Shown in pieces: positions 1-64,000 of a DNA stretch of 64,000 nt. Both the position numbers and the translations under genes were made by a program. How positions within the stretch are numbered: the stretch's first letter is position 1; every line of letters begins with the position of its first letter. The notes under the pieces were generated by a model. That model did not search any database and was not told the origin of the DNA. It saw only the letters and a program-made list of their open reading frames with translations. The DNA comes from Blautia coccoides (GTDB lineage Bacteria > Bacillota > Clostridia > Lachnospirales > Lachnospiraceae). The DNA is taken from contig NZ_CP136422.1 of NCBI RefSeq assembly GCF_034355335.1, positions 2,173,001 to 2,237,000 of the forward strand, in the 5' to 3' direction.

Positions 1-697
1 GGCGTGTGAGGTATTCTTGGAAGGTTATTCCTGTAAATTCTTTAAAAAGTCTGGAAAAATGATATTTGCTGAATCCTGCGATTTCTGCAGCCTGTTCAAG
101 TGTCAGATTTTCCCGAAATGAGGTATCGATATACTGACAGACCGTTGTGAATTTTTCCATGTATTCTCTTCGGGAGGAAAAGGATACATCGGTAAATCGA
201 GGAGTATGTTCGAAATTATGGCGTACTAGCAGAAGAACAATCTGAATAACAGCAGAGGATACCCAGGCATCGGCCAGATAATTACTTTTTTCAGCCTCCC
301 GGATGATTTCCTTGAATTTTGCAGACACTTCCTGAAAGAGTTCCGGACAGGAAGCCGGCGTAAGGCAAACAGCTTCCGGTAACAGAAGCAGTGCGCTTCC
401 CATACCGGGTATAGAATAAAAAAGCGACAATGGTGCCTGAAAAATCAAGCGCTTACCGGTGGCAGGCGCCTGCAGTGAATGAATTTCCCCACTGTTGATA
501 AATAACAGATCAAGGGGATTTAGTTTGTAGCACTCATTTCCTATTACGGCCTGATAGCCGTTTTCTAAAGGCATGATAATTTCAATACTTGTATGCCAGT
601 GTGGCGGATAATCTTCAGTCTCCTGATTTTTCATCAATCGAAACTGTGAAGAATCATATGCAATCGTTTCTTTCATTCCTTTGAGATCTTCAATCAT
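1..697 (-). CDS. AraC-family transcriptional regulator (C-terminus beyond window)
   Basis: The reverse strand reads from an ATG at 697 through an uninterrupted frame to the window edge, about 232 residues. The N-terminal part has a cupin-like ligand-binding region (PPHWHTSIEI, then GYQAVIGNECYKL and INSGEIHSL). The C-terminal part begins an AraC helix-turn-helix (LTLEQAAEIAGFSKYHFSRL, then FKEFTG). The second HTH is partly cut off. It diverges from the GH3 beta-xylosidase gene, so it is probably a sugar-responsive regulator of the neighbouring xylan genes; that role is inferred from position. The start is preceded by an AAAGGG sequence at a rather long distance, and a second Met eight codons in is possible. 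Confidence 0.85.
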   Translation of the reverse strand, partial: MIEDLKGMKETIAYDSSQFRLMKNQETEDYPPHWHTSIEIIMPLENGYQAVIGNECYKLNPLDLLFINSGEIHSLQAPATGKRLIFQAPLSLFYSIPGMGSALLLLPEAVCLTPASCPELFQEVSAKFKEIIREAEKSNYLADAWVSSAVIQIVLLLVRHNFEHTPRFTDVSFSSRREYMEKFTTVCQYIDTSFRENLTLEQAAEIAGFSKYHFSRLFKEFTGITFQEYLTR

Positions 698-816
698 AGT
701 AAAAGATAATCCCTTTCAAAAATAGCAAAATATAGGAAAAGTATAGCAAGAATCAATAAGGAAAACAATAGATTCTTTTTTATAATATAGAAAATGAACA
801 AAAAAGGAGATTACTT
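698..816. promoter_or_regulatory. Divergent promoter region, araC / GH3
   Basis: AT-rich spacer between two divergently oriented genes. A TATAAT at 781-786 is well placed as a -10 for the GH3 gene, but no good TTGACA lies 16-18 bp upstream, which fits an activator-dependent promoter. The GH3 ribosome binding site (AAAAAGGAGA) lies at the right end. No clear palindromic operator was seen. Confidence 0.45.
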
Positions 817-2964
817 ATGGCTAAAACATTTAGAGAACGGGCGGAAGAACTTGTAGCACAGATGACGCTGGAGGAGAAGGTTTCCCAGACACTTCACGGA
901 GCGGCAGAAATCGAGAGATTGGGAATTCCCAAATATAACTGGTGGAATGAGGCACTTCACGGAATTGCCAGAACGGGAACAGCGACATTATTTCCACAGG
1001 CAATAGGTCTGGCTGCATCTTTTGATGAAGAACTGGTTGCGGAGATGGCTGATATCATTGCCACTGAAGGACGTGCAAAATATAATATGCATGTGAAATA
1101 TGGTGACAGAGACATCTATAAAGGTTTAACATACTGGGCACCTAATGTAAATATTTTCCGTGATCCGCGCTGGGGAAGAGGTCATGAAACGTATGGTGAG
1201 GATCCCTATCTTACATCACGCCTGGGCGTGCGGTTTATTCAGGCACTTCAGGGAGATGATCCTGTATATATGAAGGCAGTAGCCTGTGCAAAGCATTTTG
1301 CTGTACATTCCGGACCGGAAGGAGAGAGACATCATTTTAATGCTGTTGCATCCAAACAGGATATGTATGAGACTTATCTGCCGGCATTTAAAGCCTGTGT
1401 GCAGGAAGGAAAAGTAGAAGCTGTGATGGGTGCATATAACAGGACAAATGGAGAACCATGCTGCGGCAGTAAGACACTTCTGCAAGATATTTTGAGAGAA
1501 GAATGGGGATTTGAGGGGCACGTTGTCAGTGACTGCTGGGCAGTGCGTGATTTCCATGAAAATCATCATGTAACAAATGCACCGGTGGAGTCCGTAACGA
1601 TGGCTATGAATCACGGTTGTGACTTGAATTGTGGTTGTACATACCCTCATCTGGTTCAGGCAGTACGTGAAGGAAGAGTTGATGAAAAACGAATCAATGA
1701 GGCGGTCATCAATCTTTTCACCACACGTATGAAGCTTGGTATGTTTGAAGAACCGGGAACAGTTCCATTCGATAGTATTCCTTATACAGAAAACGACACA
1801 CCGGAACATAACCGTATAAACGAAAAGATTTCTGAAAAAACTCTGGTTCTTCTGAAAAATGAAGGAGGACTTCTTCCTCTGAATAAGAATAATATGAAAA
1901 CCATCGGAGTCATCGGGCCAAATGCCAATAGCAGAGCAGCACTTGTGGGTAACTATGAGGGAACTGCTTCCCGCTATGTAACAGTTCTTGAAGGAATTCA
2001 GGATTATGTAGGCGATGATGTTCGTGTCATGTACTCGGAAGGATGTGCTTTATTTAAAGACCGTGTCTGTGTTCTCTCAGAACCAAACGATCGTCTGGCT
2101 GAAGTGAAAGGCGTATGCGAGGCCAGTGATGTGGTTATTGTCTGCCTTGGATTGGATGCTACACTGGAAGGTGAAGAGGGTGATACAGGAAATGAATTTG
2201 CCAGCGGTGACAAACCGGATCTGAACTACCCGGGGCTGCAGAATGAAATCCTCAAAGCGGCATATGAAAGTGGAAAACCGGTGGTTCTCGTTTCATTGAC
2301 CGGAAGTGCTATGGATCTTAGCTGGGCTGACGAGCATATTCCGGCTATCGTACAGGCATGGTATCCTGGATCAAGAGGTGGAGAGGCTGTGGCACGTCTG
2401 TTGTTTGGAGAGTGTTCACCAGAAGGTAAACTGCCGGTAACCTTCTATCGTTCCGTGGAAGAACTGCCGGAGTTTACGGATTATTCCATGAAAGGAAGAA
2501 CTTACCGTTATATGGAACAGGAAGCGTTATATCCCTTTGGCTATGGACTGTCATATACAGAGTTCAGTCTGTCAGAACCTGAGATTACAGTTTACGAAGG
2601 AGATAAGGTGTCCGAAACAGGAATCATTAGAAAGGGTACAGGAATGACTGTACGGACAGTGATTCGAAATATCGGTAAGATGGCCGGAGGAGAAACCGTA
2701 CAGGTTTATGTAAAATCCTGCTGTGACGGAACTCCAAATCCCCAGTTAAAGGCTTTGAAAAAGGTATTTCTGAATCCGGGCGAGGAGCAGGAAGTCGTTC
2801 TGACTTTAAAACCGGAAGCTTTCGAACTGTTTGATATCGATGGCGCTGCACAGATTCTATCCGGTGAATACTGTGTTTATACAGGCACTTCACAGCCGGA
2901 TAAAAGAAGTAAGACCCTGACAGGAAAAGGTGGATTTGTCAATACATTCGCAGCTGAAGTGTAA
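817..2964 (+). CDS. GH3 beta-xylosidase / beta-glucosidase family protein
   Basis: A 715-residue cytoplasmic glycoside hydrolase family 3 enzyme with no signal peptide. The N-terminal (alpha/beta)8 domain includes KHFAVHSGPEGERHHF and the nucleophile motif VVSDCWAVRDF, in which the Asp after VVS is the expected catalytic nucleophile. An alpha/beta sandwich follows (from about residue 340, TIGVIGPNAN), then a C-terminal fibronectin type III-like domain (residues about 590-700). Length and domain order match bacterial GH3 xylan 1,4-beta-xylosidases. Position with GH8, GH43 and an acetylesterase supports action on imported xylo-oligosaccharides, removing xylose from non-reducing ends. Beta-glucosidase activity cannot be excluded. 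The start has a strong AAGGAG site. Confidence 0.85.
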   Translation: MAKTFRERAEELVAQMTLEEKVSQTLHGAAEIERLGIPKYNWWNEALHGIARTGTATLFPQAIGLAASFDEELVAEMADIIATEGRAKYNMHVKYGDRDIYKGLTYWAPNVNIFRDPRWGRGHETYGEDPYLTSRLGVRFIQALQGDDPVYMKAVACAKHFAVHSGPEGERHHFNAVASKQDMYETYLPAFKACVQEGKVEAVMGAYNRTNGEPCCGSKTLLQDILREEWGFEGHVVSDCWAVRDFHENHHVTNAPVESVTMAMNHGCDLNCGCTYPHLVQAVREGRVDEKRINEAVINLFTTRMKLGMFEEPGTVPFDSIPYTENDTPEHNRINEKISEKTLVLLKNEGGLLPLNKNNMKTIGVIGPNANSRAALVGNYEGTASRYVTVLEGIQDYVGDDVRVMYSEGCALFKDRVCVLSEPNDRLAEVKGVCEASDVVIVCLGLDATLEGEEGDTGNEFASGDKPDLNYPGLQNEILKAAYESGKPVVLVSLTGSAMDLSWADEHIPAIVQAWYPGSRGGEAVARLLFGECSPEGKLPVTFYRSVEELPEFTDYSMKGRTYRYMEQEALYPFGYGLSYTEFSLSEPEITVYEGDKVSETGIIRKGTGMTVRTVIRNIGKMAGGETVQVYVKSCCDGTPNPQLKALKKVFLNPGEEQEVVLTLKPEAFELFDIDGAAQILSGEYCVYTGTSQPDKRSKTLTGKGGFVNTFAAEV

Positions 2965-2997
2965 AACTGTGGTCTGGAAAGGAGCATGGGAAAAGTG

Positions 2998-4908
2998 ATG
3001 AGATTATCTTCATTAGTCAGTGACGGGATGATTCTCCAGAGAGATGTAGAAAACAGTATCTGGGGATATGGTGAAAAGGGAAGAACGGTAGAACTGTCTT
3101 TTGAAAATTTTCAGGTTAAAACCATCTGTGGTGATGACGGATACTTTGAACTGATGATACCGGAAATGCCTGCCGGCGGTCCGTGGGAGTTCAGGATGAC
3201 AGATGGGGAAGAAGAACTTGTGATTCATGATGTACTGTTTGGTGATGTATTTCTTCTGGGAGGGCAGTCTAATATGGAACTGCCAATTGAGCGGGTGATG
3301 GACCGGTATGCAGATGAAATTCTGCATACTTCAGAGGATGAAATCCGCATGTTCGAAGTCCCCAAGGAATATGTATTTGGAGAAAAACGTCAGGAATTAG
3401 AAAAGGGCTGCTGGATTAAAGCGAAAGGAGAAGAACTGCAGCTGTTCAGTGCTGTGGGATATTTTGCTGCAAAAGAAATTCATGATAGGGAAAGAATACC
3501 GGTTGGACTTCTGCAGACTGCTGTGGGAGGTACACCGGTGAAATCCTGGTGCAGCGAGGAGACTGTTACAGCTCTGGGTTATGATGCTGCGGAGATTGAA
3601 GAATGCCGCCAGAAAGGATATCCGGAAGCGACCATCAAAGCGGAAGAAGAAAGAGAGCTTTGGTGGAGAAAAGAGGCGTTGAAGGAATCCGGTGTGGATT
3701 GTGCTACAGATAGTAAGGGCAGTTTTTGTATTCCGGGATTCTTTGAAAATACTGTGTTGGATCAATTTTATGGCGGATTGCGCTTTACAAAAACCTTTGT
3801 GCTGGATGAAAAAGATGAACCGGAAAAAGGAGAAGCTATTCTTTATTTCGGTGCTATGATTGATGCAGATAAGATTTTAATTAATGGCACATTGATCGGT
3901 GAGACGGAATACCAGTACCCACCCAGAATTTATCGGATACCGGAGGGAATCCTTCATGCTGGAGAAAATATCATTGAAGTAAAATTGATGGTTTTCAGAC
4001 AGGAAGGAGGCTTTGTACCTGGAAAGGTGTATGAACTTTGCTTTGGCAGTAATCTGGAGAAAAAGGTTTCTCTTTCCGGTGACTGGAATTATGAAATCAT
4101 CCACCGGATGGAATCGCTGCCTCAGATGACATTTTTCCAGTATAAAGCATGTGGACTTTATCAGGGAATGCTCTATCCCATCAGAAGATGGAAAATCAAA
4201 GGATGTTTCTTTTATCAGGGTGAATCCAATACCGGGCGGCCGGAAACCTATGAGGAGGAATTTGGCACGATGATCGAGGAATGGAGAACCCTCTGGCAGA
4301 TGCCGGATATGCCGTTCATTTTCGTTCAGCTGGCAGGATTTTCTGATGGCAAACTTTATACGAACGGCATACAGTGGGCAAGACTTCGTGAGGCACAGAG
4401 AAAAACAGCCGGTTTGCCATATGCCATGATGGTACAGGCTTATGACCTGGGAGAATACAACGATCTGCATCCTACCGATAAGAAAACAGTCGGCGTACGT
4501 GCAGCACTTGCGGCAGAAACATTGATTTATGGCAGAAACGTATCATACCGAAATCCGGAGCTTGCTGCAGCCATTAGAAATACTGGAAGTATAAAGTTTG
4601 TTTTTGAACCGTCAGGCATTGTATTGCATACAGAGAAAAGAACTCCGGATCTGAAAGAAGTACCGGGAGTTTCTCTGCGACAGGATAAGAATGAACCGGT
4701 CAGAGGTTTTGATATTATTTGTAAAGATGGAAGCAGTAAGGCAGTTGAGGGAAGACTGACAGGAGAAAATACTGTCGAAGTATCCATAACGGAAGACACC
4801 GTTGGAGTATCCTATGCATGGAATGACTGTCCGTGGGAAGCAAATTTATACAGCGATGAGGAATTGCCGGTAGTTCCTTTCCAGATTATATTTCAGGAGA
4901 TATCATAA
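2998..4908 (+). CDS. SGNH/SASA-type carbohydrate acetylesterase (CE20-like)
   Basis: Predicted intracellular esterase removing acetyl groups from xylo-oligosaccharides. The SGNH block I motif GGQSNMELPI carries the catalytic Ser, and the Asp-x-x-His element is DLHPTDKKTVG near residue 490. Between them lies an inserted jelly-roll segment (roughly residues 240-360, with YGGLRFTKTF and INGTLIGETEYQ), the arrangement known for CE20/sialate-O-acetylesterase-like enzymes. The first in-frame ATG at 2986 sits one base after AGGAG, too close for initiation. GTG 2995 or ATG 2998 (MRLSSLVSDGMILQR, the usual family N-terminus) has proper spacing, so 2998 is preferred (636 residues). It lies 21 bp after the GH3 gene, probably in one operon. 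Substrate is inferred from context. Confidence 0.75.
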   Translation: MRLSSLVSDGMILQRDVENSIWGYGEKGRTVELSFENFQVKTICGDDGYFELMIPEMPAGGPWEFRMTDGEEELVIHDVLFGDVFLLGGQSNMELPIERVMDRYADEILHTSEDEIRMFEVPKEYVFGEKRQELEKGCWIKAKGEELQLFSAVGYFAAKEIHDRERIPVGLLQTAVGGTPVKSWCSEETVTALGYDAAEIEECRQKGYPEATIKAEEERELWWRKEALKESGVDCATDSKGSFCIPGFFENTVLDQFYGGLRFTKTFVLDEKDEPEKGEAILYFGAMIDADKILINGTLIGETEYQYPPRIYRIPEGILHAGENIIEVKLMVFRQEGGFVPGKVYELCFGSNLEKKVSLSGDWNYEIIHRMESLPQMTFFQYKACGLYQGMLYPIRRWKIKGCFFYQGESNTGRPETYEEEFGTMIEEWRTLWQMPDMPFIFVQLAGFSDGKLYTNGIQWARLREAQRKTAGLPYAMMVQAYDLGEYNDLHPTDKKTVGVRAALAAETLIYGRNVSYRNPELAAAIRNTGSIKFVFEPSGIVLHTEKRTPDLKEVPGVSLRQDKNEPVRGFDIICKDGSSKAVEGRLTGENTVEVSITEDTVGVSYAWNDCPWEANLYSDEELPVVPFQIIFQEIS

Positions 4909-4911
4909 GAA

Positions 4912-5703
4912 ATGAAAATATTTGATGGTGGGTACTGTGTACCTTTTCTAGTAGAGGAAGATGCTTATGAGGGTGTAAAAATGAAGATGGCTGCCGATAT
5001 CCGGTGAGAATGTATGTGGAACCTTTTGGAAAACCTCGCCTGATGGTTTCACGTGCAGATGATGACAGAATCCTTGTGAAAAATTATGGGATCTGTGAAT
5101 CAATGGAAATCCGAGATTTTCTCTATGCGGGAAATCGTGAGGTCATCCTTGAAGTGGCGAATGACGGTGAAGGCTCTTTTCTCTGTGAAATAGAAGCAGA
5201 ACCCTGTAAATGGCTGAAACTGGAAATGAGCAGCAGAGAGGTAAAAGATCAGGAAATTCTCAAGCTGATTTGCTGCCCGGGCAGTTCCGGTGAATGCTGA
5301 TGGGGACTGGTGCGAAGATAATCCGGTTGTTTCGTATTATTTGATGGCTGAGGAAGAGGCTGTATATACAGCAGAAATCTGGACATCACCATCAAATCCT
5401 GATGTACCTGGAGACCATCTGTCTCTTGCGGTGAGAAATGCAACAACAGGTGAACTATGGAAAAAGGCAGACACTGTTCCGGAGAACTATCGGGCGGGAA
5501 ATCCGGATGATGATTTCTGGGCTGCGGGTGTCATAGAACAGGTTCATAAAACCTGCGTACCGATTTATCTGCACAAAGGATTCAATGAAGTGCAAATAGA
5601 ACTTTTAAGCAAAATTCCTGCTGTAGAAAAAATTATTTTCTACAGGGAAGGCACCACCCCCCGGATCTCATGTATGGGTCCTGCAGAAAGCTGGAAGAGA
5701 TAG
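4912..5703 (+). pseudogene. GH115 alpha-glucuronidase remnant (internal deletion plus frameshift)
   Basis: Three frame segments in a row look like pieces of one xylan alpha-1,2-glucuronidase. An ATG at 4912 encodes 31 residues (MKIFDGGYCVPFLVEED, then YEGV and AADI), which resemble the family N-terminus, before a TGA at 5005. From 5004 another frame reads about 98 residues (YVEPFGKPRLMVSRADDD to about 5300), resembling a C-terminal sandwich domain. From 5290 a third frame reads to 5703 and looks like the family's last domain. A full GH115 is around 900 or more residues, so most of the catalytic region is missing. The natural substrate, glucuronoxylan, fits the locus. Assignment rests on recalled family patterns, not on a search. 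Confidence 0.65.
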
Positions 5704-5754
5704 TGCTGGATGTTTGAGACATGATATGGTATGATAGCCACAGGAGGGCAGCGT

Positions 5755-7542
5755 ATGAAGAGACTGATTGTTAGATTAGAACATATTATGAATGACTTTA
5801 ACCTGAAGAAAAAGCTTCATATTCTGTATATCTATTGTATGCTGATACCACTTATCATTACAGACAGTGTTATCCTATTTATTGTGGTTCAATCCGAGAG
5901 AGTGGAGCAGCGGCATGTGATGGAAAATGATGCAAGTGCTGTTATATATAATCTTTCCCGGGAAGTGGAAAATGCCGCAATGAAAGCAAAAAATATTTAT
6001 ATGAACGAGTATATCGAGGAGTTTTTGAATCGACAGTATGAGACTCCTCTGGATTATGTGACGGGACATCAGGAATTTATGAAGAATTCACTGTTTGAGA
6101 CCAGTATGGGTACGGATAATACAGTGGTTACGATTTATGCGGACAATGATACTATTATCAATGGCGGACATTTCATCCGTCTGTCTGATGTGCGTGAGAC
6201 AGAATGGCATAGATATTTGCAGGAAGCGGGAAATAATTCAGTATTGTATTTTTATTATGACCAGTGGAAAAGTCCTGCAGTGCAGCCGCGGCGCAGCGTG
6301 TTATTTATCAGAAAACTAAATTTTTCCGGACAGGACAGCTGTGAAAAAATAGTGACGATTGAAATGGATTACAGTAGTCTTGTACGCAATCTGGATAATA
6401 TGAATTATGAGTCTGAGATCTATATATGTAAAGATAATAAGATTTTGCTTTCTAATAACGGATATAATCAGCCAGGGCGGCCTTTTAGCGAATGGAAGGA
6501 AAACATACAGCCGGATTATCAGAAAGAATACAGTGCTTATGGAGAACATCTACAGATTGCAGTCTGTAAAAGAAGTCGTGGGATACGGGCACAGATATGG
6601 AATCATATGCCGTTGATTGTTTTTCTGGTGTTGATTAATACGGTGATGCCGTGGATTCTGATGCGGCTTATTAATCGTTCTTTTACTGCCAGGGTGGAAG
6701 AATTGAGCAAAGCATTTGATCACGTAGATGCGGATCATCTTCAGGAAATCTCATATGTGCGGGGGAAAGATGAAATAGGCAGTCTGATGCTCAATTATAA
6801 TCACATGGCATCCCGCCTGAATGATCTGATTCAGACGGTGTATAAGGATCGTCTGAGAGAACAGGAGATGGATATTGCCAGACAGAATGCAGAACTTCTG
6901 GCACTGCAGAGTCAGGTGAATCCTCACTTCCTGTTTAATGCCCTGGAGAGCATTCGGATGCACAGTATCTTAAAGAAAGAGTATGAAACTGCGGATATGG
7001 TGGGAAAACTGGCCGTGATGGAACGTCAGAATGTGGATTGGAGTACAGATTTTGTCAGAATGAAAAAGGAACTGGAATTTGTGGAGGCATATCTGGGACT
7101 TCAAAAGTATCGTTTTGGAGACAGACTTTCCTATGAGCTGGACATAGAACCGGAATGTGAGGATATTCAGATTCCAAGACTGACTTTCGTAACTTTTGTG
7201 GAAAATGCATGTGTACACGGGATTGAGAGTAAAACAGCTTCCTGCTGGATTTTTGTCCGGGTTTATCGTAAACATGAGGATATCTGGATCGAAGTGGAGG
7301 ATACCGGAAGCGGTATGGATGAGGACAAAGTGGCTGAAATAAAGGAAAAGATGTGTAATGCAAGCATCGAGAAACTAAGAGAAAAGGGGCGTGTAGGTAT
7401 TATCAATGCCTGCCTCAGACTGAAAATGATAACGGATAACAAAGTGTGTTTTCATATAGAGAGTGAAGTGGGAATCGGTACTACTATTCAGATCAGGATG
7501 CCGATAGACTCTCTGGATGATAGAATACAGATGTACAGATAA
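5755..7542 (+). CDS. YesM-type sensor histidine kinase
   Basis: Membrane sensor kinase, 595 residues from the ATG at 5755, chosen because it follows CAGGAGGGCAGCGT; the upstream in-frame ATG at 5731 lacks an RBS. TM1 spans about residues 22-47 (YIYCMLIPLIITDSVILFIV). An extracellular sensor region follows, then TM2 near residue 285 (MPLIVFLVLINTVMPWI) and a HAMP linker. The His-kinase domain has the phospho-acceptor motif QVNPHFLFNALESIRM, the N-box TFVENACVHGIES and the ATP-lid motif VEDTGSGMDED. It lies 50 bp before its response regulator. Such kinases commonly sense oligosaccharides, often with a binding protein; here the likely signal is xylo-oligosaccharide. Confidence 0.92.
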   Translation: MKRLIVRLEHIMNDFNLKKKLHILYIYCMLIPLIITDSVILFIVVQSERVEQRHVMENDASAVIYNLSREVENAAMKAKNIYMNEYIEEFLNRQYETPLDYVTGHQEFMKNSLFETSMGTDNTVVTIYADNDTIINGGHFIRLSDVRETEWHRYLQEAGNNSVLYFYYDQWKSPAVQPRRSVLFIRKLNFSGQDSCEKIVTIEMDYSSLVRNLDNMNYESEIYICKDNKILLSNNGYNQPGRPFSEWKENIQPDYQKEYSAYGEHLQIAVCKRSRGIRAQIWNHMPLIVFLVLINTVMPWILMRLINRSFTARVEELSKAFDHVDADHLQEISYVRGKDEIGSLMLNYNHMASRLNDLIQTVYKDRLREQEMDIARQNAELLALQSQVNPHFLFNALESIRMHSILKKEYETADMVGKLAVMERQNVDWSTDFVRMKKELEFVEAYLGLQKYRFGDRLSYELDIEPECEDIQIPRLTFVTFVENACVHGIESKTASCWIFVRVYRKHEDIWIEVEDTGSGMDEDKVAEIKEKMCNASIEKLREKGRVGIINACLRLKMITDNKVCFHIESEVGIGTTIQIRMPIDSLDDRIQMYR

Positions 7543-7592
7543 GACTTCAACAGGGGTCTTGGGAATGGAAAAGAAACAAAGGAGATAAGAAC

Positions 7593-9194
7593 ATGCTGCG
7601 GGTTTTGCTGGTTGATGATGAACCTTTTATTGTACAGGGACTTATGGTGTTTATTGACTGGGAACAGGAAGGGTATGAGATTGTATATACTGCTGCCGAT
7701 GGAGCAGAAGCACTTACATATCTGAAAGAGCATAAGGTGGATCTGGTCATTGCAGACATTAAGATGCCGGTAATGAGTGGACTAGAACTTTTGGAGACAA
7801 TACGCAGAGAAAATATTTCAGATGCTTATTTTATAATTTTAAGTGGTTACAGCGATTTTTCCTATGCACAGCAGGCAATTCGTTATGAATGTATGGAATA
7901 TATTTTGAAACCGGTGGAAAAAGAGGAACTTTTGGGTGTACTGCGCAGAGTAGCCAAAGTGTCAGAAGCTGCCAGGGAAAATGAAAAGAAAAAACAAAAG
8001 CTGGAACATGAGTATCTGGCCAGAAATATCATTTCACTTCTTTGCGGAAAATACGACCGAGTTAATCTGGAATATATAAAAAGTCATATGAATCTTTCAG
8101 ACAGTGTCAGATATGTTTATTTGGAACCCTATAATATAGGAGACATGTCCGAACAGGAGGATGGGGAATACCGTCTGATTCAGAGAAAACTGTATCAGGC
8201 CTGTCAGGATTTCCTGAAAGAAGACTGCAGTCACTGTTTCTTTGATGTGTCCTGGAATGAGAAGAATTACGATATAGGTTTTATTTACTGTGATTATATG
8301 GCGAAGAACCGGGCAATCAGTGAAGTTGAGTATCTGAGCGACTTTCAGGAGAGTCTTGAACTGGCAATTCAGCGTCCTGTAAAATTGCTGGCGGGTAAAA
8401 AAGTATCAGACATTTCTGGACTGGCAAAATCCTATAGTACCGCCTGTGTATTGAACTCTCTGGAAGCATTTCGTGCAAAAAAGAAAATGTATTTTTATGA
8501 AGAAGAGGTACAGATTCATAATGGGGGTATTATCCTGTGCAAACAGAACCTGGATGCGTTGATATCAGCCATTGAGCAAAACGATAAGATACAGATCCGT
8601 AAATGTGTGGAAAATCTGTATGAAGAAATGCAGCAGATGGGACTTGCCGCAGATACAGTGAATCTTAACATTAATTATTTCCTGTTTCAGCTGATTTATC
8701 TGGCAACCGAGCAGGATGATTGTGTCGATCAGAAAGAAATTCTACATTTCATTGGTGAAAGTACATTTGAAGAGGGAGTCACCAGAGGCAGCAGTGTGCA
8801 TATGGTGCATTTTGCTCTGGAGTATGCAGAATATCTGGCTCAGCTTCGCAAAAATATTTCCAGGGGAGGCGTACTTGGAGATATTGAGAAAGAAATACGC
8901 GAAAATTATGCAGAGAATCTTACTTTGAGAGAATTGAGTAAAAAGTACTATGTGAACAGTGCTTATCTGGGACAGATATTCCGGAAAAAGTTCGGACAGT
9001 CATTTAAAGAGTATCTGAATAACTATCGGATGGAGCAGGCAGTTCAGAGACTGTTGTATACCAGTGATAAAATCTATCAGATTGCTATGGATGTGGGATA
9101 TAAAGACTGCGATTATTTTATTAACCGTTTTATTGCAGCAAAGGGATGCACACCTGCAAAGTTCCGCAGACAGGGCGGAGTATTGAAAAACTGA
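7593..9194 (+). CDS. YesN-type response regulator, AraC output domain
   Basis: A 533-residue cytoplasmic regulator. The receiver domain (residues 1-120) has the acidic pair in LVDDEP, the phospho-acceptor Asp in LVIADIKMPVMSG and the conserved Lys in ILKPVEKEE. A long middle linker of variable sequence follows. The C-terminal double helix-turn-helix of AraC type runs from about residue 430 (NLTLRELSKKYYVNSAYLGQ, then FRKKFGQSFKEYL and IAMDVGYKDCDYF). It is co-transcribed with the sensor kinase upstream and probably activates the transport and hydrolase genes that follow. The RBS is ACAAAGGAGATAAG. Confidence 0.92.
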   Translation: MLRVLLVDDEPFIVQGLMVFIDWEQEGYEIVYTAADGAEALTYLKEHKVDLVIADIKMPVMSGLELLETIRRENISDAYFIILSGYSDFSYAQQAIRYECMEYILKPVEKEELLGVLRRVAKVSEAARENEKKKQKLEHEYLARNIISLLCGKYDRVNLEYIKSHMNLSDSVRYVYLEPYNIGDMSEQEDGEYRLIQRKLYQACQDFLKEDCSHCFFDVSWNEKNYDIGFIYCDYMAKNRAISEVEYLSDFQESLELAIQRPVKLLAGKKVSDISGLAKSYSTACVLNSLEAFRAKKKMYFYEEEVQIHNGGIILCKQNLDALISAIEQNDKIQIRKCVENLYEEMQQMGLAADTVNLNINYFLFQLIYLATEQDDCVDQKEILHFIGESTFEEGVTRGSSVHMVHFALEYAEYLAQLRKNISRGGVLGDIEKEIRENYAENLTLRELSKKYYVNSAYLGQIFRKKFGQSFKEYLNNYRMEQAVQRLLYTSDKIYQIAMDVGYKDCDYFINRFIAAKGCTPAKFRRQGGVLKN

Positions 9195-9220
9195 GAAAAT
9201 GGAAGAAATTTTCCAAATGA

Positions 9221-9268
9221 AAAAAGACAGGATAAATGATAGGGTTCTATAATTTGTCCTGTCTTTTT
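9221..9268 (+). terminator. Intrinsic terminator after the two-component operon
   Basis: AAAAAGACAGGA (9221-9232) pairs with TCCTGTCTTTTT (9257-9268), giving a stem with a long loop and a T-run. It could work in either direction. Confidence 0.75.
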
Positions 9269-9283
9269 GTATGCTTTGTCCGG

Positions 9284-9311
9284 TTGAGGTTTTTTTTGTA
9301 GAAGGTACAAT
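9284..9311 (+). promoter_or_regulatory. Predicted sigma-A promoter for the xylo-oligosaccharide ABC operon
   Basis: TTGAGG (9284-9289), a 16-bp spacer and TACAAT (9306-9311). It lies just after the terminator and about 85 bp before the solute-binding protein start, so this gene has its own promoter separate from the kinase/regulator operon. Confidence 0.55.
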
Positions 9312-9394
9312 ATAGTAAATTGATAAGTCGTATTTGTTCTGCAGACGAATAGGAAAATATTTATAGTATCAAAAGAAATAGGAGGATGGGGTCT

Positions 9395-11068
9395 ATGAAA
9401 AGAAAATGTTTAATATCCCTTATGCTGTTAGCGGCGGTGTCAATGGCGGCCTGTGGCAAAGCAGAAAAAGAAACAGACACAGGTGCAGAGTCATCTGATG
9501 GCGAAGTAAAAGAATTTACTGCATTCTTTGCAGTTCCCGGTTCAGAAATCAATGATGATAATGAAATTCAGCAGAAAATTGCTGAGATTACAGGTGCTAA
9601 ATGTAAAGAGACATGGCTTACAGGACAGACTGCTCAGGAAGCAGTAGGAACATTAATCGCCGGTGGTGAGTATCCGGATATGATTGATGGTGGAGATGGT
9701 ATGGCACAGCTTTATGATGCTGGTGCACTGGTTGCACTGGATGATTATATCGATAAGTATCCGAATATCAAAGAATATCTGACTGAAGAACAGTGGGATA
9801 AGCTTCGTCAGGATGATGGACATATTTACTGGATTCAGCAGTTCGGCAATATTTATGGTGAAGAGAAAGCAACTACTCATAATGATGAGGCTTTCTGGAT
9901 ACAGGCTCGTGTTCTTGAATGGGCAGGATATCCTGAAATCAGCACAATGGATGAATATTTTGACCTGATCGAAAGTTATAACGAAGCAAATCCTGTGATG
10001 GAAGACGGAACAGCCCATATTCCTTACACAATCCTCTGTGATGACTGGCGTTATTTTTGTCTGGAAAATGCTCCTCAGTTCCTGGATGGATATCCAAATG
10101 ATGGTTCTGTTATTGTAGATCCGAATGAATTAAAGATTATCGATTACAATACAACACCTACTGCTAAAAGATATTTCGGAAAATTGAATGAAGAGTATCA
10201 GAAAGGCATTGTAGATCCGGAATCCTTTACACAGACTTATGATGAATATATTGCAAAACTTTCCACCGGACGTGTGCTGGGTATGATTGACCAGTGGTGG
10301 GATTTTGCTTATACCGTAAATGATGCACTGAAACAGCAGGGACTTGATAAAAAGGGATGTGACTACATACCACTTCCGATTACGATTGAAAAAGGAATGA
10401 AGAACCAGTGGCATAACTCCGGCGGTGCTCTGAATGTTGCCAGCGGTCTTGCTATTACCACTAGCTGTGATGATGTAGAAGGTGCTCTTCAGTTTGTGAA
10501 TGATCTTCTTTCTCAGGAAGTACATGACCTTCGTTACTGGGGTATTAAAGATGTTGATTATTCTGTAGATGAAAATGGAGAGTATTATCGTACAGAAGAC
10601 ATGAGAAAGAAGGATTCCGATACAGCGTATAAGGCTTCTCATAAATGTGTATATTCTTATTTCCCACAGTATATCGGAACAAGCCGTGATGGAATCAACG
10701 CAATGCAGCCACAGTATCAGGCAAAAGAGTTTTATGAGGGATTGTCAGATGATGTAAAAAAATGCTTCGATGCTTATGGTGCTGAAACATATGTAGACAT
10801 GCTTGGAACCAGTGAGGCTCCGGGACCATGGTATCCAATGTATTCTTTCTCAAGTGCTATGACAACAAGCACACCTGGTGGTATTGCATGGACAAAGATG
10901 GGAGAAATCAAGCATGAATATCTTCCTAAAGTAGTAATGGCATCAGATTTTGAAGCTGCATGGGATGAGTACATGAGTGTATACGAAAAATGTAATCCTC
11001 AGGATTTCCTGGAAGAAATGCAGACAGAACTTGATCGCAGAATGGAAGAAGCCAAGAAGTATCAGTAG
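9395..11068 (+). CDS. ABC transporter solute-binding lipoprotein (xylo-oligosaccharide, predicted)
   Basis: A 557-residue extracellular binding protein of the large LipO/YtcQ type. The start is placed at ATG 9395, because the in-frame ATG at 9386 touches the AGGAGG itself. A lipoprotein signal (KRKCLISLMLLAAVSMAACG) ends in the lipobox AAC. Mature features include FAVPGSEINDDNEIQQKIAE, LCDDWRYFCLEN and MIDQWWDFAY, whose aromatics may stack on sugars. It is followed by two permeases but no ATPase. It is closely related to the second binding protein at 15934-17559. Xylo-oligosaccharide specificity is inferred from the surrounding GH8/GH43 genes. Confidence 0.88.
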   Translation: MKRKCLISLMLLAAVSMAACGKAEKETDTGAESSDGEVKEFTAFFAVPGSEINDDNEIQQKIAEITGAKCKETWLTGQTAQEAVGTLIAGGEYPDMIDGGDGMAQLYDAGALVALDDYIDKYPNIKEYLTEEQWDKLRQDDGHIYWIQQFGNIYGEEKATTHNDEAFWIQARVLEWAGYPEISTMDEYFDLIESYNEANPVMEDGTAHIPYTILCDDWRYFCLENAPQFLDGYPNDGSVIVDPNELKIIDYNTTPTAKRYFGKLNEEYQKGIVDPESFTQTYDEYIAKLSTGRVLGMIDQWWDFAYTVNDALKQQGLDKKGCDYIPLPITIEKGMKNQWHNSGGALNVASGLAITTSCDDVEGALQFVNDLLSQEVHDLRYWGIKDVDYSVDENGEYYRTEDMRKKDSDTAYKASHKCVYSYFPQYIGTSRDGINAMQPQYQAKEFYEGLSDDVKKCFDAYGAETYVDMLGTSEAPGPWYPMYSFSSAMTTSTPGGIAWTKMGEIKHEYLPKVVMASDFEAAWDEYMSVYEKCNPQDFLEEMQTELDRRMEEAKKYQ

Positions 11069-11086
11069 AATATAAGTGAATAAATC

Positions 11087-11143
11087 GGGCAGATGTCGGT
11101 TTCGGTATCGCGTGACAGACCGGTTCATCTGCCCTCTCTTTTT
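11087..11143 (+). terminator. Terminator/attenuator between binding protein and permeases
   Basis: GGGCAGATG (11087-11095) pairs perfectly with CATCTGCCC (11126-11134), with an inner CGGT/ACCG helix, followed by CTCTCTTTTT. Such intercistronic hairpins usually let the binding protein be made in excess over the permeases. Confidence 0.7.
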
Positions 11144-11154
11144 AGGAGGAGACT

Positions 11155-12111
11155 ATGGCTGCTATAGAAAAAAGAAAAAAAGAAAAAGTAACAGAAATGA
11201 AAGTGAAAATCACTTGGAAAGAAATAAAAAGACAGAAAGCTCTGCTGATCTGGTCAGCCTTTATTGTATTATATGGTGTGATTTTCTGCTATTTGCCACT
11301 GGGAGGATGGCTGATGGCTTTCCAGGATTACCGTCCCAAGGATGGACTTCTGCATTCTCAGTTTGTAGGATTGGCAAAGTTCCAGCAGTTGTTTTCTGAT
11401 GCCACATTCCTGCGTGTTATCAGAAATACACTGGCTATGGGTGTAATCAACCTGGTAGCAACCTTCTTTATGGCAATTTTATTTGCTATTTTGTTGAACG
11501 ATGTAAAATCTCAGGGTGGAAAAAAAGTAGTGCAGACAATCTCTTACCTGCCGCACTTCCTGTCCTGGATTATCGTTACTGGTATTCTGCATGACGCACT
11601 GTCCGGAACGGGTATTGTAAATGAGTTTCTTTTGAAATTCGGTATTCTTGATCAGCCTCTGAATTTCTTCGCTCATCCAAAATTCTTCTGGCCAATCGTG
11701 GCATTTGCCAATGTATGGAAGGAAACAGGATGGAATGCCATTATTTATCTTTCTGCAATTACATCCATTGACCCTTCCCTTTATGAAGCGGCCAATATTG
11801 ATGGGGCCGGAAGATGGCAGAGAATCCGCTATATTACATTACCGGGAATCCGTCCGACTATTATGATTCTTCTTCTGATGAATGTAGGTAACGTATTAAA
11901 TGCAGGTTTTGAAATCCAGTACCTGTTAGGTAATGGTCTGGTACAGAGCGTGGCACAGACAATTGATATTTACGTATTGAAATGGGGTATCAGCCAGAAT
12001 GACTTTGCAATTGGTACTGCGGCAGGTATCTTCAAGAGTTTTGTCAGCATCGTGCTTGTTGTCATCGCCAATGAGATTGCAAAACGGACCGGTGACGAGC
12101 GGCTGTTTTAG
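11155..12111 (+). CDS. ABC sugar permease, LplB type
   Basis: A 318-residue integral membrane permease with about six transmembrane helices. The first follows a basic N-terminal tail (ALLIWSAFIVLYGVIFCYL). The EAA loop that contacts the ATPase is visible as EAANIDGAGRWQRIRYITLP near residue 220. It is the first of the permease pair and lies 86 bp after the binding protein, behind the attenuator hairpin. The RBS is AGGAGGAGACT. The transporter must use an ATPase encoded elsewhere (MsmX-type sharing is known in Firmicutes). Confidence 0.92.
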   Translation: MAAIEKRKKEKVTEMKVKITWKEIKRQKALLIWSAFIVLYGVIFCYLPLGGWLMAFQDYRPKDGLLHSQFVGLAKFQQLFSDATFLRVIRNTLAMGVINLVATFFMAILFAILLNDVKSQGGKKVVQTISYLPHFLSWIIVTGILHDALSGTGIVNEFLLKFGILDQPLNFFAHPKFFWPIVAFANVWKETGWNAIIYLSAITSIDPSLYEAANIDGAGRWQRIRYITLPGIRPTIMILLLMNVGNVLNAGFEIQYLLGNGLVQSVAQTIDIYVLKWGISQNDFAIGTAAGIFKSFVSIVLVVIANEIAKRTGDERLF

Positions 12112-12129
12112 GAAAGGAGAAATCAGACT

Positions 12130-13029
12130 ATGGAAAAACTTCACAAAAGGAAAAAAACATCGGTTGGGGATACCATCTTCGTGATATGTAATACCCTGTT
12201 CATGATTCTATTCGTGCTGATTACACTATATCCGATTCTGAATACAGTGGCAATTTCACTTAATGACGGTACGGATGCATTGAGGGGTGGGATTTATCTG
12301 TGGCCCCGAAAATTTACCTGGAAGAACTATCTTACCGTTTTACAGAAAGATAACCTGCTGACAGGTGCTTATATTTCTGTGGCAAGAACAGTAGTTGGAA
12401 CTTTGCTGGCCCTGATTGCCAATGCAATTCTGGCATTTATCGTCAGCAGAAAACGTTTCCTGTTCAAAAAACAGTTGTCACTGTTCTGGGTTATTACCAT
12501 GTATGTAAACGGTGGCATGATTCCAACATTCCTGCTGTACAAAAACCTGGGAATGACAAACAGTTTCTGGGTTTATGTAATTCCTGGTATGTTCAGTGCC
12601 TTTAATATGTTAGTTATCCGTACCTATATGAACGGTCTTCCGGAGAGTCTGGAAGAGTCTGCACAGCTTGATGGTGCCGGATACACAACGATTTTCTGGA
12701 AAATCACTTCACCGCTGTGTAAACCGGTGTATGCGACCGTAGCTTTGTTTGTGGCAGTTGGTCAGTGGAACTCCTGGTTCGATGCCATGCTGTACAACCG
12801 TATGAGCGACCACCTGACAACCTTGCAGTATGAGTTGATGAAACTGCTTTCTTCCGTTACCAATCAGGGTAATTCTGTAGAAGCTATGAAAAATGCAGCA
12901 GGTGCAGTTACTCCAACATCTGTACGTGCAGCAGCTACCGTATTGACCATGTTGCCGATTGTCTGCCTGTATCCGTTCCTTCAGAGATACTTTGTAGCCG
13001 GTCTGACCATCGGAGGAGTAAAGGAATAA
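12130..13029 (+). CDS. ABC sugar permease, YtcP type
   Basis: The 299-residue second permease of the importer. The first helix is near residues 15-38 (VICNTLFMILFVLITLYPIL). The EAA-type coupling loop is ESLEESAQLDGAGYTTIFW near residue 180. It begins 18 bp after the first permease, with an AGGAAAGGAG site. The C-terminus (YFVAGLTIGGVKE) is typical of this family. It is expected to form a heterodimer with the preceding permease. Confidence 0.92.
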   Translation: MEKLHKRKKTSVGDTIFVICNTLFMILFVLITLYPILNTVAISLNDGTDALRGGIYLWPRKFTWKNYLTVLQKDNLLTGAYISVARTVVGTLLALIANAILAFIVSRKRFLFKKQLSLFWVITMYVNGGMIPTFLLYKNLGMTNSFWVYVIPGMFSAFNMLVIRTYMNGLPESLEESAQLDGAGYTTIFWKITSPLCKPVYATVALFVAVGQWNSWFDAMLYNRMSDHLTTLQYELMKLLSSVTNQGNSVEAMKNAAGAVTPTSVRAAATVLTMLPIVCLYPFLQRYFVAGLTIGGVKE

Positions 13030-13036
13030 GATAAAG

Positions 13037-14185
13037 ATGGAAAAGGGAGCCGTTTACACAGGAATTTATCCAAATATATTCGAATTAGCCGGATATGAGA
13101 AAAAGGAAATAGAAAATAGAATAGATCAAATATTTCAGACTCTTTTTTATGGGAGTGATGAGGAAAGAATTTATCATTCCGTTGGTTGTGAGCTTGGATA
13201 CATAGAGGATACCGGTAATCTGGATGCACGTACGGAAGGTATGTCTTATGGTATGATGATGTGTGTGCAGATGAATAAAAAAGAAGAGTTTGACAGGATA
13301 TGGAAATGGGCAAGAACTTATATGTATATGACCGAAGGTGAAAATGCCGGATATTTTGCATGGTCCTGTGGAACAGACGGCACAAGAAACGCTGATGGTC
13401 CCGCACCGGACGGAGAAGAGTTCTTTGCAATGGCATTATTTTTTGCCTCTCATCGCTGGGGCGACGGGGAAGGGATTTTTGCTTATAGCGAAGAGGCAAA
13501 AAAGTTGCTGCATACCTGTATTCATAAAGGAGAAAACGGAGAAGCGGGACGTGCCATGTGGGATCCGGATAACCACCTGATACGTTTTATTACCGAAGTG
13601 GATTTTTCAGATCCTTCCTATCATCTGCCTCATTTTTATGAATTATTTGCACAGTGGTCTTACGAAGAAGACCGTTCTTTCTGGGAGGAAGCAGCGAAGG
13701 CAAGCAGGGAATACTTGAAGAAGGCATGTCACCCTGTGACCGGCCTGTGTGCAGAGTATGCAGAGTATGATGGAACCCCTTGCACAAAAGGGCAGAATAT
13801 CTGGGGGAGACATGACTGGTATTACAGTGATGCCTATCGCACGATTGCTAATATTGCTCTGGATTATGCCTGGTTTGGTGCAGATGAGTGGGAAGTGGAA
13901 GAAGGAAAGCGCTTTCTGAAATTTTTCTGTGAGACAGCAGGGGAGGAACATCAGGATGGAATTTTTGCCATTGATGGTACGGTGATTCCCGGGAAAGCCC
14001 TGCATCCGGTGGCTATGACAGCAGTAAATGCACAGGCAGGATTGCTGGTACAGAATGAACATGCTCTTGCCTGTGTCCGCAAGTTCTGGAATACACCTCT
14101 GCGCACAGGAAACAGGAGATATTATGATAATTGCCTTTATTTCTTCGCTTTTCTTGCATTAAGTGGAAATTATAGAATCTATTAA
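13037..14185 (+). CDS. GH8 reducing-end xylose-releasing exo-oligoxylanase
   Basis: A 382-residue cytoplasmic GH8 enzyme without a signal peptide. This subgroup releases xylose from the reducing end of xylo-oligosaccharides (EC 3.2.1.156). Recognisable parts are LDARTEGMSYGMMMCVQMN, whose Glu is the expected acid catalyst, and ADGPAPDGEEFFAMALFFAS, with the Asp region that positions the water. The (alpha/alpha)6 barrel continues to GQNIWGRHDWYYSDAYRTI. Length is normal for Rex enzymes. It starts 7 bp after the second permease, so it belongs to the transporter operon, matching intracellular breakdown of imported oligosaccharides. Confidence 0.88.
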   Translation: MEKGAVYTGIYPNIFELAGYEKKEIENRIDQIFQTLFYGSDEERIYHSVGCELGYIEDTGNLDARTEGMSYGMMMCVQMNKKEEFDRIWKWARTYMYMTEGENAGYFAWSCGTDGTRNADGPAPDGEEFFAMALFFASHRWGDGEGIFAYSEEAKKLLHTCIHKGENGEAGRAMWDPDNHLIRFITEVDFSDPSYHLPHFYELFAQWSYEEDRSFWEEAAKASREYLKKACHPVTGLCAEYAEYDGTPCTKGQNIWGRHDWYYSDAYRTIANIALDYAWFGADEWEVEEGKRFLKFFCETAGEEHQDGIFAIDGTVIPGKALHPVAMTAVNAQAGLLVQNEHALACVRKFWNTPLRTGNRRYYDNCLYFFAFLALSGNYRIY

Positions 14186-14199
14186 CAGGAGATATTGAT

Positions 14200-15762
14200 A
14201 TGCATTTTGCAAACAATCCAATTTTGCCGGGTTTTCGTCCGGATCCTTCCATCTGCAGAGTGGGAGACGATTATTATCTTGTAACATCAACCTTTGCTTA
14301 TTTTCCTGGTGTTCCTGTTTATCACAGCAAAGATCTGGCTAACTGGGAGCAGATTGGTCATGTACTTACCCGGGAATCTCAGCTTCATCTGGAAAATGCC
14401 GGACATTCCAGGGGAATTTATGCACCGACCCTACGGTATTTTCAGGGGCGATATTACATGATTACAACAAATGTTTCTCATCGAAACAATTTTATTGTAA
14501 CTGCTGAAAAACCGGAGGGACCCTGGTCTGATCCTTATTATCTGGATGAAGATGCTCCGGGGATTGATCCCAGTCTGTTTTTTGACGAAGATGAAGATGG
14601 AACAGTTCATTGCTATTATGTAGGAACAAGACCAAACCAGAAGCACGGAGTTCGTTATAATGGGGACTGGGAGATATGGGTTCAGGAACTTGATTTGAAG
14701 ACAATGGAGCTTATTGGTGAAAGCAAAAAAATCTGGAAAGGTGCCATGCATCATGTGATCTGGCCGGAAGGACCTCACCTTTACAAAAAGGATGGTTATT
14801 ATTATCTGATGAATGCTGAGGGAGGTACAGGACCAAATCACAGTATGACGATTTCCAGAAGCAGAAGTGTGTGGGGACCATATGAGGGCAATCCCAATAA
14901 CCCTATTCTGACTCATCGTCATCTGGGAAATGATTATCCCATCACTGCTGTGGGTCATGGTGATCTGGTGGACGATGGCCATGGAAACTGGTATGTGGTT
15001 ATGCTGGGTTCCAGAAAATGCGAAGGCTATGTAAATACAGGTCGCGATACATTTCTTGCGAAAGTGACATGGGAAGATGGATGGCCTGTTGTGAATCCGG
15101 GAGTCGGTATGCTGGAGTCGGTAGTCGAACTTCCGGGAGATGGGGCAGAAATGAAACCTGAAAGCCAGGTATACCATTTCTTCGAGAAGAAACTCCCGAT
15201 GGAATGCATGACTCTTCGGAAGCCTCTTTGGGAAAAATACGATCTTTTCCAGAGAAGTGGATATCTGAGACTTCCGACTTTGCCGCAGACATTAAATGAA
15301 ACATCCTGTCCTGCTTTCGTTGCTGTAAGACAGAAGGAATATCTGTATCTTGCATCTGCGGGAATAGAGTTTTCCCCCTGTGTAAATGGGGAGGAAGCTG
15401 GTCTTGCCATTCTGTGTGATGAGACACATCATGTTCGGTTTACCAAAATGATGTGTGACGGTAAGGTGCAGCTGGTACTCGATCGTCGTCTGGGTGACAA
15501 AGAAGAAAAACTGGCTGCTGAAGAAATCGAAGACGGATTTGTAAATCTGGAAATCAGAGGCAGAGGACAGAAGACAGATTTCTACTATAAAGTTCAGGGA
15601 AAAGAAAAGATGCTGCTTGTTTCTGATGTGGATATGACAGGATTGAGTACTGAACTGGCGGGCGGTTTTACAGGTTGCTGCCTAGGAATGTATGCATCCT
15701 CCAATGGTGAAATTTCAGAAAATCATGCGGACTTTGCATGGATGGCTATTGAAAACCAGTAA
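14200..15762 (+). CDS. GH43 beta-xylosidase (GH43_11-like, with C-terminal sandwich)
   Basis: A 520-residue intracellular enzyme that should remove xylose from non-reducing ends. The five-bladed propeller has the three expected acids: Asp in FRPDPSICRVGDDYYLV (residues 10-25), Asp in GIDPSLFFDED and Glu in WPEGPHLYKKDGYYYL. After about residue 320 comes a beta-sandwich of the kind that shapes the active site in XynB-type xylosidases. The start has an ACAGGAGAT site 15 bp after the GH8 gene. Xylosidase versus arabinofuranosidase preference is inferred from similarity to GH43_11. Confidence 0.83.
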   Translation: MHFANNPILPGFRPDPSICRVGDDYYLVTSTFAYFPGVPVYHSKDLANWEQIGHVLTRESQLHLENAGHSRGIYAPTLRYFQGRYYMITTNVSHRNNFIVTAEKPEGPWSDPYYLDEDAPGIDPSLFFDEDEDGTVHCYYVGTRPNQKHGVRYNGDWEIWVQELDLKTMELIGESKKIWKGAMHHVIWPEGPHLYKKDGYYYLMNAEGGTGPNHSMTISRSRSVWGPYEGNPNNPILTHRHLGNDYPITAVGHGDLVDDGHGNWYVVMLGSRKCEGYVNTGRDTFLAKVTWEDGWPVVNPGVGMLESVVELPGDGAEMKPESQVYHFFEKKLPMECMTLRKPLWEKYDLFQRSGYLRLPTLPQTLNETSCPAFVAVRQKEYLYLASAGIEFSPCVNGEEAGLAILCDETHHVRFTKMMCDGKVQLVLDRRLGDKEEKLAAEEIEDGFVNLEIRGRGQKTDFYYKVQGKEKMLLVSDVDMTGLSTELAGGFTGCCLGMYASSNGEISENHADFAWMAIENQ

Positions 15763-15798
15763 GAGTATCCGTTATAATAATTAAAGATTCTAAGCTGT

Positions 15799-15833
15799 GT
15801 ACCCCCGGAAATTCCAGCGGAATTTCCGGGTAC
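15799..15833 (+). terminator. Hairpin between GH43 and second binding protein
   Basis: GTACCC plus CGGAAATTCC pairs with GGAATTTCCGGGTAC around an AGC loop. The stem is very strong but the downstream T-tract is poor (TATTATCTTG), so it may be an mRNA-stabilising or attenuating hairpin rather than a full terminator. Confidence 0.55.
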
Positions 15834-15933
15834 TATTATCTTGAAAAGGGTATCATGTTATGCAAAGCATGGTGCACCCCTCATAGCAGGTACACCGAAG
15901 CATACTTTAATTTCTAAGAGAGGAAACGGATAT

Positions 15934-17559
15934 ATGAGAAAGTACTGGAAACAATGTACACTTTTATGCTGCGTCGTAGCTCTGGTGGGAACAGCATTTT
16001 GGCAAATAGGAAATAGGAAAAAGTCGGAGATTAGAAAATATTCGGCTTTTTTTTCCGTTCCAGGACAGGAGATTGATGAAGATAATGAGATAAAAAAGAA
16101 AATCGCGGAACTGACAGGAGCAGAATGTGAAGAGATATGGCTGGTAGGACAGACTTCCGATCAGGCTATTGCTTCCTATATTGCCGGAGGAGAGTATCCG
16201 GATTTTATTTCCGGCAATATTGATTTATATGAAGCAAATGCTTTGATTCCGGTTGATGAGTATTGGGATGAATACCCGAATCTGCGCAGTTATTTTACTG
16301 ATAGTCAGTGGGAGCTGTTAAAACAGGAGGATGGGCATATTTACTGGATCCCCCAGTTTGGGAATCAAAAAAATCCATCAGAAGATATTCTGCATAATGG
16401 CGAAGCATTCTGGATACAGACAAGAGTATTAAAATGGGCGAAGTATCCGGAAATACGTACGTTGGAAGAATACTTTAATCTTATTGAGGCTTATGTGGAC
16501 GCTCATCCTCTGGATGACCTTGTACCATATACTGTTCTTTGTGATGACTGGCGATATTTTTGTCTGGAAAATGTGCCGCAGTTTTTAGATGGCTATCCTA
16601 ATGATGGCTGCTGCATTGTGAATCCAAATACATTAAAAGTGGAGGATTATAATACCACAGCCACGGCAAGAAAATATTACCGGATATTAAATGAAGAATT
16701 TCAGAAAGGAATTCTTGATCCAGAGTTCTACACACAGACTTATAGTGAGTATCTGGAAAAACTTGCTACCGGACGTGTTCTTGGTATGTCAGATCAGTGG
16801 TGGCAGTTTTATTATACCGTGGATGATATGTTGCGTCAGCAGGGAGAGGGAATGAATTATGTGCCTCTTCCCATTACAATCGACAGAAATGTACAAAATA
16901 AGTGGCATACCCAGAATGGAACTCAGCCAGATGTTTCAGGAGGAATATCTGTCACAGTAAGTTGTAAAGATGTAAAGGGGGCTTTTCAGTTCCTTAATGA
17001 TTTGCTCAGAGAGGATATTCAGAAACTTCGTTTTTGGGGAATTGAAGGGGTAGATTATGAAGTGGACGAGAACGGATTGTTTTATCTGACCGAAGAGCAG
17101 AGAGATATGGTTGCTGATTCGCAGTATAAAAATACACATTTTTGCTCTTATGCTTATTTTCCACGATTAGAAGGAAATTATGAAGATGGAATCAATGCTT
17201 TTTCACCGGAATTTCAGCCGGAGGAATTTTATGCTGCTCTGCCGGAGGATGTGAAAGAATGTTTGTCAGCGTATGGATGTAATGACTATGTAGATATGCT
17301 GGGAAATCATGATATACCGGGAGAGTGGTTTCCCGTGTATGCCTATGCGGATATTCTGACAACGGGTTCTGAGGCAGGACTGGTATGGAAGAAAATGGAT
17401 CAGGTGAAACGTGAATATCTGCCACAGCTGGTTATGACAGAGGATTTTGATTCTATCTGGGAGAAGTATATGGAAAGTTACGAATCCGTTCATCCGGAGA
17501 TATTTTTTGCAGAAATGCAGAAAGTAGTGGATGAGCGGACGGGAAACAAAAGTGAATGA
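15934..17559 (+). CDS. Second solute-binding protein, membrane-anchored paralogue
   Basis: 541 residues from the ATG at 15934, which follows AGAGAGGAAACG; the frame is open further upstream but without a good start. It parallels the binding protein at 9395-11068 throughout: FSVPGQEIDEDNEIKKKIAE, LCDDWRYFCLENVPQFLDGY and MSDQWWQFYY. The N-terminus differs. A hydrophobic helix (QCTLLCCVVALVGTAFWQIG) follows a basic start but no lipobox matches, so it is probably an uncleaved membrane anchor. It has no permease next to it. It may serve the same importer, or present ligand to the YesM-type kinase; both are inferences. Confidence 0.82.
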   Translation: MRKYWKQCTLLCCVVALVGTAFWQIGNRKKSEIRKYSAFFSVPGQEIDEDNEIKKKIAELTGAECEEIWLVGQTSDQAIASYIAGGEYPDFISGNIDLYEANALIPVDEYWDEYPNLRSYFTDSQWELLKQEDGHIYWIPQFGNQKNPSEDILHNGEAFWIQTRVLKWAKYPEIRTLEEYFNLIEAYVDAHPLDDLVPYTVLCDDWRYFCLENVPQFLDGYPNDGCCIVNPNTLKVEDYNTTATARKYYRILNEEFQKGILDPEFYTQTYSEYLEKLATGRVLGMSDQWWQFYYTVDDMLRQQGEGMNYVPLPITIDRNVQNKWHTQNGTQPDVSGGISVTVSCKDVKGAFQFLNDLLREDIQKLRFWGIEGVDYEVDENGLFYLTEEQRDMVADSQYKNTHFCSYAYFPRLEGNYEDGINAFSPEFQPEEFYAALPEDVKECLSAYGCNDYVDMLGNHDIPGEWFPVYAYADILTTGSEAGLVWKKMDQVKREYLPQLVMTEDFDSIWEKYMESYESVHPEIFFAEMQKVVDERTGNKSE

Positions 17560-17578
17560 TGACAAGGAGACTTATACA

Positions 17579-19141
17579 ATGAAAGATTTTTACAATCCTT
17601 TAATTGGCATGGACTATCCGGATCCTGATCTGATACGCGTGGGGGATACCTGGTATATGATCAGTACAACCATGCACTTTATGCCGGGGGGTGAGATTCT
17701 TCGTTCTTATAATCTGGCAGATTGGGAGCGTGTGGGTTACGTTTTTGATGATCTGGATCATACACCGGCACAGTGTATGGAGAATGGAGAAAATATTTAC
17801 GGACAGGGTATGTGGGCAGCATCCCTGCGGTATCATAATGGCATATTCTATGTGTGTTTTGTTGCCAATGATACCCATCGAACTTATCTGTATCAGTCAG
17901 AAAATATAGAAGGGCCGTGGAAAAAACAGTATATCGAAGGATTTTACCATGACTGCTCTCTTTTGTTTGATGATGACAGAGTTTATATTGTATATGGAAA
18001 TACACAGATTTATATTACAGAATTAACTGCTGATCTGAGCAGTCCGAAACCTGGAGGATTGCACAGAAAGATAATTGAGGATACAGGAAATGTGCGTCTG
18101 GGATATGAAGGAGCTCATGCATATAAAATTAACGGTAAGTATTATGTATTTCTGATCCATTGGCCCAATGACGGAGCAGGAAGAAGAACAGAGGCATGTT
18201 TTATATCAGATAGCCTGGAAGGTGAATTTATCGGACGGGATATACTGGATGATGATCGAGGATATTTTAATTTCGGTGTGGCACAGGGAGGAATTGTAGA
18301 TACCCCGGAAGGCGAATGGTATGCCTTCCTTTTTCAGGATTCTGGAGCTGTAGGGAGAATTCCGATTTTGGTTCCGGTAGATTTTACCCATGGATTTCCG
18401 GAATTTGGAAGTAATGGTAGAATAGTGGAACCAGTTTTGCTACGGGACAGAAAACCGGAATATGTATACGAACCCCTGACTGCGAATGACAAGTTTCAGT
18501 ATAAAAAGGAAGATGGAAAAATATCGTTTCATAAAGCATGGCAGTGGAATCATGTGCCAGATGATCGCCTGGTTGACTGTGATGAAAATGGAGGATTAAA
18601 ACTAACTGCTGGTTATTTGTACCATGATTTGTGTGAAGCACGAAATACATTAACGCAGAGAATGATCTGGCCCGGGTGCCGTGCTTCGGTAGTTGTTGAC
18701 GGAACGAATCTTAATAATGGTGATTATGCAGGAATCTGTGCACTTCAGGGCTGTTATGGAATGATTGCCATAACGCGTGAAGGGGAGCGGTATTATCTGG
18801 TTATGCGTGCAGGAAGTCCTGCTGATGACAGTCGATATCCTGTCATCCGAAAAGGCGGAAAACCTGTGGAGTATGAGAGGGTTAAGTTGGATTGTGCGGT
18901 TGCTCATCTGGAACTCTGTGCTGATTTTTCTGATATGAAAGATATTGTAGTTTTCCGATATTGGAGTCATGGCGAGTGGAAAAGATTAGGGAGCGTACAT
19001 AAATTGTATTTCAAGTTGGACCATTTTACAGGCTGCAGAGTTGGATTGTTTTGTTATGCATCTGAGAAAACAGGGGGAACTGCAGTGTTTCGTGATTTTA
19101 CATTGCAGAATTTATGTATTGACAACCGATACCAGCCTTAG
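17579..19141 (+). CDS. GH43 arabinofuranosidase-like enzyme (GH43_12 type)
   Basis: 520 residues from ATG 17579, which has an AAGGAGACTTATACA site; no RBS supports the longer frame overlapping the previous gene. There is no signal peptide. Propeller acids are visible: Asp in DYPDPDLIRVGDTWYM, Asp in FYHDCSLLFDDD and Glu in YEGAHAYKINGKYYVF. A C-terminal concanavalin-like sandwich begins near residue 310. The subgroup fits alpha-L-arabinofuranosidases acting on arabinoxylan oligosaccharides. It is the last gene of the xylan locus before the mobile island. Confidence 0.8.
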   Translation: MKDFYNPLIGMDYPDPDLIRVGDTWYMISTTMHFMPGGEILRSYNLADWERVGYVFDDLDHTPAQCMENGENIYGQGMWAASLRYHNGIFYVCFVANDTHRTYLYQSENIEGPWKKQYIEGFYHDCSLLFDDDRVYIVYGNTQIYITELTADLSSPKPGGLHRKIIEDTGNVRLGYEGAHAYKINGKYYVFLIHWPNDGAGRRTEACFISDSLEGEFIGRDILDDDRGYFNFGVAQGGIVDTPEGEWYAFLFQDSGAVGRIPILVPVDFTHGFPEFGSNGRIVEPVLLRDRKPEYVYEPLTANDKFQYKKEDGKISFHKAWQWNHVPDDRLVDCDENGGLKLTAGYLYHDLCEARNTLTQRMIWPGCRASVVVDGTNLNNGDYAGICALQGCYGMIAITREGERYYLVMRAGSPADDSRYPVIRKGGKPVEYERVKLDCAVAHLELCADFSDMKDIVVFRYWSHGEWKRLGSVHKLYFKLDHFTGCRVGLFCYASEKTGGTAVFRDFTLQNLCIDNRYQP

Positions 19142-19172
19142 TATTATCTCATCTTTGACACTTAAGTAGATT

Positions 19173-19218
19173 AAAACACCTCGCAAACCCAGTGTTTATG
19201 CTGGTTGCGAGGTGTTTT
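19173..19218. terminator. Bidirectional terminator at the xylan locus / IS junction
   Basis: AAAACACCTCGCAA (19173-19186) pairs perfectly with TTGCGAGGTGTTTT (19205-19218). It can end transcripts from the GH43 gene on the left and from the transposase on the right. Confidence 0.8.
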
Positions 19219-19242
19219 GCTCTCGTTTTGAAGTATGGTAAT

Positions 19243-20970
19243 TTATTCCCTGCCCTTACTTTTTTTCTGAATCGTTTTCATCTGACTTTTCGTAATGAAC
19301 TGAAAGTCTGTTTCAAAACCGCACACTGAATGCAGAGTATCGGTTAGCTTATCCCGTGTATACAGAGGCATGAATCCCTGTTCCTGTACATCAGCAAAAT
19401 TCATGGTTTTGAGTTTGTCCAAAATCGTTTCACAAGTATAAATGTTTCCTAAACTCTTTTCCAGATAACGGTAGATGACTAATGAAAGAAAACAGATCAA
19501 AAAATGTGCTTTGATGCGTATTTCATCTTGCAGATATACAGGTCTGGCTTCAAAATCGGTTTTCATGATGCGGAAACATTCTTCGATTTCCCATCGTCCC
19601 TCACTTACTTTCAAGATATCTTTTACATCATCGTACAGCAGATCTGTTGTTACTGCATACAATCCATCATAAAGTGCTTCGTTTTCAATCTTATCTGTAT
19701 CCAGATAGTTTTTGATCTTCGCAATCTCACCATCTTCAGTAACAGCGGTCTTTCCGATAAATCTGGCTGGATCGTTTGGATTTTTTCGTTCTTTTTTTAT
19801 CTTCCCGGATTTGAGCATTTTTTCAGCACGCTCCACTTGGGTATCACGTATCGCTTTCTGATATTTGGCATATTTAGGAGAGTATGTGATGATAAGACGT
19901 TGGTGCAGGGAATGCGGAGTATAAGGCTCATCCTTATAATATAATCCAGAATCGTCTTCTGGAATCCTTGAAAGATCAACCGGTGAATCATCCGAGACAC
20001 GCTTAAAGCCTGTCTTATCCAAAGCCCAATTTTTATCCTCTTTATTTAGCTTTTTAATAGACTGAGTAACGATAAATGCCCGTTCTCCTGCATGATTGAT
20101 TCTTTTAATGGCTTCTGAACCAAGCCCTGCATCGCTGCAGTAGATAAATTTAGTGCAGCCAAAATCCCGAAGCACTTTTTCTTCCAGAGGTTTTAATGAA
20201 GTCTGTTCATTTGCATTTCCTGGGAAAAGTGAGAAAGCAAGAGGGATTCCGTCTCCATCCATGAACATTCCCATCTGTATGATTGGGTTTGGACGGTGTT
20301 CTTTGCATTTACCGTATTTTTTGTCACCATCTTCCTGCTCGAGCTCAAAGAAATAGTTTGTACAATCATAATAGAGTATCTTATCATTTCTCTTTTCAAG
20401 AAGATGGCTGTTTTTGTATACCTCAGCTTGAATAAAATCACATTCGTTTCCTAATACATCAAGAGCCCGGTATATGTCATGCAGCTGATAGGAAGGTTTT
20501 TCCAAAAATTCAGAAGCTACTTTAAATGAGGAACGTTTACTTACTGGTTCTAAAATCCTGGCATAGATCAGGTCAGAAAGAATGGCATTGATATCATATT
20601 TGAATTTATGTTTGTCCCGAAGCTTTCGGCAAGTCTTATCAAGATGAAGACGATAGTAAAAAGCCTGCGGAAAAAGATATCCTCCCCGATAAAAGGCCTG
20701 CTGATTATAATCAAGCTTTTGGTCAGCATGAAAAGTTATCTGGACAGATTTAGTCTGTTGCTCTTTTTTGTATTTTATTGTTTCCAATCTGGCTTCTTCT
20801 CTAGCCCATTTCATAACATCATCACGAGTCGGTCCGTGCTCAGGGAGTAAATCTTTGAGTGTACCAAGTTTACGGACAATCACAGAAGTACTAACCCCTT
20901 TGTTGTTGATGTATCCTTTTGAAATATAAAAGGATTCTGAATTTTTTGATTTTGATGTCGTAACTCGCAT
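19243..20970 (-). CDS. IS1634-family DDE transposase
   Basis: A 575-residue transposase of the IS4 superfamily, IS1634 group. Acidic residues of the RNase H fold are visible: LYYDCTNYFFELEQ (first Asp), FIYCSDAGLGSEAI (second Asp) and EGRWEIEECFRIMKTDFEA (Glu). The N-terminal 150 residues form the DNA-binding part, and the family's long insertion lies between the second Asp and the Glu. Length is normal and no frameshift is seen, so it may be functional. It lies on the opposite strand to the xylan genes. Confidence 0.9.
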   Translation of the reverse strand: MRVTTSKSKNSESFYISKGYINNKGVSTSVIVRKLGTLKDLLPEHGPTRDDVMKWAREEARLETIKYKKEQQTKSVQITFHADQKLDYNQQAFYRGGYLFPQAFYYRLHLDKTCRKLRDKHKFKYDINAILSDLIYARILEPVSKRSSFKVASEFLEKPSYQLHDIYRALDVLGNECDFIQAEVYKNSHLLEKRNDKILYYDCTNYFFELEQEDGDKKYGKCKEHRPNPIIQMGMFMDGDGIPLAFSLFPGNANEQTSLKPLEEKVLRDFGCTKFIYCSDAGLGSEAIKRINHAGERAFIVTQSIKKLNKEDKNWALDKTGFKRVSDDSPVDLSRIPEDDSGLYYKDEPYTPHSLHQRLIITYSPKYAKYQKAIRDTQVERAEKMLKSGKIKKERKNPNDPARFIGKTAVTEDGEIAKIKNYLDTDKIENEALYDGLYAVTTDLLYDDVKDILKVSEGRWEIEECFRIMKTDFEARPVYLQDEIRIKAHFLICFLSLVIYRYLEKSLGNIYTCETILDKLKTMNFADVQEQGFMPLYTRDKLTDTLHSVCGFETDFQFITKSQMKTIQKKSKGRE

Positions 20971-21196
20971 AAAAAAATCCTCTATACCTTATTCTATCAT
21001 ATACTGCAATAAAATACAATAGATTAAAACAATAGATCAGGGTTGTTTCACGAACTATTTCAAGAGCATTTCTAACTCATACAATCTTAATTCTACATCT
21101 CCCATATTGTTTCTGTCGATCTGCTCACATAAAAAAGCGCAAATTATCCCTATCCCCTTTACAATGCCTTTTTTCAGAGATATTCTTTATACATAG

Positions 21197-22537
21197 TCAA
21201 TACAGACCGGCTATGCCTTTAAACACATATCGTTCTCGCAAGTCTGCGTTGTCACAAAAACAGTCCATCATTTCTGTCATTATATTTGTGATACCTGTCT
21301 CGTGCATTGCCAGACGCAGGATGTTATATGCATATTTTCTGATGAGCGCCAGATTATTTCGGGATTTTTTGGCAGGTGAGCGATCTTCCCTGAATGTGTC
21401 GTCCAACACATGATGGAGCCGGTTTTCTATTGACCAGTGCATTCTTTTTATGCTGCCCAGCTCCTCTGCGGTAAGAATAAGGTCTGTTATCAGTGCGGTA
21501 CACTGAATATCCTTTCCGACCCCTTCTTCCGCAGATGGTCCTGGAACTCTTCTGGATCCTTTTTTCATAAACTCTTCCCTGGATGGAGTGACATCGTTCT
21601 TCTGGCTGTCCTTTTCAACCGGCACTCTTACCTGCTTGATCCGTCCAATACTCTGAACGTTCGCCCATTCTTTTCGGCTTTTGGTCAGGTTTGAGGCATC
21701 TTTACATATTTGACAAGTCCTATACTCATTTCTGTCCCGATTTTTTTCCATCTGACTGATTTCTTCATATTTCTCAAGATACTCCCGCATTACAGGATCT
21801 GTAGTTTCGCCTTTTTTCTTTTTAGCAGTTTCCGCTTCCAGTTTGTCCATGAACGTATGGATCTCCTCATAAGCCTCTGGTTGGTTTTTCTTTACTGTCA
21901 GCACAAAATGTCCTTCCTGTTCATGGATCTGGTCCATGATTGCGGTCTGCGTTCCAATCGCATCAATCGTTATAATACTTCCACTGATATCCAGAAGTTT
22001 CAACAATTCAGGAATCACCGCAATCTCATTCGTCTTTGAATCTACAGGAAGCTGTGCAAGCAGCAATCCCCGGACAGTTTCCACGACGTTCAAAATCATT
22101 GGAGTTGCCGCACATTTTGTCTTTTCCGTTGCGCCACAGAGTGCTTTCCCGTCAATTGCAAGATGGGTATTCTTCGAGTCCACGATTTCTCCAATCCATT
22201 CCATAAAAGCACACAAGGCTAATTCCTCATCAATTCCGCTCAGCATCCGACTAATCGTGGAAGGCGAGGCGATCCCGTATTTCAATTCCATATGTTTCCG
22301 CAGCCATTCCAGGTTATGTTTGCACCAGTTAAGACTCCTGCGGATCGTTGTCCTGCCACAAAGAAATCCGATTGTGACACATACCAGCATTTCTGCCAGA
22401 TCGTGTCTTTTCTCTCTGTTGCATCGATAATCTGGAATCTGCCTGAAATAATGAATCAGTTTTTCTGTCAGAAATGGTTTTTCAGCACATTTCCAGAGCC
22501 ACCTGTATTTTCTCCAGAAGTTCCTGCTGTTCCTCAT
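21197..22537 (-). CDS. ISAs1-family DDE transposase
   Basis: 446 residues as the longest frame; translation may begin somewhat downstream, near FLTEKLIHYFRQIPDYR. The catalytic acids can be seen in HLAIDGKALCGATEK, SIITIDAIGTQTAIMD and SIENRLHHVLDDTFREDRS. LTVKKNQPEAYEEI is a family hallmark. The 5' end overlaps the upstream gene on the same strand by 56 bp, suggesting translational coupling. No disruption is visible. Confidence 0.9.
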   Translation of the reverse strand: MRNSRNFWRKYRWLWKCAEKPFLTEKLIHYFRQIPDYRCNREKRHDLAEMLVCVTIGFLCGRTTIRRSLNWCKHNLEWLRKHMELKYGIASPSTISRMLSGIDEELALCAFMEWIGEIVDSKNTHLAIDGKALCGATEKTKCAATPMILNVVETVRGLLLAQLPVDSKTNEIAVIPELLKLLDISGSIITIDAIGTQTAIMDQIHEQEGHFVLTVKKNQPEAYEEIHTFMDKLEAETAKKKKGETTDPVMREYLEKYEEISQMEKNRDRNEYRTCQICKDASNLTKSRKEWANVQSIGRIKQVRVPVEKDSQKNDVTPSREEFMKKGSRRVPGPSAEEGVGKDIQCTALITDLILTAEELGSIKRMHWSIENRLHHVLDDTFREDRSPAKKSRNNLALIRKYAYNILRLAMHETGITNIMTEMMDCFCDNADLRERYVFKGIAGLY

Positions 22538-23033
22538 TAACTTTTGAAATGATTTCAGTTTTATCCAGACATACTAAATAGATTGTCTCTAACTTATGCA
22601 GTTCTTCCAGACCCACGCCCCATTTTTTATATATTCTGCGGGACAAAGACGATATCTGAGCTGCAAACTGATAACGAAAATCCGATTCTTTTTTCATCGT
22701 TCGTTTTTTCTGGATATAAGAAGTTGGAGATTGCTTGAAAAGAATAATAGAAAGTACATCTTCCCAATCATCCCCTAATGGTTTTTTCCAGTCATCCGGG
22801 CACAATTCCCAGACAGTTTTTGAAAACCCGTATTCCCATACTTCTGCATCTGTTAAAGATACCTTCTTTTTGTTGCTTTGTATTACCCCTTCCGGAGTAA
22901 TAATGCCGATATAAGTATCGACCGGCTGCGGATATTTTTTCCCTTTTACACGCCGGGATGTTCTTTTATAAAGGTAATAAGAATCCCCCTTTTTTTCACG
23001 GTAGTTCCCTTTACACGGTGTTTTTGAACCCAT
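22482..23033 (-). CDS. Accessory protein of the ISAs1-type element, unknown function
   Basis: A 183-residue protein in front of the transposase, in the same direction, overlapping its 5' end by 56 bp. It is basic at the N-terminus (YREKKGDSYYLYKRTSRRVK). A segment DTYIGIITPEGVI resembles the strand-rich N-terminal region of DDE transposases such as IS1634 types. The C-terminal third is rich in Glu/Gln and probably helical (KVNEEQQELLEKIQVAL). It could be a DNA-binding helper or target-selection factor; no firm family was recognised. Confidence 0.6.
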   Translation of the reverse strand: MGSKTPCKGNYREKKGDSYYLYKRTSRRVKGKKYPQPVDTYIGIITPEGVIQSNKKKVSLTDAEVWEYGFSKTVWELCPDDWKKPLGDDWEDVLSIILFKQSPTSYIQKKRTMKKESDFRYQFAAQISSLSRRIYKKWGVGLEELHKLETIYLVCLDKTEIISKVNEEQQELLEKIQVALEMC

Positions 23034-23115
23034 TCTGGATATTTTTTCTCAGTTACTGGCATAATGTCCTCTCCTTTTCATATAGGTGGTACATACCTAT
23101 ACTTTATAGACATTA

Positions 23116-23311
23116 CAGAATAAACGCATGAATGATAATTCCTTTAAAGTCTATCTTATAATTGGCATTATTTCCGATGCAATCTGTATGCGAAACCGAC
23201 TAAATCTATCTTGTAACACACGATTACGTACATTTTGTGGAATTAGAAAATATAAATTCATACAAAAATATTTTATTACAGGTGCTAATTTCTGTTCATG
23301 CGTTTATTCTG
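23116..23311. mobile_element. 196-bp MITE nested inside the ISAs1-type element
   Basis: CAGAATAAACGCATGAA (23116-23132) and its exact reverse complement TTCATGCGTTTATTCTG (23295-23311) bound a short AT-rich non-coding segment. A perfect 10-bp direct repeat ATAGACATTA lies immediately outside (23106-23115 and 23312-23321). Perfect 17-bp ends, a target duplication and no coding capacity define a miniature inverted-repeat element. The CAG terminus suggests mobilisation by an ISAs1-like transposase. Confidence 0.85.
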
Positions 23312-23342
23312 ATAGACATTATACCTCTACTTGACCTAAAAG

Positions 23343-23385
23343 TCGAGGGTTATACACGCTTATGTATAGCATATATAACCCTCGA
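23343..23385. terminator. Strong hairpin in the ISAs1 element's right end
   Basis: TCGAGGGTTATA (23343-23354) pairs with TATAACCCTCGA (23374-23385). No long T-run follows. It lies upstream of the accessory gene and may block transcription entering the element. Apart from this hairpin and the MITE, 23034-23435 has no gene. Confidence 0.5.
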
Positions 23386-23584
23386 TGAAATCTGATCTTT
23401 TTAGAATTTTAAAATATCTTCATGAAACAACCCTGACAATAGATTTGACACAAAAAAAGCAGGTTTTATGCGACCTGCAAGTACTTTTTCTATAATTCAA
23501 CTGTCAAACTCCCGCGTACACTGGTTGCGTATTTTCCTGATTTGGATTATACTTAAACTATCAGGAGAAAGGAGGAACGATTGT

Positions 23585-23926
23585 ATGCCACAAACAATTC
23601 AAACACTGCTTACTCAGTATTTATCAGAAGTACAAAAGATTTACGGTGCACATCTCAAGAGCGTTATTTTATATGGTTCCTATGCAAGAGGTGATTATTC
23701 ATCCGATTCTGATGTCGATATCATGTTGTTGGTGGATCTGACGCCGGAAGAAATGGATCCTTACTCCGATGCATTGTCGGAACTGGGATATGAGTATAAT
23801 GTAAACTATGATATCTGGATGATGCCGGTTGTGAAAAACCTTCAGCATTTTAAGCAATGGGCAGCAGCATATCCGTTTTATACCAATGTACAGAAAGAAG
23901 GGGTGCTTTTATATGAAGCAGCCTGA
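23585..23926 (+). CDS. MNT-domain nucleotidyltransferase antitoxin
   Basis: A 113-residue minimal nucleotidyltransferase. The family motif GS-x10-D-x-D is present as GSYARGDYSSDSDVD near residue 31. In characterised HEPN/MNT pairs this protein neutralises the HEPN toxin by AMPylation or binding. The start is set at ATG 23585 because it follows AAAGGAGGAACGATTGT; upstream in-frame sequence belongs to an insertion-sequence border. Its 3' end overlaps the HEPN gene by 14 bp. Confidence 0.85.
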   Translation: MPQTIQTLLTQYLSEVQKIYGAHLKSVILYGSYARGDYSSDSDVDIMLLVDLTPEEMDPYSDALSELGYEYNVNYDIWMMPVVKNLQHFKQWAAAYPFYTNVQKEGVLLYEAA

Positions 23927-24347
23927 TTCGTTGGATGTTGGAACAAAAATGGATGTGGTCCGTCATCGTTTAAATGTTGCAAGAGAAGACCTGGATACGG
24001 CTAATCTTACATTTGAGGCAGGGCAGTATCGAGCAGCCAATAACCGTGCATATTATAGTATCTTTCATACCATCTGTGCGGTGCTTGCAAAAGAGGGTGT
24101 TGCTTTTAAACGACATAAGGATACGCTCAGCTACTTTAACAAAAATTATGTACAGCCGGAGATTTTTCCTCGTGAACTGGGAAGGAAAATTGTAAAGGCA
24201 GAGGAAATACGTCATGCAAGCGATTATGATACCTTTTATATTGCTTCCAAAGAGATAACTGCACAACAGATAGAGACAGCTACAAAGATTTTAGGACTTG
24301 CAGAACAATACCTGTTTGTGGAAGAAAAACAACAGGATAAAGGGTAA
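23913..24347 (+). CDS. HEPN-domain toxin
   Basis: 144 residues from ATG 23913, which overlaps the antitoxin end and follows AAGAAGGGG. All-helical HEPN protein of the PF05168-like type. RAANNRAYYSIFHTICAVL contains an Arg and a His seven positions apart (R-x6-H), matching the RNase motif Rx4-6H. EEIRHASDYDTFY is the usual C-terminal signature. With the MNT gene it forms a toxin-antitoxin module probably acting on tRNA or mRNA. It sits beside the insertion elements and is closed by a terminator. Confidence 0.83.
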   Translation: MKQPDSLDVGTKMDVVRHRLNVAREDLDTANLTFEAGQYRAANNRAYYSIFHTICAVLAKEGVAFKRHKDTLSYFNKNYVQPEIFPRELGRKIVKAEEIRHASDYDTFYIASKEITAQQIETATKILGLAEQYLFVEEKQQDKG

Positions 24348-24361
24348 CAGGGACATTAGAA

Positions 24362-24405
24362 ACCGGTACATAGACAGAAAATAGTCTGTGTGCCGGTATT
24401 TTTTT
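24362..24405 (+). terminator. Terminator of the MNT/HEPN operon
   Basis: ACCGGTACATAGAC pairs with GTCTGTGTGCCGGT (24362-24397), followed by ATTTTTTT. Confidence 0.85.
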
Positions 24406-24507
24406 ATGGAGAAAATATCTGTGAACTATTATATGGATAATTTGTACTTTCCGATGATTTTAATGAACTTTTGGTGTCTGATTACGGACACTTTCTGAAC
24501 TTTGTTC

Positions 24508-24608
24508 TGATACAATGGTTATGCTGATGAAAGAAGGCATAGAAAACTGAATTAAATTTGAGAGACGGAAGCCTCAGTAGTTAAAAAAAGACTACTGGGG
24601 CTTTTTTT
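24508..24608 (+). promoter_or_regulatory. Short leader: extended -10 promoter and attenuator-like terminator
   Basis: TGATACAAT (24508-24516) is an extended -10 box. About 55 bp further, GCCTCAGTAGT (24571-24581) pairs with ACTACTGGGGC (24591-24601), followed by seven T's. The product would be an RNA of roughly 85 nt, either a small RNA or a leader controlling the sigma-like gene. A nine-codon frame (ATG 24521 to TGA 24550) lies in the leader but lacks a visible RBS. Confidence 0.5.
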
Positions 24609-24695
24609 CGTGCCTGAATTTCTCAGCCAATACCTGCAGGTTTTACCTGGCAGTAGTTGGTGGAGCAGGCATGAACCAGATCAGAGGACCGCCTT

Positions 24696-24731
24696 CTGAA
24701 TTTGAAACTGGCAAACAAATTTCAAATTCAG
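24696..24731 (+). promoter_or_regulatory. RBS-masking hairpin before the sigma-like gene
   Basis: CTGAATTTGAAA (24696-24707) is perfectly complementary to TTTCAAATTCAG (24720-24731). The last bases of the right arm are the first bases of the AGGAGG ribosome binding site for the gene at 24742. The 12-bp stem should hinder translation unless opened. Confidence 0.65.
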
Positions 24732-24741
24732 GAGGACGGAT

Positions 24742-25218
24742 ATGTATATTGAACACCCATATTTTGTTGGAGACAAATATTTCGCAAAGGTAGACGGCGA
24801 ATTTATAGAGATCACGAAAGAAGTGGCATATGCCATGAGTAATTTTTATCGAAGCAGCAAGCCCAGAAAAATTGAAGTAAAAAATGAAAAGGGGGAAGTC
24901 ATTGGAATGAAAAATAGAGAAATACCATTCAGCAGCACAGGAGATGAAGAAAACGATTTTTCAATAGAGGATTACCCGGATATGAGGTGCTGCGTAGAAA
25001 ACAGTGTAATTGAAAAAATCGAAGCTCAAAAGATCCATAAGGTAATCAATGGTTTGAGTCCGGAAGAAAGAATGATTATCTATGCGATTTATTTTGAAGA
25101 TAAGACACAAGAAGAATTGGCTTCAATTATGGGAGTGTCACAACAGGTGGTAGCATACCGGTTGAAGAAGATTTTGAACAAAATGCGGGAGATTTATATG
25201 AAAAATAAAAAAAGTTGA
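24742..25218 (+). CDS. Sigma-70 region 4-type regulator of the mobile element
   Basis: A 158-residue protein with a C-terminal helix-turn-helix of sigma factor region 4 type: INGLSPEERMIIYAIYFEDK, then TQEELASIMGVSQQVVAYRL (residues about 100-150). The N-terminal half is charged and lacks the region 2 signature, so it is more likely an element-encoded transcription regulator than a full sigma factor. Similar genes lie at the head of conjugative or integrative elements of Clostridia. It starts right after a 12-bp hairpin reaching into its RBS. Confidence 0.75.
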   Translation: MYIEHPYFVGDKYFAKVDGEFIEITKEVAYAMSNFYRSSKPRKIEVKNEKGEVIGMKNREIPFSSTGDEENDFSIEDYPDMRCCVENSVIEKIEAQKIHKVINGLSPEERMIIYAIYFEDKTQEELASIMGVSQQVVAYRLKKILNKMREIYMKNKKS

Positions 25219-25239
25219 AAAAAATTTTTGTAAAATCCC

Positions 25240-25740
25240 GAGTCACTTGACTTTAGTAATTAGGGAGAGTTTTAAGGACTCCTCAAAAGTACATTGACAG
25301 CTGAATATCCAGTAGTAACTGACGTGACATCTTATGCAGGGAGCACAAGGAAACTGCCGCCAAGACTCTGATGAATATCGGACGAGCGAATAAGCACTGA
25401 CCGAAAATCAACTGGCAGGTTGATGATGCGACGATCTGTATAGGGTGCGATACACTTGCGGACTGTGAAAAGTCCGTAACCGGCAAACCTATGAACTGTC
25501 GGAGCCTGCGTGCGTGAGCATTTGGGTTGTGATCTGGCGAATGCAGTCAGATAGGTTATTATTCCCTACCTGCGAAAGCAGGATAAACGATTCGGGGTAT
25601 CGAGGATAAATAGAATCGAGCGAGCACTGTTTAATAATCGAAAATTGGCTATAGAGGTTATGCGGCAGAGCGTTCAATTTGAATGACTCTGCCGTATTCC
25701 TGTGGAGCTAATAATGGATGCTTTACGATTAAATGTCAGG
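25240..25740 (+). ncRNA. Candidate large structured non-coding RNA
   Basis: The 539 bp between the sigma-like gene and the mazF-like gene has no credible coding frame but many short hairpins in one orientation. They include GCAG/CTGC (25336-25357), ATCAAC/GTTGAT (25407-25424), CGGACT/AGTCCG (25459-25476), TGC-GTGA-GCA (25511-25520), CCTGC-GAAA-GCAGG (25569-25582), CGAT/ATCG (25588-25602) and an 11-bp stem ATGCGGCAGAG/CTCTGCCGTAT (25660-25697). Two loops are GNRA tetraloops, a mark of folded RNA. Size recalls the large ornate RNAs of phages and mobile elements (for example ROOL or GOLLD), but membership is not shown. Limits are approximate. Confidence 0.45.
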
Positions 25741-25757
25741 ATGGGAGGAACAAATAA

Positions 25758-26141
25758 ATGAAAATTGAAAGAGGCGATATCCTTATGGTTAATTTGGGAC
25801 AGGTTCCGGGTACTTCCCTTCAGAGTGGAATCCGTCCGGTAGTGGTTGTCAGCAATAACAAAGCGAATACATACAGTCCGGTGGTAACGGTAGTGCCGTT
25901 TACTTCAAGGGTGTACAAAAAACGGTATCTTCCGACCCATGTGTTTATTAACTGTTATGAAATGGTTGGCTTGAAACGGCATGGGCTGGTACTGGCGGAA
26001 CAGATCACAAGCATTGATGTTCAGAGTATCATCCAAAAATGTGGTCATGTCAGTTCTGATGCAATGCGGAGGATTACCAGAGCGGTGGAGATTCAGACAG
26101 GAGTTTATGAGGAGGGGGATTATGACAGCAGAAGAATATAG
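25758..26141 (+). CDS. MazF/PemK-like endoribonuclease toxin
   Basis: A 127-residue protein of the MazF fold. The N-terminal strand IERGDILMVNLG, IRPVVVVSNNKAN, the VPFTSR segment and HGLVLAEQITSID follow the family order. Such proteins cleave mRNA at short sites. The gene has a strong GGGAGGAACAAATA site, lies just after the structured non-coding region, and overlaps the following small gene by 20 bp. No classical MazE-type antitoxin is adjacent, so the downstream gene might be its partner, or the protein may have an element-specific role. Confidence 0.85.
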   Translation: MKIERGDILMVNLGQVPGTSLQSGIRPVVVVSNNKANTYSPVVTVVPFTSRVYKKRYLPTHVFINCYEMVGLKRHGLVLAEQITSIDVQSIIQKCGHVSSDAMRRITRAVEIQTGVYEEGDYDSRRI

Positions 26142-26370
26142 AAAGTATCTGGAACAGGATTTTAGAGATGTAAATATTGATGAAATGACAGATTTACTGA
26201 CTGTGAAAGCAGACAGGAATAAAAGCCTGAAGGAACGGCGGGAATCATATCTGAATAAGGTAGGAAATCCGTATCTGGTCCGGATCGGCAATATGAAGGT
26301 CAAAGTAAGGTTTGCCAATAACGGGATATCTTTGGAGCAGGCATTTGAAAATATGCTTCTGAGTGTCTGA
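26122..26370 (+). CDS. Small protein paired with the MazF-like toxin (DUF6870-like)
   Basis: 82 residues from ATG 26122, which follows GGAGGGGGATT inside the end of the toxin gene; longer upstream reading in this frame lacks a start signal. It begins MTAEEYRKYLEQDFRDVNID and ends VRFANNGISLEQAFENMLLS, acidic then basic. It resembles small uncharacterised proteins found beside serine recombinases in Clostridia. An antitoxin role is suggested by overlap alone. Confidence 0.65.
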   Translation: MTAEEYRKYLEQDFRDVNIDEMTDLLTVKADRNKSLKERRESYLNKVGNPYLVRIGNMKVKVRFANNGISLEQAFENMLLSV

Positions 26371-26388
26371 AAAAGTACTGGAAAGTTT

Positions 26389-26440
26389 GGGGTGGCTGTG
26401 CTAAAATGTCTGTAAGGACAAATTATGCAGCCCCCTTTTA
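26389..26440 (+). terminator. Hairpin between the toxin pair and recombinase genes
   Basis: GGGGTGGCTG (26389-26398) pairs with CAGCCCCC (26428-26435), followed by TTTTA, with an inner GTC/GAC stem. It probably reduces read-through into the recombinase operon. Confidence 0.6.
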
Positions 26441-26478
26441 TTACATGGGTTTTTTGACGTAATAAGAGGAGGTAAGAT

Positions 26479-28170
26479 ATGTATCAGAATTTCAATAAAA
26501 TCTATCGTGCCGCCATCTATGTCAGATTATCCAAAGAAGATGGCGATCTTTCCAGTTCTGCAAAAATGGAAAGTAACAGCATTTCTAACCAGAAGGCTCT
26601 GATTCTGGATTTCCTGAAAGACAAAAAAGATATAGAAGTTGTTTCCGTCCGGGTTGACGATGGCTACTCAGGCTCTAATTTCGAGCGCCCTGCATTCCAG
26701 GCTATGCTGGAAGATATCAGGCGTGGGATTGTTGATTGCGTAGTGGTGAAAGATTTATCTCGGTTTGGGCGGGAATACATTGATTCCGGGAAGTACATTG
26801 AACGTTTATTCCCGGCTCTTGGTGTGCGCTTTATTGCCATAAATGACAATTATGACAGCCTTCAGGGAAAGAATCAGGCCGATGAAATTATTATCCCATT
26901 CAAAAACTTAATCAACGATGCTTATTGCCGTGACATTTCCATTAAGATCAGAAGTAACCTTGAAATTAAGAGGAAAAAGGGAGAATGTGTGACACCTTTT
27001 GTGGCATTCGGGTATCAGAAAGTTAAGGCAGACAAGCATAAGCTGGAGATTGATCCGGTTGCAGGCAGTGTAGTACAGGACATCTTTAAGATGAAACTGC
27101 AGGGAATGAGCCAGGATGCGATTGCCAACCGCCTGAATGAATTGGGTGTGCTTTCACCATTTGAATATAAGATCAGCAGCGGGAGTCATTATGAAACCGG
27201 GTTCCGACAGAAAGAGCAGGCTCTTTGGAGTTCTGTTGCGGTACGCAGAATACTGGAAAATGAGGTTTACATTGGAAACCTTGTGCAGGGGAAACGTACG
27301 ACACCGAACCATAAAGTGAAGCAGTCCTACGTAAAGCCGGAAGATGATTGGATCCGTATTGAAAAGAACCATGAGCCGCTGGTAAGTGAAAGGGATTTTG
27401 AGATCGTCCAACGGCTTTTGGGGATGGATACCCGTACTTCTCCTGACCAGAAGCAGGTGTATCTGCTGTCCGGCATTGCTGTATGTGCGGATTGCGGGGC
27501 ACCGATGACGAGAAAGGTCTCAACAGTTGGTGGAAAGAAATATGCCTATTATTTATGTTCCACAAATAAAGAAACGAAACGCTGCTCCAGTCACAGAATC
27601 CCGGAAAAAGATCTGGAAAACGTGGTATTGGTAATGCTGAAACAGCATATCCATAACATCATGCATTTGAAAAGGGTGTTGGAGTTTATCGGGACTGTAC
27701 CATTTCAGGAAATCAATGTGAAAAAACTCCAGGACAGGCTGGAAAAGAAAAAAATGGAAACAGAACGCTGTAAGGAACTCCGCATGATGCTTTATTCCGA
27801 TATGAAAGAGGGCATCGTATCAAAAGAAGATTATGTAGAACTTCATGCAGCATATGGAAAAAGGCTTAGGAATGCAGAAGAGAGTATCCGGGCAATCCAG
27901 AAAGAAATGGATAACATGTTGGAAAAAGCAGATGCTTCTAACACATGGCTGGATTATTTTGTGAAATATCAGGATATTGAAGTGCTGACCAGGACGGTAA
28001 TCGTGGAACTGATTCGGGAAATCAGAGTCCATGACAAAAAGAATATTGAGATCATCTTTGACTTTAATGACTGCTACCAGGCATTGTTGACACAGCTTCC
28101 GGCTATGGGAGTGGAGGTTGCAGCAGATCCGGATAACAATCTTCAGGTCAAGATAAAGGAGGTTGTATAA
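26479..28170 (+). CDS. Large serine recombinase 1
   Basis: A 563-residue site-specific recombinase of the TnpX/TndX-like group. The resolvase domain has the nucleophile Ser in AAIYVRLSKEDGD (near residue 18) and the arginine helix VVKDLSRFGREYIDSGKYIE. A recombinase domain follows, then a zinc ribbon (CADCGAPM with a second pair at CSTNKETKRC) and a C-terminal coiled coil. It is the first of three consecutive recombinases, with an AGAGGAGG site. All catalytic parts look intact. Confidence 0.93.
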   Translation: MYQNFNKIYRAAIYVRLSKEDGDLSSSAKMESNSISNQKALILDFLKDKKDIEVVSVRVDDGYSGSNFERPAFQAMLEDIRRGIVDCVVVKDLSRFGREYIDSGKYIERLFPALGVRFIAINDNYDSLQGKNQADEIIIPFKNLINDAYCRDISIKIRSNLEIKRKKGECVTPFVAFGYQKVKADKHKLEIDPVAGSVVQDIFKMKLQGMSQDAIANRLNELGVLSPFEYKISSGSHYETGFRQKEQALWSSVAVRRILENEVYIGNLVQGKRTTPNHKVKQSYVKPEDDWIRIEKNHEPLVSERDFEIVQRLLGMDTRTSPDQKQVYLLSGIAVCADCGAPMTRKVSTVGGKKYAYYLCSTNKETKRCSSHRIPEKDLENVVLVMLKQHIHNIMHLKRVLEFIGTVPFQEINVKKLQDRLEKKKMETERCKELRMMLYSDMKEGIVSKEDYVELHAAYGKRLRNAEESIRAIQKEMDNMLEKADASNTWLDYFVKYQDIEVLTRTVIVELIREIRVHDKKNIEIIFDFNDCYQALLTQLPAMGVEVAADPDNNLQVKIKEVV

Positions 28171-28171
28171 A

Positions 28172-29863
28172 ATGGCACGAAAAAGCAGGAAAAGCATTCC
28201 TGAAACGGTCAGCAGTGCAGCCGTCCAGGAAGAGATCAAAAGACCGTTCCGGGCAGGGTTATATGCAAGGATTTCTATGGAAACAGAGGAAACGATAGAG
28301 AGGGGGACGATAGAAACCCAGGTGGAACTGATGAAAAACTATGTGGCTGATACAGAGGATATTTCGGTTGCAGAAGTTTATAAGGATTCTGATTATTCCG
28401 GTACAAATTTTGACCGTCCTGGATTTACGCAGATGATGGAAGATATCAAGCATGGGAAAATCAACTGCGTGATTGTAAAGGATTTGTCCAGGCTTGGCAG
28501 GAATTATGTAGAAACAAGCAATTATATTGAGCGTGTATTCCCGTTCTTTCATGTACGGTTCCTGGCAGTGACGGATGATTTTGATTCTTTCCGTGAGGGA
28601 GTAGATCTGACTGTTCCCTTAAAGAATATTATCAATGAGTTCTATTCCAAAGACCTTGCAAAAAAGAGCAGCAGTGCAAAAAAAGCATTGTGGAGAGAAG
28701 GGAAATTTACCGGTGCCTGGGAACCCTATGGATATAGGAAATCAGAACAGGACAGGCACCAGCTGGTAGTTGACGAGGAAGCTGCCGGACATTTACGGGC
28801 GATTTTTTCTATGTATATGAATGGATGCAGTTACAGTGATATTGCAAAAAAACTCAACGCTGATGGCGTCTTGTCCCCAACTTTGCAGAGGGAATATTAT
28901 AGATCCGGGGAAAAGCCATCCCCAGAGTCCAAACCGTGGAATAATTATGAAGTAAAACGTGTGCTTCAGGATGTTCATTGTACCGGGGATTCCGTATATG
29001 GAAAATATCAGCAGAGCGTTTTCCAGGGAAATAAGCAGAGAAACAGACCGGAGAGTGAGTGGATCTATGCAGAGAATACCCACGAAGGGATTATAGATAA
29101 AGAGCTGTTCCGCCAGGTACAGGAAAAAATCCGGGAATTTACGGAAGAATATAAAAAGAGGCATCAGCTGAATAATGGAGCCATCCGGAGCCAGAATTTT
29201 TATACCGGCAAGATCAGGTGTGGAGGATGTGGCAACCGCATGATCCTGTCCAGAGAAAAGTCCGGAACATTTTATTATATCTGCGGTGCCAATGCAAACC
29301 ATAAATCAGGAGGAAACCAGTGCAAGGGGCACAGGGTCAAAAAAGAATACGTGGATGAAGATGTCCTTCGTCTGATCCAGTCACATATGAAAAACGTACT
29401 GGATACAGAAAAAATGATCCGGGAAATGAACTCCGCTTCCAGAAACCAGACGCAATATTTGCTTTTGGACAAGGAAGTAGGGAAATTTCGGCGGGAACTG
29501 AGCCGGATCAGTAAGCGTAAATCTGATTTATATGAGGATTATTCGGAACGCCTGATTACAGAAGAAGAGTACATGCAGTTTTCCCGTATCTATTCCAATG
29601 AAATAGAAAACATCAAGAGCCGTCTGGATGCAGTATTGACGGCGCAGGTACGGTATTCCCAAGATTATCATATCGAAGAAGGATGGGGGAAAGTGATACA
29701 TACTTATATGTCTAAGCGGAAGCTGACAAAAGAAATGGTGGATGCCTTTGTGGATTCCATTATTATCCATGGTAAGTATGATTATGAAATCAAACTGGTA
29801 TATGATGACCAGTTCGCTGAATTGCAAAAGATAATGAAAGAGAAGGAGGCACAGTCAAGATGA
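28172..29863 (+). CDS. Large serine recombinase 2
   Basis: 563 residues from ATG 28172, preceded by AAAGGAGG inside the end of recombinase 1. The nucleophile Ser is in GLYARISMETEE (about residue 37, after a basic leader absent from the others). The catalytic helix reads VKDLSRLGRNYVETSNYIE. The zinc ribbon is CGGCGNRM with CGANANHKSGGNQC. The C-terminal third is a coiled coil. It is clearly divergent from its two neighbours, so the trio is not a recent tandem duplication. Confidence 0.93.
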   Translation: MARKSRKSIPETVSSAAVQEEIKRPFRAGLYARISMETEETIERGTIETQVELMKNYVADTEDISVAEVYKDSDYSGTNFDRPGFTQMMEDIKHGKINCVIVKDLSRLGRNYVETSNYIERVFPFFHVRFLAVTDDFDSFREGVDLTVPLKNIINEFYSKDLAKKSSSAKKALWREGKFTGAWEPYGYRKSEQDRHQLVVDEEAAGHLRAIFSMYMNGCSYSDIAKKLNADGVLSPTLQREYYRSGEKPSPESKPWNNYEVKRVLQDVHCTGDSVYGKYQQSVFQGNKQRNRPESEWIYAENTHEGIIDKELFRQVQEKIREFTEEYKKRHQLNNGAIRSQNFYTGKIRCGGCGNRMILSREKSGTFYYICGANANHKSGGNQCKGHRVKKEYVDEDVLRLIQSHMKNVLDTEKMIREMNSASRNQTQYLLLDKEVGKFRRELSRISKRKSDLYEDYSERLITEEEYMQFSRIYSNEIENIKSRLDAVLTAQVRYSQDYHIEEGWGKVIHTYMSKRKLTKEMVDAFVDSIIIHGKYDYEIKLVYDDQFAELQKIMKEKEAQSR

Positions 29864-31437
29864 CAGAAAATAGGAAAACAGCTGTCTATATCCGTTTATC
29901 TATGGAAGATGAGAATGTGGATGGCAGAACCAAACTGGAAAGTGACAGTGTGACTTCTCAGAGGATCCTGTTGAAATCGTTTGTGATCGATCAGCTTGGT
30001 GTGGATGAGTCGGATATCCTTGAATATGTGGATGACGGTGTCAGCGGCACCCATTTCAAACGCAATGGTTTTCAACAGTTGCAGGAGGATATGAAAAGCG
30101 GACAGATCGGCTGTGTAGTTGTGAAAGATTTCTCCAGGTTTGGCAGGGACTATCTGGAAGTGGGATTTTATATTGAGTATATTTTTCCGCTTCTTCAGAT
30201 CAGATTTATTTCCATTAATGACAGTTATGACAGTGAAGCCAGCTCTGGAATGACCGGCGGTATGAATGTAGCTTTGAAGAATCTGGTTTATAACATGTAT
30301 AGCCTGGATTTGTCGAAAAAAATCTCATCCGCAATGCAGACCAGAATGAAAAACGGAACAAGGCTTCCGGTAAATGCCAGATATGGTTATAGAAAGGGCA
30401 AAGATGGAAGGTTGGAAATTGATCCGGATTCGGCTAAGGTGGTGAAGATGATTTTCCAGATGGCTGCAGAAGGTATGAGCTTTGCAGAGATCACAAGGGA
30501 ACTGAACAAACAGGAAATTGCCACCTGTGATGAGCAGAAAATGTCAAGAGGAGAGCAGGTTCAGTTCCGACGATTTGATACCATCATGAAAAAACGCTGG
30601 AATCCAACCACAGTATCTGCAATCATACGGGATGAGATTTATATTGGAACCCGGATATGGGGTAAAACACGCTGTAGTATGCACACCGGTCATAAGGCGG
30701 TTCTTAATGACGAGTCTGACTGGATCAGGCTGGAAAACCACCATGATCCGATTGTTGACAGGGAACTGTTTGAAAAAGCGAACAGACTGCATCCGAAAAA
30801 ATCCAGAGGTGTTGCAGAAACAAGAACCAATTATACGCTGGCAAGACGCAAGAAACAGCCAGCACTGATGCTGTGTGCACACTGTGGTCATTGTCTGGTA
30901 AGAGAAACGGAGCATCTACTGAAATGCTCGGATGGGCGTACCAGCGGTGATCATGTCTGTCGAAGCCTGGTGGTCAGACGTGAGCCAATGGAAAAGCATA
31001 TCCTGGAACTTGTTCATCAGTTTGCATCTTCCATGCTGGAAAACCGGAAGATTGTTAAATCAAAGAACCAGAGCAAAGGTATGGGGACGAATGTTGCAGA
31101 ATTGTTGAAACAGAGCCGCCAGTTGTCTTCTGAAAAAATGAGACTTTATGATGGGTACAAAGATGGTTGTATTGATCGGGAACTGTACAAGCAGAAAGCA
31201 GAAAAGATAGGCAGACAGCTGGAAGAAATCAGACGAAAGATAGCAGAGTCTGAACGTGATGCAAAGATGCTTGAGCAGGACAATACTGCGAAGGAAATGA
31301 AACTGGAAGAATTTCTGAACATGGAGAAATTCGATACAGAGAAATTACGGGAGATCATCAAGGTTATCCGGGTGCATAGCCAGGAGGAAATCGAAATTGA
31401 ATGGAATTGTGATGATGTATTTTTAGGGCAGAGATAA
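29860..31437 (+). CDS. Large serine recombinase 3
   Basis: 525 residues, starting in a 4-bp overlap (ATGA) with recombinase 2, so the three genes are translationally linked. The nucleophile Ser is in AVYIRLSMEDEN (about residue 15) and the catalytic helix is VKDFSRFGRDYLEVGFYIE. The zinc ribbon CAHCGHCL is present and the coiled coil (residues about 410-490) is long. It ends about 115 bp before the tyrosine-integrase fragment. Confidence 0.93.
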   Translation: MTENRKTAVYIRLSMEDENVDGRTKLESDSVTSQRILLKSFVIDQLGVDESDILEYVDDGVSGTHFKRNGFQQLQEDMKSGQIGCVVVKDFSRFGRDYLEVGFYIEYIFPLLQIRFISINDSYDSEASSGMTGGMNVALKNLVYNMYSLDLSKKISSAMQTRMKNGTRLPVNARYGYRKGKDGRLEIDPDSAKVVKMIFQMAAEGMSFAEITRELNKQEIATCDEQKMSRGEQVQFRRFDTIMKKRWNPTTVSAIIRDEIYIGTRIWGKTRCSMHTGHKAVLNDESDWIRLENHHDPIVDRELFEKANRLHPKKSRGVAETRTNYTLARRKKQPALMLCAHCGHCLVRETEHLLKCSDGRTSGDHVCRSLVVRREPMEKHILELVHQFASSMLENRKIVKSKNQSKGMGTNVAELLKQSRQLSSEKMRLYDGYKDGCIDRELYKQKAEKIGRQLEEIRRKIAESERDAKMLEQDNTAKEMKLEEFLNMEKFDTEKLREIIKVIRVHSQEEIEIEWNCDDVFLGQR

Positions 31438-31552
31438 AATGTTCTGGACAAGAGCGATTTTGTGGAAGATAATAAAAGTGTTGGGTACCTGATTGGAATG
31501 GTCAGGTACTTTCCGGCAAGAAAAAAGAATTATTTTTTTTGTCCCATACTTG

Positions 31553-31726
31553 ACACGTCCTCATACGCTACGCCATACGTTCTGCACAAGACTGGCAAGC
31601 AAGAACATGAACCCGAAAGATTTACAGTATATCATGGGGCATTCAAATATCAGTATCACAATGAACTGGTACGCTCATGCGTCCATAGATACCGCAAAAT
31701 CAGAGGTTCAGCGTCTGATTGCATAA
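31553..31726 (+). pseudogene. C-terminal fragment of a tyrosine integrase
   Basis: The frame 31553-31726 reads HTLRHTFCTRLASKNMNPKD and IMGHSNISITMNWYAHA, the catalytic R-H...H...Y end of a Tn916-type integrase, ending in TAA. The N-terminal core-binding part and the first catalytic Arg are absent; sequence upstream (31438-31552) has no homology to an integrase. It marks the junction between the recombinase element and an older integrative element. Confidence 0.85.
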
Positions 31727-31812
31727 GAAGTATTTACCACGATTTTAACCACGATTGACAGGGAAAATATAAGAAGATAAGCCTAGATATGTGAGGTTTA
31801 CCACAAAAGCAA

Positions 31813-31852
31813 AATGCCCGTAGAGCCGATAAAATAAGGCTTTGCGGACATT
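31813..31852. terminator. Imperfect hairpin after the integrase fragment
   Basis: AATGCCCGTAGAGCC (31813-31827) faces GGCTTTGCGGACATT (31838-31852), with one mismatch and two G-U pairs. Hairpins like this often follow integrase genes near the ends of integrative elements. Confidence 0.55.
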
Positions 31853-32183
31853 TAAGAAGATATAAAAAGATAGTCAAAAAGATATATATAATTTATATAA
31901 AATAAATATGGGTGTTCTGGTACATCGTTTATTAATAATTACCCTATTTACTGGTCTGATTTTTCGATAGGATAGGTGAAAAGTTTCAGTGTAGCCAGCT
32001 ACACCTATGTTTTGCACCTGCACTCTCAAAAAAACCTGATGCAGGCCAGGGTACGTACCTATGCAAACCGCGCTGACCGGGAAACATACATACAGCGGGC
32101 AGAAGACAGAAGATGAAGGTCATATGAGAGCCATAATGGAAATACATTGCGGATAGAGAGAACTTTTTATATGGGAAAATACT
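31853..32183. other. Gene-free stretch in the element border
   Basis: No intact gene. A short frame ending at the TGA near 32116 reads VRTYANRADRETYIQRAEDRR and looks like a C-terminal leftover of an element protein that I cannot name. The rest is AT-rich without clear signals. Confidence 0.4.
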
Positions 32184-32705
32184 TTATAGAGTATATTCGT
32201 AAAGTAAATAATTTGTTGATCCGGTGTCTTCATAAAACAGTTGAATGGTATCCATATAATTAAATCCCATATCGCTGTACAATTTCTGGGCAGGGATATT
32301 CGTACTGAGTACGTCTAACCGGACAGCCTTTTGTCCATTTTCTTTGGCAGTCCGAATGGCTTCCTGTACCATTAATTTTGCGATTCCCTGTCCTTGATAA
32401 TCCGGCAGTACACCTAAAGCATGGACTACGGTTATTTCCTGAGGGGTGGCAGTAATGTTCCAATGTATTTTTTCATACCCATCTGTACATTTGTGATTTA
32501 ATATCATTGAGGCCATATGATTGCTTTCGGAGAGAAGGACATACAGCTCTTTGTTTCTGATAGAGTCCATAAGAAATTCATCTGTTGGATAAATTCCTTT
32601 TTTCCATCCGGGTTTATATAGGGCAGAGTCCATCTGTTCAATTAGCTGCCAGTAGAAGGCTTTTACTTTTTTCCATTCATTTTCATTTGCTGTACGCAGT
32701 TCCAT
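32184..32705 (-). CDS. GNAT-family N-acetyltransferase
   Basis: A 173-residue acetyl-CoA-dependent acetyltransferase. The start is placed at the ATG at 32705 (MELRTANENEWKKVKAFYWQ), which follows AGAGAAGGGATTGAATCT; an upstream TTG in frame has no RBS. The acetyl-CoA loop is LGVLPDYQGQGIAKLMVQEA (Q-x-x-G-x-G/A). AVRLDVLSTNIPAQKLYSDM completes the fold. The substrate is unknown. It is probably accessory cargo between mobile elements. Confidence 0.85.
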   Translation of the reverse strand: MELRTANENEWKKVKAFYWQLIEQMDSALYKPGWKKGIYPTDEFLMDSIRNKELYVLLSESNHMASMILNHKCTDGYEKIHWNITATPQEITVVHALGVLPDYQGQGIAKLMVQEAIRTAKENGQKAVRLDVLSTNIPAQKLYSDMGFNYMDTIQLFYEDTGSTNYLLYEYTL

Positions 32706-33097
32706 AGATTCAATCCCTTCTCTTTTTATTTTAGGTGGTAAATTGTAACTATTCAATAGATATACGCATTTGCTGCACTGACTGTAAGAATACCTCTAAC
32801 AGCCGGAAAAACGTTTATCTCCAGAGGTGATTCTGCATGAGTTTTGCTTGAACCTATGAGGGTTACGGAGTAGTTGGGATAATTGTAACATAGCAGATGA
32901 TGGATCAACAAGTTAATTTGGATTTCAGTGTGAAAAACAGCCTTGTTTTTAGTATAATTTTCCGCTTTTTAAGGAATTTATGGAGGAATGGGGAATTAGC
33001 CCAATTGTAAGTGGCTATAACTATTGTTTACAGTACATCACATGTAGAAAGGTTGGCAACGATATCTAAAATCAGAATATAGAATGGAGGTTTTGTT
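32706..33097. other. Intergenic stretch without intact gene
   Basis: A short frame near 32970-33070 reads FKEFMEEWGISPIVSGYNYC and then stops, and may be a gene remnant. The ribosome binding site GGAGG of the next gene lies at the right end. No other signal was found. Confidence 0.4.
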
Positions 33098-33583
33098 GTG
33101 GATGTTGCATTTAAAAGGTTCAGTGATTTTCAGAGAGGAACGATGTATGAACTGCTGAAAGATGCCTATGCCTTTGAAAGCAGATATGAAAGAGATTGGG
33201 ATGGGGAATGGAAAAAAGCGGATGCCTTTTTCTATGAAAATCTGCACATAGCGGATGAATGTGGTTTTATTACGACACTTGATCATACAGCTATCGGTTT
33301 TATATGTTGGGATCCAAGAAATATACCTAAATATATAGAAATAGGCCATAATTGTATTGTATCGGAATATAAAGGAAAAGGTTATGGAAAGAGACAGCTT
33401 CAGGAAGCGGTTAAGAGGATCAGCAGTAAGAACGTAAGAAAAATAGTAGTTACGACAGATGAGCGGCTGTTCCCTGCACAAAAAAATTATGAGAGAGCAG
33501 GGTTTCAGTTCATACAATACAGGAAAAATAAGAGAAACTCAGTATACGCTGGGAAATTGATGGATTATGAGATACTATTATAA
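33098..33583 (+). CDS. GNAT-family N-acetyltransferase
   Basis: A 161-residue acetyltransferase starting at GTG 33098 behind AATGGAGGTTTTGTT. The CoA-binding loop is visible as CIVSEYKGKGYGKRQLQEAV, and NYERAGFQF is the usual C-terminal motif. It is not close in sequence to the GNAT at 32184-32705 on the opposite strand. The substrate cannot be inferred. Confidence 0.83.
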   Translation: MDVAFKRFSDFQRGTMYELLKDAYAFESRYERDWDGEWKKADAFFYENLHIADECGFITTLDHTAIGFICWDPRNIPKYIEIGHNCIVSEYKGKGYGKRQLQEAVKRISSKNVRKIVVTTDERLFPAQKNYERAGFQFIQYRKNKRNSVYAGKLMDYEILL

Positions 33584-33856
33584 TTTCATTTGCAGAACTT
33601 TGACAGGGTTATTGCAAAAAACAATAGTATTTTTGATACATAGAGTATATTACGGATTACTATAAAGATTACAGTTTATTCATTCAATAATAACGAAATA
33701 ACCCATACAAAGGGGCTGTCGGGAAATAGATAGCCTAAAACAGGGGAGGATTTGACCATCATCGGTCACATCCTCCCCTTGAACTATATCCTAAAACAGA
33801 AAAAAAGATGGCTAACGACAACCATCTTTTCCTCCGTTCCATGTTATAATAGAACT

Positions 33857-35611
33857 ATGCTTAAACAAGATTATTATAACGAATTTTTTGATTTAGGGCA
33901 ACAGAAAATTAACTTCAGTTTCTTCGAATTGCATTTACCCGATGACGATCCAGTCTATACCCTAAAAAAAGTGATGGAGGAATTAGATTTTTCAGGCCTG
34001 CTTGCCTGTTGTTCAGATAAGGGAAGAACCGGGTACAATCCAATCATGATGTATGCTGTCGTTACCTACGCAAACATGCGCGGAGTGCGTTCTGTTGACC
34101 GTATTGTTGAATCATGCGAAAGGGACCTTGCTTTTATCTGGCTGACCAAAGGGCAGAAACCGAAGCGGGATGCTTTCTATGAATTCAAGAATAAAAAACT
34201 GACGGGTGATCTTCTGGATGAGCTGAATTACCAATTCATGCGCCAATTGAAAAAAGAGGGCCTGATCACGCTCAAAGAACTCTTTATTGATGGTACGAAG
34301 CTGGAAGCCAATGCAAACCGCTATACTTTTGTCTGGAGAGGGAGCATCAATTACCATCTTGCAGGTCTTTTGGATAAGATAGATGCACTTTATGAAAAGT
34401 ACAATACACTTCTGCATGAAAATGGGTATGCAGCGAAATACGACCTTGGGGATGCAAAGATGTTCATCATCGAAGGCATGGAAAAAGTCAGGCGTGTGAT
34501 TGATGAAAACCGGAAACGAAAACTGACAAAGCATAAGAAGCTCTCAAACAATACAATCATCGAAATAGATAACTGCTCCCCTCTTGAGATTTTGAAGCTT
34601 CAGAAGAATCTGATGCAGATTACAGAAGGTGAGGGGATATCATTCGTCCACAGTAAGGGAAAAACGAAGTCCGAGCTTCAAAAACTGTATGAGGAACTGG
34701 AGGAATGCGGAAACCGCCTGATGGGATATAAAGAATGCTTTGAAATCATGGGGAAAGACCGCAACAGTTATTCCAAAACGGATCTGGAAGCAACGTTTAT
34801 GCGGATGAAGGAAGACCACATGCTCAACGGTCAGTTAAAACCAGCTTACAACGTTCAGATCGCGGTGGAGAACTATTTCATCGTTCACGGATACGTGAGC
34901 AATGACCGTACAGATTATAACACCCTGATCCCGGTTTTGGAGAAGCATCAGAAAGCCTTTGGTAAAGTATTGGATGAAGTGACAGCAGACAGCGGATACT
35001 GCAGCGAGAAAAACCTCTTGTATCTGAAACACAATGGGATTGCCAGTTATATCAAACTCCAGGATCACGAAAAACGGAAAACCCGTGCCTATAAAGAAGA
35101 TATCAGCAAATATTACAACATGACAACCCATATCTTTGAAGATGAGCGCTACTATATCTGTCATGACGGAAGAGAGCTTCGTCATATCCGGACAGAAAGT
35201 AAGGAGCAGGACGGGTATAGCCAGACATGGGAAGTCTATGGATGTGCAGATTGCAGCGGCTGTGAACATAAATCCCGTTGTCTGTATAAGTACAATGCGG
35301 AAAAAAACAGTGACCGAAATAAAGTCATGAAGATCAATGAGCAGTGGGAGGAACTGAAAGAAGCATCCAATGCCAACATCCAGAGTGAGAAGGGGATCCT
35401 GAAGCGCCAGATCCGTTCCATCCAGACCGAAGGGCACTTCGGGGACATCAAGGAAAACGAAAACTTCCGTCGGTTCAATTACCGCAATTCAGAAAAAGTG
35501 TATAAAGAATTCATGCTGTATGCAATTGGCCGGAATATAAATAAATATCATCGGTTTCTTTACCATGAGATCGAGAAATACGCAGGAAAATCTGATCAAA
35601 AGACAGCTTAG
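33857..35611 (+). CDS. IS1182-family DDE transposase
   Basis: 584 residues from ATG 33857 (MLKQDYYNEFFDLGQQKINF); the longer frame includes the element's hairpin-rich leader. Catalytic acids: Asp in KELFIDGTKLEANANRYTFV, Asp in EVTADSGYCSEKN and Glu in EGHFGDIKENENFRRFNYR. A CxxCxxxxxC cluster (YGCADCSGCEHKSRC) lies before the last acid, usual in this family. The frame is intact, so it is potentially active. Confidence 0.9.
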   Translation: MLKQDYYNEFFDLGQQKINFSFFELHLPDDDPVYTLKKVMEELDFSGLLACCSDKGRTGYNPIMMYAVVTYANMRGVRSVDRIVESCERDLAFIWLTKGQKPKRDAFYEFKNKKLTGDLLDELNYQFMRQLKKEGLITLKELFIDGTKLEANANRYTFVWRGSINYHLAGLLDKIDALYEKYNTLLHENGYAAKYDLGDAKMFIIEGMEKVRRVIDENRKRKLTKHKKLSNNTIIEIDNCSPLEILKLQKNLMQITEGEGISFVHSKGKTKSELQKLYEELEECGNRLMGYKECFEIMGKDRNSYSKTDLEATFMRMKEDHMLNGQLKPAYNVQIAVENYFIVHGYVSNDRTDYNTLIPVLEKHQKAFGKVLDEVTADSGYCSEKNLLYLKHNGIASYIKLQDHEKRKTRAYKEDISKYYNMTTHIFEDERYYICHDGRELRHIRTESKEQDGYSQTWEVYGCADCSGCEHKSRCLYKYNAEKNSDRNKVMKINEQWEELKEASNANIQSEKGILKRQIRSIQTEGHFGDIKENENFRRFNYRNSEKVYKEFMLYAIGRNINKYHRFLYHEIEKYAGKSDQKTA

Positions 35612-35678
35612 CTGCCAGAGCGGAGCTGCAAATATGTAAAAAGGGGATTTTGCGCCCTAAAATAGGAGAAGTAAAGAA

Positions 35679-35744
35679 AAACAAGCATATCCCGCAGAAC
35701 GTCCTTTGCTGAAAAGCAAGGAAATCTGCGGGATATGCTTGTTT
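35679..35744 (+). terminator. Long hairpin at the 3' end of the IS1182 element
   Basis: AAACAAGCATATCCCGCAGA (35679-35698) pairs with TCTGCGGGATATGCTTGTTT (35725-35744), with an inner CTTTGCT/AGCAAGG helix. It closes the transposase transcript. Confidence 0.75.
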
Positions 35745-35805
35745 TGGTGTAGGGGCTTTAAAAATCAGTATTAACCGACAGCCCCTTTTGTGCTTATAGC
35801 AGTAA

Positions 35806-35861
35806 AAGTTCTTTTCTCCGATTTGGATTTACAAAACATTTCAAATCGGAGAAAAGAACTT
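35806..35861. repeat. Perfect 20-bp inverted repeat
   Basis: AAGTTCTTTTCTCCGATTTG (35806-35825) and its exact reverse complement (35842-35861) with a 16-nt spacer. It lies between the IS1182 end and the 3' end of the histidine kinase gene, so it may be that operon's terminator or a small repeat element. No T-run flanks it on either side. Confidence 0.75.
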
Positions 35862-35904
35862 CAAAAGATACTTTAAGAATAGATATGTTTATAAAATACC
35901 CATG

Positions 35905-37218
35905 TCAAGGATTTAGCATGACTGATGCATAGAATATATTATCCTTCCATTCAAACCGCACATCTCCGTTGTACCGTTCCACGATGATCCGGGCGGATTC
36001 TGTTCCCATGCCGAAGTCATCACGCCTGCTGGAGCGCAGCTTTCCCTTTTCCCAGATGGGAGGCTGAGAGCTTGTGTTGTCGACAGTGAGGGAGAGCATG
36101 GAGCTTCCGGTCTGCCGGATATTTACCCGGACAAAATGCGGCCCGTTGGAGACAGCGCAGGCATCCAGTGCATTTTCAAGCAGGTTGCCCAGCAGTACAC
36201 AGAATTCAGGTTCCGGAATAACAGTATGTTCTTCCATACGGACAGAAACTTCCATATCTACCTCTTCCTGCATGGCTTTTTCCCCATAATAGCGCAGCAG
36301 CGCGTTCACTGCATAATTTTTACAATATATGCGCACAGTGTCAGGCGGCAGTTTTTCTCCATAAGACTGCACATAGTCAGCCACAGCTTCCAGGCTGCCG
36401 CTCTCGATACAGCCCTGGAGCGCCATAAAATGCTGTCTGAGGTCATGACGCGCCCGGCGGGTATCCTCCATATTTTTCTGGAGAATCCTGTATTGCGATG
36501 CCTGCATCTGTAGAAATTCATTTTCCCGGTGGAGCCGCATGGTTTTTCCCAGTCCCCGTGCCATCAGATAAAACATCAGATAGAAAAGAAGCATCAGGGC
36601 CAGCAGCACAAGTATCAAAATCGGATAAAATATCAGAACCCCTTTGATATATAGTAAAGAATAATCCGTCGGCTGCAGCATTAGGTTCACCCCAATGAAC
36701 ACCACCGGCACGATCCAGAATACATACCAGGTGCCGGGCATCTCCATCTCATTTAACAGCCAGCGGGCACAGTGGGTAGCCGGGTACCATAAGGCGCCCA
36801 GAAGTATCCAGGCCAGCAGGATATAGACGGCTCCCCCCTTTAAAGTAAACCAGGGCGCAGTGTTGCCGGGGGCAAACAGTGCGTCCGCTATGATGGCCAG
36901 ATTGGTGATACTTGACAGTACACCGCATACAGCCAGCAGAACGCTCACGGATTTCCAGGCCGGCAGTTCTACCATATGTCTGAAGATCAATGCAAATCCT
37001 ATAAGTGACGGGAACAGCCATATATTTCCGTCCCATCTATTGTAAAAGCAGACTGCGCCGCCTGCCGCTGCCCATAAAAGCAGTGCCGGAATGCCAAACA
37101 GAGCAGCCTTTTTACCCATCCCCCTCAAATGCCCTTTCATGGGCAGAAAGCACAAGACAGCAGCCGGAACCACAACAGAAAGTTCCAGCATGGGCCGGAG
37201 TATATCTAAATCTGACAT
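35905..37218 (-). CDS. GHKL sensor histidine kinase (AgrC-like)
   Basis: A 437-residue membrane kinase. The N-terminal half (residues about 10-220) holds about six hydrophobic helices. The kinase part has the phospho-acceptor region RRARHDLRQHFMALQGCIES, the N-box LLGNLLENALDAC and the G-box FGMGTESARIIVE. This architecture is that of AgrC/BlpH-type peptide sensors. It directly follows its response regulator (stop and start codons adjacent). The ligand is unknown and no AgrB/AgrD genes are nearby. Confidence 0.88.
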   Translation of the reverse strand: MSDLDILRPMLELSVVVPAAVLCFLPMKGHLRGMGKKAALFGIPALLLWAAAGGAVCFYNRWDGNIWLFPSLIGFALIFRHMVELPAWKSVSVLLAVCGVLSSITNLAIIADALFAPGNTAPWFTLKGGAVYILLAWILLGALWYPATHCARWLLNEMEMPGTWYVFWIVPVVFIGVNLMLQPTDYSLLYIKGVLIFYPILILVLLALMLLFYLMFYLMARGLGKTMRLHRENEFLQMQASQYRILQKNMEDTRRARHDLRQHFMALQGCIESGSLEAVADYVQSYGEKLPPDTVRIYCKNYAVNALLRYYGEKAMQEEVDMEVSVRMEEHTVIPEPEFCVLLGNLLENALDACAVSNGPHFVRVNIRQTGSSMLSLTVDNTSSQPPIWEKGKLRSSRRDDFGMGTESARIIVERYNGDVRFEWKDNIFYASVMLNP

Positions 37219-37950
37219 TTAGTATCCTCCTCTTGCCTGTGCAAAGGAGTAGTCGGAAAATTGTTCCCGTACATTCCGGTATTTCAGTCTGCTGATTGGA
37301 ACCAGTGTTCCGTCTTTTAAAAGGAAATGGTCTGAATACAGCTTGACCACAGCCTCAAAGTTTACCAGTATCCCTTTCATGCAGTCGCAGAAATAGGGAT
37401 ACTTTAACAATTGTTCCGCAAATTCTCCTTGGTTCATAGACACGGTAAGTGTTGTTCCATCCCTCATATGCACCAGGATCCGGCGGTCTGCGTATTCCGT
37501 CCAGGTGATAGGGTGCAAAAAGAGTTTCCTGTCTGTTCCCCTGTCCGGCACAATAATGAATTGTCCCTGTTCCAGAAAAGCCGCGCTGCAGCGGTCCAGA
37601 GCCAGAGAAAGCTTTTCATAGGAATATGGCTTTACCAGATAGTAAGAGGAATCCACCTCATAGCTGTCCACCGCGTATTCTGCGGAGGTGGTGGTAAAGA
37701 CCAGGCGGCAGGCATCGTCACATTCCCGGATGCGCCGGGCTGTATCCATACCATTCATACCTTCCATAAAGATATCCAGGAAAATAATATCATAACGGTC
37801 CTTCTGAAACTGTTCCAGAAAGGTTTCCCCGTTTTCAAATAAAGCAGGACCTGGAATGAGAGGGACAGCATGCTCATCTGCCCAGCGGCATACGTTGCTG
37901 CGCAGATATTCTAGGTCTGTCAAAAGATCATCTATAATTGCAATTCGCAT
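37219..37950 (-). CDS. LytTR-family response regulator (AgrA-like)
   Basis: 243 residues from the ATG at 37950, which follows TTGGAGGATGACGCA; a longer in-frame start at 37965 is less likely because it begins inside the RBS. The receiver has MRIAIIDDLLTD and the phospho-acceptor Asp in YDIIFLDIFMEGMNGMD, with the conserved Lys in YLVKPYSYEKL. The LytTR DNA-binding domain covers the C-terminal 100 residues (FLHPITWTEYADRRILVHMR, VPISRLKYRNVREQF). It is the first gene of the pair with the kinase. Confidence 0.9.
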   Translation of the reverse strand: MRIAIIDDLLTDLEYLRSNVCRWADEHAVPLIPGPALFENGETFLEQFQKDRYDIIFLDIFMEGMNGMDTARRIRECDDACRLVFTTTSAEYAVDSYEVDSSYYLVKPYSYEKLSLALDRCSAAFLEQGQFIIVPDRGTDRKLFLHPITWTEYADRRILVHMRDGTTLTVSMNQGEFAEQLLKYPYFCDCMKGILVNFEAVVKLYSDHFLLKDGTLVPISRLKYRNVREQFSDYSFAQARGGY

Positions 37951-38171
37951 TGCGTCATCCTCCAATCGCGAAAGAATAGATTTCCAAATCCTATTTTATC
38001 ACACATTGTAACGTTGAGGATGCATGTTGTGCAGATTTTTGACATCTTGTGTAGGAAAGATTGACGGAGACAAGAGAACATGGCAGATTGTTTACAGAGT
38101 CTATAGAGCAGGTTCTGTCAGACGGGTTGGTTTTATGGGGAATGAGAGACAGATCGAAAAGGAGGTGTCCA

Positions 38172-38531
38172 ATGATAGCAGCACTGTATGATGAAAATGC
38201 CGGGGAACGAAGACAACTGGCCGATTATCTAAAACAATGTGGGCGGGAAGAACTGCGGACTGTGAAAGTAATACCATTTGAGAGCCATGTGGAATTCTGT
38301 AAGGCAGTGCGGGACCGTGTGGAGAATTTTGACCTGCTGGTGGTTGCCCAGGACGGAACCTTCAGCCTGGAAGTGATGGATATGCTCCGGCAGTATACCA
38401 CGGAGATGAAAATATTCTGGTTTTCTGACCTGGATTTTTCGGTTCGTTCTTATTCTTACGGTACTTTGTGGTTTGGAAAGAAGCCGGTTGATCTGAAGGC
38501 CATGCGCAAAGCGTTTAAACGGGTTATTTAA
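38172..38531 (+). CDS. Stand-alone pseudo-receiver domain protein
   Basis: 119 residues from ATG 38172, set by the AAAAGGAGGTGTCCA site; the open frame upstream to 38061 has no start signal. The protein has the alternating pattern and length of a receiver domain (MIAALYDENAGERRQLADYL). The usual phospho-acceptor position is occupied by VVAQDGTFSLEVMDML rather than the D-x-x-M/P signature, and there is no DNA-binding domain. It is divergent from the LytTR two-component genes. A regulatory role by protein contact is a guess. Confidence 0.65.
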   Translation: MIAALYDENAGERRQLADYLKQCGREELRTVKVIPFESHVEFCKAVRDRVENFDLLVVAQDGTFSLEVMDMLRQYTTEMKIFWFSDLDFSVRSYSYGTLWFGKKPVDLKAMRKAFKRVI

Positions 38532-38660
38532 CGTGAGTGTTTGCCGAAAACAGGATAGTAAAAGCTGCCTTTTTAGATAAGGACAGGTGTGGCGAAATGA
38601 ATGCAGCACAGTGGATATACAAATAAATAGTTATAAAGAAAACAAAAGGAAAAAAGATAG

Positions 38661-39521
38661 ATGAATAACACAGGATTGATTTTGGAAGGCGGTGCAAACC
38701 GGGGAATATTTACAGCAGGGGTACTGGACTGTCTGCAGGAGCATGGGATATACCTGCCCTATGCGGCAGCAGTTTCTGCGGGTGCTTTCAATGCCATGGA
38801 TTACGCTTCCGGGCAGAGGGGAAGGTCTCGTGCCTGTATGATCCCAAATGGAAGAAACCGTCCGCCTATCCATTGGAGCCACTTTTTGAGGAGAAAAGGT
38901 ATGATTGATTTTGACCTGGCCTTTGATGAATATCCTAACCGGCTTCTTCCCTTTGATTATAAAGCTTATGAAACATCCGAGACAGACTGCGAATATGTGG
39001 TGACAGACTGCCGCACAGGAAAAGCGGTGTATCTGTCGGAACGGCATAATGGGAAACGGCTTATGCGGATTGCCAGGGCGAGCTGCAGCGTACCTTTTGT
39101 ATGCCCTATGACGGAACTGGATGGGAGTCTGTATCTGGATGGCGGCATATCAGATTCCATCCCCATACGTCATGTCATGGACCGCGGCTATAAAAAAAAT
39201 ATCGTGATTCTTACAAGAGAAAAAGGATACCAAAAACCTGTGACAGGAAAACCCCAGAGGCTGAGCCGCATGTTGTACAGAAACTATCCGGAGCTGGTAA
39301 GACAATTGGAAAGTAGAAACCAGCGCTACAATGAAACAATAAAGTATCTGGAAAAACTGGAGACAGAGCAGAAGGTATTGCTGATCCGCCCTCATAAGGT
39401 ACTGGTCAGCCGGGCAGACAACAATACAAAGCGGATGGAAGCTTTTTACCGTCAGGGATATGAGACGGCAGATAAAAAACTGGGAGAGATCCGGGATTTT
39501 ATTTGTTCCGGCAGGGAGTAA
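38661..39521 (+). CDS. Patatin-like phospholipase
   Basis: A 286-residue RssA-type acyl hydrolase. The oxyanion-loop region is LILEGGANRGIFTAGVLDCL. The nucleophile elbow reads AAVSAGAFNAMDYASG, with Ala where the classical G-x-S-x-G has its first Gly. The partner Asp is in LYLDGGISDSIPI (D-G-G). Lipid hydrolysis in the cytoplasm is expected. It stands alone, about 130 bp after the pseudo-receiver gene. Its start follows AAAAGGAAAAAAGATAG. Confidence 0.85.
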   Translation: MNNTGLILEGGANRGIFTAGVLDCLQEHGIYLPYAAAVSAGAFNAMDYASGQRGRSRACMIPNGRNRPPIHWSHFLRRKGMIDFDLAFDEYPNRLLPFDYKAYETSETDCEYVVTDCRTGKAVYLSERHNGKRLMRIARASCSVPFVCPMTELDGSLYLDGGISDSIPIRHVMDRGYKKNIVILTREKGYQKPVTGKPQRLSRMLYRNYPELVRQLESRNQRYNETIKYLEKLETEQKVLLIRPHKVLVSRADNNTKRMEAFYRQGYETADKKLGEIRDFICSGRE

Positions 39522-39544
39522 AAGATGCGGAAAAGGAGAGTAAT

Positions 39545-39757
39545 ATGCAGAAAACAGACAGTATGAACAGTGGAAAAGAAATTCATATCTCAATGACTGG
39601 AAGAGAGCATAATACATGGCAGGGCATAATTGTTGAAGGAGAACAGACGATTCCGTTCTCCAGCGAATTGGAATTGCTCCTTTTGATGGAAGAACTGCTC
39701 CAGCAGAGCAATAAATCAACTGACGATGAAGGCAGGGCGGTTCGTGTCGAAGACTAA
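39545..39757 (+). CDS. Small protein of unknown function
   Basis: 70 residues from ATG 39545, with a good AAAAGGAGAGTAAT site 23 bp after the phospholipase. The core HNTWQGIIVEGEQTIPFSSE and then LELLLLMEELL looks like a compact strand-helix domain. I believe similar small proteins occur elsewhere in Lachnospiraceae, but no function is known to me. It is probably co-transcribed with the phospholipase. Confidence 0.65.
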   Translation: MQKTDSMNSGKEIHISMTGREHNTWQGIIVEGEQTIPFSSELELLLLMEELLQQSNKSTDDEGRAVRVED

Positions 39758-40075
39758 AAAGAAAATACAATAAAAATTTGCTGCTGATCACAGATGCTGC
39801 GATTGGAATCACAATCTGGGCGCTGCTTTTCCGTTAGCAGACACCGGAGCTGGCTCCGGATTATGCTCCGCAGGAGGCGGAGGAATATGCAGAACCGGTG
39901 GAAAAAACCAAATAGTAATGACCAATTTCGGATCTATGACATTTACTTTGTGGACGGCAGTGGCCAGAGGTATGAAGTGACAGAGAAGATGAGTGTAACG
40001 ATCAGTCTGAATGGGGAATATCGGTCTCCTACAGTTTATTATGTATCTTCGGCGGATAGTGCTGTTTTTATGTAG
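39758..40075 (+). pseudogene. Decayed membrane/surface protein gene
   Basis: One frame reads a membrane segment LLLITDAAIGITIWALLFR, then a TAG at 39835, then QTPELAPDYAPQEAEEYAEP up to a TAG at 39913. The second part looks like a continuation in the same frame, so the internal stop is likely a mutation. From about 39905 another frame gives FRIYDIYFVDGSGQRYEVTE and MSVTISLNGEYRSPTVYYV to 40075, resembling strands of a surface-protein domain. No single intact protein spans the stretch. Confidence 0.55.
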
Positions 40076-40151
40076 CCATAGGCGGTCTGCCATGAGTAAA
40101 TACTGTTTTTGACTATCCAAAACAAGAAATATACTTTGAAGCTCAGGGTGT

Positions 40152-40367
40152 GTGCACCTGAAAGTATTTATGACAGGGAAGAAAACCACTTTTTGTGTTT
40201 GGGAATCTATGGTAAAATTTGCAGGAGATTTGCAGCCTAAGCAAAGAATTTACAGCTCTTATACCAGTGATTTCCGCAGCTTTACAGAGCAATTTGTCTA
40301 TTTAGAGACAGAAAACTATGTAATTGATGTGGATATTGTACGGGAGAAAGGGGGGAGGGATAACTGA
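40152..40367 (+). CDS. Small protein or gene fragment, unknown
   Basis: A 71-residue frame from a GTG at 40152 (MHLKVFMTGKKTTFCVWESM, then YLETENYVIDVDIVREKGG). There is only a weak AGG upstream. It is not recognised. Because it follows decayed fragments it may be the last piece of a larger lost gene. Confidence 0.35.
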   Translation: MHLKVFMTGKKTTFCVWESMVKFAGDLQPKQRIYSSYTSDFRSFTEQFVYLETENYVIDVDIVREKGGRDN

Positions 40368-40448
40368 TATAAACTTGATATAAAACAGGTGCTGAAGATT
40401 TTTTTCAAAGTCTTGCGCACCTGTTTTATTTTGTTTTAGCAACAGGTA

Positions 40449-41171
40449 TTATTTATATATATCCTTCCAGTAAAAATAACTATTCTGTATTGCAGTATAC
40501 AACTGTGCAATATCTCCTTTTTCTAATTTTTCCAACAGATCATAATGGGTATCAATTAGATATTGGCGCTGCCCGTCTTTCATTACCTTTTCCACAGTCT
40601 TTAAACGGGAGTGGTATGTGAGCTTTGTTATCATATCATTTTCCAGAATGATCAATTTGTTGCCCGTCATTTCAGCTAATGCGGTGTGGAAATCAATATC
40701 TTTATCAATGATTTTTTTATAATCCACCGGCTCCTGGTTGATCGCTTTTTCTAAATCTTCCGCAATGCGGTGCAGATGGTCTTTTTGATCAGAGGTCAGC
40801 GTTTTTTCTGCCAGAAGAAGAAAAATTCCGTTTTCAAAGACCTTTCTTAAATCTATTAATTCTTCGTAGGAATCCTCTTTTTGAAGTATCAGTCCATACA
40901 GCATAGGGTTGATGCCCTGTGGTTTAAAGGTATCACAGACAAAGGTGCCATTGGGACGGCGCACTTCTAGAATCCCATAAGCTGTCAAAGTGCGGATCGC
41001 TTCCCGCACGGTATTTCTTCCAACTCCAAAGTTGGCGGCCAGTTCAGGCTCCGGAGGAATCCGTTTTCCGGGTTTAAGAGTGCCATCAATGATTGCTTGT
41101 GTCAGGCGGTCTATTAAGATATCAACAGCTGATTTAACTGATATAGGATCCATATAATTGGAAGTATTCAT
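40449..41171 (-). CDS. GntR-family regulator, FCD subgroup
   Basis: A 240-residue repressor. The winged HTH occupies residues 15-80 (GKRIPPEPELAANFGVGRNT, VREAIRTLTAYGILEVRRPN). An all-helical FCD effector domain follows (LRKVFENGIFLLLAEKTL and IDKDIDFHTALAEMTGN, whose Asp and His help bind metal and acid ligand). FCD regulators usually respond to sugar acids or carboxylates. It diverges from the transketolase operon, and the spacer holds shared candidate operators. The RBS is AAAGGAATAACAACTT. Confidence 0.9.
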   Translation of the reverse strand: MNTSNYMDPISVKSAVDILIDRLTQAIIDGTLKPGKRIPPEPELAANFGVGRNTVREAIRTLTAYGILEVRRPNGTFVCDTFKPQGINPMLYGLILQKEDSYEELIDLRKVFENGIFLLLAEKTLTSDQKDHLHRIAEDLEKAINQEPVDYKKIIDKDIDFHTALAEMTGNKLIILENDMITKLTYHSRLKTVEKVMKDGQRQYLIDTHYDLLEKLEKGDIAQLYTAIQNSYFYWKDIYK

Positions 41172-41205
41172 AAGTTGTTATTCCTTTCTTTTTTTCTATG
41201 CTTTA

Positions 41206-41219
41206 ACGTCCTATGATGG
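41206..41219. promoter_or_regulatory. Candidate GntR operator near gntR
   Basis: On the reverse strand this reads CCATCATAGGACGT, sharing the core CATCATAGGA with the palindrome at 41411-41425. It lies about 35 bp upstream of the gntR start codon, consistent with autoregulation. Confidence 0.5.
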
Positions 41220-41369
41220 AACATATATTCAGTTTACATGATTTTGGAGTAAATTTCAAGAAACATTACAATTTGGATGGGCTGTCGGCTATTCTTGGAT
41301 ATTATGCATAAAATAGCAAATGAAAAATTATAGGAAATATACAAAAAGTAAAGAAAATGAAAAAAGAGG

Positions 41370-41397
41370 TTGAAATTCATAAAAAGTATTGTATAAT
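41370..41397 (+). promoter_or_regulatory. Predicted promoter of the transketolase operon
   Basis: TTGAAA (41370-41375), a 16-bp spacer and TATAAT (41392-41397), about 50 bp before the first start codon. Transcription should begin just before the operator at 41411. Confidence 0.7.
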
Positions 41398-41410
41398 GAA
41401 CCTATCGACA

Positions 41411-41425
41411 CATCATAGGATGATG
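41411..41425. promoter_or_regulatory. Palindromic candidate GntR operator
   Basis: CATCAT-AGG-ATGATG, a perfect 6-bp inverted repeat around three bases, located at about +7 to +21 of the predicted transcript, where a bound repressor would block transcription. Confidence 0.6.
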
Positions 41426-41448
41426 GAACAAAGATAGGAGGAAATAGA

Positions 41449-42279
41449 ATGAAAACGGTAAATGAGTTAAAAGAACAGGCAATAGAGCTTCGCAAGACAG
41501 CGCTGACCATGATATACCAGGCTCAGTCAGGACATCCCGGAGGTTCTCTCTCTGCTGCGGATATTGTGACAGCCTTATATTTCAAGGAGATGAGGATCGA
41601 TCCTGGCAGCCCTAGATGGCCGGACAGGGACCGTATGGTACTTTCAAAAGGACATGTGTGTCCAATCCTGTATTCCGCATTGGCATTGAAAGGATACTTT
41701 GGCAAAGAAGAGCTTTCTACTTTAAGAAAACAAGGGTCAATACTCCAGGGACATCCTGATATGAAAAAATGTCCCGGAATTGATATCAGTACAGGTTCTC
41801 TCGGACAGGGAATCTCTTGTGCAGCCGGCATGGCACTTGCAGGTAAGCGTGATCATAAGGACTACAGAGTTTTTGTGCTGGTTGGTGATGGGGAATGCAA
41901 TGAGGGGCAGGTATGGGAAGCAGCAGAGGCAGCGTCAAAATACCAATTGGACAATATGGTAGTTTTTGTTGATAACAACAGGCTGCAAAATGATGGGACC
42001 TGTGCTGACATTATGCCAACCGGGGATTTAAAAGAAAAATTCCAGGCATTTGGATTTGAGGCTTACCGTATCAACGGTCATTCCATGGAAGAGATAGTGG
42101 CAGCTCTTGACCTTATAAGAGATAGAAAAAACGGAAAGCCGAAGGCTGTTATCTGCGATACTGTAAAAGGGAAAGGGGTATCCTTTATGGAGAATGTGCC
42201 TTCCTGGCACGGAGTGGCGCCAAATGATGAGGAATATAAAACAGCAATGGAAGAATTGGAAAGGGGATTGGAAGCATGA
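41449..42279 (+). CDS. Transketolase, N-terminal (TPP-binding) subunit
   Basis: A 276-residue half-length transketolase. GHPGGSLSAADIVTALYFKE and LSKGHVCPILYSALALKGYF are family motifs. The thiamine diphosphate motif is VGDGECNEGQVWEAAEAASK ending about 25 residues later in VDNN. It must pair with the next gene product, which overlaps by 4 bp. Split transketolases like this occur both in general metabolism and in dedicated sugar pathways; location in a GntR-controlled operon argues for a dedicated role. The RBS is TAGGAGGAAATAGA. Confidence 0.92.
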   Translation: MKTVNELKEQAIELRKTALTMIYQAQSGHPGGSLSAADIVTALYFKEMRIDPGSPRWPDRDRMVLSKGHVCPILYSALALKGYFGKEELSTLRKQGSILQGHPDMKKCPGIDISTGSLGQGISCAAGMALAGKRDHKDYRVFVLVGDGECNEGQVWEAAEAASKYQLDNMVVFVDNNRLQNDGTCADIMPTGDLKEKFQAFGFEAYRINGHSMEEIVAALDLIRDRKNGKPKAVICDTVKGKGVSFMENVPSWHGVAPNDEEYKTAMEELERGLEA

Positions 42280-43223
42280 GCGGAAAAGCTTTGAGGGAAG
42301 CATTTGGAGATGAGATGCTTGTATTGGGAAGAGAAAATAAAGACATTTACATTGTGGATGCAGATGTGGGGAAATCCTGCAAGACTCTGGCATTTGCGTC
42401 AGCTTATCCGGACCAGCATGTGAACGTGGGCATTGCGGAGCAGAATGCCTGTGGAATGGCGGCAGGGCTTGCTGCCACAGGCAAGATACCATTTATCAGT
42501 ACATATGCAGTTTTTGGTTCCATGAGGATGGTGGAACAGATCAGACAGGAAATCTGTTATCCAAAGCAAAATGTAAAGATCGCCTGTTCTCATGGGGGAC
42601 TTACACCGGCCAATGACGGGGCCAGCCACCAGTCCATTGAAGATATGGGGATTTTGAGAACTCTGCCTAATATGACTGTCATTATGGGCGCAGATTACTA
42701 TGCCACAAGAAAATTGATCAGGCAGGCTGCAGAATACGAAGGACCGGTATATCTGAGATTTACAAGGGATGCCATTCCTTTTGTGTATGATGAGAATGTT
42801 GAGCTGACTATAGGAAAAGCCAATCAGATCCAGGATGGAAGCGATGTGGCTGTGATTGCCAATGGAGATACGGTCTGCATAGCAAAGAAAGCAGCAGAAA
42901 TCTTAAAAGAAAAGGGATACAGTGTCAGGCTTTTGGATATGCACACGATCAAGCCCCTGGACGTAGAAGCGGTAAAAGACTGTATTGATACTATTGGCAA
43001 AATAGTTACCGTGGAGGATCATAACATCATCAATGGTCTGGGCAGCGCTGTGTGCGAGGTAGTGGCAGAGGCCGGAAAGGGTATTGTAAAGAGGATCGGA
43101 GTGCAGGACTGTTTTGGGCAGTCAGCGCCTTACGAAAATCTGTTGGATATGAACGGTATAACGGCCGAGGAAATCGTAAGATCCTGTGAAGAGCTATGCA
43201 GAAGGCAGGGGGAAAACAAATGA
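42276..43223 (+). CDS. Transketolase, C-terminal subunit
   Basis: A 315-residue subunit with the pyrimidine-binding and C-terminal domains. The catalytic Glu is in HVNVGIAEQNACGMAAGLAA. SHGGLTPANDGASHQSIEDM and VAVIANGDTV follow. It starts in an ATGA overlap with the N-terminal subunit and ends in a 4-bp overlap with the next gene. It transfers two-carbon ketol units; hydroxypyruvate is a classic alternative donor, which may connect it with the dehydrogenases in the operon. Confidence 0.92.
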   Translation: MSGKALREAFGDEMLVLGRENKDIYIVDADVGKSCKTLAFASAYPDQHVNVGIAEQNACGMAAGLAATGKIPFISTYAVFGSMRMVEQIRQEICYPKQNVKIACSHGGLTPANDGASHQSIEDMGILRTLPNMTVIMGADYYATRKLIRQAAEYEGPVYLRFTRDAIPFVYDENVELTIGKANQIQDGSDVAVIANGDTVCIAKKAAEILKEKGYSVRLLDMHTIKPLDVEAVKDCIDTIGKIVTVEDHNIINGLGSAVCEVVAEAGKGIVKRIGVQDCFGQSAPYENLLDMNGITAEEIVRSCEELCRRQGENK

Positions 43224-44113
43224 AAATAGGATTTGTGGGCCTGGGTAATATGGGCTATAATATGGTTAATAATTTGCTGAAAAAGGGTTTTGAAGTATAT
43301 ACCTATGACGTATTTGAGGAAGCTGTAAAGCGCACAGAAGCAATAGGTGCGAAAGGTGTTTCCTGCCTGGGAGATTTGGGGAAAAAGGCTGATGTCATCC
43401 TAGTGATGGTTATGAATTTTCAGCAGGTACAGAGTGTTGTGCTGGGAGAAGAAAGACTGCTCGAGGCGATGGACACCGACAAGGTACTGGTGGTATCCAG
43501 TGCGATCGCTCCGTCCCAGACAAAGGAAATCGCAGATATGGCATTGAAAAAAGGAGTTCATTATGTGGACTGTCCAGTAAGTGGAGGGAAAACAGGAGCA
43601 ATCGAGGGAACACTGACCATGATGGCAGCCTGTCAGGAAGAAGTTTTCGGGAGGATCAAAGAAGTCCTTTTTGCTATGGGAAGCAATACATATTATGTAA
43701 GCGATATTATTGGCAACGGGCAGGTTATGAAAAGTATAAATCAGGTGATGATAGCTGCCGGCATGACAATTGTCTCCGAGGCTGTAACGATGGCAGTTAA
43801 ATCCGGTTTAAAACCGGAGATGATATATGAAGTGATATCAAAATGTACAGGCTGTAATGACGTTTTTCGTGACAAACTTCCTCTGATCATGAAGCGTGAT
43901 TTTGAACCGAGAGGGCCGGTGGATATATTTATTAAAGATCTGTCCATAGCACTGGACATAGGCAGGGAAGTAAAATCCCCCATGTTCGTCAGTGCCCTGG
44001 TAAAACAAATTTTTACTTGGTCCAGCGCATGCGGATACGGACAGGATGATTTAGGTGCTTTGATCTGTGCATATGAAGATTGTGCAAATATTAAAGTAGA
44101 GAAAAAACAGTGA
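43220..44113 (+). CDS. Beta-hydroxyacid dehydrogenase (tartronate semialdehyde reductase-like)
   Basis: 298 residues from ATG 43220, overlapping the transketolase stop, with AGGGGGAAAACAA as RBS. The N-terminal Rossmann motif is IGFVGLGNMGYNMVNNLLKK. DCPVSGGKTGAIEGTLTMMA is the substrate-binding signature, and the catalytic Lys is in GNGQVMKSINQVMIAAG. The family oxidises or reduces 3-hydroxy acids such as D-glycerate/tartronate semialdehyde or 3-hydroxyisobutyrate. The exact substrate is not readable from sequence. Confidence 0.88.
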   Translation: MKIGFVGLGNMGYNMVNNLLKKGFEVYTYDVFEEAVKRTEAIGAKGVSCLGDLGKKADVILVMVMNFQQVQSVVLGEERLLEAMDTDKVLVVSSAIAPSQTKEIADMALKKGVHYVDCPVSGGKTGAIEGTLTMMAACQEEVFGRIKEVLFAMGSNTYYVSDIIGNGQVMKSINQVMIAAGMTIVSEAVTMAVKSGLKPEMIYEVISKCTGCNDVFRDKLPLIMKRDFEPRGPVDIFIKDLSIALDIGREVKSPMFVSALVKQIFTWSSACGYGQDDLGALICAYEDCANIKVEKKQ

Positions 44114-44128
44114 TAACAGGGAGGGTCT

Positions 44129-45133
44129 ATGGATATTAAAGTAGTAAAACTAATGAATAGAATACCTGGGGGAATCATGGTCATTCCGCTTTTGGCGGGG
44201 GCACTGCTCAATACTTTCCTGCCGGGTACACTGACAATAGGGGGATTTACAACAGGACTTCTAAAGGAAGGAACCTCCTGTCTGATGGGTTTGTTTTTAA
44301 TCTGCTGCGGGGCATCTATCAGTTTTAAACAGGTGGGGGCACCACTCTATAAAGGGGCATTGCTGACAGTCCTGAAACTGATCATTGGTATAGCCATTGG
44401 CTGGGGTGTTCAGTACATGTTCGGAAATGAAGGGATTTTCGGGATCACACCGGTAGCCTTGATCGCAGTCCTAACTAATTCCTCCGGTTCTATTTACGCT
44501 ACCCTGGCGGACCGGTTTGGCGATTCTACAGATGTAGGTGCAGTATCGGTCCTGTCAATAAATGACGGCCCATTCCTTACGATGGTTGCGCTTGGGGCAA
44601 CCGGGATGTCTGACATACCGTTTATGGCGCTGCTGGCAACAATCCTGCCGATCATCATCGGAATTGTATGGGGTAATCTTGACGGGGAATTCAGGGAGCT
44701 GTGCAGCAGAGCACTGCCACTGATCATCATCTTCCTTTCCTTTGTTCTGGGAGCTGGAATGAGCTTTGTGACAGTTATTCAGGCCGGAGCATCGGGAATT
44801 GTTCTGGGAGCAGTCGTTCTTGTCTTTTCCGGGTTACTGCTCAATGCACTGTATTGTCTTATTTTGCGCAAAAAAACGGCTGTTGGTGCAGCGGCCGGAA
44901 CTGCAGCCGGAAATTCAGTGGCAACTCCTGCGGCCATCGCTGAAGCTGACCCCGGTTTTGCGCCCTATGCGGCAGTGGCAACAGCACAATGTTCGGCAGC
45001 ATGTGTCATGACGGCTATTTTATGCCCTGTAATGGTGGCTCTGCTGGATAAACGGATCAAGAAAAAGCAGTTAAATGTTCAGAATATGAAGGAAGAAAAG
45101 ATAATAGGAGGAAAAGAAGTCCATGAAGAATGA
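44129..45133 (+). CDS. kdgT: 2-keto-3-deoxygluconate permease family transporter
   Basis: A 334-residue membrane carrier with about ten hydrophobic helices. IPGGIMVIPLLAGALLNTFL and LLNALYCLILRKKTAVGAAA are typical of KdgT. The family moves sugar acids with protons, which is the strongest hint that this operon handles a sugar acid or similar carboxylate. The RBS is GGGAGGGTCT. The 3' end overlaps the next gene by 11 bp. The symbol marks family only. Confidence 0.85.
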   Translation: MDIKVVKLMNRIPGGIMVIPLLAGALLNTFLPGTLTIGGFTTGLLKEGTSCLMGLFLICCGASISFKQVGAPLYKGALLTVLKLIIGIAIGWGVQYMFGNEGIFGITPVALIAVLTNSSGSIYATLADRFGDSTDVGAVSVLSINDGPFLTMVALGATGMSDIPFMALLATILPIIIGIVWGNLDGEFRELCSRALPLIIIFLSFVLGAGMSFVTVIQAGASGIVLGAVVLVFSGLLLNALYCLILRKKTAVGAAAGTAAGNSVATPAAIAEADPGFAPYAAVATAQCSAACVMTAILCPVMVALLDKRIKKKQLNVQNMKEEKIIGGKEVHEE

Positions 45134-46352
45134 CAGAATTATATTAAAAAATGTAAATGTATTTGACGGTATCTCAGATGAGCTGCAGGAAAACTGTATG
45201 GTGGTAATAGAAAAGGGTCTGATCAGGGAAATTATCAAGTCAGACTGTGAGAATGTGGAAAATGCCAAGGTGATCGATCTGAAAGGTTGTACGGTTTCTC
45301 CGGGCTTTATCGACTGTCATATGCACATGCTGCTGGAGGAAGTGACAGATAAGGAAACATCCCTGGCAACAGCCTCACCGGGAGGAGAACGCCTGGACAC
45401 AGCACAGGCAGCGGTTGCGTATCTGGGGGCTTATAACTGCAGAAGAATGCTGGAAGCAGGTTTTACAACGGTAATAGACGGCGGCGGCAACAATTATATT
45501 GAATGCGCGCTGAAAGAGGCGATCAACAAAGGATATTTCGATGGTCCGGATTTATATATAGCAGGAAAGCAGATCACAACCAATAAAGCGCATTTTGTGG
45601 GATTTTCCATGGAGCCATATGGTCCCTATGGCATGCGGAAAGCGGTGCGGGATCTGATGTATCACAGTGTGGACCACATCAAGCTGCAGCTTAGCCCGCC
45701 CATCCGTATGATCGGAAGGAATTCGCAGGCCTGTGATTTTACAGTGGAGGAAATAGAAGCTGCAATCGATGAAGCGCATAATTATATGACACCGGTCCAC
45801 GCACATTTAAGGGGGGCTGAGGCCATCAAGAGATTCCTAAGGGCAGACGGGGATCTGGTAGTGCACGGTACAGATATAGATGAAGAAGGTATTGAGCTGA
45901 TGATGAAAAAGGACCGTTATCTTCTGGCAACTCTGTTGTCGCCCACCCCGACACCATCGAAAGAACTGGTGAATGCGAAAAATAAAAGTGTACTGGATTT
46001 ATTGGCATCAACAGCAGAGCGGCATTGGAGAAGTATAGAAAAAGCTTATAAAGCGGGCGTGAAGATCGCCTTTTCCACGGATGCAGGTACTCTCGGTATT
46101 GCACCGGGAACCAATGCCCTGGAGTTTATGAACCTTCAGAAGATTGGAATGAGCAATGCAGAGGCTCTGAAAGCTGCCACCTCAGCAGCGGCAGCAGCTA
46201 TCGGACACAGCGATACGATTGGAAGGATCGTTCCGGGATACCGGGCGAATCTGACAGTTATGTCTGGAAATCCGCTGGAAGATTTAACTGCCACTCAGAG
46301 GATACTCATGACATTGAAAGATGGAAAAATAGTAAACGATAAAAGAGATTAA
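45123..46352 (+). CDS. Amidohydrolase (imidazolonepropionase/prolidase-like)
   Basis: A 409-residue metal-dependent hydrolase. The metal-binding HxH is in SPGFIDCHMHMLLEEV; further ligands are expected in VHAHLRGAEAIK, LVVHGTDID and IAFSTDAGTLGIAPGTNALE. The barrel is flanked by the small beta-sandwich typical of the superfamily. It would hydrolyse an amide, lactam or lactone. Between a sugar-acid permease and a hydroxyacid dehydrogenase it may release the acid from a conjugate; that is inference. Confidence 0.82.
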   Translation: MKNDRIILKNVNVFDGISDELQENCMVVIEKGLIREIIKSDCENVENAKVIDLKGCTVSPGFIDCHMHMLLEEVTDKETSLATASPGGERLDTAQAAVAYLGAYNCRRMLEAGFTTVIDGGGNNYIECALKEAINKGYFDGPDLYIAGKQITTNKAHFVGFSMEPYGPYGMRKAVRDLMYHSVDHIKLQLSPPIRMIGRNSQACDFTVEEIEAAIDEAHNYMTPVHAHLRGAEAIKRFLRADGDLVVHGTDIDEEGIELMMKKDRYLLATLLSPTPTPSKELVNAKNKSVLDLLASTAERHWRSIEKAYKAGVKIAFSTDAGTLGIAPGTNALEFMNLQKIGMSNAEALKAATSAAAAAIGHSDTIGRIVPGYRANLTVMSGNPLEDLTATQRILMTLKDGKIVNDKRD

Positions 46353-46364
46353 CAGGAGGAGATC

Positions 46365-47333
46365 ATGAAAATAGTTGTGTTAGACGGATATACATTAAAT
46401 CCCGGAGATTTGAGCTGGGCAAGTCTGGAGGCTATGGGGGAGACTGTCATTTATGACAGAACCTCTCTGACGGATCACAGGGAAATCATCCAAAGAATCG
46501 GTGATGCGGATGCTGTTCTCACAAATAAAACTCCTCTGCCCAAAGAAGTGCTGGAGTTCTGCAGCAGCGTGAAATATATTGGTGTACTGGCTACAGGGTA
46601 CAATGTAGTGGATGTGGATTATGCTAAGAAGAAAGGGATCATTGTCACAAATATCCCTACATACGGAACCGCGGCAGTGGGACAGTTTGCCATTGGGCTG
46701 CTTTTGGAAATCTGCCATCATATCGGCCACCACAGCCAGGCAGTTCATGACGGCAGATGGGAAAATAATCCGGACTGGTGCTTCTGGGATTACCCGCTGA
46801 TCGAATTAGACGGCAAGACAATGGGTATCATTGGTTATGGACGCATCGGACAGGCAACCGGAAGAATAGCCCAGGCATTGGGGATGCGTGTGCTGGCATT
46901 TGACGCACATAAAAATCCGGAACTGGAATCCGCATCCTGTAAGTATGTAGAATTGGACGAACTGCTGGCCAATTCAGATGTGATCGCGCTTCACTGCCCC
47001 TTATTTCCTGCAACGGAAGGGATAATCAATAAAGATAATATTGCAAAAATGAAGGATGGGGTGATCATACTGAATAATTCCAGGGGGCCTCTTGTTGTGG
47101 AACAGGATCTGGCAGATGCACTGAATCATGGAAAGATTGCAGCAGCCGGTCTGGATGTGGTATCCACAGAGCCGATCAAAGGGGATAATCCCCTGTTAAA
47201 AGCAAAAAACTGCTTTATCACACCTCATATTTCATGGGCACCAAAGGAATCCAGAAAACGTCTGTTAGATATTGCCATCAACAATCTGCGGGAGTTTGCG
47301 GACGGGAATTGTGTAAATGTTGTTAATCGCTAA
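46365..47333 (+). CDS. D-2-hydroxyacid dehydrogenase (hydroxypyruvate reductase-like)
   Basis: A 322-residue NAD-dependent enzyme. The dinucleotide motif is MGIIGYGRIGQATGRIAQAL. The catalytic Arg is in IILNNSRGPLVVEQDLADAL, the Glu in LDVVSTEPI and the His in FITPHISWAPKESRKR. This group often interconverts hydroxypyruvate and D-glycerate. It is the last gene of the operon, 12 bp after the amidohydrolase, with an ACAGGAGGAGATC site, and is followed by a terminator. Confidence 0.88.
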   Translation: MKIVVLDGYTLNPGDLSWASLEAMGETVIYDRTSLTDHREIIQRIGDADAVLTNKTPLPKEVLEFCSSVKYIGVLATGYNVVDVDYAKKKGIIVTNIPTYGTAAVGQFAIGLLLEICHHIGHHSQAVHDGRWENNPDWCFWDYPLIELDGKTMGIIGYGRIGQATGRIAQALGMRVLAFDAHKNPELESASCKYVELDELLANSDVIALHCPLFPATEGIINKDNIAKMKDGVIILNNSRGPLVVEQDLADALNHGKIAAAGLDVVSTEPIKGDNPLLKAKNCFITPHISWAPKESRKRLLDIAINNLREFADGNCVNVVNR

Positions 47334-47342
47334 ATCAAAAGG

Positions 47343-47369
47343 AATAACCTTCCTGCCATAGGTTATTTT
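47343..47369 (+). terminator. Terminator of the transketolase operon
   Basis: AATAACCT (47343-47350) pairs with AGGTTATT (47360-47367), followed by TTTA. Confidence 0.6.
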
Positions 47370-47440
47370 ACATGGATATTTGTTCATAGCTGTGATGGTA
47401 CTGTACAATTACAGGAACATTCATTTCATAAAAGTGTTAA

Positions 47441-47474
47441 AGAGCTGCACAGAGATTGCTGTGCGGCTCTTTTG
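47441..47474. terminator. Hairpin terminator downstream of the AraC gene and operon
   Basis: AGAGCTGCACAG (47441-47452) pairs with CTGTGCGGCTCT (47459-47470), then TTT. It may stop read-through from the transketolase operon into the opposing araC gene. Confidence 0.65.
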
Positions 47475-47515
47475 TGAATAAGTTTTATTCCACTCCTGTT
47501 AGCGGGGGCTGGTTA

Positions 47516-48493
47516 TTACAATCTGTTTTTGGCACGTTTTTTATTGTTCTCAGCAATATATTCGCGAGGTGAAGATTTAAAATATTCCCGAAACGCCTTA
47601 TAAAAATTGCTGCTGTTGCTGTAGCCAAGCAATAAAGCAACTTCTTCGATAGGTAAATTTGTTCCCTTTAACAGAATAACGGCACGTTCCATTCGCTGTT
47701 CCAGAAGGATCTCCGAAAAAGATCTGCCCAGTTCCCGATGCAGTAGGGTGGATACATAGTTGGGGTGATAGGAAAAATGTTTTGCGATATCCTTCAGTGT
47801 GACACTGTCGAAATGCTCGCTTATGTACTGCACGATTTTTTCTGATAAACGTTCACAGGGGGCGGTCTGGTTTGCCTGAACAAACTGCCGTGCCACCTGC
47901 AGCAGAAAAGAGAGGGTGAGGGATTTTAAAACAGCCTGGGTGTCTTCCTGCTTATTTGCGTACTCAATGACCATCATTTCAAGCAGCGTGCGTATATTGC
48001 AGTCATGTTCAATCTTGAAATGCATAAATTCATCGGAAAATTCATTTGTGGCCGGGTCAAGCAGAAAATGAAACAGCTTGGTGTTGGAGGAGAGCATTGG
48101 CAAAAAAGTCCTAAAAAAGGTTTCACGCTGTATAAGAACACCGATGATCGTTGTCTCTTTATCATCATGTACACAGAGTGCATGTCCGGCAAAGGGCTGC
48201 CCTGCATAGAGTTCTCCCTCACGGATCGTAATGCGGTTGTCATACTTGAAGCTGATGGAATCATATTCGCCCTGGTAGGTGAAGTTGAAATAAAAAAAGT
48301 CATGCCGGTGGAAAAGCTCCTGCCGCCCGCCGCTTTGATGGACACAGATCAGGATTTCTTCCTCCAAAGGTCCGGGCCAGCAGAACATTTTTTCAGATTG
48401 GCTTCCCACAGGGAAATCATGGTAGGTCCAGTCTAAGGTTAAAAATTGTTCCCGAAGCTGTTGGATGGAAGCGCACAATACTTCTTTCCCCAC
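47516..48493 (-). CDS. AraC-family transcriptional regulator
   Basis: 325 residues starting at a GTG at 48493 behind GGGGAGGG. The N-terminal cupin-like effector domain includes HQSGGRQELFHRHDFFYFNF. The C-terminal DNA-binding domain has SVTLKDIAKHFSYHPNYVST and then VALLLGYSNSSNFYKAFREY. It lies 15 bp after the SDR gene, and the two are likely co-transcribed. It may control that gene and the divergent MATE exporter. The signal is unknown. Confidence 0.9.
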   Translation of the reverse strand: MGKEVLCASIQQLREQFLTLDWTYHDFPVGSQSEKMFCWPGPLEEEILICVHQSGGRQELFHRHDFFYFNFTYQGEYDSISFKYDNRITIREGELYAGQPFAGHALCVHDDKETTIIGVLIQRETFFRTFLPMLSSNTKLFHFLLDPATNEFSDEFMHFKIEHDCNIRTLLEMMVIEYANKQEDTQAVLKSLTLSFLLQVARQFVQANQTAPCERLSEKIVQYISEHFDSVTLKDIAKHFSYHPNYVSTLLHRELGRSFSEILLEQRMERAVILLKGTNLPIEEVALLLGYSNSSNFYKAFREYFKSSPREYIAENNKKRAKNRL

Positions 48494-48508
48494 ATCATTT
48501 CCCTCCCC

Positions 48509-49213
48509 TTATATATTTAAAGACCAGTTAAAATCATCATGATAGATCATTTGGTGGGTCATACCTCCGTCAATACAGATATTTTCTCCTGTGATAAAAC
48601 CTGCTTTATCGGAGCAGAGATACAGGACCATATGGGCTATATCAAGGGGATTTCCCACGCGTCCGGCGGGATGCTGCGCTGCATCGGCACCAGCATATTC
48701 ACGAAAGCCGGTATCGATCCATCCGGGGGAAACAGAATTGACCCGCACCCTGCCTGCAAAGCTGCATGCAAGCGCATGAGTTAAGGCAGATATGCCACCT
48801 TTGGCTGCAGTGTAACTTTCCGTCTGCGGCTGGCTCATTCTATCGCGGGAGGAAGAGATATTAACGATGGCGGCACCCGGCGCAAAATACTGTGAAAACA
48901 ATTTGGACAGGTAAAAAGGCGCAGTCACACCGACCCGAAGAGCATAGTTAAATTCTTCATAAGAGCACGTGTCAATTCCCTTCATCAAAGGAAGGGCATT
49001 GTTGATCAGATAATCCACATGTCCATGATCAGAAATCACTTTTTCCGCAAAACAGGAGAGCGTTTTTTCGTCGGCGAGATCACCTGTAAAATAGCCTCCG
49101 GGCTGTTTATCAATTACACATACAACAGCGCCCTCCTTTTGAAATTCATCGGCAATACTTTTGCCAATCCCCTGTATGCCGCCAGTGATGACGGCGATTT
49201 TGTTATGGAACAT
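48509..49213 (-). CDS. SDR-family oxidoreductase
   Basis: A 234-residue NAD(P)-dependent short-chain dehydrogenase. The cofactor motif is AVITGGIQGIGKSIADEF, the catalytic Ser is in AIVNISSSRDRM, and Tyr and Lys are in ESYTAAKGGISALTHAL. NPLDIAHMVLYLCSDKAGFI and NICIDGGMT close the fold. The substrate is unknown. The gene diverges from the MATE exporter and precedes an AraC regulator. Confidence 0.9.
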   Translation of the reverse strand: MFHNKIAVITGGIQGIGKSIADEFQKEGAVVCVIDKQPGGYFTGDLADEKTLSCFAEKVISDHGHVDYLINNALPLMKGIDTCSYEEFNYALRVGVTAPFYLSKLFSQYFAPGAAIVNISSSRDRMSQPQTESYTAAKGGISALTHALACSFAGRVRVNSVSPGWIDTGFREYAGADAAQHPAGRVGNPLDIAHMVLYLCSDKAGFITGENICIDGGMTHQMIYHDDFNWSLNI

Positions 49214-49353
49214 TTCGTTGGCCTCCTTTGCAGATCTTGGTTTGATTATAGCAAATGATATTAGAAAATACCAGTGATGTTGTTAAGTTTCAGCGCTGTT
49301 TTGTTCCCAAGTTTTCTTTATGATCAGGGTAGTAAAAGTTTAGGAGGAATTTT

Positions 49354-50742
49354 ATGAAATCTCAAATCTCAGGCGGAGGAAACTCCGCTTTTTATCGAAA
49401 GCTGCTGTCGCTTGTTCTGCCCATCGCATTTCAACAGTTTATGTTGGCAGCGGTCAGCGCATCGGATGCATTGATGCTCGGTTTTGTTAATCAGGATTCC
49501 CTTTCTTCCGTTTCTCTGGCAGGGCAGATCACATTTGTCTTTAATCTTTTTATGGGCGGCCTGACAATGGGAACGAGTATACTGGCAGCACAGTATTATG
49601 GGAAAGGCGATATGAAATCCATTGAAAAGATATTTGCCTATGTCACTAAGGTATCCTTTTTGATCTCCGCGGTATTTTTTCTGGCATCCTTTTTTGTTCC
49701 GGAAATGCTGATGCGTATTTTTACGCAGGAGTCCCAGCTTATTGAAGGAGGCGTTGTCTACCTGCGGATCGTGGCAGTATCCTATTTGTTCACCGGCATA
49801 TCGCAGATTTATCTCTGTATATTGAAAAACACGGGATACGCAGTGAAAAGCATGGTGATCGGGTCAACCGCAGTTGTGATCAATATTTTTCTGAACGCTT
49901 CCCTTATCTTCGGATTATTCTTTTTCCCCCAAATGGGGATCGCAGGTGCAGCGCTTGCCACGTCTGTCTCAAAGCTGATTGAGATGGCATGGGCGTTCAT
50001 GGAATCCCTGCGGGAAAAACATGCGCGGCTTTATGTGAAGCTTTGCTTTTCTGTTGAGCAGCAGTTGGTAAAAGATTACTGGAGATACAGCCTTCCCATG
50101 CTGGGTGACTATCTTGTCTGGGGAGTGGGCTTTACAATGTATTCTGTTATCATGGGGCATTTGGGAAATGATGCGGTGGCTGCTAATTCGATTGCAAATA
50201 TCGTAAAAAACCTGATCGTGAGCTTTTGTACAGGCCTTGCAAATGGCGGCGGTATTATTGTGGGCAATGAACTTGGTATGGGAAATTTAAAACAGGCGAA
50301 AAAATACGGGGGTATCCTTTGGAAGATGGCGGTGATCAGCGGTGTGGTATCAGGTCTGCTGTTAGTCGCGCTTTCTCCGCTTATCATAAATGTGACAGCT
50401 TTAAGTCCGCAGGCTACGGAATATTTGAAATGGATGCTGATACTTTGTGCCTGCTATATGATTGCAAAATCCATCAATATGATGACCATTGCCGGGGTAT
50501 TCCCTGCCGGAGGCGATTCAAAATTCGGTTTGATCTGTGATACGGTAACCATGTGGGCATTTGCGGTTCCGGCAGGTTTTCTTGCCGCTTTTTATTATCA
50601 TCTGCCGGTTGTCATCGTGTTCCTCATTATCAATCTGGATGAGGTGGTAAAGGTCCCGGCAGCGATTCTGCACTATAAAAAATATGGCTGGCTGAAAAAT
50701 ATCACGAGGGAAAAGGAGATACAGTTGATAACTCAAGAATGA
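49354..50742 (+). CDS. MATE-family efflux transporter
   Basis: A 462-residue membrane exporter with about twelve helices in two MatE repeats. The first repeat contains AAVSASDALMLGFVNQDSLS and the second GFTMYSVIMGHLGNDAVAAN. It exports cationic compounds or metabolites using an ion gradient. The RBS is TAGGAGGAATTTT. It stands between the divergent SDR gene and the acetyltransferase. The specific substrate is unknown. Confidence 0.9.
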   Translation: MKSQISGGGNSAFYRKLLSLVLPIAFQQFMLAAVSASDALMLGFVNQDSLSSVSLAGQITFVFNLFMGGLTMGTSILAAQYYGKGDMKSIEKIFAYVTKVSFLISAVFFLASFFVPEMLMRIFTQESQLIEGGVVYLRIVAVSYLFTGISQIYLCILKNTGYAVKSMVIGSTAVVINIFLNASLIFGLFFFPQMGIAGAALATSVSKLIEMAWAFMESLREKHARLYVKLCFSVEQQLVKDYWRYSLPMLGDYLVWGVGFTMYSVIMGHLGNDAVAANSIANIVKNLIVSFCTGLANGGGIIVGNELGMGNLKQAKKYGGILWKMAVISGVVSGLLLVALSPLIINVTALSPQATEYLKWMLILCACYMIAKSINMMTIAGVFPAGGDSKFGLICDTVTMWAFAVPAGFLAAFYYHLPVVIVFLIINLDEVVKVPAAILHYKKYGWLKNITREKEIQLITQE

Positions 50743-50818
50743 GAATTTACCTGCGCGATTTTTTGACCGCAGTATTCTTGATAGAAAAACCGTTTGATAA
50801 TAATAAGGAGAAAATGGA

Positions 50819-51385
50819 ATGACAGAACTTGAAAAATTAAATGCCGGACTGGAATACGATTTTTGGAATGAGGAGGTAGATGGACGAAAGATACATGCCT
50901 TAGAATGGTGCCAAAAGCTAAATGCGATTCCGATGCAAAATGCAGAGGAACGGACAGCAGCTATCCGTACCCTGTTTGGCTCTGTCGGAGAAAATGCCAC
51001 TGTCCTGCCGGTCTTCAACTGTGATAATGGCAGCAACATTCATGTGGGTGAAAATTTTCTCGCGAATTACAATGTGACCATTTTAGACATTGCACCGGTT
51101 CGGATCGGAGATTATGTAATGATCGGTCCAGGTACATTGATCACTACGGTGAATCATCCCCTTTCACCGCTCGGCCGCCGCAGGCACCTTGGCATTGCAA
51201 AGCCGGTCAGCATTGGCAGTGATGTGTGGATCGGCGGTAATGTGACCATTTTACCGGGTGTTTCCATTGGTAATAATGTGATAATTGCTGCCGGTGCTGT
51301 TGTCACAAAGGATATTCCGGATAACTGCGTTGCAGGAGGTGTTCCGGCAAGGCTTATAAAGACATTAGAAAACGATATAAACTAG
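50819..51385 (+). CDS. Sugar O-acetyltransferase (maltose/galactoside acetyltransferase family)
   Basis: A 188-residue left-handed beta-helix acetyltransferase. The hexapeptide repeats start near residue 70 (GSNIHVGENFLANYNVTILD), the catalytic His is in LITTVNHPLSP, and the C-terminus has GGNVTILPGVSIGNNVIIAA and VAGGVPARLIK. It acetylates sugars, commonly for detoxification and export, which would pair with the MATE exporter 76 bp upstream. The RBS is AAGGAGAAAATGGA. Confidence 0.88.
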   Translation: MTELEKLNAGLEYDFWNEEVDGRKIHALEWCQKLNAIPMQNAEERTAAIRTLFGSVGENATVLPVFNCDNGSNIHVGENFLANYNVTILDIAPVRIGDYVMIGPGTLITTVNHPLSPLGRRRHLGIAKPVSIGSDVWIGGNVTILPGVSIGNNVIIAAGAVVTKDIPDNCVAGGVPARLIKTLENDIN

Positions 51386-51563
51386 TCATCGAGGAAGTGA
51401 CATTCATATTTCGGATATTTTTCGGGAATTGAACACGGAGCGTATGTCCCCAGCATCTTCCGGACATAGATTTATTTAGGGAAGCTGCCGGAAAATTTGG
51501 TGAGGAATAGGAGAGCTAAATAAAGATTAGGACAGACATGTATCCGGTAAATATATTCTATTG

Positions 51564-51592
51564 TTGACAAATATGACCATAAAACCTATAAT
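51564..51592 (+). promoter_or_regulatory. Promoter of the lacI-type regulator
   Basis: Perfect TTGACA (51564-51569), a 17-bp spacer and perfect TATAAT (51587-51592), about 40 bp before the lacI start codon. Confidence 0.85.
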
Positions 51593-51621
51593 TTAATTAA
51601 AAATGATTAAAATTAATTAAA
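51592..51621. promoter_or_regulatory. Candidate LacI-type operator
   Basis: TTTAATTAA (51592-51600) and its reverse complement TTAATTAAA (51613-51621) lie directly after the -10 box. Similar AT-rich TTAA-containing elements occur at 52890-52920, before the binding-protein gene. Confidence 0.45.
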
Positions 51622-51633
51622 TGAGGTAAGAGA

Positions 51634-52647
51634 ATGGCGAAAATACGTCTTGCAGATATTGCCGAAGAGATAGGGGTCAGTACAGTTACAGTGCACAATG
51701 CGCTTACGGGAAACAAAGGTGTGAGTGAAGATGTCAGGATCCGTATTTGCGAAGCTGCCGACAGGATGGGATATCAAATTCCATCTGTTTCAAAGAAGAA
51801 TAGAGAAGAGAAGGAAGATTTTAAAAGTATAGGTGTGCTTATCGCGGAGAATTATCTTGCGGAATATACTACATTCTATTGGAAAATGTATCAGGAACTG
51901 GCAATTATCGCCACGGAAAAAAGATGCTTCACAGCAGTAGAAGTGTTGAAAAAAGTTGATGAAAAAAGAACATTACAGCTTCCTCTCAGTTTACAGGAAA
52001 ATAAACTGGATGGATTGATCGTTATTGGAGAAATTGATAAGGCATATATCCAAAAACTGAAAAGCTCTACAGAGATTCCTGTGGTTTTTTTGGATTTTTA
52101 TGATATGGATCTTGCCAAAGATGCTGTAGTGACGGATAATTTTTATGGCATGTATCTGATGACAGAATTTTTGTTCCAGCAGGGTGTGGAGGAACTGGCC
52201 TATATAGGCTCCGTCTATGAAACCAGCAGTATCATGGACCGGTATTGCGGGTTCATGAAGTCCATGATGCTTCATGGGAAAAATATACATCCGGAGTGGC
52301 TGATCGAAGATCGTGACAAGGCAGGACAGATCAGCTTTGAGCTGCCTAAAAAGCTGCCAAAGGGATTTGTATGTAATTGTGATCTTGTGGCATCTATGGT
52401 GATCGATAAGCTGTGGAAGATTGGGTATCGTGTGCCGGAAGACATTGCAGTGGTCGGATTCGATAACTATCTATATCCGGGTCTTCCGGATTTGAAAATT
52501 ACCACTTATGAAGTGAACATGCACGATATGAGTAAAGTGGCGCTGGAAAAGGTTCTGAAGCAGATCAAAAATCCTAAGCTCGGCCGGGGATTGGATGTGA
52601 TATCCGGGCGAATGGTCATCAAGAAAACAGTAAAAATAAAAAAATAG
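51634..52647 (+). CDS. LacI-family transcriptional regulator of the mannan locus
   Basis: A 337-residue repressor. The HTH is at the N-terminus (KIRLADIAEEIGVSTVTVHN, with hinge region to about residue 60). The periplasmic-binding-protein-like domain covers the rest (IPVVFLDFYDMDLAKDAVVT, VGFDNYLYPGLPDLKITTYE). It sits before the ABC/phosphorylase operon with its own strong promoter and terminator. The effector is probably a mannoside or a product such as mannobiose; this is inferred from context. Confidence 0.9.
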   Translation: MAKIRLADIAEEIGVSTVTVHNALTGNKGVSEDVRIRICEAADRMGYQIPSVSKKNREEKEDFKSIGVLIAENYLAEYTTFYWKMYQELAIIATEKRCFTAVEVLKKVDEKRTLQLPLSLQENKLDGLIVIGEIDKAYIQKLKSSTEIPVVFLDFYDMDLAKDAVVTDNFYGMYLMTEFLFQQGVEELAYIGSVYETSSIMDRYCGFMKSMMLHGKNIHPEWLIEDRDKAGQISFELPKKLPKGFVCNCDLVASMVIDKLWKIGYRVPEDIAVVGFDNYLYPGLPDLKITTYEVNMHDMSKVALEKVLKQIKNPKLGRGLDVISGRMVIKKTVKIKK

Positions 52648-52669
52648 AGAGTGTTTTCATTTGCAGGAG

Positions 52670-52714
52670 GAGAACGCGATAGATTGAGAAAAGTCTATTG
52701 CGTTCTCTTTTTTT
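52670..52714 (+). terminator. Terminator of the lacI-type gene
   Basis: GAGAACGC plus ATAGA pairs with TCTAT plus GCGTTCTC (52670-52707), followed by TTTTTTT. The rest of 52715-52947 is an AT-rich promoter region without a gene. Confidence 0.88.
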
Positions 52715-52874
52715 ATGGCGTAGGGATGAAGCTATAGCACATGAGTGGACTTAAAATAAATCAATTAAAAAATAATTTAATATAAAATATTAATCAAAAA
52801 TTAGCTATCATATACAAAAATACTCATTAATTTTTATGAATAACAGGGAAAAAGCGCAATAAATGATAAAAGAC

Positions 52875-52903
52875 TTGAAAAACGAAGGGTGATGAATTAA
52901 AAT
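52875..52903 (+). promoter_or_regulatory. Predicted promoter of the mannoside operon
   Basis: TTGAAA (52875-52880), a 17-bp spacer and TAAAAT (52898-52903). The -10 overlaps an AT-rich TTAAATTAA stretch that may bind the LacI-type regulator. Confidence 0.55.
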
Positions 52904-52947
52904 TAAATTAACTTAAAAAGCATTAAAAAATTAATGGAGGTTATGTT

Positions 52948-54312
52948 ATGAAAATGAAAAAGATCATGAGTGCAGGAGTCTTGATAATGATGTCTTTGTC
53001 ACTGGCGGCTTGTGGAAATAATGAGGAGAAAAAGGAAAAAGAACCTGAGAATATTCCGACGATTGATTCGATTACACTTGGTGAGGATCATAAGGATCTG
53101 ACTGCGTCCATCAAGGTACTGACAAACAGGACAGATATTGTAGATACTGTTTATAAAGGATATGCAGAAGAATTTATGAAACTTTATCCGAACATTAAAG
53201 TTACATACGAAGGTGTCACGGATTATGAAGAGTCCTTGACACTTCGGCTGACCACAGGGGACTGGGGAGATCTCTGTTTCATTCCAACATCAGTTTCCAA
53301 AAGCGAGTTGTCTGATTATTTTACGCCTCTGGGGGACGCGGATACCTTAGATAAGATTTATAATTTTATCCCGGAGAAATCCTATGGAGGAGAAGTCTAT
53401 GGAATCGCTAACGGAGGTACCGCCGGTGGAATTGTCTACAACAAGAAAGTATGGGCCGATGCAGGAATTTCAGAGCTTCCGGCAACTCCTGATGAATTTT
53501 TGGAAGACCTGCAGACGATCAAGGATAAGACAGACGCTGTCCCATTATATACGAATTTTGCTGCCGGATGGACCATGGGGGCATGGGATGATTATATTTA
53601 TATTCCTGCCACAGGGGATGCGGATTATAAAAACAAGCTTCCCCATCTGAAGGACCCGTTTTCAAAACAGGGGGATATGACAGGCCCATATGCCGTGTAT
53701 TATACCTTATACGAAGCAGTAAAACGCGGCCTTGTGGAGGAAGACCCTGCAAGCTCAGACTGGGAATCTTCTAAAGGCGCGATTAACAAAGGTGAGATAG
53801 CAGCCATGGTGCTTGGCTCCTGGGCAGTGGAACAGTGTAAACAGGCAGGTGATACACCGGATAATGTAGGGTATATGCCGTTTCCAATCACCGTAGACCA
53901 AAAGAGATATGCAGGTTCAGGCGGAAATTATGGGTTCGGTATCAATAACCAGGCTCCTGAAGATAACCAGACTGCAGCAATGCTGTATTTGAAATGGCTC
54001 CTTGAAGAATCTTCGATCTATGAAGATGAGGGAAGTATACCGGCTCTTAAGGGGAAAGAACTTCCAGATGCGCTTGCGGATTTCCAGGGTGTGGAACTTC
54101 TGTCCAATGAACAGGCGCCGGAAGGAGAAGAAGATTTGTTCGATGAAGTAAATAATGAGAGCGAAGTTGGCCTGAACAATGATGATTACCCGGATTGTGA
54201 AATTCTTGAGGCGGCCCTTTACGGCACTAAGACAATAGATGAACTGATGGACGAGTGGAACGCAAAATGGTCGGGAGCACAGGAGTCACTGGGAGTTGAA
54301 ATCTATGAATGA
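52948..54312 (+). CDS. ABC transporter solute-binding lipoprotein (manno-oligosaccharide, predicted)
   Basis: A 454-residue extracellular sugar-binding protein, family 1. The lipoprotein signal KKIMSAGVLIMMSLSLAACG has the lipobox LAAC. NRTDIVDTVYKGYAEEFMKL and VTYEGVTDYEESLTLRLTTG are typical of the N-lobe. The RBS is ATGGAGGTTATGTT. Permeases follow directly, with overlapping coding ends. Manno-oligosaccharide binding is inferred from the GH130 and epimerase genes in the operon. Confidence 0.9.
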   Translation: MKMKKIMSAGVLIMMSLSLAACGNNEEKKEKEPENIPTIDSITLGEDHKDLTASIKVLTNRTDIVDTVYKGYAEEFMKLYPNIKVTYEGVTDYEESLTLRLTTGDWGDLCFIPTSVSKSELSDYFTPLGDADTLDKIYNFIPEKSYGGEVYGIANGGTAGGIVYNKKVWADAGISELPATPDEFLEDLQTIKDKTDAVPLYTNFAAGWTMGAWDDYIYIPATGDADYKNKLPHLKDPFSKQGDMTGPYAVYYTLYEAVKRGLVEEDPASSDWESSKGAINKGEIAAMVLGSWAVEQCKQAGDTPDNVGYMPFPITVDQKRYAGSGGNYGFGINNQAPEDNQTAAMLYLKWLLEESSIYEDEGSIPALKGKELPDALADFQGVELLSNEQAPEGEEDLFDEVNNESEVGLNNDDYPDCEILEAALYGTKTIDELMDEWNAKWSGAQESLGVEIYE

Positions 54313-55303
54313 GAAGAAAAATGGTTTGCTCCAATGGATGAAAAGCCGGAAGGGACAAAAGATTCTTGTTATTACAACCTTTATGATCGTACCCCTTGTA
54401 CTGCTTCTGGTATTTACCTATATTCCCTTTGGGAAGATGGTACAATTCAGTTTTTATAAGATGAAGTATATTGGGGACCGCACCTTTGTAGGGTGGGATA
54501 ATTACATCGAATTATTTAAGAGAAAAGAAATATTTGGTTCCCTGCTTGTCAGTGTATATTACATGGGAGGGGCGGTAGTGCAGTTGGCACTGGCATTGTT
54601 TTTTGCAACACTGATGGTATTTAAGGTAAAGGGAGGGACTATATTTAAGGGCGCTATGTTTTTCCCATACTTGATCTGTGGAATTGCAGTTGGATTCATT
54701 TTCAAATTTTTCTATGCAAGAGGATTTGTGCTGGACTCTATTTTACAGATGTTTGGCATGAATCTGGAAAATATTCCGTACTGGCTGCAGGATCAGAGCA
54801 TCAATAATATCTCTCTTGCCGCAACATCCGTTTGGAGGTATCTGGGGCAAAATATGATACTGTTTCTGGGTGCTATGATGTCCGTGGATACGGATCTGTA
54901 TGAAGCGGCTTCCCTGGACGGAGCCAATAAATGGCATCAGTTTCGTTACATCATCATGCCCAGCATTAAGTCCATCATTGTCCTTAATCTGATCTTATCT
55001 ATTAGTGGGTCATTGAGTGCTTTTGAACCGCCATACGTTATTACAAACGGTACTATGGGAACAGGAACCTATTTTGTCATTATGAACAGGATTGCTCATG
55101 AGAATCAAAAAGTAGGCCTGGCTTGTGCAATGGCAATCGTGCTGCTGTTGATCATCATTGTCTGTACAGTTGCACAGAAACTATTCTTCAAATATGTGTT
55201 TACGGACGGAAATAGTGATGAATCCGGGGCAGCAGTAAAGGCGAGAAAGGCAAAAGAAAAAAGCAGGAAAAGACTGGGACAGAAAGAAGGTGGAGTGCTG
55301 TGA
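54305..55303 (+). CDS. ABC sugar permease, MalF type
   Basis: 332 residues from ATG 54305, overlapping the binding-protein end by 8 bp; the upstream TTG in frame is less likely. Six helices are expected, the first at VITTFMIVPLVLLLVFTYIP. The ATPase-contact loop is YEAASLDGANKWHQFRYIIM. A basic C-terminal tail (KARKAKEKSRKRLGQKEGG) is a little longer than usual. Translation is probably coupled to the previous gene. Confidence 0.9.
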   Translation: MNEKKNGLLQWMKSRKGQKILVITTFMIVPLVLLLVFTYIPFGKMVQFSFYKMKYIGDRTFVGWDNYIELFKRKEIFGSLLVSVYYMGGAVVQLALALFFATLMVFKVKGGTIFKGAMFFPYLICGIAVGFIFKFFYARGFVLDSILQMFGMNLENIPYWLQDQSINNISLAATSVWRYLGQNMILFLGAMMSVDTDLYEAASLDGANKWHQFRYIIMPSIKSIIVLNLILSISGSLSAFEPPYVITNGTMGTGTYFVIMNRIAHENQKVGLACAMAIVLLLIIIVCTVAQKLFFKYVFTDGNSDESGAAVKARKAKEKSRKRLGQKEGGVL

Positions 55304-56142
55304 AAAAATTTAAACCGGGTTCCTTTTTATTCAGTGTTATGAAATATGCATCGCTGATCCTGGCATCTGTGATATCCCTTACCCCTGTACTTGTGTGTGT
55401 GATCACTGCGTTTAAGACAAACGATGAGTATGCGGCTACATCTGTACTGGATATGCCGGCTTCTTTTATGAACTTTGATAACTTTAAGATTGCTTTTGAA
55501 AAAGCAAATATGTTAAGGGGATTTTTGAACACGGGGCTGGTACTCATTGTTGTTCTGACGGTATCTGTGTTTGTGGGTTCTATGCTGGCTTATGTACTCA
55601 ACCGGTTCCGTTTTCCGGGCAGGGGGCTGATTGAAAACCTGTTTATGTTCGCTGCACTGCTTCCGGGAATTGCCATGCAGGTAACCGTATACCAGATCAT
55701 GTATGCACTGGGATTTATCAATCATCTGTATGGATATATGATCGTGCTGATGGGAACGGATATTATTTCTATCTATATCTTCCTGCAGTTTTTTGAGAAT
55801 CTTCCGGTATCTCTGGATGAGTCGGCTATTATGGATGGATGTACCTATTTTGGGGTATTTTTTAAGATTCTGTTTCCCCTTTTAAAACCTGCTATTGTAA
55901 CCTCATTGGTTTTAAAAGGAGTGGGTGTATATAACGAGTATTATGCATCGAATCTATATCTGCAGGCCCCGGAATTAAAGACAATATCAACTGCATTATA
56001 CACATTTACAGGCCCTTACGGGAATCAATATAACTATATCTGCGCAGGTGTGTTAATTACCATTATACCCATTTTTATTCTGTTTTTAATTTTTCAGAAA
56101 CAGGTATACAGCGGAATGGCGGCCGGTGCGGTGAAAGGCTAA
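55300..56142 (+). CDS. ABC sugar permease, MalG type
   Basis: 280 residues beginning with GTG in a 4-bp overlap (GTGA) with the first permease. The first helix is SLILASVISLTPVLVCVITA. The coupling loop is SLDESAIMDGCTYFGVFFKI. The end QKQVYSGMAAGAVKG is normal for the family. With the previous permease it forms the importer channel. No ATPase gene is present in the locus. Confidence 0.9.
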   Translation: MKKFKPGSFLFSVMKYASLILASVISLTPVLVCVITAFKTNDEYAATSVLDMPASFMNFDNFKIAFEKANMLRGFLNTGLVLIVVLTVSVFVGSMLAYVLNRFRFPGRGLIENLFMFAALLPGIAMQVTVYQIMYALGFINHLYGYMIVLMGTDIISIYIFLQFFENLPVSLDESAIMDGCTYFGVFFKILFPLLKPAIVTSLVLKGVGVYNEYYASNLYLQAPELKTISTALYTFTGPYGNQYNYICAGVLITIIPIFILFLIFQKQVYSGMAAGAVKG

Positions 56143-56158
56143 AATAGGAGAAAAATAT

Positions 56159-57181
56159 ATGAGTCAGTTTAAATTAATCAGTGCCGGTACGGCAAATATG
56201 CCCTGGCAGGACAGAACAGAGAAGACAGAGGGCGCTCCGGTATGGAGATATAAGGAAAATCCTATTATTGGGCGCAATCCGACAGCAGGTGTCGCCAGGA
56301 TATTTAACAGCGCGGTGCTCCCTTATGAAGGGGCATTTATCGGGGTGTTCCGTGGGGAACAGACGAACGGGATCCCTTATATATATTTGGGAAGAAGCCA
56401 GGACGGTATTCACTGGGACTTTGAAAAAGAGAAGATTCAGTTTGTGGATGAAAACGGTGATCTGTTCATGCCGGTATATGCCTATGATCCCCGTCTTGTC
56501 CAGATCGACGATGCCTATTATGTGATATGGTGCCAGGATTTTTATGGGGCAGCCATCGGTATGGCAAAGACAAAAGACTTTCGGACATTTGTGAGAGTTG
56601 AGAATCCATTTCTTCCGTTTAACAGAAATGCTGTTCTTTTCCCGCGGAAGATTGACGGCAAATTCCTGATGCTGTCCCGCCCAAGCGACAGCGGACATAC
56701 ACCGTTTGGAGATATCTTCCTGTCAGAGAGCAAGGACATGGTCTACTGGGGCAGACACCGCCATGTAATGGGCAAAAGCAGTGAATGGTGGGAATCTGTG
56801 AAAATCGGAGGTGGAGCAGCGCCTATTGAGACAAGTGAAGGATGGCTGTTGATTTATCACGGGGTAAGCGGCACATGTAATGGATATGTGTATAGTATAG
56901 GCGGAGCAATACTGGATATCGACAATCCGTCTATTGTCAGATACCGCTGTGAGAATTTCCTGCTCACGCCGGAAACATGGTATGAAGAAAGAGGATTTGT
57001 GCCTAATGTGACATTTCCCTGTGCAACCCTGCATGACAGCAATACAAACAGGATGGCCATATATTATGGAGCGGCTGACAGCTATGTATGTCTGGCATTT
57101 ACTTATGTGGATGAACTGGTGGAATATATCAAAGCCCACAGTGTGGTGAGGGAAAATGATACGGAGATTGGCAGGAAATAA
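56159..57181 (+). CDS. GH130 beta-1,4-mannooligosaccharide phosphorylase
   Basis: A 340-residue cytoplasmic phosphorylase (GH130_2-like) cleaving beta-1,4-mannosyl units with phosphate to mannose-1-phosphate (EC 2.4.1.319 type). The five-bladed propeller includes NPTAGVARIFNSAVLPYEGA and the likely catalytic Asp in VYAYDPRLVQIDDAYYVIWC. Phosphate-binding Arg and His are expected around NPFLPFNRNAVLFPRKIDGK. It lies 16 bp after the second permease. Confidence 0.9.
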   Translation: MSQFKLISAGTANMPWQDRTEKTEGAPVWRYKENPIIGRNPTAGVARIFNSAVLPYEGAFIGVFRGEQTNGIPYIYLGRSQDGIHWDFEKEKIQFVDENGDLFMPVYAYDPRLVQIDDAYYVIWCQDFYGAAIGMAKTKDFRTFVRVENPFLPFNRNAVLFPRKIDGKFLMLSRPSDSGHTPFGDIFLSESKDMVYWGRHRHVMGKSSEWWESVKIGGGAAPIETSEGWLLIYHGVSGTCNGYVYSIGGAILDIDNPSIVRYRCENFLLTPETWYEERGFVPNVTFPCATLHDSNTNRMAIYYGAADSYVCLAFTYVDELVEYIKAHSVVRENDTEIGRK

Positions 57182-57182
57182 T

Positions 57183-58346
57183 ATGGGATTGAAAGAAGAA
57201 ATAAAAGCTGAATTGATGCAGAGGATCATACCCTTCTGGGAAGGGCTGCGGGATGACAGGGGCGGCTATTATGGGTACATGGACTTTGACCTGAATGTGG
57301 ATCCGGAGTATGAAAAAGGCTGCATTCTCAACAGCAGGATCCTCTGGTTTTTCTCAAATGCCGCTGTCATGACAGGAGAGGAAAGGCTGTCCAGGGCTGC
57401 GGACCATGCCTATGAATTTTTGAAAACGTATTGCATGGACCAGGAATATGGCGGAGTTTACTGGTCTGTTGCCAGTGACGGGACCGCTGCGGATGCGGGA
57501 AAACATACATACGCTCAGGCTTTTGCGGTCTATGCACTGTCATCCTATTATGAGATGTCAAAAAAAGAAGAAGCGCTCCAAGATGCCAGAAAACTGTTTG
57601 TTCTGATAGAAGAGAAATGCACAGATGAGTACGGGTATCAGGAATCGTTTACAAGAGACTGGAAGCTTGAAAAAAATGAGAAGCTTTCTGAAAACGGACT
57701 GCTGGCAGATAAGACCATGAACACCCTTCTTCATGTATTGGAGGCATATACAGAGCTTTTGCGGGTGACAGGTGACGAGACGGTAAAAACGGCGCTGGAA
57801 AAAATATTAGAGATATTCCGAAAAAAGGTATATAACGAAGAAAAGCAGCAGTTGGATGTATTTTTTGATGAGAAGCTGCACACCATCAGTGACCTGTATT
57901 CCTATGGACATGATATCGAGGCAAGCTGGCTTTTGGACCGGGCGTGCCAAGTGCTCGGACAGGATGAGATTACCCGGCAGACAGAGGATTATACACAGAA
58001 AATAGCAAATATGGTATATTCACAAGCACTAAATGAAGACGGTTCTATGAATAATGAATGTTTCTGCGGGAAAATAGATACGACCAGAGTCTGGTGGGTG
58101 CAGGCGGAAGCCATGGTGGGATTTTATAACTGCTATCAGAAGACAAAAGACAAAAAATATAAAAAGGCAGTGGAAGACCTGTGGAATTATGTGAAAGCAT
58201 ATATGCTGGATCAAAGAGAGGGCGCAGAGTGGTTTTGGGAGGTGGACAGGCATGGAAAACCAGCCGGCGCAAAACCTGTTGTAGAACCGTGGAAATGTCC
58301 ATATCACAACGGAAGAATGTGTATGGAAATGCTCAGGAGGATGTAA
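57183..58346 (+). CDS. AGE-family cellobiose/mannobiose 2-epimerase
   Basis: 387 residues from ATG 57183 (MGLKEEIKAELMQRIIPFWE); the longer frame overlaps the previous gene without an RBS. (Alpha/alpha)6 barrel of the N-acylglucosamine 2-epimerase family. Expected active-site segments are LNSRILWFFSNAA, YGGVYWSVA, YGHDIEASWLLDRA and TTRVWWVQAEAMVGFYN, with the catalytic His pair in the latter half. In mannan loci it converts mannobiose to mannosylglucose for the next enzyme. Confidence 0.88.
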   Translation: MGLKEEIKAELMQRIIPFWEGLRDDRGGYYGYMDFDLNVDPEYEKGCILNSRILWFFSNAAVMTGEERLSRAADHAYEFLKTYCMDQEYGGVYWSVASDGTAADAGKHTYAQAFAVYALSSYYEMSKKEEALQDARKLFVLIEEKCTDEYGYQESFTRDWKLEKNEKLSENGLLADKTMNTLLHVLEAYTELLRVTGDETVKTALEKILEIFRKKVYNEEKQQLDVFFDEKLHTISDLYSYGHDIEASWLLDRACQVLGQDEITRQTEDYTQKIANMVYSQALNEDGSMNNECFCGKIDTTRVWWVQAEAMVGFYNCYQKTKDKKYKKAVEDLWNYVKAYMLDQREGAEWFWEVDRHGKPAGAKPVVEPWKCPYHNGRMCMEMLRRM

Positions 58347-58349
58347 GAG

Positions 58350-59519
58350 ATGTTGCATGAACAGTATCAGACAGAACAGGCTAAACTGGTAAAACTGCAG
58401 AATAGAAAAAATGAGAAAAGCGACTTTTATAATGGGATCATAGAGCGCTACAAAGACCCCATCCTCACAAGAAATCACATTCCGGTATTTTGGAAATATG
58501 ACTTGGACAGTGAGACAAATCCTTACTTTCAGGAACGGCTGGGGGTCAATGCAGTGATGAACTCCGGAGCCATTGAACTGGACGGAAAATATTACCTTGT
58601 TGTGAGGGTGGAAGGAGCCGACCGCAAGTCATTCTTTGCGATCGCGGAGAGCGATACAGGTGTGGACGGATTCCGGTTTTGGGACTATCCGGTTTTGCTG
58701 CCGGATACCGTGCCGGAGGAGACGAATGTGTATGACATGCGCCTCACCAGACATGAGGATGGTTATATCTACGGGGTATTCTGTTCAGAGAGTAAAGATA
58801 AAGAGAGCAGTGATCTGTCAGCGGCAGTGGCAGAAGCGGGAATTGCGAGGACAAAGGATTTAAAGAGCTGGGAGCGGCTTGACAATCTGAGAACGCTTCA
58901 GTCACCGCAGCAGAGGAATGTAGTGCTTCATCCTGAATTTGTGGATGGGAAATATGCTTTTTATACCAGGCCTATGGATGGATTTATTGAGACAGGCAGC
59001 GGCGGGGGCATTGGATTTGGGCTTTGCGAGGATATTGAACATGCGGTGATCGAAGAGGAAAAGATCATCAGTCCAAGGGTCTACCATACACTGACAGAAG
59101 CGAAAAACGGTGCGGGTGCGGTGCCGATCAAAGGCAGAAAATGCTGGATACACATTGCTCACGGTGTGCGGAATACGGCGGCAGGGCTGCGGTATGTGCT
59201 TTATGCATTTGGGACGGATCTGGCACACCCGGACCGGGTCATCGCAGAACCCTCCGGGATGTTCCTGGCCCCTCTGGGGGAAGAACGGACAGGAGATGTG
59301 TCCAATGTGGTATTTACTAATGGCGCGGTGGCCAGGGAGAACGGGGATGTATATCTTTATTATGCCTCATCGGATACACGGATGCATGTGGCTGTGACCA
59401 CAGTGGATCAACTGGAAGACTATCTTTTCTCTACGCCTAAAGATCCGCTCCGTTCTGCGGACTGTGTAAAGCAGAGATGTAAACTGATAGAAAAGAATTT
59501 GAAGCTTCTCCGTATGTGA
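58350..59519 (+). CDS. GH130 4-O-beta-D-mannosyl-D-glucose phosphorylase
   Basis: A 389-residue GH130_1-like enzyme splitting mannosylglucose into mannose-1-phosphate and glucose (EC 2.4.1.281). [20 protein letters not shown] and [20 protein letters not shown] are subgroup features. The catalytic Asp is expected in [20 protein letters not shown]. It begins 3 bp after the epimerase stop, which fits the metabolic coupling. It is clearly different from the GH130 at 56159-57181. Confidence 0.92.
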
Positions 59520-59614
59520 TGAGCTGTCCGGGCAGCGGATGCGCGGCATCCATCCGGAACGCACTTCTTTCAGAGAGCAGTTTTCAGACACTCTCTAAGA
59601 CAGGAGGAGACAGA

Positions 59615-60256
59615 ATGAACAGATATTTTCAGAACATCAGAGAGAAAACCGGGGGGATGAACACAGGACAGAAGATAGAGTATATACTAACATATTACTG
59701 GTATCACATTTTGGGACTGCTTGTACTTATATTCCTTCCGGTTTTTCTTCTGGTCCATTTTTTCTTTGGAAAGACAGAGCCGGAGTTTACCTGTGTAATG
59801 ATAAACCAGTCCATTGATCATCAAAGGGATGAAAAAATGGAACAAGAATTTTCCAGGGCCAGCGGCATAGAGGACAGGTACCTTGATTTTGATTCGGATT
59901 ACAACATTTCTTATGGTGACACCATACTGGAAGGTGTAAATGAAAGTTCCTATGAAAAATTTTTCTTTCGGTGGTCATGCCAGGAACTGGATGCAGTGAT
60001 CATGCCGGAAAGCTTTCTGGAATATTGTGCGGACCTGGGCGGAGAGTTTGAGAATATCCGGGATTTTGAAACAGGGACACTGAAGGTATGCGAATACAAC
60101 AAAAAAGCGGTAGGGATAAAAGTCGGCAGTACCCCGCTGAAGAGACATCTCAATGAGGGCGGGGAAGAACTGGTCCTTGCCTTTCCAAAAAATGGAAAAC
60201 ATCGGGAGAATTGTCAGAAATTCCTTGCGTTTATGCTGTCAGTGGAGGAAAAATAA
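59615..60256 (+). CDS. Membrane-anchored protein of unknown function in the mannan operon
   Basis: 213 residues from ATG 59615, behind ACAGGAGGAGACAGA; the open frame extends upstream without a start signal. One helix near residues 33-55 (ILGLLVLIFLPVFLLVHFFF) places an about 155-residue domain outside the membrane. Its segments ELDAVIMPESFLEYCADLGG and FPKNGKHRENCQKFLAFMLS resemble parts of solute-binding proteins, so it may be a reduced binding domain. Its stop overlaps the next start (TAATG). It could aid the importer, but function is unknown. Confidence 0.65.
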   Translation: MNRYFQNIREKTGGMNTGQKIEYILTYYWYHILGLLVLIFLPVFLLVHFFFGKTEPEFTCVMINQSIDHQRDEKMEQEFSRASGIEDRYLDFDSDYNISYGDTILEGVNESSYEKFFFRWSCQELDAVIMPESFLEYCADLGGEFENIRDFETGTLKVCEYNKKAVGIKVGSTPLKRHLNEGGEELVLAFPKNGKHRENCQKFLAFMLSVEEK

Positions 60257-61989
60257 TGAATGTGAAAGAAGCATATGAATATTGGTTAAATGATCCATAT
60301 TTCGATGAAAATATAAAAAAAGAGCTGCGCGAAATTGCAGGAGATGAAAAGGCAGTTGAGGAGCGGTTCTACCGAGAACTGGAGTTTGGCACAGGGGGAC
60401 TTCGCGGGATAATTGGGGCAGGAACAAACCGTATGAATATTTATACGGTGAGAAAGGCAACACAGGGACTGGCTGACTATATCCTGGAGCAGAAAGGACA
60501 GGAGAAAGGGGTTGCCATCGCCTTTGATTCCCGGAACATGTCTCCGGAATTTGCCGGCGAGGCAGCTCTTTGTCTGAACGCAAATGGTATAAAGACGTAT
60601 TGCTTTCCCTCTCTTCGTCCCACACCGGAATTGTCCTTTGCGGTACGAAGGCTTGGCTGTATTGCCGGGATCGTGATCACGGCAAGCCATAACCCAAGAG
60701 AGTATAACGGTTACAAGGTATATTGGGAGGATGGGGCACAGATCACATATCCCCATGATCAGAATATTATGAAACGGGTCAGTGAGGTGACATCCTACAG
60801 TCAGGTAAGGACTATGAAACTGGAGGATGCAAAGAAAGCCGGTCTGTACTGCTGCGTCGGGGAAGAATTAGATGACGCTTATATAGCGGAAATTAAGAAG
60901 CAGAGTATTCACCCGGATGTTATCCGGGAGATGGCGAAGGATATCAGGATCGTCTACACCCCGCTTCATGGAACAGGGAATCTTCCGGTCAGGCGCGTCC
61001 TGAAGGAACTGGGATTTGAGCGCATATATGTTGTAAAGGAGCAGGAGCTTCCGGATGGGAATTTTCCTACAGTGGCATATCCAAATCCTGAGGATGCAGG
61101 AGCATGGACACTTGCACTTTCACTTGCAGAAAAAGTGGATGCGGATATTGTGCTTGCCACAGATCCGGATGCAGACCGCCTGGGAATCTGCGTAAAAGAC
61201 GCAAGATCAGGGGAGTATATAAGCTTTACCGGAAATATGTCGGGAATGCTGATCGCTGAGTATATTTTAAGAGAGCGCACGAAAATGCATACCATGCCGG
61301 AACATCCCGCTTTGGTGGAGACCATTGTGACCACAGACATGGCAAAAGCCATAGCGGCAGATTATCACACTGGGCTGGTGGAAGTGCTGACCGGATTCAA
61401 ATACATTGGAGAACAGATTAAAAGATTTGAGAAGGACCATTCCTATGATTACGTGTTTGGTCTGGAAGAGAGCTATGGCTGTCTTGCGGGAACTTACGCC
61501 AGGGATAAAGATGCCTGTGTGGCAGTGATGATGCTCTGTGAGGCGGCGGCATTTTACAAAAAGCAGGAAAAAACCTTGTGGGACGCCATGGAAGATATGT
61601 ATAAAAAGTACGGATACTACAAAGAAGGAATGGAGTCTCTTACGCTGAAAGGGAAAGATGGAGCCGGAAAAATCCAGATGATGATGGCAGAAAAAAGAGC
61701 GAATCCGCCCAGAACCATCGGCGGACTTAAGGTACTAGCCGTGAGAGATTACAGAGAAAATACAAGAAAAGATTTTATCAGCGGAGAAATCACCAAGACA
61801 GGACTGCCCTGCTCCAATGTACTCTATTACGAATTAGAAGAAAATGCATGGTGCTGTATCCGGCCGTCAGGTACAGAACCAAAGATAAAATATTATTTTG
61901 GAGTGAAAGGTACTTCCATGAAAGATGCCCAGAGAAAGCTGGAGCGGGTAAAAGAAGATATGATGAAGCTGGAAGAGCCGGGAGACTGA
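60256..61989 (+). CDS. Phosphoglucomutase/phosphomannomutase
   Basis: 577 residues from ATG 60256 in a TAATG overlap with the previous gene. Alpha-D-phosphohexomutase with the phospho-Ser loop GIVITASHNPREYNGYKVYW, the metal loop ATDPDADRLGI, the sugar loop GLEESYGCL and the phosphate site RPSGTEPKIKYYF. It would convert mannose-1-phosphate from both phosphorylases to mannose-6-phosphate, although the family also handles glucose. Confidence 0.93.
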   Translation: MNVKEAYEYWLNDPYFDENIKKELREIAGDEKAVEERFYRELEFGTGGLRGIIGAGTNRMNIYTVRKATQGLADYILEQKGQEKGVAIAFDSRNMSPEFAGEAALCLNANGIKTYCFPSLRPTPELSFAVRRLGCIAGIVITASHNPREYNGYKVYWEDGAQITYPHDQNIMKRVSEVTSYSQVRTMKLEDAKKAGLYCCVGEELDDAYIAEIKKQSIHPDVIREMAKDIRIVYTPLHGTGNLPVRRVLKELGFERIYVVKEQELPDGNFPTVAYPNPEDAGAWTLALSLAEKVDADIVLATDPDADRLGICVKDARSGEYISFTGNMSGMLIAEYILRERTKMHTMPEHPALVETIVTTDMAKAIAADYHTGLVEVLTGFKYIGEQIKRFEKDHSYDYVFGLEESYGCLAGTYARDKDACVAVMMLCEAAAFYKKQEKTLWDAMEDMYKKYGYYKEGMESLTLKGKDGAGKIQMMMAEKRANPPRTIGGLKVLAVRDYRENTRKDFISGEITKTGLPCSNVLYYELEENAWCCIRPSGTEPKIKYYFGVKGTSMKDAQRKLERVKEDMMKLEEPGD

Positions 61990-61990
61990 T

Positions 61991-62983
61991 ATGAGTATTT
62001 TAAAGCTGAAACCAAGCTGTAAGGATTATGTCTGGGGCGGACACCGCCTGGCAGAAGAATATGGAAAAGAAAATAACGGGGAGAAATTGGCTGAAACATG
62101 GGAATTGTCCTGCCATCCGGATGGACCTTCCTACATATCAAACGGAAAATATGCGGGGAGAACCCTGCAGGAATATATTGACGGAGAGGGAAAAGAAGTT
62201 CTGGGAACAAACTGCAGAAGATTTGGGGAGTTTCCCATTTTGACAAAATTTATAGACGCTAAAGAGAATCTTTCCATCCAGGTGCACCCGGATAACCGTT
62301 ATGCGCTGAAAAATGAAGGACAATATGGAAAGACAGAGATGTGGTATGTCATGGATGCCAAAGAACATGCAATCCTTTATTATGGATTCAAAAAGGAAGT
62401 CAGTAAGGAAGAATTTGCCAGGCGCATTGAGGAGGATACCCTTTTGGAAGTCCTGAACGCTGTCCCGGTTCAAAAGGGCGATGTATTGTTCATTGAATCA
62501 GGCACTATCCACGCCATCGGAAAGGACATTCTCATCGCCGAGATCCAGCAGAACTCCAATGTGACCTACCGCGTATATGACTATGGAAGAGTTGGGGCGG
62601 ACGGCAGAAAGCGGGATCTGCATATTGAGAAAGCTCTTGCGGTTACGAAAAGAGTGCCGATCATAAGAGAGAAAAAGAGTTATCCGCACATTGCGGACTG
62701 CGATTACTTCACCGTGGATAAATTAAATCTGGACGGAAATGTTATGCGAAAACTGGAGGGAAATGTGGGGGAAGCGTCCTTTGCAAGTATCCTGATGCTG
62801 GATGGGGAAGGTAGTATCTCTGACCAGGAGGAAACGCTGTCCTTCCAAAAAGGAGATAGTATCTTTTTACCGGCAGGGTGTGGGACTTATACGGTGGAAG
62901 GTACCTGTGATGCTCTGATCACGACCATTCGGGAAGCCGCACTTGGAAATGAGGCGAAAGTGATCAGGTCAGCCTGCCTGTAA
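61991..62983 (+). CDS. manA: Mannose-6-phosphate isomerase, class I
   Basis: A 330-residue zinc enzyme turning mannose-6-phosphate into fructose-6-phosphate. KPSCKDYVWGGHRLAEEYG is the N-terminal family motif. Zinc ligands lie in LSIQVHPDNRYAL, KTEMWYVMDAKEH and IESGTIHAIGKDILIAEIQQ. Start follows GGAGACTGAT one base after the mutase stop. Its place here completes the route from mannosides to glycolysis. Confidence 0.92.
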   Translation: MSILKLKPSCKDYVWGGHRLAEEYGKENNGEKLAETWELSCHPDGPSYISNGKYAGRTLQEYIDGEGKEVLGTNCRRFGEFPILTKFIDAKENLSIQVHPDNRYALKNEGQYGKTEMWYVMDAKEHAILYYGFKKEVSKEEFARRIEEDTLLEVLNAVPVQKGDVLFIESGTIHAIGKDILIAEIQQNSNVTYRVYDYGRVGADGRKRDLHIEKALAVTKRVPIIREKKSYPHIADCDYFTVDKLNLDGNVMRKLEGNVGEASFASILMLDGEGSISDQEETLSFQKGDSIFLPAGCGTYTVEGTCDALITTIREAALGNEAKVIRSACL

Positions 62984-63022
62984 TGCCGCTGTCTACAGAT
63001 ATATAACAGAAGGAGAATAACT

Positions 63023-64000
63023 ATGCCGATTACTTTTAATAAAGAACAAAATTTATTTTCCATAAGCAGCAGGCACACAACTTATGTGATCGCCATCACG
63101 GACGAGACATATTTGTGTCACGCTTATTATGGAAAACGAATAGGAGGGGCGGATTTTCGTTATCTGCTGAGAGAAGACGAGGCACCTTTTGTCCCCAGCC
63201 GCAACAAGAGAGAGAAAAATTCCTTTTTAGATATGGCGCCCATGGAGTATCCGGAGACGGGAATGGGCGATTACCGGGAATCTGCTTTCTGTATGCGAAA
63301 CATGACAGGACACCGGGCCAGTGAGCTGAAGTATAAGGAACATCGGATCCTGGAAGGAAAACCGGAGCTGGAAGGACTGCCGGCAACATTTGGCACAAAA
63401 GAGGAGTGTACTACGCTTCAGATCATTTGTGAAGATATGTTGACCAAGGTGGAAGTGTGTCTGCAATATACCATATTTGAGGAAGAAGATGCGCTTACCC
63501 GTTCAGTTTTGGTTGAAAATAAAGGAACGGAGACCGTGTATCTGGAGAAGGTCTTAAGTGCCTGTCTGGATATGGCGGATCAGAAATTCGAGGCAGTCAG
63601 CCTGCACGGTTCCTGGGCGAGAGAAAGGCATATCCAAAGGACCCCTCTCTCCTACGGAAGATTCAATGCAGCATCCTTCAAAGGGGAATCCAGTCATCAG
63701 GAGCATCCGTTTCTGGCGCTGGTAACACCGGATACAACGCAGACGGCCGGGGAAGTCTATGCCATGAATTTTGTCTATTCCGGTAATTTTATCGGACAGG
63801 TGGAAAAAAATCAGTTTGACAGCGTGCGTATGACCATGGGAATCCACCCAGAAGGTTTTGAATGGAAGCTTCTTCCGGGAGAGTCTTTTACAGCTCCCGA
63901 GGTGGTCCTGGTCTATTCGGATGAAGGTTTGGGTAAGATGACCAGGTGTTTCCACGATTTATATAGATCACATCTGATCAGAAGTCCATATGTGCATAAA
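63023..64000 (+). CDS. GH36 alpha-galactosidase, N-terminal part (runs off window)
   Basis: 326 residues are visible from ATG 63023, behind AGAAGGAGAATAACT, and the frame is open at the window end. They make up the N-terminal super-sandwich of GH36 (NLFSISSRHTTYVIAITDET, YPETGMGDYRESAF, ARERHIQRTPLSYGRF and TPDTTQTAGEVYAMNFVYSG). The catalytic barrel lies beyond the window. It would remove alpha-1,6-galactose from galactomanno-oligosaccharides before phosphorolysis. There is no signal peptide. Confidence 0.9.
   Translation, partial: MPITFNKEQNLFSISSRHTTYVIAITDETYLCHAYYGKRIGGADFRYLLREDEAPFVPSRNKREKNSFLDMAPMEYPETGMGDYRESAFCMRNMTGHRASELKYKEHRILEGKPELEGLPATFGTKEECTTLQIICEDMLTKVEVCLQYTIFEEEDALTRSVLVENKGTETVYLEKVLSACLDMADQKFEAVSLHGSWARERHIQRTPLSYGRFNAASFKGESSHQEHPFLALVTPDTTQTAGEVYAMNFVYSGNFIGQVEKNQFDSVRMTMGIHPEGFEWKLLPGESFTAPEVVLVYSDEGLGKMTRCFHDLYRSHLIRSPYVHK

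Follow-up and report, generated by a model that had tools for sequence, protein, structure and literature searches.

The gene-free stretch between a sigma-factor-like gene and pemK in Blautia coccoides probably encodes a divergent member of a family of mobile-element leader RNAs. This family includes the processive antiterminator canT of Tn916, its middle part corresponds to the Rfam motif RF02913 ('pemK RNA'), and by analogy with canT the copy described here would act in antitermination. The stretch occupies positions 25219–25757 of the 64,000-nt segment of DNA that was analysed (the window). It holds a real, conserved and non-coding structured RNA of about 350–450 bases, and the 5' start of the conserved unit lies closer to 25240–25288 than to 25219.

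The locus and its structured RNA

The gene order on the + strand was a gene for a sigma-70 region-4-like protein (158 aa, 24742–25218; PF04545, E 4.7e-12; PF08281, E 1.2e-10), the RNA stretch (25219–25757), pemK for a PemK/MazF-like protein (127 aa, 25758–26141; PF02452, E 6.3e-25), a gene for a DUF6870 protein (82 aa, 26122–26370; PF21757, E 2.2e-23) and genes for three large serine recombinases (26479–28170, 28163–29863 and 29860–31437), all three matching PF07508 and PF00239. The earlier note had described some 500 nt without a gene in the setting of a MazF-like toxin and recombinases, and this description was confirmed: the only ORFs within 25219–25757 were two small antisense ones of 67 and 62 aa. 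From the RNA to the end of the recombinase genes (31437), the + strand contained a single terminator-like site, a weak one of 5 pairs at 28529, and no + strand terminator was called between the RNA and pemK. The left part of the shared module (24421–24741, + strand) is a putative leader or promoter region with a hairpin and T-run upstream of the sigma-like ORF. Homology of the module starts at 24421, 24436 or 24481 in the nine loci compared, two of which are the same contig. The hairpin with its T-run, 5' of the sigma-like ORF at about 24575–24610, was read straight from the sequence, and its function is presumed.

Directly upstream of the sigma-RNA-pemK module, positions 23570–24347 carry a nucleotidyltransferase (PF01909) and HEPN (PF05168) gene pair, likely an MNT-HEPN toxin-antitoxin module, with a strong terminator-like hairpin 3' of the pair at 24362–24397. 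Two transposase-like genes are located on the minus strand at 19243–22537; the gene at 21197–22537 matches DDE_Tnp_1, and that at 19243–20970 was judged transposase-like from its translation alone. A locus from a genome of the same genus (L156, genome G726) is homologous to window positions 20811–25110 with two gaps, being without the transposase region 21033–23435 and without 23990–24537, which is most of the HEPN gene. Its similarity ends at 25110, within the sigma-like ORF, and the RNA is absent from its contig. Repeats were found 3' of the recombinase genes at 31559–31903, 31917–32033 and 32739–32863. A repeat of 345 bp there has a 97% copy elsewhere in the same genome, and blocks of about 120 bp recur many times in diverged form, both in this genome and in its relatives. 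The DUF6870 ORF overlaps the end of pemK. Because locus L035 pairs PemK with a following DUF6870-like ORF (from translations) in the absence of the RNA, the DUF6870 protein could be a partner or antitoxin of the window PemK.

The + strand of 25219–25757 folded to −172.2 kcal/mol, compared with −140.5 ± 6.9 for shuffled sequences (z −4.59; 0 of 100 shuffles as good). The − strand likewise outdid its shuffles, by a smaller margin (−135.2 kcal/mol; z −3.04; 0 of 100), and the core 25288–25640 by itself also folded more weakly (z −2.11; 2 of 100). A consensus structure from 19 distinct relatives comprised 128 pairs in 18 helices with 99.6% of cells paired, and 13 pairs had changes on both sides. 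None of 500 shuffles matched the observed paired cells, two-sided pairs, two-sided cells or covariation score. On a fifth measure, further pair types, 45 were observed against 47.3 in shuffles, and 487 of the 500 shuffles reached 45. Pairing fell to 36–40% when the partner was shifted by 1–3 columns. Since most compensatory changes merely separate two subtypes, the 19 sequences hold few independent covariation events and taken alone are modest evidence.

Independent and stronger support, for helices P1 and P2, comes from the wider family. Among 49 sequences, pairing within a sequence exceeded pairing across loci for P1 (mean score 8.82 versus 6.24) and for P2 (8.20 versus 5.24), with 0 of 10000 permutations reaching the observed value in each case. 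The own partner ranked best of 49 in 16 sequences for P1 and in 11 for P2, and among the top five in 28 and 40, respectively; for the window, whose P1 and P2 search intervals were set by hand, it ranked 2nd (P1) and 1st (P2) of 49. When each sequence was tested separately, at most 5 of 100 shuffles matched the helix in 29 of 48 sequences for P1 and 31 of 48 for P2. The large structured RNA proposed in the earlier note, in the orientation proposed there, was borne out, and the covariation that it had suggested looking for among homologues is present.

Two models were used in delimiting the RNA core (canT/pemK-RNA-like; 25288–25640, + strand). R1 was built from window-type core members, the window included, and covers 25363–25624; R2 runs from the 5' element as far as the beginning of RF02913, and its match is 25288–25463. 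Together with the alignments, they define the core, around which conserved sequence reaches about 25240 and about 25715. The core begins with a boxA-like 5' element placed by the R2 alignment (25288–25307; family consensus TGTTCTTTGAAAACTGAATA, window form AGTACATTGACAGCTGAATA). The 5' strand of P1, AGTAGTAACT (25311–25320; consensus helix 3), and that of P2, CTTATGCAGG (25331–25340; consensus helix 5), follow, both supported by the permutation test. A hairpin with compensatory changes, ATCAACTGGCAGGTTGAT (25407–25424; helix 9, three pairs altered on both sides), precedes the 3' strand of P2, TCTGTATAGG (25435–25444; permutation test). The counterpart of the RF02913 core (25445–25530; R2 alignment, right end by eye) lies 153 nt downstream of the 5' element and has diverged past Rfam recognition; at its start the R2 alignment sets window GAUA----CACUUGCGGAC opposite GAUAAUGAUACUUCCGUAC. 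A hairpin with a GUGA loop is located at 25503–25528 (helix 12, three pairs altered on both sides). The 3' strand of P1, GGTTATTATT (25554–25563; permutation test and alignments), is followed by CCC, the family form being WATTCCC. P1 encloses most of the family RNA, and P2 ends just upstream of RF02913. Further 3' are the hairpin CCUGC-GAAA-GCAGG (25569–25582; helix 14) and a near-invariant, stem-closed module, UUCGGGGURUCGAGGAYAAAUNGAA (25588–25618), identified from R1 matches and motif counts. A long 3' hairpin (25643–25714; helix 18) contains an inner stem of 11 bp in which 25660–25670 pairs with 25687–25697; it is followed by no T-run, and no + strand terminator was called there. These GUGA and GAAA loops and this inner stem, all in the consensus structure, are the GNRA-capped hairpins and the 11-bp stem before the toxin gene that had been noticed from the sequence alone.

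BLAST detected the window RNA in 8 of 397 genomes of the host's family (the own genome included). In an order sample of 392 genomes it detected 5 carriers, three of them new, the own genome and one other being already in the family set. A 19-mer search of named genomes gave 16 stretches, all 16 confirmed by BLAST, with carriers including Blautia, Dorea, Anaerobutyricum, Roseburia, Ruminococcus faecis, Frisingicoccus and one Thomasclavelia; window-type RNA therefore recurs in Lachnospiraceae and in one Thomasclavelia genome. It was also present in two viral-contig records. Another viral contig (L013), one of three 17-mer matches, was rejected as a chance match, and the phage and plasmid collections contained no DNA match to the window RNA. 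The 29 window-type loci reduced to 22 distinct cores of two subtypes, about 96% and 75–77% identical to the window. Copies with examined flanks kept the order of sigma ORF, RNA and PemK, usually with serine recombinases downstream, and in the alignment of the 22 distinct cores the sequence 3' of the RNA enters the first codons of a PemK-type gene. Two natural deletions were observed. In L007 most of the sigma ORF up to the 5' edge of the RNA is gone and the 3' hairpin corresponding to 25643–25714 is missing too; in L008/L028 a short shared repeat marks the point where the 3' end of the RNA is fused to the pemK frame.

Relation to the RF02913 family

The Rfam scan of the window gave no match, and within 24300–26500 nothing was found at E ≤ 5, with RF02913, ROOL, GOLLD, OLE and HEARO included. 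Genes related to the window PemK in other genomes follow a similar gap, and these gaps match RF02913, a 61-nt Rfam model of type Cis-reg. RF02913 is present, with scores over its gathering cut-off, in the relatives L037, L039, L040, L047 and L055, and also in L062, L063 and L064, which were fetched by motif. The earlier note had recognised no known family; this view is superseded, since relatives match RF02913 and the family includes canT. The pemK RNA motif reportedly goes back to Weinberg et al. 2017. Of 299 Lachnospiraceae genomes, 93 carried RF02913 at E ≤ 0.001 (92 above the cut-off), whereas none of 14 control genomes did. The own genome carries five RF02913 copies besides the window (L095–L099), elsewhere on the chromosome. 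Going by translations, a serine recombinase gene lies downstream of L095 and Tn916-type integrase genes lie downstream of L098 and L099.

R1 matched 7 of 32 sources, all seven of them RF02913 bearers, at the near-invariant UUCGGGGURUCGAGGAYAAAU block; the 25 sources without a match include at least one RF02913 bearer (L040). At E ≤ 0.1, it matched 6 of 76 other RF02913-type loci. The full gaps of the window-type and RF02913-type groups could be aligned, and relatives that share the 3' module of the window have RF02913 at the corresponding position. R2 was trained on 28 RF02913-type loci, including the Tn916-type copy L100 and zero window-type or L037-type sequences. It matched the window at 25288–25463 from the first to the last model position with 39.9 bits (E 7e-10; R2 E-values are rough), and the next best place in the whole window scored 12.5 bits. 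R2 further matched all 26 other window-type loci tried (7 + 19; 20 distinct cores) and all 16 RF02913-type loci outside the training set (8 + 8; some nearly identical to each other), and 14 further loci scored at most 8.5 bits. The loci tested with R2 were chosen by us and some are identical or nearly so; the counts exclude L008 and L028 (same contig, cut at the end), and L001 is the window itself. R2 did not match L102, a plasmid record in which a sigma gene is followed by erm(C). Because its RNAalifold structure holds only 7 base pairs, R2 is largely a sequence profile.

Motif counts extended the comparison. CTTTGAAAACTGAATA, with at most 4 mismatches, was located within 300 nt upstream of RF02913 in 58 of 80 loci; on the reverse strand 3 of 80 had it, and among shuffles 2.2%. 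Its median distance to RF02913 was 158.5 nt, and 32 of the 58 fell at 145–165. An earlier count over 420 nt had found an element like TGTTCTTTGAAAACTGAATA upstream of RF02913 in 60 of 80 loci. GGGGTGTCGAGGACAAAT, again with at most 4 mismatches, was present in 22 of 80 family loci, two of which (L062 and L063) were fetched by that motif, and was found neither on the reverse strand nor in shuffles. The family RNA is far longer than the 61-nt Rfam model, which represents a fragment of it, and we judge the window RNA to be a divergent branch of the RF02913/canT family that the present Rfam model misses.

Neighbouring genes were compared across the family. The 81 family loci comprised 75 from RF02913 searches (30 from the genome scan, 40 chosen by us from a longer list and 5 from the own genome), together with L037, L039 and L055 fetched via PemK, L062 and L063 via the 3' motif, and L100 via a sigma-protein search. 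The downstream ORFs picked for 80 of these loci included 19 tyrosine integrases, 18 PemK ORFs, 16 serine recombinases and 6 ParA-like ORFs; by their translations, at least 4 of the 18 PemK ORFs belong to loci fetched via PemK or the 3' motif. Picked upstream ORFs matched Sigma70_r4_2 in 42 of 78 loci. The neighbours were selected by a mechanical rule on ORF length and distance, which in Tn916-type loci skipped the small xis gene in favour of the integrase. The counts place the RNA after element regulators and before mobility genes, and 'pemK' is therefore a partial label. The family RNA is not toxin-specific; what lies downstream of it is general mobility genes and no single regulated gene.

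Correspondence with canT of Tn916

According to the published main text, canT is a 452-nt region between orf8 and xis of Tn916; it is a processive antiterminator that works in cis and in a single orientation, most probably in the form of RNA (Wirachman & Grossman 2024, PMC11658703). The Tn916-type element on plasmid pCF10 (L100) has the same gene order as Tn916. RF02913 matched L100 at 3433–3533 (E 5.9e-9), between orf8 and xis, which is the place of canT. As reported there, the mutation S3 (ATA to TGC) starts at nt 283 after the orf8 stop, and a 162-nt deletion covers nt 229–390 (PMC11658703). Since the orf8 stop ends at L100 3150, S3 corresponds to 3433–3435, the three bases with which the RF02913 match begins. 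The deletion corresponds to 3379–3540 and takes out the whole match. In the 452-bp fragment, each of the two changes is reported to leave less than 5% of the wild-type reporter expression; in a fragment of 400 bp, S3 made little or no difference, and the authors call the structure-function reading complicated (PMC11658703). The numbering was checked in L100, which carries ATA at 3433–3435. As published, the orf5 frame that overlaps this site is 83 codons long and encodes alanine at position 30, and its only two tyrosine codons both lie in the S3 motif, in agreement with the paper's account of S3. At the AUA/S3 site, R2 aligns window GAUA----CACUU to GAUAAUGAUACUU; another placement of the gap loses the first AUA.

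The fact that RF02913 sits inside canT, where S3 and the 162-nt deletion act, makes 'pemK RNA' look like the core of an antiterminator class. Our literature search found no paper linking RF02913 with canT, and the main text of the canT paper contains neither 'Rfam' nor 'pemK' (PMC11658703). Those parts of the literature found that mention RF02913 or the pemK RNA motif assign no function to RF02913; one further paper depicts pemK among predicted RNAs close to defence genes.

Possible function and known systems

By analogy with canT, transcription would start upstream of the sigma-like ORF, and the nascent RNA would fold into the 5' element, P1 enclosing P2 and side hairpins, the core and the 3' module. 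The folded RNA would turn its own RNA polymerase terminator-resistant. Only transcripts from the element's own promoter would then read through pemK, the DUF6870 gene and the recombinase genes, and stray transcripts would stop; after excision and circularisation, read-through would continue to the element's other end. For the window copy, we infer both excision of the module and action of the RNA on RNA polymerase. The added near-invariant 3' module may contact RNA polymerase or a host factor. Why read-through would be needed inside the window is not obvious, because the weak 28529 site is the only terminator-like one before 31437; any gain would come past 31437 or in the circular form. The function of the window copy may have drifted, since its core (25445–25530) has diverged. 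This divergence, the failure of RF02913 to match the window and that of R1 to match the Tn916-type loci searched count against antitermination.

A long 5' leader regulating only pemK, by attenuation, translation control or PemK autoregulation, is consistent with the Cis-reg label of RF02913, with window-type cores that run into PemK-type first codons and with no terminator being called between the RNA and pemK. We consider it unlikely, as 41 of 80 loci have an integrase, a serine recombinase or a ParA-like gene downstream and 18 have PemK, and canT is reported to work on heterologous terminators and on a reporter gene (PMC11658703). The same low share of PemK argues against an RNA antitoxin or substrate of the PemK/MazF-like nuclease in a type III-like toxin-antitoxin pair. 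The RNA does lie directly upstream of the toxin gene, and by domain matches neither of the pemK-adjacent ORFs (sigma-like and DUF6870) is a recognised MazE; however, L035 has PemK and the DUF6870-like ORF with no R1 or R2 match. Since the family RNA is mostly found beside other genes, this was rejected as the main reading and we think it very improbable, and the toxin-linked readings offered in the earlier note lose their ground.

That note had also likened the stretch to large ornate RNAs. Its size, many helices, near-invariant blocks and mobile-element setting would suit a free-standing, trans-acting RNA of the ROOL, GOLLD, OLE or HEARO kind, but no Rfam model of these families matched and the homology is to the cis-acting canT; the four families were rejected, and we give such an RNA little credence. 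A decayed gene, which the earlier note had named as a possible refutation, might be seen in a 60-aa frame that five second-subtype members (L003–L007) keep open. This frame has stops in the window, and a decayed coding gene was rejected for this reason. Compensatory pair changes, RNA helices and strand-specific motifs speak against both such a gene and a DNA-level site (attachment or transfer origin) acting without RNA; covariation largely refutes the two, and their probability is close to nil.

Returning to antitermination, we hold it somewhat likely that 'pemK RNA' constitutes the functional core of a single, large and general class of processive antiterminators in mobile elements of Lachnospiraceae and relatives, which would couple excision to expression. 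If so, about one third of the genomes (93 of 299) would carry this class, often in several copies and with branches like that of the window, and processive antitermination would be predicted in a large share of the mobile elements of gut Lachnospiraceae. The interesting part is the unification of pemK RNA with canT, of which the window copy is a divergent example. Joined in this way, the orphan motif RF02913 would gain an experimentally supported function, and canT would gain a deep comparative alignment, with the inactivating 3-nt change falling in the motif that is most conserved.

GTTCTTTGAAA of the Tn916-type canT fits boxA (GYTCTTTAANA) at 10 of 11 positions by hand count, and the 5' element of the window fits at 8 of 11; the consensus is gammaproteobacterial (PMC5725501). 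The exact boxA-like 18-mer was not present in the own genome. In the functional canT fragment of 452 bp, the first base is nt 126 after orf8 (L100 3276), so that the first 6 nt of TGTTCTTTGAAAACTGAATA (TGTTCT) are missing. Because part of the boxA-like element is absent from this fragment, a strict boxA/NusB mechanism was set back to a mere possibility, and a boxA/NusB role for the window RNA family is doubtful.

The cis-acting antiterminator RNAs put and EAR are smaller than the window RNA; EAR has an Rfam family, and the window had no such match. The put RNA of phage HK022 and EAR of Bacillus exopolysaccharide operons are described as acting with no protein factors (PMC11658703). The conAn system of pLS20, made up of the ConAn1 protein and conAn2 RNA, is alike in being reported as RNA-based processive antitermination in a conjugative element (PMC8955417). 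R2 had 0 matches in the first 50000 of the 65774 bases of pLS20, and homology of the window RNA with conAn was rejected.

The closest comparison is with canT. The window RNA differs from it in the diverged core (25445–25530) and in its 3' UUCGGGGURUCGAGGAYAAAU module, which the Tn916-type copy is without, and it is followed by pemK and serine recombinase genes, whereas Tn916 has xis and int. The two RNAs are alike in lying after a sigma-like gene and before recombination genes on the same strand, and the 452-nt canT fragment is of the same length class as the conserved unit of 350–450 nt in the window. They have the 5' element and the P1/P2 architecture in common, and their homology is seen through the R2 family model, which has L100 among its 28 training sequences.
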